Source: a virus
IMG/VR virus record: IMGVR_UViG_3300042390_000452
Location: 1-37,149 of that record
Length of the DNA stretch: 37,149 nucleotides
Strand: one strand, 5' to 3'
Shown here: positions 1 through 37,149 of the stretch, piece by piece
How the letters are laid out: every line of letters starts with the position of its first letter
How positions within the stretch are numbered: position 1 is the first letter of the stretch
Position numbers and translations under genes: made by a program
The notes under the pieces: generated by a model
Database searches by the model: none
Told to the model about the DNA's origin: nothing
The model's input: only the letters and a program-made list of their open reading frames with translations

Positions 1-50
1 TGACAATAAAAAAAGCATGCACTTTAAAATCAATTGCATATTTTTAACAC

Positions 51-177
51 ATGGCAGAATACAAAGGTTGCAACATTGGCCCATCGGACAACAAGGGCAA
101 AAAGTACAAAGCCCAATGCGGCGATAACCCGCCCGTGCATTTTGGGGCCAGCGGCTACCGAATTAAGCCCGGCACAT
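51..177 (+). repeat. 127-bp terminal direct repeat (copy 1; copy 2 at 37023-37149)
   Basis: The identity starts exactly at the ATG and runs to the last base of the window. A length of 127 equals a common maximum assembly k-mer, so this is most simply the overlap of a circular or circularly permuted genome. Confidence 0.85.
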
Positions 178-323
178 CGGCTGGGGATAGTTATTGTGCA
201 AGGTCGGCTGGCATCGAAGGTAGCGGCAAGGGTAGTGCGAACTATTGGGCACGTGAACTTTGGTCATGCCGAGGTAACAAATCAGTTAGCGACAAACCAT
301 TCTTTGGCAAAATAAAACTTTAA
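51..323 (+). CDS. Small basic conserved-looking phage protein, unknown function
   Basis: This 90-residue protein is rich in Gly, Lys and Cys. It carries a GDSYCARS segment near residues 46-53 and an aromatic NYWARELWSC segment near 64-73, and I see no signal peptide or membrane segment. The first 127 bases recur at 37023-37149, where the upstream DNA carries TATATTTG three bases before the ATG, so the gene is probably expressed from that promoter as a leaderless or very short-leader message. It heads a run of tightly packed head-tail genes, which makes a structural or morphogenetic role plausible. I do not recognise the family firmly. An overlapping frame at 34-315 is a shadow. Confidence 0.75.
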   Translation: MAEYKGCNIGPSDNKGKKYKAQCGDNPPVHFGASGYRIKPGTSAGDSYCARSAGIEGSGKGSANYWARELWSCRGNKSVSDKPFFGKIKL

Positions 324-325
324 CC

Positions 326-553
326 ATGCAAGACCACGCTAAACAACTATTTGAGATTAACGATATATGGCCGGGCGATTTAACTTTTCACCGCTTAGAA
401 CCCGAAGTGCCGTTGATTTGCCTAACCGTATGCTACAACGGCAGCGACAAACTTGAGTACGGCATTAAACATCGCGACGGTGTTGAGAGTTGCAGCCGCC
501 ACGAACTAATGACTGTGGTGGATGCCGAAATCAAACGTATCACAGGCAAATGA
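326..553 (+). CDS. Hypothetical protein in head-tail block
   Basis: This 75-residue soluble acidic protein starts two bases after the previous stop and ends with an ATGA overlap into the next gene, so translation is likely coupled. It has no recognisable motif, signal peptide or membrane segment. Its place between the 51 gene and a tail-completion-like protein suggests a small head-tail joining or head-decoration role, but this is inference from position only. Confidence 0.65.
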   Translation: MQDHAKQLFEINDIWPGDLTFHRLEPEVPLICLTVCYNGSDKLEYGIKHRDGVESCSRHELMTVVDAEIKRITGK

Positions 554-1053
554 CAACCAAAGAATACATCGCAAAGCTGAACAAGGCCGAGCGGGCAATT
601 AACGGCAAGCGGTTTGTAGGTTTGTCTACAAGTGTTGGGAAAACACAATTTAAACGCATATTTCAAGACGGACTTGATGCTAATGGAGCACCGATTAAAC
701 CTGAGTATTCAACAAAGCCTATATATATTGGCCCGATGCAAACCCCTACCGCTGATGATGCTGGGTATTACAAAGGCGGTTACAAGGCTTTTAAAAGCAA
801 ATTAGGCCGAGGCAAGATGGTATTGTTTCGGTTGTTTAATCAAATGTATCTCGAATCAATTGTCAACCCTGAACTGAAAATTAGCAACACAGGGTTCGTT
901 ATAGCGACAGGCATGACCTACAACGCTGGCAACCCGAAAGGTAAAGTTGATGGGCTTTTGGACAAATATGGCGATGCTTTTAAGTTTTCGGACGCTGAAC
1001 GCAAAGAGTTCACCGATAAGGCCCAGCAAATAGTTGTAGATTTGTTTAAATGA
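550..1053 (+). CDS. Probable tail-completion / virion morphogenesis protein (HK97 gp10-like)
   Basis: A 167-residue protein. I chose the ATG at 550 because it overlaps the previous stop as ATGA; a longer in-frame start at 490 would lie deep inside the upstream gene. The centre reads DGLDANGAPIKP followed by a short aromatic stretch, resembling the 'DG..W..L/P' region of HK97 gp10-type tail-completion proteins, and the C-terminus is helical and charged. It sits between small structural genes and the tail-terminator-like gene, the usual place for head-tail completion proteins. The family call is from pattern memory and is moderate. Confidence 0.5.
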   Translation: MTTKEYIAKLNKAERAINGKRFVGLSTSVGKTQFKRIFQDGLDANGAPIKPEYSTKPIYIGPMQTPTADDAGYYKGGYKAFKSKLGRGKMVLFRLFNQMYLESIVNPELKISNTGFVIATGMTYNAGNPKGKVDGLLDKYGDAFKFSDAERKEFTDKAQQIVVDLFK

Positions 1054-1697
1054 TAAGCGACATTCTATCGTATTTGAACGCACAGCTGCCCAATATTTCG
1101 GCAGTAACGCGGCCTTTGTGCCAACTTATAGAAGAAACGGGCAAAGACGGCAACCTTCGCACCTTCCCCGTGGTTTACGATGGCAACGGCAACCTTGACT
1201 ACATTACAAGATTCGATTGGCGTACGGGTATGTCCTTTTGGCTAAAGAACGGTGCAGAAGATATCGAATTGCTTGACCGTGTACGGGCCAACAAAGAACG
1301 GGTGCAAATTACCATACCCTTAAAGTTTCATTGGATTGGTACACGAAGCACGTGGCAAAACGATACGCAATACCTTGAACAGTACATTTTGCTTGCCCTT
1401 CAAAAGGCGGTAAGCGTTGACAATATCCCCAGCCTGCGGGCTACCCTTGGCCTTGACCGCATCAAAACGGTTGTTACCAATCGGGAGTACGGTGCCGAAA
1501 CTCTTGATGGCGTGTTTGACAACATCGACCTTCGACTACCCCTTGACATGGCGGCTGCGATGCTGGAGGTTAACTTAATTATCACAGGCGACCTTAACTG
1601 CATTGTTGATGCATCTTGCCCGGGCATAGATGAATTTTTACTACTCGAAAGCGGGGACTTTATCTTAACTGAAATTAACAATTTTATTTTAATCTAA
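1050..1697 (+). CDS. Probable tail terminator / neck protein
   Basis: This 215-residue protein begins in an ATGA overlap with the previous gene and ends in a TAATG overlap with the fibre gene. It is a mixed alpha/beta soluble protein with an N-terminal helix, a FPVVYDGNGNLDY turn near residues 39-51 and a C-terminal tail rich in acidic and hydrophobic residues. Size and position, just after a gp10-like gene, fit a tail-terminator or connector role. No diagnostic motif is visible, so another structural role is possible. Confidence 0.45.
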   Translation: MISDILSYLNAQLPNISAVTRPLCQLIEETGKDGNLRTFPVVYDGNGNLDYITRFDWRTGMSFWLKNGAEDIELLDRVRANKERVQITIPLKFHWIGTRSTWQNDTQYLEQYILLALQKAVSVDNIPSLRATLGLDRIKTVVTNREYGAETLDGVFDNIDLRLPLDMAAAMLEVNLIITGDLNCIVDASCPGIDEFLLLESGDFILTEINNFILI

Positions 1698-2845
1698 TGG
1701 CAAACCAAAAGGTTACACAATTACCTGCTGCGACAACCAGCAACGATACAGACCTGCTTTATGTGGTGCAGGCTGGGGTTTCAAAACAAACAACCAAGCA
1801 ACTGCTAATGGCAGCTACCTTGGCGGTGGCAACGACTGCTAATTCAGCCGCAACGGCAGCACAAACAACAGCAACGGCAGCACAATCAACAGCAACTGCC
1901 GCTTCAACAACGGCAACGGCAGCACAATCAACAGCCAACTCCGCTTCATCTGCTGCAACGGCTGCACAAACAACAGCAACACAGGCTGTTTCAGATGCAA
2001 GTGCAGCACAAACAACGGCCAATGCGGCGTTGCCAAAGGCGGGCGGTACTATGACTGGCGGTTTGAATATGGGTTCACAATCATTGAGCAACCTTGCCGC
2101 CCCAAACAATACAGCAGACGCAGCAACAAAGGGATATGTTGATACAGGTGTTTCTTCTGCTTCATCTGCCGCATCTGCTGCACAAACAACAGCTAATGCC
2201 GCATTACCGAAAGCTGGAGGCACAATGACTGGGGGTTTAAATATGGGTTCACAGGGATTAACAAACCTTGCAACACCTGCCAACAACACCGATGCAGCAA
2301 CCAAAGGTTATGTTGACACAGGCGTTTCGGCTGCTTCATCTGCCGCAAGTGCCGCACAATCAACAGCAAACACCGCAGTTTCAAACGCTGCGACTGCCCA
2401 AACAACAGCCAATGCTGCCTTGCCCAAAGCGGGCGGCACAATGAGTGGCACGCTAAACATGGGGGCACAAAGCCTTACTAACCTTGGCACGCCAACAAAT
2501 AACAGCGATGCCACAACCAAAACATACGTTGACACCGCATTGGCTGGTAAGCAAAACACGGTTGCCACCACTACGGGCGTATCTATTGCATTTGTAACAC
2601 CACAAGAATACGGCAGCTATGCAACTGCACAAACTGGCAACATAACCGTTAGTTTGACAAATGCGGTGCGAGGCGTTGACCAAACGCTTTATCACGATGA
2701 CACGGTTGCCCCAACAATTACGGTAACGGGTGGCACAGCAGTTAAATTTGGAACGGCAAGCTATGACCTTACCAAAGTAAATATTATTTTGTTTTGGTGG
2801 ATGGGTGGCACGAGTGTCGGTTACGTTATAACACCAGCGGTCTAA
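1697..2845 (+). CDS. Tail fibre / receptor-binding structural protein with tandem repeats
   Basis: This 382-residue fibre opens with QKVTQLPAATTSNDTDLL, resembling the virion-anchoring N-terminus common on phage fibres. Residues about 44-110 are almost entirely Ala, Thr, Ser and Gln in heptad-like AAQTTAT units, a predicted trimeric coiled coil. Three repeats of the lambda Stf-type motif follow near 112-150, 170-208 and 242-280, each reading LPKAGGTM(T/S)G, then NMG, then DA(A/T)TK.YVDT. The C-terminal ~95 residues look like a beta-rich tip. TAATG overlaps join it to both neighbours, and the downstream adhesin is probably part of the same fibre complex. Confidence 0.85.
   Translation: MANQKVTQLPAATTSNDTDLLYVVQAGVSKQTTKQLLMAATLAVATTANSAATAAQTTATAAQSTATAASTTATAAQSTANSASSAATAAQTTATQAVSDASAAQTTANAALPKAGGTMTGGLNMGSQSLSNLAAPNNTADAATKGYVDTGVSSASSAASAAQTTANAALPKAGGTMTGGLNMGSQGLTNLATPANNTDAATKGYVDTGVSAASSAASAAQSTANTAVSNAATAQTTANAALPKAGGTMSGTLNMGAQSLTNLGTPTNNSDATTKTYVDTALAGKQNTVATTTGVSIAFVTPQEYGSYATAQTGNITVSLTNAVRGVDQTLYHDDTVAPTITVTGGTAVKFGTASYDLTKVNIILFWWMGGTSVGYVITPAV
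2030..2536 (+). repeat. Three imperfect ~117-bp repeats inside the fibre gene
   Basis: Units at about 2030-2146, 2204-2320 and 2420-2536 encode the LPKAGGTM...YVDT motif. They are separated by Ala-rich coiled-coil linkers. The high DNA similarity between units offers a substrate for recombination and fibre length change. Confidence 0.8.
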
Positions 2846-3657
2846 TGCGGCGGTTTAAATTTGGGCTTATTAGCGAGGGAGTTCCCCCAGTACAATTATT
2901 TCTTGACACCTACCCCGGTGCATCAGTAGCTTATTCCCTTAGATTACTAAGCAGCACTTATGCTGGTTCTGCAATTAGGGTAAGAAGGTCAAGCGATAAT
3001 ACTGAGCAGAACATTGGCTTTAGTGCAGGAGTGTTAGATACTGCCGCCTTATTAAGTTTTTGCGGTGCGGGAAATGGTTTTGTTACTACATTCTACGACC
3101 AAAGCGGTAACGCAAAGAACAGCGTACAAACTTCGGCAGGCTCACAGCCAAGAATTGTTTTGTCGGGAAACTTGGAAACATTAAATTCAAAGCCTACAAT
3201 AAATTACATTTCAGCTACGGCAACGGGTACACCTTTACAAAATGTAACTGCCCAAAGCATTTTTACTGTTGCTCAGGCAAATAGTTATAGTTCGCTTCAA
3301 TCGCTTGTTTCCTTTGATGGGCCCCAATTCGGGCCTTGGATTCGCTCTTATAGCCCGAATTATTGGAGAACACCGAGTACAGCACCAACAGATGCCTTTG
3401 ATTTCACAAATTTAAGCACTATGTACTTTAACAGCAACCTACATATAACAGCAAACAACTTTTTAAACCCACATATTTTGTCATCTTTTGGGTTATCAGC
3501 GATTACTAAAAAGTTTGGCATAAGCGATGTTACTTTTCTTGGAAGATGGTTTATAGGTAAAATGTCAGAGTGTATCGTATATCCAACCAGCCAACAAAGC
3601 GGATTTAAGTCAGGAATCGAATCAAACATGAGTTCTCACTATTCAATTACAATATGA
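2845..3657 (+). CDS. LamG / arabinofuranosidase-like tail adhesin
   Basis: A 270-residue protein. The start at 2845 gives a TAATG overlap with the fibre stop; an in-frame start at 2794 lies inside the fibre gene. The N-terminal half reads like the alpha-L-arabinofuranosidase-B-type carbohydrate-binding fold often found on Bacteroidota phage tails: a YSLRLLSSTYAG segment near 22-33, RRSSDN, DTAALLSF, and VTTFYDQSGNAKN near 83-95. No catalytic residues can be assigned with confidence. It probably binds surface glycan at the fibre tip. Its location between fibre and a small partner protein supports host recognition. Confidence 0.7.
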   Translation: MRRFKFGLISEGVPPVQLFLDTYPGASVAYSLRLLSSTYAGSAIRVRRSSDNTEQNIGFSAGVLDTAALLSFCGAGNGFVTTFYDQSGNAKNSVQTSAGSQPRIVLSGNLETLNSKPTINYISATATGTPLQNVTAQSIFTVAQANSYSSLQSLVSFDGPQFGPWIRSYSPNYWRTPSTAPTDAFDFTNLSTMYFNSNLHITANNFLNPHILSSFGLSAITKKFGISDVTFLGRWFIGKMSECIVYPTSQQSGFKSGIESNMSSHYSITI

Positions 3658-3902
3658 CCGTAGGCTATAAATATTTAACTGAGGCTGATGCTCAAAAGGC
3701 AAGAAAAGATTGCTCTGACTATTATGGCATCCCTGTTTCTCCTGAAGATACAACCCAATATTGGGTGGACTATTATTCTGCAATGTTAGATGAGCCTGTT
3801 TTTTGGTTTATACTATTCAATGAAAGCCTGCTGCCTGTCCTTGGCGAGCCTACCGAATTTGAAGTTATTCAACCAACCCCATTTGAAGATGCGACCAATT
3901 AA
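3654..3902 (+). CDS. Small fibre-associated hypothetical protein
   Basis: This 82-residue protein overlaps the adhesin gene by ATGA and the amidase gene by 14 bases. It is acidic and aromatic, with a WVDYYSAMLDEPVFWFILF stretch. It might be a fibre-assembly chaperone or a virion protein that goes with the upstream adhesin; no family is recognised. Coupling at both ends supports its being translated. Confidence 0.6.
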   Translation: MTVGYKYLTEADAQKARKDCSDYYGIPVSPEDTTQYWVDYYSAMLDEPVFWFILFNESLLPVLGEPTEFEVIQPTPFEDATN

Positions 3903-4308
3903 CTACATCGTTCTGCACACCACGGCCAGCAACATAACGGCCACGGCAGACAGCATTAACCGCTATCATAAAAAGGTGTTGAACTGGGGTTCGCCCGGCT
4001 ACCATTTTATCATTGAACGTGACGGCAAGGTAGTTGACAACTGGCCAATTGAAAAGACCACCAACGGGGTAAAGGGACACAACCACGATAGCATTCATAT
4101 CAGCTACATTGGCGGCATTGATGCGAATGGTAAGCCTACCGACAACCGCACTAAAGAACAGAAGCAAGCAATGGCCGAACTGGTTACTAAGCTAACCGAC
4201 AAGTTCCCAAACGCTAAGGTTTTAGGGCATCGGGACTTTCCAAATGTGAACAAAGCCTGCCCATGTTTTGGTGCCGGGGCTTGGTGGGCATCCGTTAAGA
4301 AATGTTAA
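3889..4308 (+). CDS. N-acetylmuramoyl-L-alanine amidase (endolysin)
   Basis: A 139-residue single-domain amidase (Amidase_2 / PGRP fold, T7-lysozyme-like) that cleaves the amide bond between MurNAc and L-Ala in peptidoglycan. Visible zinc-site residues are His10 in LHTTAS, His114 in GHRDFPN and Cys124 in KACPC. A YHFIIERDG strand and IEKTTNGVKGHN segment are typical of the fold. The start at 3889 is preferred over an in-frame ATG at 3790 because it opens exactly at the domain. There is no signal peptide, so export needs a holin; the holin candidate is far away at 26655. Confidence 0.9.
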   Translation: MRPINYIVLHTTASNITATADSINRYHKKVLNWGSPGYHFIIERDGKVVDNWPIEKTTNGVKGHNHDSIHISYIGGIDANGKPTDNRTKEQKQAMAELVTKLTDKFPNAKVLGHRDFPNVNKACPCFGAGAWWASVKKC

Positions 4309-4363
4309 AAAAACTTTTCGGTGTTGGGAAACACTTACTTTCATGCAAACAATTGGGAAACTT

Positions 4364-5401
4364 ATGACTGAACAACAAGTAAAAATCATTCAAAAGTACG
4401 TTGATTTGCAAGATGCAGGCTTCTTTAAACGCACCCTTGCACGTAAAATTGTAATGGAAAACCCGGGTGCGTTTGAGCAAACGAACAAAGAGGTTGATAG
4501 GGTGCGAGGTTCAATCCGCTACTTAACTGGTGCGGTAGGCGAAAAGCTCAAAGCTCATGCAACAGCCAGCGGAGCGTTTCGGGAAAAGCTATACAACCCT
4601 GAGCAGATGAAGCCAAGCGAATACATGCAAGCGTTCATTGGCCGAGGGGAAAAGACCAGCAAAGAGGTATGGCATCTGCCGAAGAACATTCGCAAGCCCT
4701 TGGTTTTGTCCGACCTTCACTTCCCGTACCATGAACTTCCAGCAATCGAAACGGCTATTGACTACGGGTTCAAAAACGGGGTTGATGCGATATACCTAAA
4801 CGGCGATGTTATTGACTTCGCTAAGATTAGCCGATGGGAGAAAGACCCAGCGTTGATGTCGGCCCCCGTTGAGGTGCAAATGGTTCGGGATTTTTTGGCT
4901 GGGCTTGTGAGCCTTGGGCTGCCTGTTTTTTACAAGCTGGGCAACCACGAAGACCGATGGGATAGGTACATACTTCAAAACGCACCTGAGTTGATTACCC
5001 TGCCCGGGCTTCAACTAAAGGCCGCATTGGGCCTTGATGAACTTGATATTGAGTTAATCGACAGCCGCCAACACGCCAAGTTCGGCAAGCTAAGCGTACT
5101 GCATGGCCACGAATTTGGTGATAGCATATTCAGCCCGGTAAACCCAGCACGGGGATTGTTTCTGCGGGGTAAGGCATCTGTATTGGCTGGCCACAACCAC
5201 CAAACATCGGAGCATCACGAAAGCGACCTGAACAGCAAAGGAGTTGCTTGCTTTTCAACGGGTTGCCTTTGCGACTTGCAACCAGCATACCGCCCATTCG
5301 CATACACGAAATGGAATCACGGGGCTGCGATTGTTGAGATTGATGAAGATGGGGATTTCAGCGTTGAAAACTTTCGCATTGACAACCGCAAGGTTCGATG
5401 A
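4364..5401 (+). CDS. Calcineurin-like metallophosphoesterase with N-terminal HTH-like region
   Basis: About 345 residues from the ATG at 4364 (an in-frame ATG at 4343 is equally possible). The first ~70 residues are helical and basic, compatible with a DNA-binding segment. The remainder holds the metallophosphoesterase motifs in order: DLHFPYH (D-x-H), GDVIDF, GNHEDRWD, LHGHEF and GHNH. Such phage enzymes act on phosphodiesters or phosphomonoesters; the substrate here is unknown. The gene lies between amidase and spanin-like genes and overlaps the next start by ATGA. Confidence 0.85.
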   Translation: MTEQQVKIIQKYVDLQDAGFFKRTLARKIVMENPGAFEQTNKEVDRVRGSIRYLTGAVGEKLKAHATASGAFREKLYNPEQMKPSEYMQAFIGRGEKTSKEVWHLPKNIRKPLVLSDLHFPYHELPAIETAIDYGFKNGVDAIYLNGDVIDFAKISRWEKDPALMSAPVEVQMVRDFLAGLVSLGLPVFYKLGNHEDRWDRYILQNAPELITLPGLQLKAALGLDELDIELIDSRQHAKFGKLSVLHGHEFGDSIFSPVNPARGLFLRGKASVLAGHNHQTSEHHESDLNSKGVACFSTGCLCDLQPAYRPFAYTKWNHGAAIVEIDEDGDFSVENFRIDNRKVR

Positions 5402-5976
5402 ACTGGCTTGGGTTCATATCAAGGCATTACGGGCTTATCGCAATCGCTGCCGCATTCATATTGGGCAAGCAATCGTGCAACCACAAAGCCGAGGCCGAGC
5501 GGCATAAAAGCAATTATGAGGCAATCCAGCAAACAACGGGAAGCACAGCAAGGCGTTTGGACTTGACGGTTGAGCAATTAGCCGCTGAGAACAAACGTCT
5601 GCTGGATAGCCTTAAAATAAAAAGCGGCAAGGTTCAGTTCGTGTATCGCAATAAATGGATAACAAAGACCGACACCTTTGAGGTTGAGGTTGAACGCTGG
5701 CATATCGACTTGATACCATGCCCGATTCAATCCTTTACGGTTGACACCAACTGCATAAAGCTGACCGCATTATTGCACCCTGATTCGGCGGCCAAGGTAA
5801 CGCTAACCACCGACTACGATTTAAGCGTTGTTGGATATTGGCAGCGGCCCGGCAAATGGTTCGGTGCGAAACTTTGGAATGGATTACTGGGCAAAAAAGA
5901 AGCCTACATAAAGATTGCATCGCCTTGTTTTAAAGATTCTGCCGTATATTTGAACAAATTTAGCCAAGCACAATGA
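5398..5976 (+). CDS. Rz-like spanin candidate (membrane-anchored coiled-coil protein)
   Basis: This 192-residue protein has one N-terminal membrane segment near residues 11-23. A coiled coil follows at about 30-75 (AEAERHKSNYEAIQQ then LDLTVEQLAAENKRLLDSL), and then a periplasm-facing beta-rich domain with paired cysteines. Topology and position two genes after the amidase match inner-membrane spanins, which join the two membranes during lysis. No outer-membrane lipoprotein partner with a lipobox was found nearby. It starts in an ATGA overlap with the phosphoesterase gene. Confidence 0.55.
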   Translation: MNWLGFISRHYGLIAIAAAFILGKQSCNHKAEAERHKSNYEAIQQTTGSTARRLDLTVEQLAAENKRLLDSLKIKSGKVQFVYRNKWITKTDTFEVEVERWHIDLIPCPIQSFTVDTNCIKLTALLHPDSAAKVTLTTDYDLSVVGYWQRPGKWFGAKLWNGLLGKKEAYIKIASPCFKDSAVYLNKFSQAQ

Positions 5977-6347
5977 ACCCAGTTTGCATTCAAGACCTTA
6001 CAACGGCCAAAGTATTAGCCGCACCGACAAGTTGCCAAGCAACCGCTAACCTGAACATCGGAACATTAGCCCCTTCAACGGCTTATGATGTATTTATTAG
6101 TAATATCGGCAGTCAAACTACTATTAAATACGACATCGTTACCAACGGGGCGGGCCTTGCAACCATATCCTTGCAAACCAATGCACTGTTCTTTAACGGC
6201 AACAATTTGTATTCTTTGCACGTTGTGGCGAACAACGATGACATTGCCGACTACGTGCTGATTGACAACCTATACGTTGGCTTCGTGCTGTACTTTTGGC
6301 GAAGCAATACAACCGCCCCGACCACGCAAAACATTCAGGTAGTTTAA
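5973..6347 (+). CDS. Beta-rich hypothetical protein, possibly virion-associated
   Basis: This 124-residue protein is rich in Thr, Asn, Ala and short hydrophobic strands, consistent with an Ig-like or small jelly-roll fold. Phage decoration proteins often look like this, but no specific family is recognisable. It overlaps the previous gene by ATGA and is the last gene before a TACCTTTG promoter box, so it probably ends the 51-6347 transcript. No hairpin terminator follows. Confidence 0.6.
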   Translation: MNPVCIQDLTTAKVLAAPTSCQATANLNIGTLAPSTAYDVFISNIGSQTTIKYDIVTNGAGLATISLQTNALFFNGNNLYSLHVVANNDDIADYVLIDNLYVGFVLYFWRSNTTAPTTQNIQVV

Positions 6348-6348
6348 C

Positions 6349-6356
6349 TACCTTTG
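6349..6356 (+). promoter_or_regulatory. Bacteroidota-type -7 box TACCTTTG
   Basis: TACCTTTG fits the TAnnTTTG consensus and begins two bases after the preceding stop. The ATG at 6379 lies 22 bases downstream. No clear TTTG -33 partner is visible. Confidence 0.5.
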
Positions 6357-6378
6357 ACCATACCAAAACCAAAAACCC

Positions 6379-6591
6379 ATGACACCAAAACAAACAGCAG
6401 TAGAATGGTTGGAAGTGCAACTAAATGAAAATGGTAAACTTTCAGTAGTTGATTTTTATCAAGCCAAAGAAATGGAAAAGGAGCAGAGTAATGAGGCTTT
6501 TAAACACGGAGAATTTTGGATATTACAAACAATTGCAGAAGCCGTGAACAATGCTACAACGAAACCTTTAATACCAAAAAACCATGATTGA
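6379..6591 (+). CDS. Small helical hypothetical protein
   Basis: This 70-residue charged helical protein opens MTPKQTAVEWLEVQL and includes QAKEMEKEQSNEAF. I recall similar small proteins in Bacteroidota phages, but no function is known to me. It sits behind its own promoter box and overlaps the next gene by eight bases. No membrane segment or catalytic motif is seen. Confidence 0.75.
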   Translation: MTPKQTAVEWLEVQLNENGKLSVVDFYQAKEMEKEQSNEAFKHGEFWILQTIAEAVNNATTKPLIPKNHD

Positions 6592-6883
6592 AACCTTGCT
6601 TTTTACTTCACTATTCATCTTCGGCGTATGGCTATCCACCGCCGAGGGCATGATTGGCGATGAACTTCGCTGGCTTTTCATTAGCCGATTCCCGAACTTT
6701 GCCAAGCCCGTAACGGATTGCCCAACTTGCATGGCTTCGGTTTACGGCTCATTGGCTTATTGGGGGCAGCACATGGTCAGCGGCAACACTACCGACCTAT
6801 TAACATTCATCGGCTGGCCCATCTTCGTTGTTTGCCTTGCTGGACTAAACGGTATCATTCTAAAACTTGCCAAATGGTCATAA
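6584..6883 (+). CDS. Small membrane protein with CPTC motif
   Basis: This 99-residue protein has hydrophobic segments near residues 3-17 and 74-92, with a weaker aromatic one between. The central VTDCPTCMASVYGS motif, with CxxC, could bind metal or act in thiol chemistry. Its position between lysis-type genes and tail genes allows a role in lysis (holin-like) or envelope modification, but neither is shown. I recall similar CPTCMAS proteins in Bacteroidota phages without an assigned function. Confidence 0.7.
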   Translation: MIETLLFTSLFIFGVWLSTAEGMIGDELRWLFISRFPNFAKPVTDCPTCMASVYGSLAYWGQHMVSGNTTDLLTFIGWPIFVVCLAGLNGIILKLAKWS

Positions 6884-7527
6884 GTAAAATTGCAAATTGG
6901 CTGGTTAAGAACTATCCCGATGCGGTGTTGGTTGCCCTAAAACCCGATTCAAAGAACTGGAAAGCGGGCTGCGAATTCATGGTTGATATTGACGGCCATA
7001 AGTATTACAAGTTTCGGGACAGCGGCGATGTGCCATTGGTGCGTTATAAAGACATTCAGGCTGTTTTAATTCAGTTAGATAATCGGTTAACATCCGATGA
7101 ACTTATCAGCATTTTACAGATTGCACGTGAAAGCGTGGTGGCTGCCATTGAAGGACAAAGCCGCAAGGATAGGGGTAAGGGCTTGCAACAATGCTTGTGG
7201 GCCATACAAGAGGCCGAAAGCCGCCACAAAGAACTGGGCTTGCATACCGACTTGATTGTTGAGTTGGCAGCGTTGAACCTGATTCGCGATGATGAAAACC
7301 CGTTTGAGATAAACGAAACGATACAGGCTGAAAAGTTGCGTTTGTTTAAGCGTGAGTTTGTCAACCATGATTTTTTTTTGTCCGCTGGCATGAACGAATT
7401 CTTGCCCAATGCCGCTCAACTGGCAGACGTATGGCAGGGGCTATGGCAAGCCAGCGACCGATATCAAAGCAAAAAGAAGGACATACTAAAGTCAATTCTT
7501 GGCGAGATTCGGTCTACAATTGGCTAA
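6874..7527 (+). CDS. Probable tail-assembly chaperone (G-like, zero frame)
   Basis: A 217-residue helical, acidic protein. The ATG at 6874 overlaps the preceding gene by ten bases; longer in-frame starts lie inside that gene. It occupies the classic slot directly before the tape-measure gene, where lambda gpG-type chaperones sit and bind the tape measure during tail assembly. A second reading frame at -1 stays open from the nine-T run at 7371-7379 to 7730, past this gene's stop, as expected for a G/GT pair. The call rests on position and frame architecture rather than sequence similarity. Confidence 0.55.
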   Translation: MVISKIANWLVKNYPDAVLVALKPDSKNWKAGCEFMVDIDGHKYYKFRDSGDVPLVRYKDIQAVLIQLDNRLTSDELISILQIARESVVAAIEGQSRKDRGKGLQQCLWAIQEAESRHKELGLHTDLIVELAALNLIRDDENPFEINETIQAEKLRLFKREFVNHDFFLSAGMNEFLPNAAQLADVWQGLWQASDRYQSKKKDILKSILGEIRSTIG

Positions 7528-7730
7528 GCGACTTTGACAGCGATTGCTTATTTTTGTGTAACGGTGAGCATTCGCAGTTCGTTGATTTGATGTCTTCGGG
7601 CACAATAAACGACTTCATCCGCTTGCTAAAACTAAAAACAAAAGAAGCCGATGGCCATCGACAAAATAATAGTGGAGTTTCAGGCGGAAACCACAAAGCT
7701 CAAAAAGGAATTAGACGACCTAAAAGGTAG
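7431..7730 (+). CDS. Putative T-like -1 frame extension of tail-assembly chaperone
   Basis: This open frame is -1 relative to the 6874 gene. It covers the 123 bases between that gene's stop and the tape-measure start and ends 80 bases inside the tape measure. The stretch SWRDSVYNWLSDFDSD (from about 7497) looks like real protein, whereas the part before it looks like a shadow, so production by -1 frameshifting is more likely than independent start at 7431. Candidate slip sites are the T run at 7371-7379 (T TTT TTT / T TTT TTG) and C AAA AAG at 7470-7476, neither verified. Confidence 0.45.
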   Translation: MAGAMASQRPISKQKEGHTKVNSWRDSVYNWLSDFDSDCLFLCNGEHSQFVDLMSSGTINDFIRLLKLKTKEADGHRQNNSGVSGGNHKAQKGIRRPKR

Positions 7731-10323
7731 GCTCGGTAATGTTGAAACCAAGGCACAGCAAGGCGGCAAGAACATAACCAAGTCATTTGATAATGCCAAT
7801 ACAGGCGTTAACAAACTATCTGCCAACCTTAAAAACTTAGCGGGAACGCTTGGCCTTGCATTAGGGGCCCAAGAGGTCATTAGATTCACAAAGCAGACCA
7901 TTGATGCGGCATCCGACCTTAACGAAACCGTAAGTAAAAGCCAGCAGATATTCGGCACAGCAAGCAAATCTGTTGAACAGTTTGCAAGCAATTCGGCCAA
8001 GCAGTTTGGCATGAGCAAGAAAACGGCCATTGATGCTGCGGCTTCGTTTGGTACTTTCGGCAAAGCGGCTGGATTGACTGGGGAGGATTTGGGCACGTTT
8101 AGCACAGACCTTGTGGCTTTGTCTGCCGACCTTGCATCGTTTAGCAACACAACACCTGAAGAGGCAGCAATGGCATTGGGAGCAGCGTTAAGGGGTGAGG
8201 CTGAACCGATTCGCAAGTTTGGGGTACTTCTTGATGACGCATCTTTAAGACAAGAGGCTTTGGCAATGGGGTTGATTAAAACAACCAAAGAGGCATTAAC
8301 ACCGCAAAACAAGGTGTTGGCGGCAAATGCTTTAATCATGAAAAGCACAGTAGATGCCCAAGGTGATGTTGGCAGAACCGCAAGTAGTGCGGCCAACCAA
8401 CAACGCATTCTTTCAGCAACACTTGAAGATGTTCAGGCTAAACTTGGGGAGAAACTGCTGCCAGCATTTCAGCAAGGCATTCAAACCTTAAACGAATTCG
8501 TTGCAAATGCGGATTGGGATGCCATTTTTGGGGGGCTTGAAGAAGTTATTAACAATGTTAGTGAACCTTGGGGTGAGTTCTTTGACGCAATTGGCGATGT
8601 ATATCGGGCATTAACTGCTGGCCTAAGCACAGGCGAAAAGACCGCTGGTATTTTTGATGCAATTAAGGTTAGCGTAAATCTTGGGTTAATACCCATTAAG
8701 CTGCTTTCTAAATGGCTTAGATTAGTTGTTGACAATGGCATTATACCATTGATAAACGCTGGCAAAAATGTAATTGCTTGGTTCAATGAGGTTCGTGAAA
8801 GCGGCGGCTTTGTTGGTGCTATATTTAACGGCATCGCTTCTGCGGCTGGTGCTGTTGTAGATAAGTTGGTAGGGGTTGCTGAGTTTATTGGGTTGGTGGA
8901 TAGTGCAGAAGAAAAACAAAAAAAGAACAAAGAAAAGGCCGAAAAAGCAAAGCAGAAAGCCATAGAAGAAACGGCTAAATTTGAAGAGGCAAAGAACAAA
9001 GAAAAGGTCGCTGCTGACGCTGCCGCTGACGCCGCTGCTGAAGCTGCCGATGCTGCTGCCACCGCTGCCGCCAAAGAACGTGCAAAGAAATTAAAAGAAA
9101 TCAATGCCCAGTTTAACAAGGAAATGATGTCGCTGGCCGATGAACTTACCTTGATGATGATTGCCGATGAAGATGAACGGGGCCGCAAGCAACTTGAAAT
9201 TCAAAAGAAGAACGACCTTGCATCAATTGATGCCAGCGAATTCACCGCAGAACAAAAAGGAAAATTAAAGGCTCAGATTGACGCAAAATATGACCAGTTA
9301 GAAATAACAAGGCAGCAAGCCCAAAACGAAAAATTAAAGAAAGGCCAAGAAGATTATCAGCGTTTTCTTGAAGAACAAGGACTGAAATCCGAAGAGGGGG
9401 CAAAGGAGGCGGAAGACCGTAAGTATTCTGCTTATCTTGAATTGTGGAAACTTAAACAAGAGAACGAACTGCTTGGCATTGAAAATGAAGAGAAACGCAA
9501 GCTGAAAGAACTTGAAATGCACGAACAAAACGAGATTGCCAAGGTTGAGGCTTCGGAGTTTGCTGCTGAAATCATTGACGAAATTCAAAAAAAGTATGCG
9601 GCATTAAGGGTTAAAAACGAAATAGAAACGCAAAAGGCAACCAACATAGCTATGGCCGATGGTTTTTCTCAGCTTTCAAGTGGTTTCGGCCAAATGGTTA
9701 GTTCATTCGCACAAATAAGCGGAGAAGGTGCAGAATACACTAAGGCGTTGGCGGTTATTGGTGTTCAAATACAGCTTGCAACTGCCCTTGCCGCCGCTAT
9801 TGCTGGGGCTACTACTGCCGCTGCCGCAACAGGGCCCGGTGCCCCTTTTGCATTGGCTGGCTACATTGCCTCAATGGTTGGGGCTGTTGTTGCCGCATTC
9901 GCCCAAACAACCCAATTGCTAACTGCCGAAGTGCCAAAACCAGCGTTCTACGAAGGTACAGCATACCTTCAAAGGGGCGGCAACCCAAAAGGCAAGGACA
10001 CCATTCCCGTAATGGCACACGAAGGGGAAGCGATTATACCAACCGGGAAGAACTTGCAATACCCGGGCCTTGCGAAATCGTGGATTGATGGCAGCCTTGA
10101 CGGGTACATCAACAAAAACTTCGTGCGGCCCGCATTGATGGAACAACAGCGGCAAGCCGAGGAAGATTTTGCCGACCGCTTGGCGAATTCAATGGCCTTG
10201 CAAATGTCCAGCAACTTCGATGACTACCGCCTTTTTAGGGCAATCAAAGAACAAACGGCAGTCAACAGGACTGGCTTTGAAACCATGAAAATTAACCGCA
10301 AAAAAATAAGAGGTGGACGGTAA
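7651..10323 (+). CDS. Tape measure protein
   Basis: An 890-residue protein that sets tail length and is ejected with the DNA. The N-terminus (IIVEFQAETTKLKKELDDL) is a typical coiled-coil tape-measure start. Residues about 75-230 resemble TP901-type tape-measure cores (SKSVEQFASNSAKQFGMSKK, TPEEAAMALGAALRGE, KFGVLLDD). A Lys/Glu/Ala coiled coil covers about 415-490 and more coils run to 650. Ala/Gly-rich hydrophobic segments near 703-757 could insert into the membrane. At about 1.5 angstroms per residue the tail would be near 130 nm (inference). Confidence 0.93.
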   Translation: MAIDKIIVEFQAETTKLKKELDDLKGRLGNVETKAQQGGKNITKSFDNANTGVNKLSANLKNLAGTLGLALGAQEVIRFTKQTIDAASDLNETVSKSQQIFGTASKSVEQFASNSAKQFGMSKKTAIDAAASFGTFGKAAGLTGEDLGTFSTDLVALSADLASFSNTTPEEAAMALGAALRGEAEPIRKFGVLLDDASLRQEALAMGLIKTTKEALTPQNKVLAANALIMKSTVDAQGDVGRTASSAANQQRILSATLEDVQAKLGEKLLPAFQQGIQTLNEFVANADWDAIFGGLEEVINNVSEPWGEFFDAIGDVYRALTAGLSTGEKTAGIFDAIKVSVNLGLIPIKLLSKWLRLVVDNGIIPLINAGKNVIAWFNEVRESGGFVGAIFNGIASAAGAVVDKLVGVAEFIGLVDSAEEKQKKNKEKAEKAKQKAIEETAKFEEAKNKEKVAADAAADAAAEAADAAATAAAKERAKKLKEINAQFNKEMMSLADELTLMMIADEDERGRKQLEIQKKNDLASIDASEFTAEQKGKLKAQIDAKYDQLEITRQQAQNEKLKKGQEDYQRFLEEQGLKSEEGAKEAEDRKYSAYLELWKLKQENELLGIENEEKRKLKELEMHEQNEIAKVEASEFAAEIIDEIQKKYAALRVKNEIETQKATNIAMADGFSQLSSGFGQMVSSFAQISGEGAEYTKALAVIGVQIQLATALAAAIAGATTAAAATGPGAPFALAGYIASMVGAVVAAFAQTTQLLTAEVPKPAFYEGTAYLQRGGNPKGKDTIPVMAHEGEAIIPTGKNLQYPGLAKSWIDGSLDGYINKNFVRPALMEQQRQAEEDFADRLANSMALQMSSNFDDYRLFRAIKEQTAVNRTGFETMKINRKKIRGGR

Positions 10324-12583
10324 TACAGCAATAGTAACACTAAACGGCATCAACGTAACTGGCGATGCTATTGGCGTTGAGGAAATCAAGGAACGCATCT
10401 ATTGGGATGAAGATGCCCGGGGCTTGCTGTTCGACTTTGAGGGCGAGATAACCTTTACAGGCAACACCTACCGTTTCCTTCAGCAGCGGTTTCGTGAGGA
10501 CTATGACAACCCCGTGCCGCTAAACATCGTGGCCTACAACCCGCATTCGGGTGCATTTGAAACCGTTGTTAATGGCTTGGTGTTTACCAGCGATTGCGAG
10601 TTCAACCTATACGAAAAGACTGTATCGTGCCAAATTGTTGATAGGGGATTCTTTGCCAAGATTCGCAACAACGTAAACATTGGATTCAGCCTTGGTTCAC
10701 CCGACAGCAAGCTGGGGGTTGACATTAGTTCGCTTTTTTCCCTTACGGATTTAAGGGCCGTTCTTTTAATGAATTCCCCAACACCAACAGTAGGGGTTAA
10801 CCCAAGTTTTTTTAGAAGGTCAATGACCGCCTTTGATGCACTTGCCTACCTTGTGGCCACCATGAGTGACGGGGAGGTTGGGTTTGTGTCAAATTATTTA
10901 ACCCCTGTTGTTGGCCAAGAAACCCCGCACATATTAAGCGGCAGGCAGCTAAGGGGCGATATTATTGACATCGGCCCTGTGGTTTCTTGGAACGAGTTGT
11001 TTGGGGATTTGTCAAAGCTATACAACTTGGCCTTTGCTATTGAAGAATACAACGTGGGCCAATGGAGAATAAGAGTTGAACCTATTGATTATTTCAGGCA
11101 ATCACAAAGCATACAGCTGTTTGATGTTGAGGCTGGGGTAACAGAAAGCATTGACACATCAATGCTATACGCTTCGGCTATTGCTGGCAGTTCGGAAACA
11201 AGGGAGGATTTTGATACACCACAAACCGCAATAGGATTGGTTATTTCAGGCGGGACTTGGAATTACATGCCCAAAACCCCATTTATCTTTCAATGGCAGG
11301 AGGATTATTACTTTCAGTACAAATCAAATGTAGATAGCGAATGGGATTTGCGGTGTTCGGTTTTAATAACGCATAGCAATATCATATACTATGTGATGTC
11401 TATGTTCATATTTGTTGCACCAAACGATGCGGATTTCGATGACAGCTACGATACAAAAGCCTTTTTGATTTCTGCCTTTTACAAAGATTTCACAGGCTCG
11501 GCAAGCACCCCTAATTTAAACGGTGTTGGCAACCCAGTTCTTTTTAATGTATTCAACAACGCCATAAGCAACTACAACGTAATGGTTGCAAATGCAGAAG
11601 GAATACCAGCAAATGCAGCCAGTCAGTTTGCGAGTTTTGGGCAGCAGTATTTTGATGCGTACTACGTGCCTGAAATTGCTAACATTCCATTTTCACTTTT
11701 ACTGGCAAGGGATGAAATAAACCAATCGCCCGGGCCATTAAAAAGAATGTACCTTATTTACAATTACTTTTCAGGTTCCCCAATTGGGGATTGGGCTACA
11801 AATTTAACACTTGCTGGGCCTGTGTTTGACGATTTGGTTACCCCCGAGAACTTAAACTACTTGGCTGTTACTGGAGATTTCACCGACATAACAATAAAGG
11901 GCAGCGACCCAAGCACGGGATATGTTACAGCCAATTCAACTTGGGTTTGTCAAGTGCCAGCGTTGTATTCTTTTAGAATTAAAGGGTCTATTTTTATTAA
12001 ATGGCTTTCAAGCGTTGGATTTAGTTCGTACACTACTTTTCAATTTATTATTGCACAATGGGATTCATCTTTAACTGGAGTTAAAACAATAAGAAAAACA
12101 AGCCCGTTTTTTTACTTTAGCCAAATATCAGCCGAAAGATACAGGGATTTCGATTTGTTTTTCGGAATGTTCAACGCCGATTCTGGTGACATATTTCAAG
12201 TTCAATTGGTTGCAACAGAAAATTTAGCGAATCAGTATTTTCGGGTTTACCTAAGTGATGATACAGCATGGTCAATTTCAGGCAATTCACTTGAAGGGCA
12301 GGGGGGTACAATTCTAACCGCAGAAAAAGGTGCACCATTTATGCTAACTAACCAGCTTAAAGCAAACATTAATGCCGATTTGTGGAAGGACATTAAAGCC
12401 AACCCATATCAAAAACTACTTTACCAAGTTACCGATGACGGGGAGGCAAGGTCAATGAACCTATACGATTTCAGCCGCAACATCATTTCAGGCGTTACCG
12501 AGGGCGAAACACGGGGCAGATTGGCAGCACCAGAACAGCCCGATGTTGACCCGGGCAACCCTGTTACACCTGAACCCGAATAA
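10313..12583 (+). CDS. Large tail-tip / baseplate protein
   Basis: A 756-residue protein with a GTG start at 10313, overlapping the tape-measure stop by 11 bases. It is beta-rich: an N-terminal domain of about 130 residues (VTLNGINVTGDAIGVEEIKE, then FTGNTYRFLQQRF) resembles distal-tail-like modules, followed by a long region with many aromatic strands. The C-terminus is a Pro/Glu/Asp tail (EQPDVDPGNPVTPEPE). Position directly after the tape measure makes a distal tail or tail-associated role likely. No enzymatic motif was seen. Confidence 0.75.
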   Translation: MDGNTAIVTLNGINVTGDAIGVEEIKERIYWDEDARGLLFDFEGEITFTGNTYRFLQQRFREDYDNPVPLNIVAYNPHSGAFETVVNGLVFTSDCEFNLYEKTVSCQIVDRGFFAKIRNNVNIGFSLGSPDSKLGVDISSLFSLTDLRAVLLMNSPTPTVGVNPSFFRRSMTAFDALAYLVATMSDGEVGFVSNYLTPVVGQETPHILSGRQLRGDIIDIGPVVSWNELFGDLSKLYNLAFAIEEYNVGQWRIRVEPIDYFRQSQSIQLFDVEAGVTESIDTSMLYASAIAGSSETREDFDTPQTAIGLVISGGTWNYMPKTPFIFQWQEDYYFQYKSNVDSEWDLRCSVLITHSNIIYYVMSMFIFVAPNDADFDDSYDTKAFLISAFYKDFTGSASTPNLNGVGNPVLFNVFNNAISNYNVMVANAEGIPANAASQFASFGQQYFDAYYVPEIANIPFSLLLARDEINQSPGPLKRMYLIYNYFSGSPIGDWATNLTLAGPVFDDLVTPENLNYLAVTGDFTDITIKGSDPSTGYVTANSTWVCQVPALYSFRIKGSIFIKWLSSVGFSSYTTFQFIIAQWDSSLTGVKTIRKTSPFFYFSQISAERYRDFDLFFGMFNADSGDIFQVQLVATENLANQYFRVYLSDDTAWSISGNSLEGQGGTILTAEKGAPFMLTNQLKANINADLWKDIKANPYQKLLYQVTDDGEARSMNLYDFSRNIISGVTEGETRGRLAAPEQPDVDPGNPVTPEPE

Positions 12584-12585
12584 AC

Positions 12586-12593
12586 TACCTTTG
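12586..12593 (+). promoter_or_regulatory. Promoter -7 box TACCTTTG
   Basis: TACCTTTG lies between the 12583 stop and the 12598 ATG, with only four bases between box and start codon. In this promoter class transcription starts a few bases after the box, so a leaderless message is predicted. Confidence 0.55.
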
Positions 12594-12597
12594 TATT

Positions 12598-14346
12598 ATG
12601 GCAATTAGAAACGCACAACCGATACCTTACAGCAGCCCGATATTTTACGGGGAGGGCGAACTATCATTTAATGAGCAGATAGCACAGGAGTGCGGCTTTT
12701 ACGCTTCCCCAATGTGCCTACCTTGGGATTCCAGCGAGGACTTTTGCTTTCAATTCAAGGCGGGAGAAACGGGCAACAATTTGCTTAGTTGCCTACCCGT
12801 AAAAACAGGCACGGCAACGGGCGGCACAGCTTCTACCTTGGTTCATACAGGCGGCAACTTTATTGTTAACGGCATACTGCAATACCAGTTCGTTCGCAAC
12901 GTGGTAACTGGCGATACCTTTGCGGTGAATACAGGCGGAGTGGCCGCTAATACCTTGACACTTGTTGGCACACCAAGCGGGGCAAGTGCTTTTATTGCTG
13001 GCCAAGGTTACGCAATTTATAGCCTTTTCCTTACCGTTTCATCAATTACAGAGATTGACAACGTGAGCATATTGGCCGACCATTCAATTTGCTTTAATAG
13101 GTTTGACGGCGAGGTGCAAATTAAATTTCCTGTAGGGGCGGCTGGCAATTGGTATCGTGGCACGTTTGATGTTACTTCATACAGCCAAGGCACGGCATCG
13201 CTAAACGCAGCATTAGGGCTTACCCTTTACACGCTGCCGATTGCATCGCCCGGCACATTTGATTGGTACTTTGGCGAACCGTTAAACATTAACCGATTGC
13301 AGTTTATAACAACGGGTGAGTTTACGGGCTGCATTTCGTTATGCAACAGCGAAGCATATTTGGTAAAAAGAACCTACGCATACAGCGTAAACGGCGGGGC
13401 GTGGACTGCATTTACCTACACGGGCGGCGGCTTGCAGAACGGCATCATTGAAAAGTGTATTGAACTGCCCGAAGGCTGCGATGTTTCGGTTTGCCTTAGC
13501 GAAGAAGCCGAATGTGCGGTATTTCAAACCATTGGGCAAGACGGCAACTGGAATACCAACATAGCCGCTGGCATTAGCATAGACGGCAATCAGGTTTGTT
13601 TCAATGGCAGCAGAAAAGATGACTTTGCTTATGCCGAGGGAATTGACTGCGACATTAGCACGATTGTTACCAACGTGCAATTTGAACTGACCATTAGCGG
13701 GCATGGCACGGGCAATGTTCAGGTTTGCATTGAAAATAATGACCTTTCAGGGCAGGTTTGTTCAAGCCCGCACGGCAGCAACGGGGTGCATACATTTACG
13801 CTAAGCAACTTTGGCATGGCCGCTGGGCCCAAACGCATTATCATTAAGGCCCACAACAACAACACTACCCTTTGTGCTACGTTAAAGTACAAGATTCAAA
13901 ACTTCCAGCCCGAAACATTTGCTTGCAGCGAATGCTACCACGTTAAAGAACTGGACTGCGAAACCGAACTGACTTGGAACAACGATACCAATTCATTCGG
14001 CCATGCCTACAATACGGGATTCACAAACCGAATGTATGTCGAGGGACGGCTATTGAACGGCAAGATTGTAAGCCTTGCCCACGATGAACGAAAGGGCGTT
14101 GATTCTTATCAGCGTTCGTTTTTTAGCAACGGCCGAAAGGTAGAGGAACTTGCCATTGATGCGATATTCCCAGCCGCCCACCAAGCTATTGCGGTTGGGC
14201 TTATGCACCGCAACTTCTACGTGAACGGGGTGCAGTACGTGAAGATTGGCGAGTACGAACCCGACTACGGGGACACCGCCGAGATTGCACCGTGCATTGT
14301 TGAGGTAGCTAAGAAAGACCAACGGTTTATCGTTAACCCGCTGTAA
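12598..14346 (+). CDS. Cysteine-rich minor tail protein
   Basis: This 582-residue protein is beta-rich with numerous cysteines, many in short pairs such as CISLC, CDVSVC and CSEC. It contains Ig- or carbohydrate-module-like strands around residues 100-250 and 370-440. The last ~130 residues (RMYVEGRLLNGKIVSLAHDERKG onward) form a separate domain. It follows the tail-tip gene and precedes a Mu F-like gene, suggesting a tail-tip or receptor-contact role. The many cysteines suggest metal binding or disulphides. It overlaps the next gene as TAATG. Confidence 0.65.
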   Translation: MAIRNAQPIPYSSPIFYGEGELSFNEQIAQECGFYASPMCLPWDSSEDFCFQFKAGETGNNLLSCLPVKTGTATGGTASTLVHTGGNFIVNGILQYQFVRNVVTGDTFAVNTGGVAANTLTLVGTPSGASAFIAGQGYAIYSLFLTVSSITEIDNVSILADHSICFNRFDGEVQIKFPVGAAGNWYRGTFDVTSYSQGTASLNAALGLTLYTLPIASPGTFDWYFGEPLNINRLQFITTGEFTGCISLCNSEAYLVKRTYAYSVNGGAWTAFTYTGGGLQNGIIEKCIELPEGCDVSVCLSEEAECAVFQTIGQDGNWNTNIAAGISIDGNQVCFNGSRKDDFAYAEGIDCDISTIVTNVQFELTISGHGTGNVQVCIENNDLSGQVCSSPHGSNGVHTFTLSNFGMAAGPKRIIIKAHNNNTTLCATLKYKIQNFQPETFACSECYHVKELDCETELTWNNDTNSFGHAYNTGFTNRMYVEGRLLNGKIVSLAHDERKGVDSYQRSFFSNGRKVEELAIDAIFPAAHQAIAVGLMHRNFYVNGVQYVKIGEYEPDYGDTAEIAPCIVEVAKKDQRFIVNPL

Positions 14347-15227
14347 TGACCCGCAAGGAACGGCTTATAAAGAAAATCGCCCAGAGCATGGACGATGTGC
14401 CCGATGCGTTTTTCCAAGGCGTAAAGGCGGCACAGCGTGAGGCGTTTGCTTTAATGGTTTCGGAGTTAGCCGACCTTACCCTTGATGAAGCTGGCAACGT
14501 AATCATAAGCCAAGGCAACTTTGCAAAGGTGCAGACGCTTACTAACAAGATGAAGGCCGCATACAACAACCCTAAATACACCGAGGCGTTGAGGGGCTTT
14601 GTTGATAGCATGAGCGAGGGGGCAGAACTTTCGGCAAAGCTGATGGGCCTTATAACCGGGGAGGCATACACGCAAAGTGCCAAGGTTCAGGCCATATTGG
14701 GTAACGCTAAAAGCACAACCTTAGACCTACTATCTACCAACGCCCCAGCCGATGCCGCCGCCGCCTTTCGCAAGGTCATTGAAAACAGCGTGGCCACGGG
14801 CGAAAACTTTGGCCAAGTGCTGCGTAATGTGCGAAAGAACATTGAAGGTAGTGCGGACTTTCAGGGCCGTATGGAAAGGTACGCCAAGCAAAACGCCTAC
14901 GATTTCTATTCGATAAGCCAAGCCCAAGTCATCAACGAAATGACCGAAGAACTTGGCTTTGAGTTTTACGAATACATTGGTGTTGATGTGAAGGGTACGC
15001 GGAGTTTTTGCAGCCAGCGGAACAACCAAATATACCACAGCAAAGAGGTGGAGGCATGGGCTTCGCTGGATTGGGACGGCAAGAACAGGGCAACGAATTC
15101 AAGTACTATTTGGGCACTTCGTGGCGGTTACAATTGCGGGCACCAGTTAATTCCCGTGGCAACCGAAGATGTGCCGCAAAGTGTTAAAGACCGGGCCGAG
15201 GCTGCTGGGTTTTATACCCCTGAATAA
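14346..15227 (+). CDS. Mu F-like / SPP1 gp7-like head morphogenesis protein
   Basis: A 293-residue protein with a helical N-terminal ~190 residues. Its C-terminal domain shows the Mu F signature: TRSFCSQRNNQIYHSKEVEAW followed by WALRGGYNCGHQLIPV, with conserved cysteines, Trp and the GG.NC.H segment. Family members bind the portal or are packaged as minor head proteins. It is normally adjacent to the portal, but here the portal lies 5.5 kb downstream at 20784. Its 3' end overlaps the convergent 15212-16336 gene by 16 bases. Confidence 0.8.
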   Translation: MTRKERLIKKIAQSMDDVPDAFFQGVKAAQREAFALMVSELADLTLDEAGNVIISQGNFAKVQTLTNKMKAAYNNPKYTEALRGFVDSMSEGAELSAKLMGLITGEAYTQSAKVQAILGNAKSTTLDLLSTNAPADAAAAFRKVIENSVATGENFGQVLRNVRKNIEGSADFQGRMERYAKQNAYDFYSISQAQVINEMTEELGFEFYEYIGVDVKGTRSFCSQRNNQIYHSKEVEAWASLDWDGKNRATNSSTIWALRGGYNCGHQLIPVATEDVPQSVKDRAEAAGFYTPE

Positions 15228-16336
15228 AAGCAGCCTAATTGTCGGCCCTTACCATCGGTCGTAATTGTATGCCTTGGGTTACCAATTAAGCCAAGCAATT
15301 CGTTTACATCGAATGAATCCACATCGTGAACTATCAAAACACCATTTTCGGCTACCTTTTTTTGGTAGTATTGCACCAATTCTTGAATAACTGTCGGCCC
15401 GTGATAGCTGTCGTGAAAAACAACATCGTATTTTTCATCGTTTTGCAGTTCTTTTTCACCCGATGTTATTCGAAAATCAATTAAATATGGGCTACAAAAC
15501 GCAATGTTTGCCTTTAAATGTTCATCGCTGATGTCGATTGTCTTTACCGATAGGCCAGCCATTGCCATAGCCTTTGCCCCATGTGCCTTAAAAGTACCTA
15601 CTTCAAGGGCCTTGCCGCCTTTGTATTGCTTGGCCACGTTGTGAATTTCGGTTATGTGCATTTTATCCGTTATCCACGTATGAGCAAAGTCCCAGTTTTC
15701 AATTTGTGATTCGGGGTTCCCCCATTCAAAGTCATTTTTACCTTCGTAAATTGAGTAATTTGCTGATGAGTGAAAAGCCAACACTTCTTCATTGGGGATA
15801 TTTGTACCAATGTCCATCACGTTCAACCGCTTGTCGGCCAGCGTTACCAAGTTTTTGAAAACCTGATTTGAAACGCATTGGTCGCCCCATTTTTTTTCGT
15901 ACCTAAAATAATTTTTGTAGCAGAAATCAAATATCGGCTTGTGCTTGCGGTTGGCCACAAACCAACCAGCATTGAAATAGGTTGAGGGCTTTAGGCGGTA
16001 TTGCTGTTCAAGGCCACGGGTATGGTCATTGTCCCGGTCAAGGCAAAAGTAAACGTCTTTGAAATCGGGCAAATAATCTGCCAAATCGAAATCCCGAACG
16101 GGCCGCCAATCGCAGTCATGATACATTACCAAATCAAGGTCGGGCCAAATATCCCAAATCTTGTACTTCAATGTCCACACCATTTCTTTAAACTGATGCA
16201 AGTTTAATGCATGGTGCAAATGTTCATCAGTTATAATTCGGGTTTCAAGGCCCAAATGTTTACGGACAAGTTCTGCCGATTTTTCAGCGTGCTTCAGGTA
16301 ATCGCCAACACCTATTGTAATTGCGGTTGGTTTCAT
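15212..16336 (-). CDS. Glycosyltransferase-SAM methyltransferase fusion
   Basis: This 374-residue two-domain protein is on the minus strand. Residues ~1-190 resemble a GT-A glycosyltransferase: a DCD metal-binding DxD-type motif at 74-76 (MYHDCDWRP), then YFNAGWFVANR near 120-130, like the FN.G segment of GT8-type enzymes. Residues ~235-374 are a class I methyltransferase: motif I ALEVGTFKAHG near 243-253, an acidic TIDIS near 267-270, and VVFHDSYHG and VLIVHDVD strands. A sugar could be transferred and then methylated, or the two domains may act separately. Targets are unknown; virion or cell-surface glycan is plausible. It forms an operon with the HTH gene via ATGA. Confidence 0.75.
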   Translation of the reverse strand: MKPTAITIGVGDYLKHAEKSAELVRKHLGLETRIITDEHLHHALNLHQFKEMVWTLKYKIWDIWPDLDLVMYHDCDWRPVRDFDLADYLPDFKDVYFCLDRDNDHTRGLEQQYRLKPSTYFNAGWFVANRKHKPIFDFCYKNYFRYEKKWGDQCVSNQVFKNLVTLADKRLNVMDIGTNIPNEEVLAFHSSANYSIYEGKNDFEWGNPESQIENWDFAHTWITDKMHITEIHNVAKQYKGGKALEVGTFKAHGAKAMAMAGLSVKTIDISDEHLKANIAFCSPYLIDFRITSGEKELQNDEKYDVVFHDSYHGPTVIQELVQYYQKKVAENGVLIVHDVDSFDVNELLGLIGNPRHTITTDGKGRQLGCFYSGV

Positions 16337-16692
16337 TTTGTTGTGGATTGAATTATGTTGTAAATTTTAAACCATTTGCCGGGCACATTCTTTTTGAAAA
16401 ACAAAACCCGTTGAACGTGCTGGCCAACCGTTACCCGATTGATGCCGATAAGTTCTGCCGCTTCGCCGCTTGACAACCCTTTCATGGCCACGAAATAATA
16501 AGACGCAATTCGCTTAATGTCGGAATACTGCCGCCGTGTTGCGGTCCGAAATGCGGCGTAATCAACCCCGTAGTATGCACAAAGCGACCAAAGAAAGTCA
16601 TCGGCTGCCAGCGAAATGCGGCGATTCAGTTCGCTATTCACCGCAAATTTAAGGTCGAAAAGTTCGGCCAATGAAAGTTGTGCCACGTTCAT
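16333..16692 (-). CDS. DnaA domain IV-like helix-turn-helix protein (copy 1)
   Basis: This 119-residue minus-strand protein has a C-terminal two-thirds that reads like DnaA domain IV: AYYGVDYAAFRTATRRQ, then IKRIASYYFVAMKGLSSGEAAELIG, then the recognition-helix region INRVTVGQHVQRV. It lacks an ATPase domain. It is probably a DNA-binding regulator or origin-binding accessory protein, and it resembles the 29484 protein. It is the first gene of a two-gene minus operon, overlapping the glycosyltransferase-methyltransferase start by ATGA. Its promoter box is only five bases from the ATG. Confidence 0.65.
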   Translation of the reverse strand: MNVAQLSLAELFDLKFAVNSELNRRISLAADDFLWSLCAYYGVDYAAFRTATRRQYSDIKRIASYYFVAMKGLSSGEAAELIGINRVTVGQHVQRVLFFKKNVPGKWFKIYNIIQSTTK

Positions 16693-16697
16693 AACTA

Positions 16698-16705
16698 CAA
16701 ATGTA
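16698..16705 (-). promoter_or_regulatory. Minus-strand promoter -7 box TACATTTG
   Basis: On the minus strand TACATTTG stands five bases upstream of the ATG at 16692. It is divergent from the plus-strand TACCTTTG box at 16748, so the 83-bp intergenic region holds two back-to-back promoters. A leaderless message is predicted. Confidence 0.55.
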
Positions 16706-16747
16706 CGATTATAGCGACAAATGGCCGAAGGTTTAAAACGGCCTTAC

Positions 16748-16755
16748 TACCTTTG
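16748..16755 (+). promoter_or_regulatory. Promoter -7 box TACCTTTG
   Basis: TACCTTTG lies 20 bases before the ATG at 16776, preceded by an AT-rich GTTTAAAAC segment that may act as the -33 region. Confidence 0.55.
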
Positions 16756-16775
16756 ATAAACTAAATTTTACAAAT

Positions 16776-17306
16776 ATGAGCTATTCTTGTTTTGACAATT
16801 TGCCTGTTTACAGCGAAAACGTCTGTGAAATCAATCGGTTAACGGGCATTTCTGCCGTGGCCGTTATTGACAATGACTACACCTTTTTGGACTACACCGA
16901 TGCTGCCGAGTGGACTGCCGCTATTGCCGCTGGCGATGTAGCAATCATTAAGGAAATTAAGGCCAACTATCCCGAAGCCGAAGAGGTAACCATTACCAAC
17001 CCACGCCGAGGCACGCCTGACATCCTAACCAAGTTCAACCATACCTTATCGGTAATGGATGCCAACGTGGACAGCAGCAACGATACGTTCTACGAAACGC
17101 TGAACACCATTGGCAAGTACAAATTGGCTTGGTTCTACTACGAGGAAGATGAAATCCGAGTTGTTGAGCAGCCAGTACGTTGCATCGCAAAGCCAGCCAA
17201 GGCTGATGAAAACGATGTGCAGCAATACATGGTTACCTTCGGTTGGCAGTCAGCACCCAATGAATTCCCCGTGCTATACAACGCCCCTGTTGGCGTATTT
17301 GAATAA
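16776..17306 (+). CDS. Probable structural protein, possibly tail tube / major tail protein
   Basis: A 176-residue acidic soluble protein. It has its own promoter and a strong terminator (17331-17360), forming a single-gene unit as expected for an abundant virion protein. The middle reads ITNPRRGTPDILTKFNHTLSV, and the C-terminus is strand-rich (QQYMVTFGWQSAPNEFPVLY). The size suits a tail-tube subunit, and no other gene is an obvious one, but no family signature is seen. A neck or decoration protein remains possible. Confidence 0.5.
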   Translation: MSYSCFDNLPVYSENVCEINRLTGISAVAVIDNDYTFLDYTDAAEWTAAIAAGDVAIIKEIKANYPEAEEVTITNPRRGTPDILTKFNHTLSVMDANVDSSNDTFYETLNTIGKYKLAWFYYEEDEIRVVEQPVRCIAKPAKADENDVQQYMVTFGWQSAPNEFPVLYNAPVGVFE

Positions 17307-17330
17307 GCGTTTTTTGGTTTCATGGTATCG

Positions 17331-17360
17331 AAAAGCCCCGACATTTGTTGGGGCTTTTTG
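17331..17360 (+). terminator. Rho-independent terminator after 16776 gene
   Basis: AAAAGCCCC pairs with GGGGCTTTT across a ten-base loop and is followed by T residues. Confidence 0.8.
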
Positions 17361-17368
17361 TTTTGCCC

Positions 17369-17433
17369 AAGTGTTAAAAAGTGTTAAAAGGTTAGGAGGC
17401 CTGATTTTGGTATTGAAATAAGGTTTAATATTG
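17369..17433 (+). promoter_or_regulatory. Operator-promoter cassette 1
   Basis: AAGTGTTAAAAAGTGTTAA at 17369-17387 is a direct repeat of AGTGTTAA spaced ten bases. After 23 bases come TATTG (17411-17415), ten bases and TAATATTG (17426-17433). An A/C-rich leader runs to the ATG at 17465. The same arrangement occurs at 27132 and 30748. Confidence 0.7.
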
Positions 17434-17464
17434 TATCAAGAAACAAACACAAATACACACAGCC

Positions 17465-17635
17465 ATGAGCACAAACAACATCGCAATTGTAAACAGAGGA
17501 CAAAAATTCGGAATGCTTTTCGGAGTAATTACAAAGAACGAAGAAATCCACAGCGTTATCTTCAAGGCAATCAAAGAAAAAAGGGCCGAAAAATTGGTGG
17601 ACAACGAAGGAACTTTAGCCTACAAAATTAAGTAA
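17465..17635 (+). CDS. 56-residue accessory protein of cassette 1
   Basis: This short gene runs from ATG at 17465 to TAA at 17633-17635, giving a basic protein that begins MSTNNIAIVNRGQKFGMLFG and ends AYKIK. It follows the cassette 1 promoter by a 31-base A/C-rich leader and is closed by a GC hairpin. No family is recognised. The strong, isolated expression unit suggests an abundantly made small protein, perhaps a host-takeover or anti-host factor (inference). Other overlapping frames look like shadows. Confidence 0.7.
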   Translation: MSTNNIAIVNRGQKFGMLFGVITKNEEIHSVIFKAIKEKRAEKLVDNEGTLAYKIK

Positions 17636-17643
17636 ACCAAACA

Positions 17644-17661
17644 GGGGCGGGCAACCGCCCC
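17644..17661 (+). terminator. GC hairpin with GCAA loop
   Basis: GGGGCGG, loop GCAA, CCGCCCC gives seven perfect pairs capped by a GNRA loop, followed by TTAATTCTTTT. The same 18 bases recur at 31117-31134. It may be a terminator or an mRNA-stabilising 3' hairpin. Confidence 0.65.
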
Positions 17662-17675
17662 TTAATTCTTTTATT

Positions 17676-17942
17676 ATGAGAATAAAGTCAAACCTGTTTA
17701 ACACGCAAAACATCAACACAGATGAGTACCTTTTACTTGCAAAAGTTTGGAAAGAGAATGGCACAAAAACGGAGGATATACCATTTGAATTGGAGGCAAT
17801 TGATGACATGCTTTCTATTTTGAAAATGCAGTCAATAATAAAAATGCAGACATATACCAAGACAGGCAAAAAAAGAAAAGATTCAGACCTTTCATCTTTA
17901 ATAAGTGCAAGAATCGGCCAATTGATTGAAGACCTAAAATAG
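17676..17942 (+). CDS. Hypothetical protein
   Basis: This 88-residue, Lys-rich helical protein lies 14 bases after the cassette 1 hairpin and four bases before the next gene. It contains LLLAKVWKENGTKTEDIPFELEAIDDM and a basic KTGKKRKDSD stretch. No domain is recognised. The hairpin upstream implies either read-through or a weak local promoter. Confidence 0.65.
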   Translation: MRIKSNLFNTQNINTDEYLLLAKVWKENGTKTEDIPFELEAIDDMLSILKMQSIIKMQTYTKTGKKRKDSDLSSLISARIGQLIEDLK

Positions 17943-17946
17943 AGTT

Positions 17947-18381
17947 ATGCAAAGCAAAGATTATATGCAGTTGTTGGCCAATGAGTACGACAACAAAGAA
18001 TTGTCAAAAGATGATTTGATAAGCACATTAAAACACTATGCAGAATTGTATCACAAAGAACAAACCATTAAAACCAACAAACCCATGCAACAACCAATTA
18101 ACTTTTGCGACATTATGGCCCTTGGCTTCAACATGGAAAGCGGGCACGATAGTGTATTCTTTGACCAACACGGCTACGAGTACAAAATCTTTACCAAGAT
18201 GCTTGCCCCCACGCTAATGCTGGACTGGAATCAGGAAACCCGCCTTTGCGAGGTGCTTGTAATTCGCCCCGAAGATGGGCATATCTATGACCGCATCCCT
18301 GTTACCGATACCAATTCTTTGCAAACGCTTGTTAATTCTTTCAAAAAACCCGAAGCCGATACGTGCTATACGGCTTGCTAA
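17947..18381 (+). CDS. Hypothetical protein
   Basis: This 144-residue protein has a helical charged N-terminus (residues 1-45) and a compact C-terminal domain with DSVFFDQHGYEYKIF near residues 67-81. A second ATG at residue 47, after a run of AC-rich codons resembling the leaders of other genes here, could be an internal start that yields only the C-terminal domain. Function is unknown. Confidence 0.6.
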   Translation: MQSKDYMQLLANEYDNKELSKDDLISTLKHYAELYHKEQTIKTNKPMQQPINFCDIMALGFNMESGHDSVFFDQHGYEYKIFTKMLAPTLMLDWNQETRLCEVLVIRPEDGHIYDRIPVTDTNSLQTLVNSFKKPEADTCYTAC

Positions 18382-18409
18382 CACGAAATTAAACTGAAAC
18401 AAATATAAA

Positions 18410-18829
18410 ATGAACAGAGAAATTAAATTTAGGGCTTGGGATAAAACATACAGCCTAATGAATTACAAAGTGCAGGTTGGAAATACTGACTATGCAGACC
18501 CAAACTATACTTGCAATAGTATTTGGGTTGATTATGGTGATAACAAAAGCATAGGTTGGATGAATGCAGATGATAAATGTATTGACCTTATGCAATATAC
18601 AGGGATGAAGGATAAGAACGGCAAGGAAATTTATGAAGGTGATATTGTAACTCACTTACATAGTGCTGATACTTGCGTGGTGATATTCCAAAAAGAAACT
18701 GCAATGTTTTTAGCACAAGAAATAGGTGATGAAAAACTTGGATTTGGTATTGAAGATGTCACAGCAGTAATTGGTAATATTTATGAGAACGCTGACTTGC
18801 TTTCGGAGGTTTCATGGGGTTGCCGATAA
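18410..18829 (+). CDS. YopX family protein
   Basis: A 139-residue protein with the family hallmarks in order: REIKFRAWDK at the N-terminus, LMQYTGMKDKNGKEIYEGDIV near residues 63-83, and VIGNIYEN near 121-128. YopX proteins are widespread in phages of Firmicutes and Bacteroidota; their molecular role is unknown. A structured intergenic region and a terminator follow. Confidence 0.9.
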   Translation: MNREIKFRAWDKTYSLMNYKVQVGNTDYADPNYTCNSIWVDYGDNKSIGWMNADDKCIDLMQYTGMKDKNGKEIYEGDIVTHLHSADTCVVIFQKETAMFLAQEIGDEKLGFGIEDVTAVIGNIYENADLLSEVSWGCR

Positions 18830-18904
18830 CTAATGTATAGCCGCAACAGCCCCGATAGGGTACGGCTGCATTAGAAACCAAGCATCCAATTACCGATAGG
18901 GTAC
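18830..18904 (+). other. Stem-loop plus duplicated 12-mer in intergenic region
   Basis: CTAATG (18830-18835) pairs with CATTAG (18869-18874) and AGCCG (18839-18843) with CGGCT (18863-18867). The 12-mer CCGATAGGGTAC occurs at 18852-18863, in the loop, and again at 18893-18904, 41 bases apart. The region is outside any gene. A protein-binding site or RNA element are both possible. Confidence 0.5.
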
Positions 18905-18936
18905 AAATTTCGTTTCCCTTTAGAACCCAAACAATT

Positions 18937-18958
18937 AGCCCCAGCCTTGGGGCTTTTT
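18937..18958 (+). terminator. Rho-independent terminator before 18994 gene
   Basis: AGCCCC and GGGGCT flank a six-base loop and are followed by TTTT. Confidence 0.8.
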
Positions 18959-18970
18959 GTTTTTTGTTAT

Positions 18971-18978
18971 TACCTTTG
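18971..18978 (+). promoter_or_regulatory. Promoter -7 box TACCTTTG
   Basis: TACCTTTG lies 15 bases before the ATG at 18994, with TTGG 20 bases upstream inside the terminator stem as a possible -33 element. Confidence 0.55.
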
Positions 18979-18993
18979 AACAGCAAACAACTT

Positions 18994-20751
18994 ATGAAAG
19001 GTTACCTACTTTTTTTATCAGGGAATTCAAGCTACGGCCAATGGGCGAAAAACATGGTCAATTCCCTTGCCCACTTTAGCCCTGAAATACCGATTGCGAT
19101 TGTGGGGGATATTAACCTTCTGCCCGAACGGGAACGCAAGCACGTTGCCCATGCGGTGCAGATTAACCCCGCAGATTTGAACGATGCGACTGGGCGGATT
19201 GCACCGGGCAAGTTTAAGCTACACCTTGATAAATACACCCCATTTGATGAAACGATGTACATTGATTGCGATGGCGTGGCTATACAAGAACTGCACTCCC
19301 TTTGGGAGCGTTGCCTTGGTTTTGATTTTGCTACGCAAGTGGTTTCGCAAACCGACCTAACTAACGATTCATGGCCTTGCCTTTGGTTGACGCTGGACAA
19401 AGTTCGGGAAGAATTTGAACTGCCTGAAACGGGAGTGCTGCCCGAAATCAATTCATCAATCCTGTACTGGAAAAATACACCCAAGGCCGCAGAGGTTTGG
19501 GCGAATGCCAAGGCGAACTACAAAGAGCATTTAGCCACGAAGCATTGGGGGCATTCATTCCCCGATGAATTGGCTTTTAATGTGGCCCTTTGCCAAGCAA
19601 ACGTAAACCCTGACCTTGGCATCGCACCCGTGCAATTCAAGGCCAAGACACCCGACTTTACCGAACTGAAACGCAACCATTACTTTGTGGGCTGCTATGG
19701 GCAATATAGCACCGAGGCACGAAAAACGTATGACCTTTACGATAGGGTTGTTGCCCATGTTGAAAAGCAAATGTATGGCAGCGTAACAGCCGCCAAGGCC
19801 CACCATTTAATGAAAGCCAAGTTTGCGGTAAGCAAGCCTGTACGCAATATTGAAAAGCCCGATGTTCGCAAGATTCATTTCGATGCCATTGAGGCAAAGC
19901 TGCAACCCGAACTTGAACTTATCCCCTACCATTCTGCGGCAATCAAACCGTTCACAAACGCATTCAACGGTACATTGGTTGGCAACCTATACGCTACACG
20001 GTTGGACAAGTTCCCTTGGTTTAGGGATAGGAAAATAGCGGTTTGGGATTGGAACGGGGGCAAGCCAACAAACGGCCGCATCATTCCCTTTGTTACCGAG
20101 AATGGGCATGCTGAAGACCCACGGGGTTTTGAATTTAACGGGCGGTTAGCGTTGGTGTTTAACGATGGACACAAAATGTACTTTGGATATATTGATACTG
20201 CCGAATGTTGGCAGATGAAACCCCCAGCAAGTAGGCCAAAAGACCACGATGGCCGAGAAAAGAACTGGTCGCCGTTTGTTTACGAAGGGCGGCTTCACGT
20301 GCTGTATGCCCCGGGCCATGTGGTTGAGTATAACTTTGGCGAACCGACCTTGGTATACCAAACCGAAATACCCACGTTGAAAAAAGGGCATATCAGGGGC
20401 GGCACACAACTGGTTAAGTATGGCGGCAAGCTATACACCATCTTTCACGTGCGGCAGAAGGTGAACGCTATCAATTTATACTGGGCAGGTTTAATGGAGT
20501 TGGAGGCCAAGCCACCGTTCAAGGCACTACGATGGAGCAGAACACCGCTTTGGAAAGCGACCTTTGTGAACAATAAGGATATCCCCGAAACGCCCCACAC
20601 TTGGCTCAATCCGATGCTGGATTTGGTAACTTTCCCAAGTCATTTGGAGATTGACAAAAAGGGTAATTGCCTGATTTTGGCGGGGCATCACGATTGCACC
20701 GATGCGGTCATTCGGTTGCCGCTAAAGGAAATGTTGAAACACATAGAATAG
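18994..20751 (+). CDS. Glycosyltransferase fused to beta-propeller (GH130-like) domain
   Basis: A 585-residue protein. The ATG at 18994 is preferred to an in-frame TTG at 18964 that precedes the promoter box. Residues ~1-280 look like a GT-A glycosyltransferase with DCD at 91-93 (MYIDCDGVA) and an EINSSILYW segment. Residues ~320-585 have repeated strand units typical of five-bladed propellers: DPRGFEFNGRLALVFNDG, NWSPFVYEGRLHVLYAPG, RGGTQLVKYGGKLYTIFH. These resemble GH130-type and related viral glycan proteins. It probably builds or trims a glycan on virion proteins or the cell surface; the substrate is unknown. It is monocistronic or co-transcribed with the portal. Confidence 0.7.
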   Translation: MKGYLLFLSGNSSYGQWAKNMVNSLAHFSPEIPIAIVGDINLLPERERKHVAHAVQINPADLNDATGRIAPGKFKLHLDKYTPFDETMYIDCDGVAIQELHSLWERCLGFDFATQVVSQTDLTNDSWPCLWLTLDKVREEFELPETGVLPEINSSILYWKNTPKAAEVWANAKANYKEHLATKHWGHSFPDELAFNVALCQANVNPDLGIAPVQFKAKTPDFTELKRNHYFVGCYGQYSTEARKTYDLYDRVVAHVEKQMYGSVTAAKAHHLMKAKFAVSKPVRNIEKPDVRKIHFDAIEAKLQPELELIPYHSAAIKPFTNAFNGTLVGNLYATRLDKFPWFRDRKIAVWDWNGGKPTNGRIIPFVTENGHAEDPRGFEFNGRLALVFNDGHKMYFGYIDTAECWQMKPPASRPKDHDGREKNWSPFVYEGRLHVLYAPGHVVEYNFGEPTLVYQTEIPTLKKGHIRGGTQLVKYGGKLYTIFHVRQKVNAINLYWAGLMELEAKPPFKALRWSRTPLWKATFVNNKDIPETPHTWLNPMLDLVTFPSHLEIDKKGNCLILAGHHDCTDAVIRLPLKEMLKHIE

Positions 20752-20757
20752 TTTGCG

Positions 20758-20765
20758 TATTTTTG
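20758..20765 (+). promoter_or_regulatory. Promoter -7 box TATTTTTG
   Basis: TATTTTTG starts seven bases after the 20751 stop and lies 18 bases before the portal ATG at 20784. Confidence 0.5.
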
Positions 20766-20783
20766 TGAAAACAGCCCCAAGAA

Positions 20784-22571
20784 ATGGCAGACATTTATAG
20801 CCTAATTGACCACGCCGCCAAGGCAATCCGCAAAAAACGGAATGTTGTTGGCATGCCCAGTAAGTACGACAAGAAATTCCAAACGGAAAGCTACTACGAA
20901 GGCCTGCCCGACTTCAACGAAATATACGCCGAAACTATTCGGGAACATAATGCGGTGGCAGTTCACGCTGAGGCCGACCAGTTCCCCTACGAAATACTTA
21001 GGTCAAAAGCACCGAACCAACAGGCCGAGGAATGGGAATACCAAAAAGGGCTATATGAACCGACAACCAACACCGAATGGAATCGGGCCCTGAACCGAAC
21101 CAAGGCGGTTGCCAACAGCCAAAACTATTCTATTGAATGGCCGAACCCTGAACAGAAAGAGTATTTTTATGGGCTTTACCCTGAGTACTATTCTATCGAG
21201 GCGTTCTTTTTCGACATCGTTCGGGAACGCAAAATAAACTACCCCAACCAATTGCTTGTGGTTTGCCCTGACTACATGCCCATGAAAACGGTTACAGGGG
21301 AAGATGGCGAGGAATACGATATTGTTGACCAGTCGGAACTGATTGCCCCAATTGCCAAAATTTACGATGAAAAATACGTTGCGGGTTACAGGGCAAACGA
21401 GTACGCCCTGATTTGGAACGGAAAGGACAGCGACAAAATGACCTTTAAATACATCGACAAGCAAGGCATTTTCGAGGCATTTGTAAACGGCAAAGATGAT
21501 AAAGGCAACCTGACCTTTGAGGTAGTTGAAACCTTTAGGCATGCATACGGTTACCTTCCCGCTTGGAAACTTGGTGGAAAGCCCGCCATGCACGATAATG
21601 AGGTGTTCTATCGTTCATCTTTTTCCGATGCAATCCCGCATTTGAATACCGTTGTACGGTTGGAAAGCAACTTAATGATGTCAACGTACAGGTTGGCGTT
21701 CCCAATTATTATTGCCGTTGTCGATAGATGCGATGCCGCTGGCTGCGAAGGTGGCCAAGTATGGACTGCTGACCAAGGCAAATACACCACGTGCGGCAAA
21801 TGTAACGGGTCCGGCAAGAACCTGAACCATTCCCCCACGGGCATTTATGAGGTAGCTGCCACAACCCGAATGGGTGAAGCGAACACCTTGGCTATGTCCC
21901 CGCCTGTTCAGTTCGCAGCACCGCCAAGCGAAATTCTAAAATACACCAGCGAGCAAATCGAAAGCCGCAGACGTTCGGCCTTTGGTATGTTCTTTGAGCC
22001 TGAGCAAGCAAATTCAGCAACCGCCACGGGCAAGCAAATTGAAAAAGAAGAATGGCAAACATTCATGGTGCAGTTCGCCCGGGAACTTTTTGCCCTTATG
22101 GACATGAGCATCGAGGCAATTGGCCACATGAGGTACGGCAACGCATTTGAAAAGCCCAGCATCCAAGTACCGACTTCGTTCAACTTTAGAACCTACGAAG
22201 ACATCACAAGCGAAATCGGCACGGCTAAAGAACAATCGATGCCCGATTCGGCATTGGCTTCGCTGCTTTACCAATATGTAGGCACACGCTTCAACGCATC
22301 GCCGAAGGTTGAGCAAATGATAAAGCTGCAGATTAAACTTGACCGCCTTTGGTCAAAAGATGACATCACAGTACGGGGCATGCTTGGCAGCACCGCAACT
22401 GAGGCCGAGGTCATTTTGCACAATTCTTTTGTAACAATACTGAATCAGGCCCACGAAGAAAACGAAAACTTCGACAACCTTTCAACCGCAGAACAGCGGG
22501 CAATTGTGCTTGGGATTGCAACCGCTATTGCAGACCAGTTCACACCTTCGCCGCCACCATCTTTAATTTAA
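20784..22571 (+). CDS. Portal protein with zinc-knuckle-like insert
   Basis: A 595-residue protein. Size, position before scaffold and capsid, and the LAFPIIIAVVDR, IESRRRSAFGMFFEPEQANSATATGKQIEKEEW and RELFALMDMSIEAIGHMRYG segments suit a dodecameric portal through which DNA enters the capsid. Residues 316-344 hold four cysteines (316, 321, 337, 340) in a CDAAGC ... CGKCNGSG pattern, like a DnaJ-type zinc motif. The C-terminal ~100 residues are helical. Its promoter box is 18 bases upstream. Confidence 0.8.
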   Translation: MADIYSLIDHAAKAIRKKRNVVGMPSKYDKKFQTESYYEGLPDFNEIYAETIREHNAVAVHAEADQFPYEILRSKAPNQQAEEWEYQKGLYEPTTNTEWNRALNRTKAVANSQNYSIEWPNPEQKEYFYGLYPEYYSIEAFFFDIVRERKINYPNQLLVVCPDYMPMKTVTGEDGEEYDIVDQSELIAPIAKIYDEKYVAGYRANEYALIWNGKDSDKMTFKYIDKQGIFEAFVNGKDDKGNLTFEVVETFRHAYGYLPAWKLGGKPAMHDNEVFYRSSFSDAIPHLNTVVRLESNLMMSTYRLAFPIIIAVVDRCDAAGCEGGQVWTADQGKYTTCGKCNGSGKNLNHSPTGIYEVAATTRMGEANTLAMSPPVQFAAPPSEILKYTSEQIESRRRSAFGMFFEPEQANSATATGKQIEKEEWQTFMVQFARELFALMDMSIEAIGHMRYGNAFEKPSIQVPTSFNFRTYEDITSEIGTAKEQSMPDSALASLLYQYVGTRFNASPKVEQMIKLQIKLDRLWSKDDITVRGMLGSTATEAEVILHNSFVTILNQAHEENENFDNLSTAEQRAIVLGIATAIADQFTPSPPPSLI

Positions 22572-22587
22572 ACCAAACCCTTGCAAT

Positions 22588-22983
22588 ATGCAAACAACAA
22601 CCAATGACAACTACACGTTTATTCGTGTAGCCAAACACCAAGCCGAGCGGACGCACAATCCCGGCAAACCCGCCAACTTCGGGCGTAAACTTGAAATCCC
22701 CAGACGGGCATGGCCGAAGCCAGCCGAAATGAAAGCCAAATTCGGGGCATTAGGCTACATGCTGGAAGAAGATTGGGAAGCCAAAAACTTCAGCGGCTAC
22801 GGGATAGACCAAAAGTTTATCGACCAAGGTGCCCATCAAAATGCCATGCTTGCAAACCTTGAAAACAGGTTGACCGATGCAGAGCAAAAAGAGGCTGAAC
22901 TTCAGGCGAAAATTGCCGAACTGGAGGCACAATTAAATTCAAGCAAACAATCACGCAAACAACAAACAAATGGAAATCAATAA
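22588..22983 (+). CDS. Hypothetical protein with C-terminal coiled coil, between portal and scaffold
   Basis: A 131-residue basic protein. The N-terminal part contains FIRVAKHQAERTHNPGKPANFG and RRAWPKPAEMKAK; residues ~85-120 form a coiled coil (LENRLTDAEQKEAELQAKIAELEAQL). It overlaps the scaffold gene by 14 bases. It may be a head-assembly or portal-associated factor, inferred from location only. Confidence 0.65.
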   Translation: MQTTTNDNYTFIRVAKHQAERTHNPGKPANFGRKLEIPRRAWPKPAEMKAKFGALGYMLEEDWEAKNFSGYGIDQKFIDQGAHQNAMLANLENRLTDAEQKEAELQAKIAELEAQLNSSKQSRKQQTNGNQ

Positions 22984-23773
22984 AGAAATCTTTGAAAAGC
23001 TGACTGGCATACAGGTTGCCGAGGGGGCAAACGAGGACACGATTCGCACCGCATTAGGCGAGCGGTTCATTGACCGAGAAACCCACCTAAAGGAAATCAA
23101 CGCCACCTTTGGCAAGGCAAGAGGCACAGCCGAAAATAAGCTAAAGGCAATTGTCGGCGAGGACGGAAAAGGCAAAACCTTTGATGAACTGGTTGAACTG
23201 GTTCCCAGCAAAATCGCAGCCCTAAACGATGAACTTCAAAAGGCAATCGAAGCGGGCAAGTCAAATCCTGACATTGAGCAAATCAAAAAAGAACGCGACC
23301 AGTTGAGGGAAATGACCGAGCAATCCAAGGCAAAGGAACTTGAATATCAAGAGGCAATCAAGAACGCCCAAACCGATGCTGAGGAACGCCTGAACAAAAT
23401 GCAAACCGATGCCGAGGTTAAACGTGCATTCGATGCCGCTAACTGGATTGATGATGCCGATGAAATTGTGAAAGAGGGCGTATGGCTTACCAAGTTGGAA
23501 AACAAGTACATTTTCAAAAAGGAAAACGGCAAATTGCTTGTTTACGATAAAGACAACAACATCGTAACAGGCGGCACAACTTCGCAGCTAACCGCAGAGC
23601 AATTGTTTGAAAGCACCTTAAAAGAGGTTAAGCGGTTCAAGGTAAACAACGGAGGCCAAGGCACACCGCAGCGTCAAAGCAACGCACCCGCTGGCAAAGA
23701 AATGAACCCAGCAGTTGCCGCAGCGAAAGAGGCGTGGATGGCCAAGGCAAGGTCGCAAGGCATCAAAATATAA
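22970..23773 (+). CDS. Capsid scaffold protein (GP20-like)
   Basis: A 267-residue, highly charged helical protein. Residues ~60-145 form a long coiled coil (DELQKAIEAGKSNPDIEQIKKERDQ and onward), and the C-terminus is a short basic tail (EAWMAKARSQGIKI). This composition and the position between portal and major capsid match phage scaffolds, which guide procapsid assembly and then leave. A residue ~155-190 strand region (DEIVKEGVWLTKLENKYIF) matches the GP20-like family. It is followed by a strong terminator. Confidence 0.8.
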   Translation: MEINKEIFEKLTGIQVAEGANEDTIRTALGERFIDRETHLKEINATFGKARGTAENKLKAIVGEDGKGKTFDELVELVPSKIAALNDELQKAIEAGKSNPDIEQIKKERDQLREMTEQSKAKELEYQEAIKNAQTDAEERLNKMQTDAEVKRAFDAANWIDDADEIVKEGVWLTKLENKYIFKKENGKLLVYDKDNNIVTGGTTSQLTAEQLFESTLKEVKRFKVNNGGQGTPQRQSNAPAGKEMNPAVAAAKEAWMAKARSQGIKI

Positions 23774-23793
23774 ACGGCCTGAACGTATTAAAC

Positions 23794-23819
23794 AGCCCTA
23801 CTTCGGTGGGGCTTTTTTA
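23794..23819 (+). terminator. Terminator with UUCG loop after scaffold gene
   Basis: AGCCCTAC, loop TTCG, GTGGGGCT gives eight pairs (one T-G) closed by the very stable C(UUCG)G tetraloop, followed by six Ts. Confidence 0.85.
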
Positions 23820-23854
23820 TGCCCGTTCGGGTGCAAAATAAACCAATATATCCC

Positions 23855-23977
23855 CTACTTCTTAGCCGATTTGTTCGGCAACTTCACGCCCTTGGGGGTT
23901 TTCTTTTCGAATTCAGCAGCCAATTTTGGGTTGGTTGCGTACAAGAATTTTCGCTGGGCTTCACTTTTGAACGGCAT
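23855..23977 (-). CDS. 40-residue KSEAQRKFLYA-type small phage protein
   Basis: This minus-strand ORF begins MPFKSEAQRKFLYATNPKLA and ends LPNKSAKK. It matches a small family I recall from many phages: K-S-x-A-Q-R-x-F-x-Y-A, then a Glu/Lys helix and a TPKG..LP motif. Its function is not known to me. It starts 18 bases after the end of the 23996-24280 gene and is probably in the same transcript, convergent with the scaffold gene. Confidence 0.75.
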   Translation of the reverse strand: MPFKSEAQRKFLYATNPKLAAEFEKKTPKGVKLPNKSAKK

Positions 23978-23995
23978 GGCGGTAGTTTTACCCCA

Positions 23996-24280
23996 TTATA
24001 GCGTTTTTCGGGCAATCCGCATAATTTTATCGTAATTCACATCATGCACGGTGGCCGCTTCGGTTGCCGCTTCAAAGCGGTTAACTGAACCTTTAAGCAG
24101 TTCGCGGTACATTAGCACCGCAAAGTACATTCGGCTGCTATATTGGGCCTTTATGGAGTTGTGATGGGCACGTGGGGCACATTGGTAGTTTGTAATGGGT
24201 TCGGAAATCGCAACCGTGCGTCTTTTGTATTCAATATCCCGCAAAACAATGGGGCTACTTTGGTAATTTTCTTCGCTCAT
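23996..24280 (-). CDS. Minus-strand hypothetical protein beside capsid gene
   Basis: A 94-residue protein read from the ATG at 24280 (MSEENYQSSPIVLRDIEYKR). A longer frame starting at 24316 would extend over the likely promoter. The middle has EPITNYQCAPRAHH and the C-terminus is helical with RFEAATEAATVHDVNYDKI. Upstream on the minus strand a TATTTG lies about 15 bases before the ATG. Function is unknown. Its opposite-strand placement inside the head module suggests a later-acquired small gene. Confidence 0.6.
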   Translation of the reverse strand: MSEENYQSSPIVLRDIEYKRRTVAISEPITNYQCAPRAHHNSIKAQYSSRMYFAVLMYRELLKGSVNRFEAATEAATVHDVNYDKIMRIARKTL

Positions 24281-24336
24281 AGTGTTTTTTTGGGCAAATA
24301 TGCGGAAAAATACCATTCACTTCGTCAAACACTACT

Positions 24337-24344
24337 TAATTTTG
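24337..24344 (+). promoter_or_regulatory. Capsid gene promoter -7 box TAATTTTG
   Basis: TAATTTTG lies 102 bases before the capsid ATG, giving by far the longest predicted leader here. The leader holds a GC hairpin (TCGGG at 24374-24378 with CCCGA at 24399-24403) and an A-rich segment before the start. Confidence 0.5.
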
Positions 24345-24446
24345 TAATAGTCGGCAGCCCAGCCGAACCTAAATCGGGCATAGTCGGGTAATTTCGCCCC
24401 CGAAACACGGCGAAAACAAACAAATGACAAACTAAACTTAAAAACT

Positions 24447-25511
24447 ATGTCAGCTTTATCATCTTTTATTGCTTGCCCTAACGTGCAGCTATCGTTATTC
24501 GATTCATTCGGGTACGACAACCTGAAAGCCGAGCCTTTGCCTTTGCTTTCTTTCATTCTTTCTGCCCAAAACCGCAGCGAGGTTATTCAAAACCAAATCA
24601 ACTTCCGCGACCACGGCCGCAAAACAGTTGAGGTTGTTTACGGACAGCGTTTCTTGGAATCTATGGTTCAAGACGGAGGCCGAGTTACTTGCGGAACTTT
24701 TGCCAACGATGGCGAAACTTCTGTTTTGTATTCGCTAAGCCCTTCCGATGGTTACCACGTTGGTTTCAAATTGACCGCTTCCGAGTTGGAAGAGCGTTGC
24801 GAGCAGGATTCTGCGTACATCGCACGTGAAATCTTCAAAATGATGGACGTGCTAACCCGCAAAGTTGCAACAAACGCTGCCATTCAGCTTGTTGCAAACA
24901 GCGGCAACTTCGCTTCCGATGTTGATGCTGGTAGCCCCGCTGGTACTTCAACCTTCAAAACGACTACTACCTTCACCAGTAACGTTCCACAAACCACTGC
25001 CGTTGAGGATATTGCTTTCCAAAACATGGCCAACGATTTCACCCAAATGCCTTTCGTGTTTGGTGGCGAAAAATGGTGGAAGTACATCAAGGCATTGAAT
25101 GCAATTGCCCCCGGTGCGTTTAACGATGGCGGTGTATCTGCTTCATTGTATGCTTCACAAGCTGGTGTAACTTTTGGTTACGACCGCCGCATCCAATTGA
25201 ACAGCGGAAATGCCCTGAACGCATTGGCCGTTATTCCCGGAGCCGTTCAAATGATTTCGTTCAACGAATTCAAAGGCATCTTGGAAATGAACGACAGCAC
25301 TTTGGTACAAGGTACTTTACAGCACCCCGACCCAGCGTTGCCATTGACCTTTGACTACCGTGCCGAGTACACTTGTAACGGTGCTGACCAAAAGGTTTGG
25401 AACTTCGAGATTTCGCTGAACCACGATTTCATCTTCTTGCCCTCTGATATGTATCAGGCTGGCGACAGATTGGAAGGTGTAAACGGAATCCTGACCTTCC
25501 GCTCAAACTAA
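24447..25511 (+). CDS. Major capsid protein
   Basis: A 354-residue protein in its own promoter-terminator unit, immediately after portal and scaffold. It is neutral, rich in Ala, Thr, Asn and Phe, with an N-terminal helix, the NRSEVIQNQINFRDHGRKTVEVVYGQRF segment, SELEERCEQDSAYIAREIFK (a long helix) and a strand-rich C-terminus (LNHDFIFLPSDMYQ). These features fit an HK97-fold capsid protein. Codon choice differs slightly from neighbours (more GCT, GGT, TTG), as expected for high expression. No pro-head protease was found. Confidence 0.8.
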   Translation: MSALSSFIACPNVQLSLFDSFGYDNLKAEPLPLLSFILSAQNRSEVIQNQINFRDHGRKTVEVVYGQRFLESMVQDGGRVTCGTFANDGETSVLYSLSPSDGYHVGFKLTASELEERCEQDSAYIAREIFKMMDVLTRKVATNAAIQLVANSGNFASDVDAGSPAGTSTFKTTTTFTSNVPQTTAVEDIAFQNMANDFTQMPFVFGGEKWWKYIKALNAIAPGAFNDGGVSASLYASQAGVTFGYDRRIQLNSGNALNALAVIPGAVQMISFNEFKGILEMNDSTLVQGTLQHPDPALPLTFDYRAEYTCNGADQKVWNFEISLNHDFIFLPSDMYQAGDRLEGVNGILTFRSN

Positions 25512-25534
25512 TCCATAGCGGATTCACAAATACA

Positions 25535-25560
25535 GGGGGGCGAAATGCCCCCCTTATTTT
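25535..25560 (+). terminator. Terminator after capsid gene
   Basis: GGGGGGC, loop GAAAT, GCCCCCC gives seven G-C pairs followed by TTATTTT. Confidence 0.8.
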
Positions 25561-25566
25561 AACCCC

Positions 25567-25635
25567 ATGAAATACAAACCAAAACCCAAGCCAAGTTCCC
25601 GCCCGGGCGGGGGGTGTAAACCCTGTGGCCGATAA
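25567..25635 (+). CDS. Possible 22-residue Lys/Pro/Cys peptide
   Basis: A tiny ORF (MKYKPKPKPSSRPGGGCKPCGR) lies just after the capsid terminator and just before the 25645 gene. It is basic with a CxxC. It may be translated, or may simply be the leader region of the next gene, whose TTTTG promoter-like box overlaps its end. Evidence is weak. Confidence 0.3.
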   Translation: MKYKPKPKPSSRPGGGCKPCGR

Positions 25636-25644
25636 ACTTTTGCT

Positions 25645-26655
25645 ATGCCGACAACTTGCCTTACCAACCTGATATTTGTGCCCGATGGTTGCACCGCCTT
25701 ACCAAGCGGCAAAACTTCGCTTTCACAATTGCCGGGCTTCGACATCAACCATGCCGACTACCTAAACGACAGCCAGCAATTAAGCGGCTTCGAGGTTATG
25801 CAAGATGCGGTCAACAGGGCAAGCGATAAAATTGTCAGCGACTTTCGTTCGCACATGGACATTAAAGGCCGTTTCGCTTCGGTCGTTGACAAAGGTACAA
25901 TTGGCTTTTACGATGAAAACAAGGTTACCGATGCAGTTAAAGCTGGGCAATATGCTGGACTTGAAATACTGGTAAGCGACTACCCATATTTAAAATTCAA
26001 CCTAAACAGCGTTTCGGTTTTCTTTGCTTCAGGCATTACCGACAACCTTTACATTATTGATGTTATTCAGGGCCGAATTATTGACACGATACCTTTCACT
26101 TCGGTGGCTGGACAAATAACAAACGTGCTGATTAACAAAAGCTACCCTACCAACGGCCAAGACCTTCATTTGATGGTTGCCGTTGACGCTGGGCTTTCGG
26201 TTGCCTTTGATACGTGGATAAACCCAACCAACTGTGCAAGCTGTTCTAAGGGCCGCCGTTCACGCTTCAGCGACTTGCTGTTTACAAGGGCCGTGAAGAC
26301 AAGCAAAACGGGAAGCCTAACCGACACAGCACTTGTTGGCATTGGCTACACCCACGGCGTATCGTTAAACTATTCAATTGAATGCGATGACAACACGTGG
26401 CTGTGCCAGTTCAGCAACCGACTACGAAGGGCCATGCTATATGCCAGCGGCGTTGAATTGATGGATGAGGTGCTTTTCAGCGACCGCCTGAACAACGTAA
26501 CCACTATAAACAAAGAGGACGCCAACGAAAAGCGAAGCCTTTACGTGCAATACTACAACATCGAACTGCAACAACTGTTGGTCAACCTTCGCCTACCGAA
26601 TGACCGATGCTATTCTTGCACCCCAATGGTTGTTAACCGTGTAAATATCCCGTAA
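25645..26655 (+). CDS. Structural protein downstream of capsid (neck/adaptor-like)
   Basis: A 336-residue protein with MPTTCLTNLIFVPDGCTALP at its start. Its middle holds CASCSKGRRSRFSDLLF near residues 197-213. Cys pairs and an acidic N-terminal third are notable. TTTTG ends two bases before the ATG, so the message may be leaderless. Position between capsid and holin suggests a head-completion, connector or structural role; no family signature is visible. TAATG overlap with the holin gene. Confidence 0.55.
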   Translation: MPTTCLTNLIFVPDGCTALPSGKTSLSQLPGFDINHADYLNDSQQLSGFEVMQDAVNRASDKIVSDFRSHMDIKGRFASVVDKGTIGFYDENKVTDAVKAGQYAGLEILVSDYPYLKFNLNSVSVFFASGITDNLYIIDVIQGRIIDTIPFTSVAGQITNVLINKSYPTNGQDLHLMVAVDAGLSVAFDTWINPTNCASCSKGRRSRFSDLLFTRAVKTSKTGSLTDTALVGIGYTHGVSLNYSIECDDNTWLCQFSNRLRRAMLYASGVELMDEVLFSDRLNNVTTINKEDANEKRSLYVQYYNIELQQLLVNLRLPNDRCYSCTPMVVNRVNIP

Positions 26656-27074
26656 TGAAATCTACTTTTGCATACATATCGGCTTCGATACTTGCCTTTT
26701 TTGCCCCTGTGGCTGGCATAATGATTGCAATCGGGGCTTTCATTGCCCTTGACACCTTGCTTGGCGTTATGGCCGCCCAAAAATCGGGCGAGAAAATCGA
26801 AAGCAAAAAGCTGAGTAAGGTTGTTTGGAAGATGCTAATGTACCAAGCCGTAACCATTTCGTTTTTTATCATGGACGTTTTCATTGTTGGCGACCTTCTT
26901 GGCACGTTAATCAACACCCCATACGTTTTAACCAAGACGGTAGGGGTTGCTTTGATTGCCATCGAGTTCAAAAGCATAGATGAGAACATCGAGAAAATGA
27001 CAGGCACAACGCTACTCAAACGCCTGTACGATTTAATCGCCAAGGGCAAAGATATTGCAAGCAAAATCAAGTAA
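26655..27074 (+). CDS. Phage holin
   Basis: A 139-residue membrane protein with hydrophobic segments near residues 8-36, 62-85 and 88-104. The conserved segment IALDTLLGVMAAQKSGEKIESKKL matches the toxin-secretion/phage-lysis holin family (Phage_holin_4-like), with a charged cytoplasmic C-terminus. It opens the inner membrane for endolysin. It is not beside the amidase (3889) in this genome. A terminator with a GAAA loop follows. Confidence 0.8.
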   Translation: MKSTFAYISASILAFFAPVAGIMIAIGAFIALDTLLGVMAAQKSGEKIESKKLSKVVWKMLMYQAVTISFFIMDVFIVGDLLGTLINTPYVLTKTVGVALIAIEFKSIDENIEKMTGTTLLKRLYDLIAKGKDIASKIK

Positions 27075-27096
27075 TTAACCCGTTGTTTGCTGAATT

Positions 27097-27126
27097 GCCC
27101 TGACGAAAGTTGGGGCTTTTCTTTTT
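27097..27126 (+). terminator. Terminator with GAAA loop after holin gene
   Basis: GCCCTGAC, loop GAAA, GTTGGGGC gives eight pairs (two T-G) with a GNRA loop, followed by TTTTCTTTTT. Confidence 0.8.
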
Positions 27127-27131
27127 GTGCC

Positions 27132-27186
27132 AAGTGTTAAAAAGTGTTAACGCTGGGGTTTCGTATTGTTTAAAAGTTTACTATTG
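27132..27186 (+). promoter_or_regulatory. Operator-promoter cassette 2
   Basis: AAGTGTTAAAAAGTGTTAA at 27132-27150, then 13 bases, TATTG (27164-27168), ten bases and TACTATTG (27179-27186). A 35-base A/C-rich leader precedes the ATG at 27222. Confidence 0.7.
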
Positions 27187-27221
27187 TGCTGTTCAATTAA
27201 CACAAACAAAAACACACAATT

Positions 27222-27443
27222 ATGACAAATCTTAAAAATTTAAACATGGGAAACAAGGTTAGCAAATTAACCATTGAGCATGAAAGCACAGAAAAAAGCC
27301 TAAACAATCACGATGAAATTATGGCAATAGCTATTTTGTTGGGAGGCTATAATGAATTTGGAAGAAAAATACCCATCGAAGTTTACCAAGAAATTAAAGG
27401 CAGATTTGATGAATGTATTAACGAAGTAAAACACCGATTGTAA
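27222..27443 (+). CDS. 73-residue accessory protein of cassette 2
   Basis: This small acidic protein is downstream of the second operator-promoter cassette. An alternative start at 27246 (MGNKVSK) would shorten it. Central helix DEIMAIAILLGGYNEFGRKIPIEVYQEIKGRF. No family is recognised. Its expression unit closely matches those of the 17465 and 30854 genes, so the three are likely co-regulated. It is closed by a GC hairpin. Confidence 0.65.
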   Translation: MTNLKNLNMGNKVSKLTIEHESTEKSLNNHDEIMAIAILLGGYNEFGRKIPIEVYQEIKGRFDECINEVKHRL

Positions 27444-27452
27444 AACAAAACC

Positions 27453-27473
27453 GCCCCCTGAGAAATCGGGGGC
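27453..27473 (+). terminator. GC hairpin with GAAA loop after 27222 gene
   Basis: GCCCCC and GGGGGC enclose GA, GAAA and TC: six G-C pairs plus two, with one unpaired T. There is no strong U run, so it may stabilise the mRNA rather than terminate. Confidence 0.55.
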
Positions 27474-27487
27474 TAATTCAAAACGCC

Positions 27488-27712
27488 ATGCAAATTGCAA
27501 TTCAATGGGCCTTGCCCGACCGATGCTCCCACATTCGCAAGCTAAACATTTGGCTTGATGAACAAAAAATCAACCGCCTAAAAGATTACGAAGCCGATGC
27601 CGAAATGACCGACTGGCTTTTAATGATATGGGCGAAAAACCACATCAGGGCTAAATACAACACAGGCAATGCCGACCCGATTCTACTAAACTGCCAAATA
27701 CTAAACCAATGA
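27488..27712 (+). CDS. Small hypothetical protein of early region
   Basis: A 74-residue protein (MQIAIQWALPDRCSHIRKL) with helices, Trp and an ATGA overlap (27709-27712) with the next gene. No motif. First gene after the cassette 2 hairpin in the run of early genes. Confidence 0.65.
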   Translation: MQIAIQWALPDRCSHIRKLNIWLDEQKINRLKDYEADAEMTDWLLMIWAKNHIRAKYNTGNADPILLNCQILNQ

Positions 27713-28047
27713 TTCTAATTAAACTTTTAGCCGCCATTATAATGATTGAAAGCGGCGGCAATGACCTTGCATACAACAAACGCGAAGACGCTTGCGGCTG
27801 CCTGCAGATTCGCCCGATAATGGTTGCCGAGTTCAACCGCATCGGCATACCGTTTACTTTAGATGATAGGTGGAATTGCGGCAAATCAATGAAAGCGTTT
27901 GATATGTGGGTACTTACCAACCGCTACGCAAACGCCGAGGTTATCGCCCGCAAATGGAACGGTGGGCCGAACGGACACAAAAAGGCATCTACCCTTAAAT
28001 ACTGGAAAAAAGTAAAACAACAACTACAAACAAACAAACCAAGATGA
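27709..28047 (+). CDS. Lysozyme/transglycosylase-like protein
   Basis: A 112-residue protein. The start carries a short hydrophobic stretch (MILIKLLAAIIM), then IESGGND with a catalytic-type Glu near residue 14, AYNKREDACGCLQIRP, and RKWNGGPNGHKKASTLKYW near residues 84-102, like a small SLT/GEWL-family muramidase. It would cleave the glycan backbone of peptidoglycan. It sits in the early region, not with lysis genes. The N-terminal stretch could be a signal or simply the first helix of the fold. Confidence 0.7.
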   Translation: MILIKLLAAIIMIESGGNDLAYNKREDACGCLQIRPIMVAEFNRIGIPFTLDDRWNCGKSMKAFDMWVLTNRYANAEVIARKWNGGPNGHKKASTLKYWKKVKQQLQTNKPR

Positions 28048-28232
28048 AGTACGAAATCCGAGAAACCCCATCAATTGGCGGCGGCAAAATTCAAGTAATC
28101 GCAAAGCCCGAAAAAGGCAAACCATTCATCGCCGCATCGCTTCGCTGGGTTAGTGGCATATTGCCCCAAGAAACCATAATGCGTCAAGCAGTCAAAATCG
28201 TTGAAAACCTTGTAAACTTTAATAACCAATAA
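28044..28232 (+). CDS. Small hypothetical early protein
   Basis: A 62-residue basic beta-rich protein (MKYEIRETPSIGGGKIQVIA) overlapping the previous gene by ATGA and lying 12 bases before the ERF gene. No family recognised. It may help single-strand annealing or DNA metabolism by association only. Confidence 0.6.
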   Translation: MKYEIRETPSIGGGKIQVIAKPEKGKPFIAASLRWVSGILPQETIMRQAVKIVENLVNFNNQ

Positions 28233-28244
28233 AACCAAACAACC

Positions 28245-28892
28245 ATGCAAATCTATCAAAGCATCGCCAACATCATGACCGAGGTTTCGGCCATTGGCAA
28301 GAACAACAAAAACGCCCAGCAGGGGTACAACTTCAGAGGCATTGATGACCTTTACAACGCCATTCACCCGCTATTCGCACGCAACGGCGTGTTCATTACA
28401 AGCGATGTGGTCAGCAACAACCGGGAAGAACGCACAACGGCCAAAGGCGGCTTGCTACTTTACACCATTCTTCGGGTAAAGTTCACGTTCTACGCAATAG
28501 ACGGCAGCAGCGTGTTTTCAATCGTTGAGGGCGAGGCCATGGACAGCGGCGATAAGTCAACCAACAAAGCCATGTCAGCAGCTTTAAAGTACGCCCTTAT
28601 GCAAATGCTACTTATACCTACCGAGGAGTTAAAAGATGCCGATAAAGACACGTATTCAGTTGCCGCCAAGGTGCAGCAGCCTATCGCATTTTTAAGTTTG
28701 CCTACCAAGATGCAAGACCTTTGCAATCAGTTGTTCGACATTTCCGAACAACTGCCCGAGGTTAGCCGAGCCAAGGCAAACCCTTTCAACGATAGCGAGT
28801 GCATCAACGTAAAGGCATGGGCAAGCAGCCAAGCAACAGTTGAAAAGGCAATTGCAATCTATTCAAAACAAATCGGCAATGAAGGAGTTTAA
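28245..28892 (+). CDS. erf: ERF-family single-strand annealing protein
   Basis: A 215-residue ERF-superfamily protein with the signature GYNFRGIDDLYNAIHPLFARNGVF near residues 27-50 and VEGEAMDSGDKSTNKAMSAALKYALMQ near 88-114. ERF proteins form rings on single-stranded DNA and anneal complementary strands for recombination-dependent repair and replication. It is followed, with a 14-base overlap, by a probable partner exonuclease, and an SSB lies downstream. The gene symbol is given for family only. Confidence 0.88.
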   Translation: MQIYQSIANIMTEVSAIGKNNKNAQQGYNFRGIDDLYNAIHPLFARNGVFITSDVVSNNREERTTAKGGLLLYTILRVKFTFYAIDGSSVFSIVEGEAMDSGDKSTNKAMSAALKYALMQMLLIPTEELKDADKDTYSVAAKVQQPIAFLSLPTKMQDLCNQLFDISEQLPEVSRAKANPFNDSECINVKAWASSQATVEKAIAIYSKQIGNEGV

Positions 28893-29487
28893 AGCACGCT
28901 GTTCTGCCATTGGTCAAATTATGGCCAATGGCAGGGGGAAGGACACGGCCGGGGCAACTTGCTACGGCTTCCTTCAAGATTGGGTTGTTGAGCAACTTTT
29001 CGGAGTACGCCGCCAACTGGACACAAAGCCGATGGCGAAGGGCCGGGCGGTTGAAGATGCCGCCATCGAGTTCGCTGGAACCCACCTTGGCTGGTTCATG
29101 CCCGAAAAGAACGAACGGTTATTTGAAAATGATTGGCTAACCGGTACGCCCGACATCGTGGAGGGTACAAGCATAGTTGACATTAAAAGCAGCTGGGACG
29201 CTTTTACCTTCCCTTTGTGGGATTCTAAGCCGCCGCTGGGGTATGTGTACCAATTGCAAGGTTATATGGCCTTAACGGGGCTTAAAAACGCCCAATTGGT
29301 TTACGTGCTTATGCCAACCCCTGAAGAAATATGCGGCGAGGTGCAAAGCTATGACCATGTACCAGCAAAATACCGCATTAAGGCCTACGAAATAAAGCGG
29401 GATGATGTGCTAATCGAGGCAATTTACGACAGGGTACAAATGTGCCGCAATATTATTGAAGTTGAACTATTAACAAAACTGAAATGA
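28879..29487 (+). CDS. PD-(D/E)XK exonuclease (YqaJ/lambda-exonuclease type)
   Basis: About 202 residues from the ATG at 28879; a longer in-frame start at 28840 lies well inside the ERF gene. GTPDIVEGTSIVDIKSS near residues 92-108 contains the D...DIK nuclease core; upstream AKGRAVEDAAIEFA gives the conserved Glu helix, and YVYQLQGYMALTG is the QxxxY-type motif. It probably makes 3' single-stranded tails that ERF anneals. The ERF-nuclease pairing is a common phage recombination module. Confidence 0.85.
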   Translation: MKEFKARCSAIGQIMANGRGKDTAGATCYGFLQDWVVEQLFGVRRQLDTKPMAKGRAVEDAAIEFAGTHLGWFMPEKNERLFENDWLTGTPDIVEGTSIVDIKSSWDAFTFPLWDSKPPLGYVYQLQGYMALTGLKNAQLVYVLMPTPEEICGEVQSYDHVPAKYRIKAYEIKRDDVLIEAIYDRVQMCRNIIEVELLTKLK

Positions 29488-29963
29488 CACGACATTTTAA
29501 ACGCTATTTAAATCGAAAAGACGTTAATTTATTAGAGGTCAAGGCATACATTGACCGAATTTTATCTAAAAGAATTGTGGCTAATGTAAAATATCCCATC
29601 AAGCCCAAATACGAAGAAACCGTACTAAGGGAAATGGCCGCATACTGGGGAGTGCCGATTGAAACCGCACTTACAAAGCGAAGGTTTACAGAACAAATAA
29701 ATTGTAAACACGCTTTTCGGTTTGCTCTCAGGGCTGTTACTGGAATGAAGATGGAAAAAATTGGGGCTTTGCTTAACTGCGACCATGCCAGCGTTAGCCA
29801 TAGCATAAAATTTGTAAACAATACAAAAATTGGGGACAAGGAGTATTATAGCAAATGTCTTCAACTGGCGGAGCATCTGCGTATGGTATTGATTGAGTTG
29901 GATTTGAACGAAAATCAGCCTACCTTGCACGAAATACCTTGCGACATTTTCTTTCACAATTAA
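29484..29963 (+). CDS. DnaA domain IV-like DNA-binding protein (copy 2)
   Basis: A 159-residue protein. Residues ~45-115 form a DnaA domain IV-like fold: REMAAYWGVPIETALTKRR, HAFRFALRAVTGMKMEKIGALLNCDHASVSHSIKF. The recognition segment NCDHASVSHS parallels the GRDHTTV motif of DnaA. No ATPase domain is present. It sits in the replication block between the exonuclease and SSB, so origin or early-promoter binding is plausible. It starts in an ATGA overlap with the exonuclease gene. Confidence 0.75.
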   Translation: MTRHFKRYLNRKDVNLLEVKAYIDRILSKRIVANVKYPIKPKYEETVLREMAAYWGVPIETALTKRRFTEQINCKHAFRFALRAVTGMKMEKIGALLNCDHASVSHSIKFVNNTKIGDKEYYSKCLQLAEHLRMVLIELDLNENQPTLHEIPCDIFFHN

Positions 29964-29974
29964 CAACAAACACA

Positions 29975-30280
29975 ATGACAAAAACAGAATTAGAAAAACT
30001 TGGCTTTCAGCACCTAAACGGCGTGAACTGGGGCTTGCTCATCAAACCAATTTACCTTGGGGCCCCGCTTATAATTCGGGCATCAACTACGGGGGTTGTC
30101 GCCACCATCAGCCTTGCAATCAAGGAAGGGGACGAACCCAAAGAACTGCCCATCGGCAATTGTGCGAACAGGTATGCCGATTTGAAACACCTTATATCTT
30201 GGTGCGGCATGACAGGGGCCGACATCGGCACGTATATCGTGGAAAAGTTGATTACCGAACGCAAGCAAAAGAAAAAATAA
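29975..30280 (+). CDS. Hypothetical early protein
   Basis: A 101-residue protein from ATG 29975; a longer frame starting at 29939 lies in the upstream gene. It has a compact N-terminal domain (ELEKLGFQHLNGVNWGLLIKP) and a basic C-terminus (ITERKQKKK). No family recognised. It lies between a DNA-binding protein and SSB, suggesting a replication accessory role. Confidence 0.6.
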   Translation: MTKTELEKLGFQHLNGVNWGLLIKPIYLGAPLIIRASTTGVVATISLAIKEGDEPKELPIGNCANRYADLKHLISWCGMTGADIGTYIVEKLITERKQKKK

Positions 30281-30281
30281 G

Positions 30282-30289
30282 TACCTTTA
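30282..30289 (+). promoter_or_regulatory. Promoter -7-like box TACCTTTA
   Basis: TACCTTTA, one mismatch from the TACCTTTG boxes elsewhere, lies two bases after the 30280 stop. It is followed by a tandem ACCATTTA-type repeat up to the SSB start. Confidence 0.4.
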
Positions 30290-30315
30290 ACCCATAACCA
30301 TTTAACCATTTAACC

Positions 30316-30678
30316 ATGTTACAAATTCAATTGATTGGCCGTATTGGCAAAGATGCCGAGTTGGTCGGCAAGAACAAAGACATTGCAACATTTTCGGTAG
30401 CGGTCGGCAAAGGCGAAGAAACCCAATGGTTTCGCTGTGCCCTGTTCGGCAAGAACAACCAGCCCGCTGGGGTTGCCAAGTTCTTAAGCAAAGGCACGCA
30501 GGTGTACATTAGCGGCCGCCCGGTGCTTGACGTTTACAAAGACAAAGAGGGCAACGATAAAATTGGCACAGACATCAAGGTGTTGGTAAACCAAGTCGAA
30601 CTGCTTGGCGGCACACGTACCGAATCAGGAGGCAACCATTTGCCACAAGTCGCAGAAACCGAAGACTTGCCTTTCTAA
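30316..30678 (+). CDS. ssb: Single-stranded DNA-binding protein (SSB)
   Basis: A 120-residue OB-fold protein. It starts QIQLIGRIGKDAELVGKN and has WFRCALFGKNN and ISGRPVLDVYKDKEGN in the expected places. The C-terminus is an acidic tip, EDLPF, as used by bacterial SSBs to bind partner proteins. It coats single-stranded DNA during replication and recombination and pairs with the ERF/exonuclease module. A terminator follows. Confidence 0.93.
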   Translation: MLQIQLIGRIGKDAELVGKNKDIATFSVAVGKGEETQWFRCALFGKNNQPAGVAKFLSKGTQVYISGRPVLDVYKDKEGNDKIGTDIKVLVNQVELLGGTRTESGGNHLPQVAETEDLPF

Positions 30679-30702
30679 GATAGTGTGTTAGTGTTAAGGG
30701 AG

Positions 30703-30730
30703 GCCCAGCAGCAATGTTGGGCTTTTTTTA
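30703..30730 (+). terminator. Terminator with GCAA loop after SSB gene
   Basis: GCCCAGCA, loop GCAA, TGTTGGGC gives eight pairs (one G-T) with a GNRA loop and seven Ts. Confidence 0.85.
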
Positions 30731-30747
30731 TGCCGCCGAATGCCGAC

Positions 30748-30823
30748 AAGTGTTAAAAAGTGTTAAAAGAGCAAGGGCATTCTTGCCGCTTTGATTTTGG
30801 TATTGATATTCTTTTTACTATTG
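30748..30823 (+). promoter_or_regulatory. Operator-promoter cassette 3
   Basis: AAGTGTTAAAAAGTGTTAA at 30748-30766, then 34 bases, TATTG (30801-30805), ten bases and TACTATTG (30816-30823). A 30-base A/C-rich leader precedes the ATG at 30854. A related AGTGTTAAG lies upstream at about 30690. Confidence 0.7.
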
Positions 30824-30853
30824 CAGTACACAAAAACACAAACACACGCAGCC

Positions 30854-31105
30854 ATGAAAAACGCAACATTGATTTTTGAAACAACGGTAGTAGAAACAAA
30901 AAACAACTACACCATTAAAGGCACTATTGAAAAAGAATTCGAGATGAAAAAACCAATTATGAAAAAAATTCTTTATGGAGTTGAAATTGAAAAACCAACA
31001 GCTTACAGGATTTATACTCACGAAAACGGAATGTCCAGAACTTGGGTATTTGGTGACTTAGAATTAAACCCAAGCCGATTTAATGTAAAAAAAGTTTCTA
31101 AATAA
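30854..31105 (+). CDS. 83-residue accessory protein of cassette 3
   Basis: This basic, strand-rich protein starts MKNATLIFETTVVETKNNYT and ends FNVKKVSK. The chosen ATG lies at the end of the A/C-rich leader; an in-frame TTG at 30791 would overlap the promoter. Its charged, beta-rich composition could suit a nucleic-acid-binding role, but nothing specific is visible. It belongs to the third copy of the operator-leader module. Confidence 0.65.
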   Translation: MKNATLIFETTVVETKNNYTIKGTIEKEFEMKKPIMKKILYGVEIEKPTAYRIYTHENGMSRTWVFGDLELNPSRFNVKKVSK

Positions 31106-31116
31106 AAAAAGAAACG

Positions 31117-31134
31117 GGGGCGGGCAACCGCCCC
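31117..31134 (+). terminator. GC hairpin with GCAA loop (identical to 17644-17661)
   Basis: GGGGCGG, loop GCAA, CCGCCCC, followed by TTCTAACC. The 18 bases are identical to the hairpin after the cassette 1 gene. Confidence 0.6.
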
Positions 31135-31165
31135 TTCTAACCTTTAACCCCTAAAAACAAAAACC

Positions 31166-31396
31166 ATGATTTACGCAAACCACCTTCACAACTTGGCAGC
31201 CAGCAAGCCAAGAATTTCAATGGCCGAAATCGAAGCCATGTGCATTGACAAAGCCAAGCAAGGCGAAATGTACTGCTGGGTATTTAACCCAATTGCTGAA
31301 AAAGACATTATAAGGCTTATAATGAACGGCTTTAAGGTTGAAAATCAGAACAACGCAAGCTACCGCATTGACTGGTCGCAGCCTACTAATTTTTAA
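31166..31396 (+). CDS. Hypothetical early protein
   Basis: A 76-residue protein with MSYANH-like N-terminus (MIYANHLHNLAASKPRISM) and IIRLIMNGFKVENQ near residues 49-62. No known domain. It lies between cassette 3 and the 31416 gene with short AC-rich spacers, so it may be in a small-protein early operon. Confidence 0.6.
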   Translation: MIYANHLHNLAASKPRISMAEIEAMCIDKAKQGEMYCWVFNPIAEKDIIRLIMNGFKVENQNNASYRIDWSQPTNF

Positions 31397-31415
31397 CCCT
31401 TTAATACACAAAACC

Positions 31416-31934
31416 ATGAAACACTACTTTACACTTGGCTACCGCTTTCAAGATGAATGCTTTGCTTTTTACGGCGAATGCACGAACGAAATGACCGTTG
31501 AAGAAACCGACCTACGCCGCAGAGCAAACATCGCTGTGGTTGGCATTGACTTTGACCTTATGCTGCATTTAACGAACCCTGACAAGGACAATGTGCGGCC
31601 AACCAAGGCAAGCATATCAAACCAACCGTACCTTGATAGCATTGAAGGTGGCAATACGTATTTTGCTTACCTGAACCGATACCTGAACGATGACAATGAT
31701 TTTGTTGTAAGTTGGGAATTTGAAAGCCCCAGCACCTTGCTTTTCATTCACAACGATGAATCGGGCTGGAGTGTAGAATACCAACACGATGAACCGCTAT
31801 TCTCAATGGACGGGTTCTTGCACGAAATTGTAAACATCGCCAATACGCTTTCCTTCAAAGAGGGCTACGAGTACATTAAAAATTCACGCAGCGGCATTCA
31901 GGTAATGGCCCAATTTTTGGCACCGCTTATGTAA
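31416..31934 (+). CDS. Hypothetical early protein
   Basis: A 172-residue acidic, aromatic protein (ATG at 31416; an in-frame start at 31338 lies in the previous gene). It contains YRFQDECFAFYGECTNEMTVEE and LFIHNDESGWSVEYQHDEPLFSMDG, suggesting an alpha-beta domain. No family identified. It is the last gene before the structured RNA region upstream of the replication initiator. Confidence 0.6.
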   Translation: MKHYFTLGYRFQDECFAFYGECTNEMTVEETDLRRRANIAVVGIDFDLMLHLTNPDKDNVRPTKASISNQPYLDSIEGGNTYFAYLNRYLNDDNDFVVSWEFESPSTLLFIHNDESGWSVEYQHDEPLFSMDGFLHEIVNIANTLSFKEGYEYIKNSRSGIQVMAQFLAPLM

Positions 31935-31951
31935 TATTAGCGGATATTTTG

Positions 31952-31959
31952 TATATTTG
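31952..31959 (+). promoter_or_regulatory. Promoter -7 box TATATTTG before structured RNA
   Basis: TATATTTG matches TAnnTTTG. A start a few bases downstream would yield a ~125-nt RNA ending at the T run near 32092, or a leader for the 32101 gene. Confidence 0.55.
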
Positions 31960-31962
31960 TGC

Positions 31963-32092
31963 AAGCAGTGAAAAGCTAATAAGGTCAAATGAATAAACTT
32001 TAACCCGCCATTTGTTCGGGGGTAGCGTAGAAACGGAGGCCACCTTGCCAATTTTCACCCGTTTTTACCGCCCCCGCACAAATGGCTTTTTT
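31963..32092 (+). ncRNA. Highly structured RNA with nested helices and U tail
   Basis: The 3' part folds strongly. GCCATTTGT (32007-32015) pairs with ACAAATGGC (32078-32086); after one mismatch CGGGGG (32017-32022) pairs with CCCCCG (32071-32076). Inside, GTAGAAACGG (32027-32036) pairs with CCGTTTTTAC (32059-32068), one wobble, and GGC/GCC closes a small apical hairpin. Six Ts follow. The 5' ~45 bases look little structured. The 32101 ATG is eight bases past the T run. It could be an independent small RNA, an attenuator, or just an unusually long terminator. Confidence 0.55.
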
Positions 32093-32100
32093 ATTAAGAT

Positions 32101-32880
32101 ATGAAACAACTACCTTGGTTTAAATTTAGCCCAGCCGACTGGATGATGGGCAGAATATCCCGCCAATCTTGCGAGGTTCAGGTGGCATTTTTGCGGCTTT
32201 GCTGCATCTATTGGAATGCCGAATGCGAGATGACAGTTGAACACGCCGAGTTGGAATGCGATGGCTATTTCGACCGCCTTGTGGCCCTGAAAATGGTTGA
32301 GGTTATTGGCGATAAAATTGGCATTAAATTTCTTACCATTCAGTATATTGAAGGTAGCGAAAAGCGGCAAAAAATGTCCAACGCTGGCAAGGCATCTGCT
32401 CAACAAAAGCTTAACGAACGTTCAACGAATGTTCAACAAACGTTCAACGAATGTTCAATAGAGAAGAGTAAGAGTAGAATAAGAGAAGATATAAGAGTAG
32501 ATAAAGAGAGTAAGGGCACATACACACGTGAAAACTTTATTGATGACTTACTTGGCGAATTCAAAACCGATGCCGACTTGCGAAGCGTAACGAAAACATG
32601 GCTTCAAAAGAAAAAGGTAATTACCGAAAAGTCCATGCAAATTTCAAAGGCCGAAATTCAAGGGCATAACAAAAGCGAAATGTATGCAGCGATAATGGCC
32701 GCAGCCGACAAAGGTTGGGCACAGCTATACGGCCGAAAAGATAAGCAAAGCAAAGGCACATCAACAAGCCTGCCAGCTGGTAAGCCTTGGCTGGACCCAG
32801 CAACCATAGCCGCAGCCAAGGCGAGTGCCGAGCGGCTTAAGAAACTTGAAAACCGAAGCGAGGGCGTAACACAATTTTAA
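32101..32880 (+). CDS. Lambda O-like / DnaD-type replication initiator
   Basis: A 259-residue protein. The N-terminal ~95 residues (KQLPWFKFSPADWMMG, then SCEVQVAFLRLCCIYWNAE) look like the winged-helix domain of DUF1376/Lin1244-type phage initiators. A low-complexity linker from about residue 100 to 138 is encoded by the iterons and the AT/purine-rich DNA. The C-terminal half is helical and should recruit the loader. It precedes a DnaC-like gene, the O/P arrangement, and lies behind a structured leader. Confidence 0.75.
   Translation: MKQLPWFKFSPADWMMGRISRQSCEVQVAFLRLCCIYWNAECEMTVEHAELECDGYFDRLVALKMVEVIGDKIGIKFLTIQYIEGSEKRQKMSNAGKASAQQKLNERSTNVQQTFNECSIEKSKSRIREDIRVDKESKGTYTRENFIDDLLGEFKTDADLRSVTKTWLQKKKVITEKSMQISKAEIQGHNKSEMYAAIMAAADKGWAQLYGRKDKQSKGTSTSLPAGKPWLDPATIAAAKASAERLKKLENRSEGVTQF
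32409..32459 (+). repeat. Tandem 11-bp iterons: candidate replication origin
   Basis: GTTCAAC begins at 32420, 32431 and 32442, GTTCAAT at 32453 and the degenerate GCTTAAC at 32409: five units at exact 11-bp steps. The spacing bases alternate GAAT/AAAC/GAAC. They lie within the initiator gene and are followed by an AT- and purine-rich stretch to about 32520, like the lambda O/ori arrangement. Confidence 0.7.
32460..32520 (+). other. AT/purine-rich stretch (candidate DNA unwinding element)
   Basis: The plus strand is almost entirely A and G with interspersed T (repeated AAGAGTA-type units), directly after the iterons. Strand asymmetry of this kind marks easily melted segments at iteron-type origins. 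Confidence 0.5.
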
Positions 32881-32923
32881 GCAGCAACCTAAAACACAAA
32901 AACCTTAATTTTACTTTACCGCT

Positions 32924-33694
32924 ATGAAACTAACACTACACGAAACAACACTTGACCGCCGTGCAATTGAACTTGCAAACGTGGTATTCAGCCCCGATAA
33001 AATGCGGCTAACAAAAGAACGTGCCGCCGCAGTTCGGCAGCTTTGCACCGCCTTTCAAAATGGCACACCGTTCTTTTTAACGGGCGATACTGGGACAGGT
33101 AAAACGATATACACAAAATTGTTCTTGGCCGCCCAGCCCGATAAAAAATTCGTTTACTACAATATGCGGCACTTGTTTCGGGAGTATGCGGCAATGAAAA
33201 ACCCCGATGAATTCATCTTGGCGTTTATTCAAAAGACCCGGTACACGGCCCTAATTCTTGATGACGTGGGCAGCGATGAAGCGGTTGGTGCATACGGCAG
33301 GGCGAATACCATTCTTTACGATATTATCGAAAGCCGAATGGAGGGCAACCACCTAACAGGCATAATTTCAAACAACACCTTGTCCCAAATTTTGGCAAGG
33401 TTCGGGACGGACGGGCAGCCCGATGCACGGTTAACTTCACGCCTTAAAAAATGGGAAACCATCATCATGCCCGGGGATGACAACCGAGGCGTTTTCGATA
33501 TTTTGCCTTTTGCCCAATGGCCGCAAACCCAACTGCCAGCCGATGCCGAATTACCATCGATACCATGCCCTGAGCATCTTCGTGAAAGCATATACGAAAA
33601 GTTGGGCATCATTGCCAACAAGGTAGTTGATGCACCGCCCAGCAAAGCCGATGAACTTCGCAAAGCGTTTTGGGGTAATTCGGTAAAGCCATGA
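32924..33694 (+). CDS. DnaC-like helicase loader ATPase
   Basis: A 256-residue AAA+ protein with Walker A GDTGTGKT at residues 54-61, Walker B ALILDDVG (D113, D114), and a sensor-type SNNT near residue 149. The SRL of LTSRLKKW could supply the arginine finger. DnaC-like proteins load the replicative helicase onto DNA opened by an initiator; no phage helicase was recognised, so the host DnaB is the likely partner. Position next to the O-like gene supports this. A TAATTTTA box lies 11 bases before the ATG. Confidence 0.87.
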   Translation: MKLTLHETTLDRRAIELANVVFSPDKMRLTKERAAAVRQLCTAFQNGTPFFLTGDTGTGKTIYTKLFLAAQPDKKFVYYNMRHLFREYAAMKNPDEFILAFIQKTRYTALILDDVGSDEAVGAYGRANTILYDIIESRMEGNHLTGIISNNTLSQILARFGTDGQPDARLTSRLKKWETIIMPGDDNRGVFDILPFAQWPQTQLPADAELPSIPCPEHLRESIYEKLGIIANKVVDAPPSKADELRKAFWGNSVKP

Positions 33695-33723
33695 CCAATA
33701 AACCATTCATTAACCCTACTTTG

Positions 33724-33731
33724 TACCTTTA
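33724..33731 (+). promoter_or_regulatory. Promoter -7-like box TACCTTTA
   Basis: TACCTTTA lies 22 bases before the ATG at 33754, after TACTTTG. One mismatch to the TACCTTTG consensus in this genome. Confidence 0.4.
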
Positions 33732-33753
33732 ATGACGCAAAAATGATGCAAGC

Positions 33754-33984
33754 ATGAGCCAACTAATTCTAAAATTTAACCTTCCCGAAGATGAAACCGA
33801 GGCCAACTTTGCCCTAAAAGGCGGGGAGTATTTCTTGGTTCTGCATGACCTTTGCCAAAAGCTGAGGAACATTACCAAGTACGGGAACAACCCTTTCAAC
33901 GGCAGAACAGCAAGCGAGCAAGAGATTCTACTTGCCGAGCAGATACGGGAGTACCTTAACGAAAAAGATTTTAAGGATTTATGA
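33754..33984 (+). CDS. Hypothetical protein
   Basis: A 76-residue acidic helical protein (MSQLILKFNLPEDETEANF), ending in an ATGA overlap with the next gene. It contains LRNITKYGNNPFN, a segment I associate with small phage proteins of unknown function. The operon continues toward the VRR-NUC, ParB-like and terminase genes. Confidence 0.65.
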   Translation: MSQLILKFNLPEDETEANFALKGGEYFLVLHDLCQKLRNITKYGNNPFNGRTASEQEILLAEQIREYLNEKDFKDL

Positions 33985-34238
33985 GCATGGATTCAAGTTG
34001 CCCTACGGGGGGACAAATTGTCCCTATGAACATCGACACCGTTGCCGAGTTTTGGGCTGGCTTCGATTTCGACACCGCCCAGCCGATTGCGTTTATTGAT
34101 TCCCAAAAGATAAATTGCTTGCGTACCTTTGTCAATACCCACATTTCGTACTTAAAGCACAACAAGGGCAACCCGCTATACCTACCCTACTGGCTGCGGC
34201 TTGAAAAACTAACAAAGCATTATGCCGAAAAGCGTTGA
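33981..34238 (+). CDS. Hypothetical protein
   Basis: An 85-residue protein in ATGA overlap with its upstream neighbour and overlapping the VRR-NUC start by 17 bases. It has no recognisable domain (central EFWAGFDFDTAQPIAF). It is in the packaging/DNA-processing operon. Confidence 0.6.
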   Translation: MSMDSSCPTGGQIVPMNIDTVAEFWAGFDFDTAQPIAFIDSQKINCLRTFVNTHISYLKHNKGNPLYLPYWLRLEKLTKHYAEKR

Positions 34239-34566
34239 ACATCAAATACAATTGGCTTGCGTCAAATACTTTAGGGCTGCGTTTCCCGACCTTTATTGTA
34301 ACCTTTGGCATACCAATGGCAGAGCGATTGACAAACGAAACGGGGGCGTGTTAAAAGGCATGGGCGTAATTGCTGGCGTGCCCGACCTTTTGTTTTTTTA
34401 CAAAGGCAAGCTACACGGCATTGAACTAAAGACCGCAAAGGGCACGCAAAGCGAGGGGCAAAAAGAATGGCAAAAGATGGCATTGATGCACGGGGGCGAA
34501 TACCACATTGTGAGAACCGTAGAACAATTTGTACTTTTGATTCAGCAAACAATTCAAAATGGTTAA
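34222..34566 (+). CDS. VRR-NUC domain nuclease
   Basis: A 114-residue protein with the family core GVPDLLFFYKGKLHGIELKT near residues 52-71 (the D and E...K catalytic set), followed by SEGQKEWQKMALMHGG. Stand-alone VRR-NUC proteins in phages are predicted structure-specific endonucleases, perhaps resolving branched DNA before packaging. It directly precedes the ParB-like gene and terminase genes. Confidence 0.88.
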   Translation: MPKSVEHQIQLACVKYFRAAFPDLYCNLWHTNGRAIDKRNGGVLKGMGVIAGVPDLLFFYKGKLHGIELKTAKGTQSEGQKEWQKMALMHGGEYHIVRTVEQFVLLIQQTIQNG

Positions 34567-35053
34567 ACTTGTCAAAATAGGTTCGGTTAAGGGAAACAGC
34601 CGCAACCCAAGATTTATTCGGGATGAAAAATTCAAAAAGCTGGTTGCTTCGCTTGTGGAGTTTCCTGAAATGGCTACTCTTCGCCCTTTAGTGGTCGATG
34701 AAAACATGACCGTACTTGGCGGCAATATGCGGCTAAAGGCCATGCAAGAACTGAAATGGAAGGAGGTGCCCGTTGTAATTGCCGAAGGTTTGACCGATGC
34801 ACAGAAGGATGAATTTGTTATTAAAGACAATGTGGGGTTTGGCGATTGGAACTGGGAGCAGTTGGCAAACGAATGGGACGCAGAAGAACTGACAAGGTGG
34901 GGGCTTGAGATACCGGGCTTTGATACCGAACTGCCCAACGATGAACCCGAAGAACAAGACGCAAACAGCCTGATAGTCGAGGCCGATATGATAACCTTGG
35001 AAGACCTTTTCGATGAACTGAAAAGCCGAGGGTTTAATGTTTCAATGAAATAA
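34559..35053 (+). CDS. ParB/sulfiredoxin-fold (ParB N-terminal-like) protein
   Basis: A 164-residue protein matching the ParB-like N-terminal region: NSRNPRFIRDEKFKKLVASL near residues 13-32, LRPLVVDENMTVLGGNMRLKAMQEL near 41-65, then the FVIKDNVGFGDWNWEQLANEW tail seen in phage ParB-like proteins that accompany DNA methyltransferases. No methyltransferase domain is attached. It may bind DNA at packaging or have nuclease activity. It starts eight bases within the VRR-NUC gene. Confidence 0.8.
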   Translation: MVKLVKIGSVKGNSRNPRFIRDEKFKKLVASLVEFPEMATLRPLVVDENMTVLGGNMRLKAMQELKWKEVPVVIAEGLTDAQKDEFVIKDNVGFGDWNWEQLANEWDAEELTRWGLEIPGFDTELPNDEPEEQDANSLIVEADMITLEDLFDELKSRGFNVSMK

Positions 35054-35057
35054 AACT

Positions 35058-35417
35058 ATGGCGAACAATACGAACGCTAAAAAAAAGGCGATGCTTGAAG
35101 CCCTTGAAAAATCATTGGGCATCGTTACAACGGCATGTAAGGCGGTCGGGGTTGCAAGGGTAACGCATTACGAATGGGTAAAGCTGGATGAAGAATACAA
35201 GGCCAAGGTTGATGAAATCATGGAGGTGCAACTTGACTTTGTCGAAAACAAGCTAATTGACCGCATCAACAAGGGCGATACCGTTGCGATAATTTTCTAC
35301 CTGAACAGCAAAGGCAAGTCAAGGGGCTACAACAGGCCGCATGAAGAAAAGCGGGACAACGTGAAATGGCCGAGTAACTTTACTTTCAACATCGTGAAAA
35401 ACGATGAAGAAGTATAA
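35058..35417 (+). CDS. terS: Terminase small subunit
   Basis: A 119-residue basic protein with an N-terminal helix-turn-helix (MLEALEKSLGIVTTACKAVGVARVTHYEW near residues 12-40), as in terminase small subunits that recognise packaging sites. Its C-terminal part has NKGDTVAIIFYLNSKGKSRGYN, shared with such proteins. It overlaps the large subunit by 14 bases. Confidence 0.8.
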   Translation: MANNTNAKKKAMLEALEKSLGIVTTACKAVGVARVTHYEWVKLDEEYKAKVDEIMEVQLDFVENKLIDRINKGDTVAIIFYLNSKGKSRGYNRPHEEKRDNVKWPSNFTFNIVKNDEEV

Positions 35418-36723
35418 TCTTAACCCAAAGCAGCATCAAACATTAACCGCAAGCGAAACCGAACGGCTGTATGCTTATGTCGGTGGCATTCGTTCAGGCA
35501 AAACCATAACGGGGGCACATTGGGCACTACACAACATCATTCATCAGCCCGAGATAAAGGGCGGCATCTTCAGCAACACGGTAAGCCAGTTGAACACCGC
35601 CACGCTATCCGAATTCATTGGGGTGTTGGAGGCCTACGGGCTATTCAAGGGCGAACATTACGTGGCCAACAAAGACCCTGAAAGGTACTTCGGCTACAAG
35701 TCAAAGTTCGAAAAGCACAACGGCGTTTGGTCGTTTATGAACGGGGCACAGGTAATCACCTTCAGCATCGAAACAATGATAAGAGGTATTGAACTTGGTT
35801 GGTGCTGGGGCGATGAGGTGCAAGATGCGGCGATTGACAGCCTGAACATTGTCATGGGCCGTATGTCAGGGGCCAAGTTCCCCCGCACGCTGTGGACAAT
35901 GACACCGCCGATGGACAACCCTGACATTGATGAACTGATATGGGGCGAAAAGCAGATAGCCCATACCATCGGCACAACCTATGACAACAGTGCGAACCTA
36001 CCTGAAGGCTACATTGAGCAGCTTGAAAAGACCTACGATAGCCTGACCTTCAAACGGGAGGTGTTGGCCAACCGGGTAACCATGTCAGGGCTTAACTGGC
36101 TGTATTCATTCGACAGGCAAAAGCACGTGGGTAGCAAGGCGGCATACGATATTACCATGCCCGTGTACGTTTCGATTGACTTCAACAACAACCCGTTTAC
36201 GGCCACATTAGCACACAGGGGGCGGCATCAAGATGGCAACCAGTATATTCACTACTTTGATGAGATTGCGTTAACGGCAGATCACATACAGGGCCGCACG
36301 TTTATCGAGGCGATGGTTGAAGAAATCTTCAGGCGAACCCCAGCACAGGTGCAGAACCGATTGTACTTTGTAACGGGCGATGCTTCGGGCCGTGCCCAGT
36401 CGGTAATTGCCAAGGTCGGGCAAAACATGTGGAGTGAAATCGTTGACCGCATGAGGGTATCGCCAAACAATTTACTGGTTCCAAGGTCTAACCCGCCGCA
36501 TCAAGAATCAAGGCGGCTATGCAACAGTATCTTCAGCAACTACAATGAGGTGTTAATCAACCCGAAATGCAAGGTGCTTATACGGGATTGCGAGTTCGTG
36601 AAAGCCCTACCCGATGGCGGTGTTGACAAAGGCAGCCGAACCAAGGTTGATAAACGTGCAGATGCCTTGGACTGCTTGCGGTATGATTTGCACGCCAACA
36701 ATCGGCAGTTCATTTTCAGGTAA
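35404..36723 (+). CDS. terL: Terminase large subunit
   Basis: A 439-residue packaging motor. ATPase: Walker A GGIRSGKT at residues 27-34 and Walker B WCWGDE at 133-138. Nuclease: SIDFNNNPF with Asp at 259 and TGDASG near residues 324-329, and a downstream acidic KRADALDCLRYDL near 417-429. It cleaves concatemers and pumps DNA through the portal. It lies at the end of the early/packaging operon; a hairpin follows at 36733-36764. Confidence 0.92.
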   Translation: MKKYNLNPKQHQTLTASETERLYAYVGGIRSGKTITGAHWALHNIIHQPEIKGGIFSNTVSQLNTATLSEFIGVLEAYGLFKGEHYVANKDPERYFGYKSKFEKHNGVWSFMNGAQVITFSIETMIRGIELGWCWGDEVQDAAIDSLNIVMGRMSGAKFPRTLWTMTPPMDNPDIDELIWGEKQIAHTIGTTYDNSANLPEGYIEQLEKTYDSLTFKREVLANRVTMSGLNWLYSFDRQKHVGSKAAYDITMPVYVSIDFNNNPFTATLAHRGRHQDGNQYIHYFDEIALTADHIQGRTFIEAMVEEIFRRTPAQVQNRLYFVTGDASGRAQSVIAKVGQNMWSEIVDRMRVSPNNLLVPRSNPPHQESRRLCNSIFSNYNEVLINPKCKVLIRDCEFVKALPDGGVDKGSRTKVDKRADALDCLRYDLHANNRQFIFR

Positions 36724-36732
36724 GTGGTCATA

Positions 36733-36764
36733 AAAGGGGCAAAACGTGGGCTGTTTGTGCCTTT
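36733..36764 (+). terminator. Bidirectional hairpin after terminase gene
   Basis: Arms 36733-36743 and 36754-36764 pair over eleven positions with one mismatch and one wobble. On the minus strand the arm ends with TTTT, so it may also end the tRNA-like RNA. Confidence 0.5.
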
Positions 36765-36777
36765 AATGACAAGTTAG

Positions 36778-36930
36778 TAGTCAGGACAGGATTCGAACCT
36801 GTATGTAGAAACTATAATTACAGGCTGCACTACGTTTCTACTGAGCCATGCATGCGTCTACACTATTTAATTCTCCTTCCGTGAGAAACTTGAATTTGCC
36901 GTCCAAGCTAAAGCATTCCGCCACCTGACT
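36778..36930 (-). ncRNA. tRNA-like RNA with an oversized body (about 153 nt)
   Basis: The minus strand begins AGTCAGG TG GCGG and ends with a perfect T arm (ACAGG, loop TTCGAAT, CCTGT at 36786-36802) then CCTGACT, which pairs fully with AGTCAGG as a 7-bp acceptor stem, plus discriminator A. No CCA is encoded. A normal tRNA is under 95 nt, so about 60-70 extra bases lie inside. An 8-bp helix GTAGAAAC/GTTTCTAC (36834-36841 with 36805-36812) and a TTCTC/GAGAA hairpin (36871-36887) are visible. I could not place an anticodon arm. Intron-containing tRNA, decayed tRNA or a novel tRNA mimic are possible. Confidence 0.6.
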
Positions 36931-36934
36931 AAGA

Positions 36935-36964
36935 CAAAACTACAAAAAGGTTTAATACCGCAAA
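36935..36964 (-). promoter_or_regulatory. Promoter of the tRNA-like RNA: TTTG-N18-TAGTTTTG
   Basis: On the minus strand TTTG (36961-36964) is followed after 18 bases by TAGTTTTG (36935-36942), the best Bacteroidota-type promoter in the window. The tRNA-like acceptor stem begins four bases downstream, so transcription should start at or next to the RNA's 5' end. Confidence 0.7.
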
Positions 36965-37011
36965 CCGCATTAACAAAATTAACAACTGCCTTGACTTTAT
37001 TTGAAATCTTT

Positions 37012-37019
37012 TATATTTG
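37012..37019 (+). promoter_or_regulatory. Promoter -7 box TATATTTG for the 51/37023 gene
   Basis: TATATTTG lies three bases before the ATG at 37023, with TTG (36991-36993) 18 bases upstream. Predicted leaderless start. The equivalent bases are absent upstream of the copy at 51. Confidence 0.6.
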
Positions 37020-37022
37020 GGT

Positions 37023-37149
37023 ATGGCAGAATACAAAGGTTGCAACATTGGCCCATCGGACAACAAGGGCAAAAAGTACAAAGCCCAATGCGGCGATAAC
37101 CCGCCCGTGCATTTTGGGGCCAGCGGCTACCGAATTAAGCCCGGCACAT
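37023..37149 (+). CDS. Partial second copy of the 51-323 gene (terminal repeat)
   Basis: These 127 bases are identical to 51-177 and encode the first 42 codons of the same protein before the window ends. It is a contig-closure overlap rather than a second gene. Confidence 0.9.
   Translation, partial: MAEYKGCNIGPSDNKGKKYKAQCGDNPPVHFGASGYRIKPGT

Follow-up and report, generated by a model that had tools for sequence, protein, structure and literature searches.

The window (the whole stretch of DNA analysed, a virus record of 37,149 bases) derives from a tailed phage that encodes a tape measure, a portal, an Erf-like annealing protein and a DnaC-like loader. Antisense to the gene for the large terminase subunit and just downstream of it, in a slot that most relatives leave empty, the minus strand from 36930 to 36778 carries a tRNA-Leu-like frame with an acceptor stem of 7 bp, a D stem and a T arm, followed by A73-C74. 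The anticodon arm is absent from this frame, and a different domain occupies its place. A discrete tRNA-like RNA had been proposed here in an initial annotation of the sequence, and the frame is confirmed both by the sequence and by covariation of the acceptor stem and of an interior helix termed S2. The locus comprises the following features.

35404..36723, plus strand: gene for the terminase large subunit (PHROG 2, E 1e-31)
36935..36964, minus strand: Bacteroidota-type promoter TTTG-N18-TAGTTTTG, its last G at -5 relative to the 5' base of the acceptor
36778..36930, minus strand: whole tRNA-like RNA, 152 nt plus discriminator A73, with C74 encoded at 36777
36924..36930, minus strand: 5' strand of the acceptor stem, AGTCAGG, pairing with 36785-36779
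36919..36921, minus strand: 5' strand of the D stem, GCG, in a tRNA-Leu-like TGGCGGAAT context; invariant in the window type
36864..36914, minus strand: 51-nt D-loop insertion, by alignment private to the window phage (the window and L048/L002)
36854..36856, minus strand: 3' strand of the D stem, CGC, the end of GTAGACGC, placed by alignment and covariation
36844..36847, minus strand: 5' strand of the putative pseudoknot helix S1, GGCT (GGCTC in relatives); invariant, placed by complementarity only
36834..36841, minus strand: 5' strand of helix S2, GTAGAAAC; three pairs with two-sided compensation
36823..36826, minus strand: 3' strand of the putative helix S1, AGCC (GAGCC in relatives), within the S2 loop
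36805..36812, minus strand: 3' strand of helix S2, GTTTCTAC, with exactly 2 nt between it and the T arm
36786..36802, minus strand: T arm, ACAGG TTCGAAT CCTGT, with a canonical T loop; identical in most of the 342 elements described below
36779..36785, minus strand: 3' strand of the acceptor stem, CCTGACT, perfectly paired with AGTCAGG

The first part of the element runs AGTCAGG-TGGCGGAAT-[51 nt]-..GTAGACGC-ATGCAT-GGCT-CA-GTAGAAAC-GTAGTGC-AGCC-, and after AGCC it continues as TGTAATTATA-GTTTCTAC-AT-ACAGGTTCGAATCCTGT-CCTGACT-A(C). The wide separation of the acceptor halves noted initially stands, with the distance corrected from about 110 to 138 nt, of which 51 nt are a copy-specific D-loop insertion. 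This insertion was matched by pattern scan in L048 only, no homologue of it was found outside the window phage, and it folded no better than mononucleotide shuffles (96/500); it may disturb the elbow in the window copy. It can be drawn as two hairpins, the first of which has a 7-nt loop, CGGCAAA, similar to a degenerate anticodon arm. Elsewhere in the window, two overlapping ORFs at 15212-16692 lie on the minus strand of a phage that is otherwise plus-strand, and the larger resembles the Pfam families Methyltransf_24 and Glyco_transf_8 weakly, with scores under the curated cut-offs. A weak snoZ256 match at 36609-36683, inside the terminase gene, was set aside as chance.

The element has the upper half of a tRNA, namely a 7-bp acceptor, a T arm with a TTCRANN loop and a D stem, and its likeness is to class II tRNA-Leu, with which it shares a TGGCGGAATTGGTAGACGC D arm with a 3-bp D stem, the T arm, A73 and the lack of an encoded CCA. 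Phages that carry the elements (L077, L096) also have genuine tRNA-Leu genes whose D arm is almost identical. The elements differ from these in having no anticodon arm, a putatively pseudoknotted interior, D-loop insertions and a near-constant AGTCAGG acceptor. ARAGORN identified no tRNA or tmRNA in the window, Rfam gave no match there at the gathering threshold, and a permissive Rfam search returned a tRNA match of only 14.3 bits against the RF00005 gathering threshold of 29. The tmRNAs resemble the elements in their tRNA-like ends, a pseudoknot and the absence of an anticodon, but the elements keep a D stem and leave no room for a tag reading frame and a long P2 helix. A tmRNA, considered unlikely from the outset, was rejected on the negative ARAGORN and Rfam results, the length of only 152 nt and the presence of the D stem. 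One element, in L060, has a real tmRNA gene in its vicinity.

The same interior type was recovered by an interior-pattern search in four independent lineages, which are the window, L175/L028 (a 39-kb contig), L176 (6.3 kb) and L283 and L284 (92 and 115 kb). Across these lineages helix S2 reads GTAGAAAC/GTTTCTAC, GCAGTAAC/GTTACTGC, GTAGCAAC/GTTGCTAC and GCAGTATC/GATACTGC, with two-sided compensatory change in three of its eight pairs, which bears out the internal helix first predicted in the window. The acceptor occurs in this type as AGTCAGG/CCTGACT, AGCCAGG/CCTGGCT and AGTTAGG/CCTAACA. Acceptor arms that failed to covary had been named as grounds against such an RNA; the arms do covary, with two-sided compensation in two of seven pairs (3-70 and 4-69, in L176 and L283). 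Paired cells amount to 97.3% in the window-type alignment, compared with 30-38% when the partners are slid, and the D stem GCG/CGC is changed to GCA/TGC, a compensated replacement, in L240. The direct covariation covers five pairs across four sequences plus three pairs across three, and control (a) of both covariation analyses keeps the relatedness among the sequences. Helix S1 (GGCTC/GAGCC; GGCT/AGCC in the window) sits across S2 and is invariant, with complementarity as its only support here, and the interior can be drawn as an H-type pseudoknot in which S1 crosses S2. The loop TGTAATTA is unchanged in all four lineages. Compared with dinucleotide shuffles, the complete element has a more stable fold (z -2.1, 4/200). 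The nested free minimum-energy fold, which pairs GTTTCTAC with a D-arm strand and mispairs the interior helix, is contradicted by the covariation.

The promoter pattern TTTG-N18-TAGTTTTG stops 4 nt short of the acceptor and by itself is not beyond chance in the window (three matches, 1.6 expected). Among the terminase relatives listed, however, TTTG-N18/19-TAGTTTTG stands 4-6 nt upstream of the first element in 13 of the 13 records with an antisense element (one of which, L002, is the window phage itself) and occurs in 0 of the 28 records without one, a co-occurrence that upholds the promoter first proposed. Because the flavobacterial sigma-A box spans -12 to -5 (PMC9723704), +1 in the window would be the first acceptor base; by the same spacing, +1 is predicted to precede the acceptor by about 2 nt in some relatives. 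As the promoter is tied to the element in these relatives, the slot is best described as a small RNA transcription unit that is present in some close relatives. A second tRNA-like gene of 69-70 nt, AGCCCGGTAGTGTAACTGG...TGGGCT, lies antisense directly past the terminase stop (for example at 5320-5391 in L015) and is present in L015, L017, L019, L021-L025, L028, L013, L020 and L046. Its all-T anticodon loop (TTTTTC or TTTTTTC) measures 6 or 7 nt, a length that varies between relatives, and ARAGORN calls the gene either tRNA-Lys or one with no anticodon.

The window element belongs to what is apparently a large, undescribed family of RNAs in uncultured viruses, often with many members per genome. 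Searching IMG/VR with the exact 23-nt 3' end returned at least 120 stretches, in which as many as seven copies lay within 5 kb, and a second IMG/VR search anchored on the 26-nt 5' end alone gave at least 120 matches. Among the IMG/VR loci listed there are at least 342 distinct elements with nearly the same ends, which include at least about 235 non-redundant, unrelated interiors. The family is defined by an AGTCAGG/CCTGACT-like acceptor, a TGGCGRAAT D arm, a CAGGTTCGANTCCTG T arm and A73-C74, all of which the window element has; A73 is found in 305 of the 342 elements and C74 nearly always, and total length ranges from 53 to 181 nt in the first, 3'-end-anchored set. AGTCAGG stands at the 5' end of 202 of the 215 elements found by their 3' end, and 98 of the 111 sites anchored on the 5' end lead to a T arm and then to a pairing acceptor strand (52 with an identical T arm). 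The ends of the family therefore predict each other, and their constancy is not merely a product of the searches. The near-invariance of AGTCAGG comes in part from the anchors, as two of the four lineages in the interior-anchored search differ by one compensated pair.

These elements are spread over unrelated phages among the listed loci, often sit among true tRNA genes and, among the records listed, number up to 13 per whole record, mostly on the same strand. Many different interior types are present per contig, and several types recur across contigs with conserved loops and compensating stems. The first 5 kb or so of L058 (1-4957) has few plausible protein genes and contains true tRNAs and at least seven anticodon-less elements on one strand, with 11 elements in the whole contig. 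D-loop insertions are also found in L071, L097, L112, L145, L162 and L173. No protein family was present as a potential partner in more than 21 of the 205 loci. A promoter conserved at each copy was not found across the family, so processing is likely in arrays; the suggestion that transcription starting at the acceptor might make RNase P unnecessary is not borne out on this account.

Several other tRNA-like genes were encountered in these contigs. A 155-175-nt type (L060, minus strand, 7996-8151 in reversed-locus coordinates; L084; L095; L131, plus strand, 835-991) has the acceptor TGTCAGG/CCTGACA and variants. Its long variable-arm domain is conserved and contains ATGGGTTGACCACAAAGCCGGCTATTTTGT, its stems change in a compensating way (from GCTG/CAGC to GCAG/CTGC) and its D loop has hairpins; this type looks like another undescribed structured RNA. 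Two 76-nt tRNA-like genes without a normal D arm (L100, minus strand, 6276-6352; L144, minus strand, 484-560; both in reversed-locus coordinates) have different acceptors and interiors that are much alike, including a 4-bp stem and the loop CTTATAC. In L058, L086 and L166, elements of the form AGTCAGGAG(C/A)CCATTGGTTGG..., with the T8-G9 linker and Leu-type D arm replaced, have conserved interiors common to the three contigs.

A search of about 85,000 genomes of bacteria and archaea gave only six matches to the exact 3' end, each in a MAG contig, and a host origin of the ends was rejected on this basis. Four of the six are assigned to Bacteroidota (Sediminibacterium, Flavobacterium, Saprospiraceae and Chitinophagaceae); the other two come from MAGs of other phyla. 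Among 50,697 phage records we found nothing beyond partial matches of 28-33 nt, mostly to ordinary tRNAs, with cultured phages unmatched, and all relatives of the window element are metagenomic contigs. The hosts are probably Bacteroidota, judging from the MAG bins and the promoter type. No report of such RNAs was found in the open-access papers searched, and there is no Rfam family for them.

Across the family, an anticodon stem with a 7-nt loop occurs no more often than in shuffled sequence. Of 336 elements, ARAGORN accepts 63, with anticodons that are scattered and in some cases of two or four letters. Some copies have 6-, 8- or 9-nt loops at the position of the anticodon arm, as might be expected of functional but odd tRNAs that decode by unusual loops; as the elements have no common anticodon and the ARAGORN calls are scattered, we consider this very unlikely. 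A tRNA from which an intron or insertion is removed to give a normal tRNA, as the initial annotation had suggested, would account for the long interior between tRNA ends and for a minority of copies that resemble a tRNA with a 9-nt anticodon loop. However, removal of one contiguous stretch leaves no anticodon arm with a 5-bp stem and 7-nt loop, the interiors are too short and varied for group I introns and match no known intron class in Rfam, and the T-arm-proximal helix would cross the arm adjoining the D stem. Conserved ends, compensatory change and an architecture common to the family argue against it as well, and we regard an intron as very unlikely. The minority in question (L142, L185, L271) shows that the family is not uniform; in these copies an anticodon-like stem of 5 bp closes the 9-nt loop (G/A)AAGTACAA and the variable arm forms a hairpin with compensating changes, so that they look like a tRNA-Leu-like RNA with an enlarged anticodon loop.

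The common architecture emerged from a helix-anchor test in which 128 unrelated interiors with a recognisable D stem were compared with dinucleotide shuffles. Strong enrichment was seen for a helix with its 3' strand placed exactly 2 nt short of the T arm (z -1.07 +- 0.13, n=128; 35% of the 128 elements were in their best 5%), and no enrichment was seen at offsets of 0, 1 or at least 7 from the T arm. In the 55 elements with a clear helix at this offset, a crossing helix was enriched (z -0.60 +- 0.15) and hairpins inside the flanking segments were not (z -0.18, -0.01). Position-restricted pseudoknots reached p <= 0.05 in 24% of elements; the unrestricted pseudoknot score gave a weak signal (z -0.34, versus -0.04 in controls), whereas T-arm anchoring gave a clear one. 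S2 of the window conforms to the 2-nt rule and covaries. In a second subfamily (L058/L214/L240) compensation was found in the crossing helix and the D stem, and in a third (L055/L103/L213/L222/L267) AGGTTA/TAACCT is crossed with GATAAC/GTTATC, a pairing based on complementarity with little variation. The nested structure of the interiors was no greater than in the flanks, and a k-mer search for sequence shared between them gave only displaced D-stem strands, TAGACGC, from D-loop insertions.

Two further explanations can be weighed against this architecture. The first, also raised initially, is that these are decaying or disabled tRNA genes with no present function, as the D arm and class of tRNA-Leu and the great variability of the interiors in sequence and length (53-181 nt) might suggest. 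Decay would be expected to erode the ends too, and it is contradicted by the conserved ends, by compensation in the acceptor, D stem and S2, by a position-specific helix with its crossing partner and by a promoter retained together with the element, so that we hold it to be very unlikely. The second is an element that acts as DNA and not as RNA, for example a site of recombination or integration, or a small mobile element bounded by AGTCAGG/CCTGACT. The acceptor strands are inverted repeats, the slot beside the terminase is filled or empty among close relatives, and the elements are dispersed over unrelated phages; yet conservation tracks tRNA features (the T loop, the D-loop GG and A73/C74), the promoter is linked to the element, compensation in the interior is strand-internal, and no integrase was recognised among the window proteins searched, which were part of the ORFs. 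A DNA-level role is very doubtful as a result, and a packaging or replication element, another of the initial options, found no support. The elements are not tRNAs, tmRNAs, introns or decaying tRNAs.

From the frame, the missing canonical anticodon arm, the covariation of acceptor and S2, the constant-ended phage family and the promoter, each established by sequence comparison, we arrive at a tentative reading to which we give a probability of roughly 0.4. The element may be a non-decoding tRNA mimic, derived from tRNA-Leu and with a pseudoknotted interior, that occupies host factors binding the acceptor and elbow; a decoy for tRNA-binding enzymes, which had been listed initially, is our leading guess. 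Such a phage non-coding RNA would have descended from a tRNA-Leu gene, keeping the upper half of the tRNA (acceptor stem, D stem and T arm) and losing the anticodon arm, with a pseudoknotted domain in its stead. The elbow is probably kept in the family through the conserved D-loop GG and the T loop. The ends would mature in a tRNA-like manner, by RNase P or direct initiation at the 5' end and by RNase Z and CCA addition at the 3' end, and the mature RNA could then tie up LeuRS, EF-Tu, a tRNA-targeting defence enzyme or another factor that holds tRNA by its acceptor and elbow. Dosage would come from the many copies, and dissimilar interiors would prevent repeated copies from being recombined away. 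Bacterial LeuRS does not need the anticodon. RNase P, RNase Z, CCA enzymes and LeuRS take hold of tRNA at the elbow (PMC4810234). That decoding has been discarded while the acceptor, T arm, D stem and putative pseudoknot appear to be kept by selection fits a non-decoding mimic. Against a decoy that uses the upper half only, the loop TGTAATTA is fixed in four lineages and the acceptor changes by compensation within the type; fixed interior loops and within-type acceptor compensation therefore favour a function in the interior.

Nearly as likely as the mimic, and better at explaining the fixed interior loops, is a polymorphic RNA. Here the tRNA frame would be a chassis that secures stability, processing and defined ends, and each interior pseudoknot would be the payload of its type, which might for instance inhibit one defence protein; phages would carry sets of different payloads. 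At least about 235 dissimilar interiors occur in one frame, several interior types are met again in other contigs with their loops conserved and their stems compensated, one interior type is common to contigs of 39, 92 and 115 kb and to the 37-kb window phage, and many different types are found per contig. Most interiors have been seen once, however, and the near-constant sequence of the T arm and acceptor, as opposed to their fold alone, is left unexplained, since anchoring accounts for part of it and not for most. A more speculative extension, which we consider less likely than not, is that phages, apparently for the most part of Bacteroidota, carry arsenals in which a constant tRNA chassis is combined with exchangeable pseudoknotted payloads, each directed against a different host factor.

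The elements have partial parallels among known systems, which include GOLLD, an RNA often found near phage tRNAs. Plant-virus tRNA-like structures are the 3' ends of RNA genomes and have their pseudoknot in the acceptor. As viral tRNA mimics that keep the elbow and use pseudoknots elsewhere (TYMV, for example; PMC4810234) they resemble the elements, which differ as separate genes of DNA phages with a true acceptor stem and the putative pseudoknot at the position of the anticodon arm; the window element, a DNA phage gene with an ordinary acceptor stem, was not assigned to this class. Some phage tRNAs evade anticodon nucleases through changes in the anticodon loop, a proposed counter-defence (PMC10264068). 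They too are phage tRNA genes changed in the anticodon region, but they still decode and have few loop mutations, whereas in the elements decoding is wholly lost. GOLLD and ROOL are large structured RNAs in phages, GOLLD having come from lake metagenomes (PMC12286853); they are hundreds of nucleotides long and have no tRNA frame, and the window has no Rfam match.

The hundreds of phage genes gathered here are missed or mislabelled by tRNA finders, keep the tRNA handle (acceptor and elbow) and cannot decode. Why phages carry tRNA genes has long been debated, usually from genes that tRNA finders recognise. Since the non-decoding elements keep this handle, part of the phage 'tRNA' load would serve a role other than translation, and the near-constant ends make the family easy to find. 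If the arsenal proposal is true, these RNAs would be a counterpart of polymorphic toxins or anti-defence islands.
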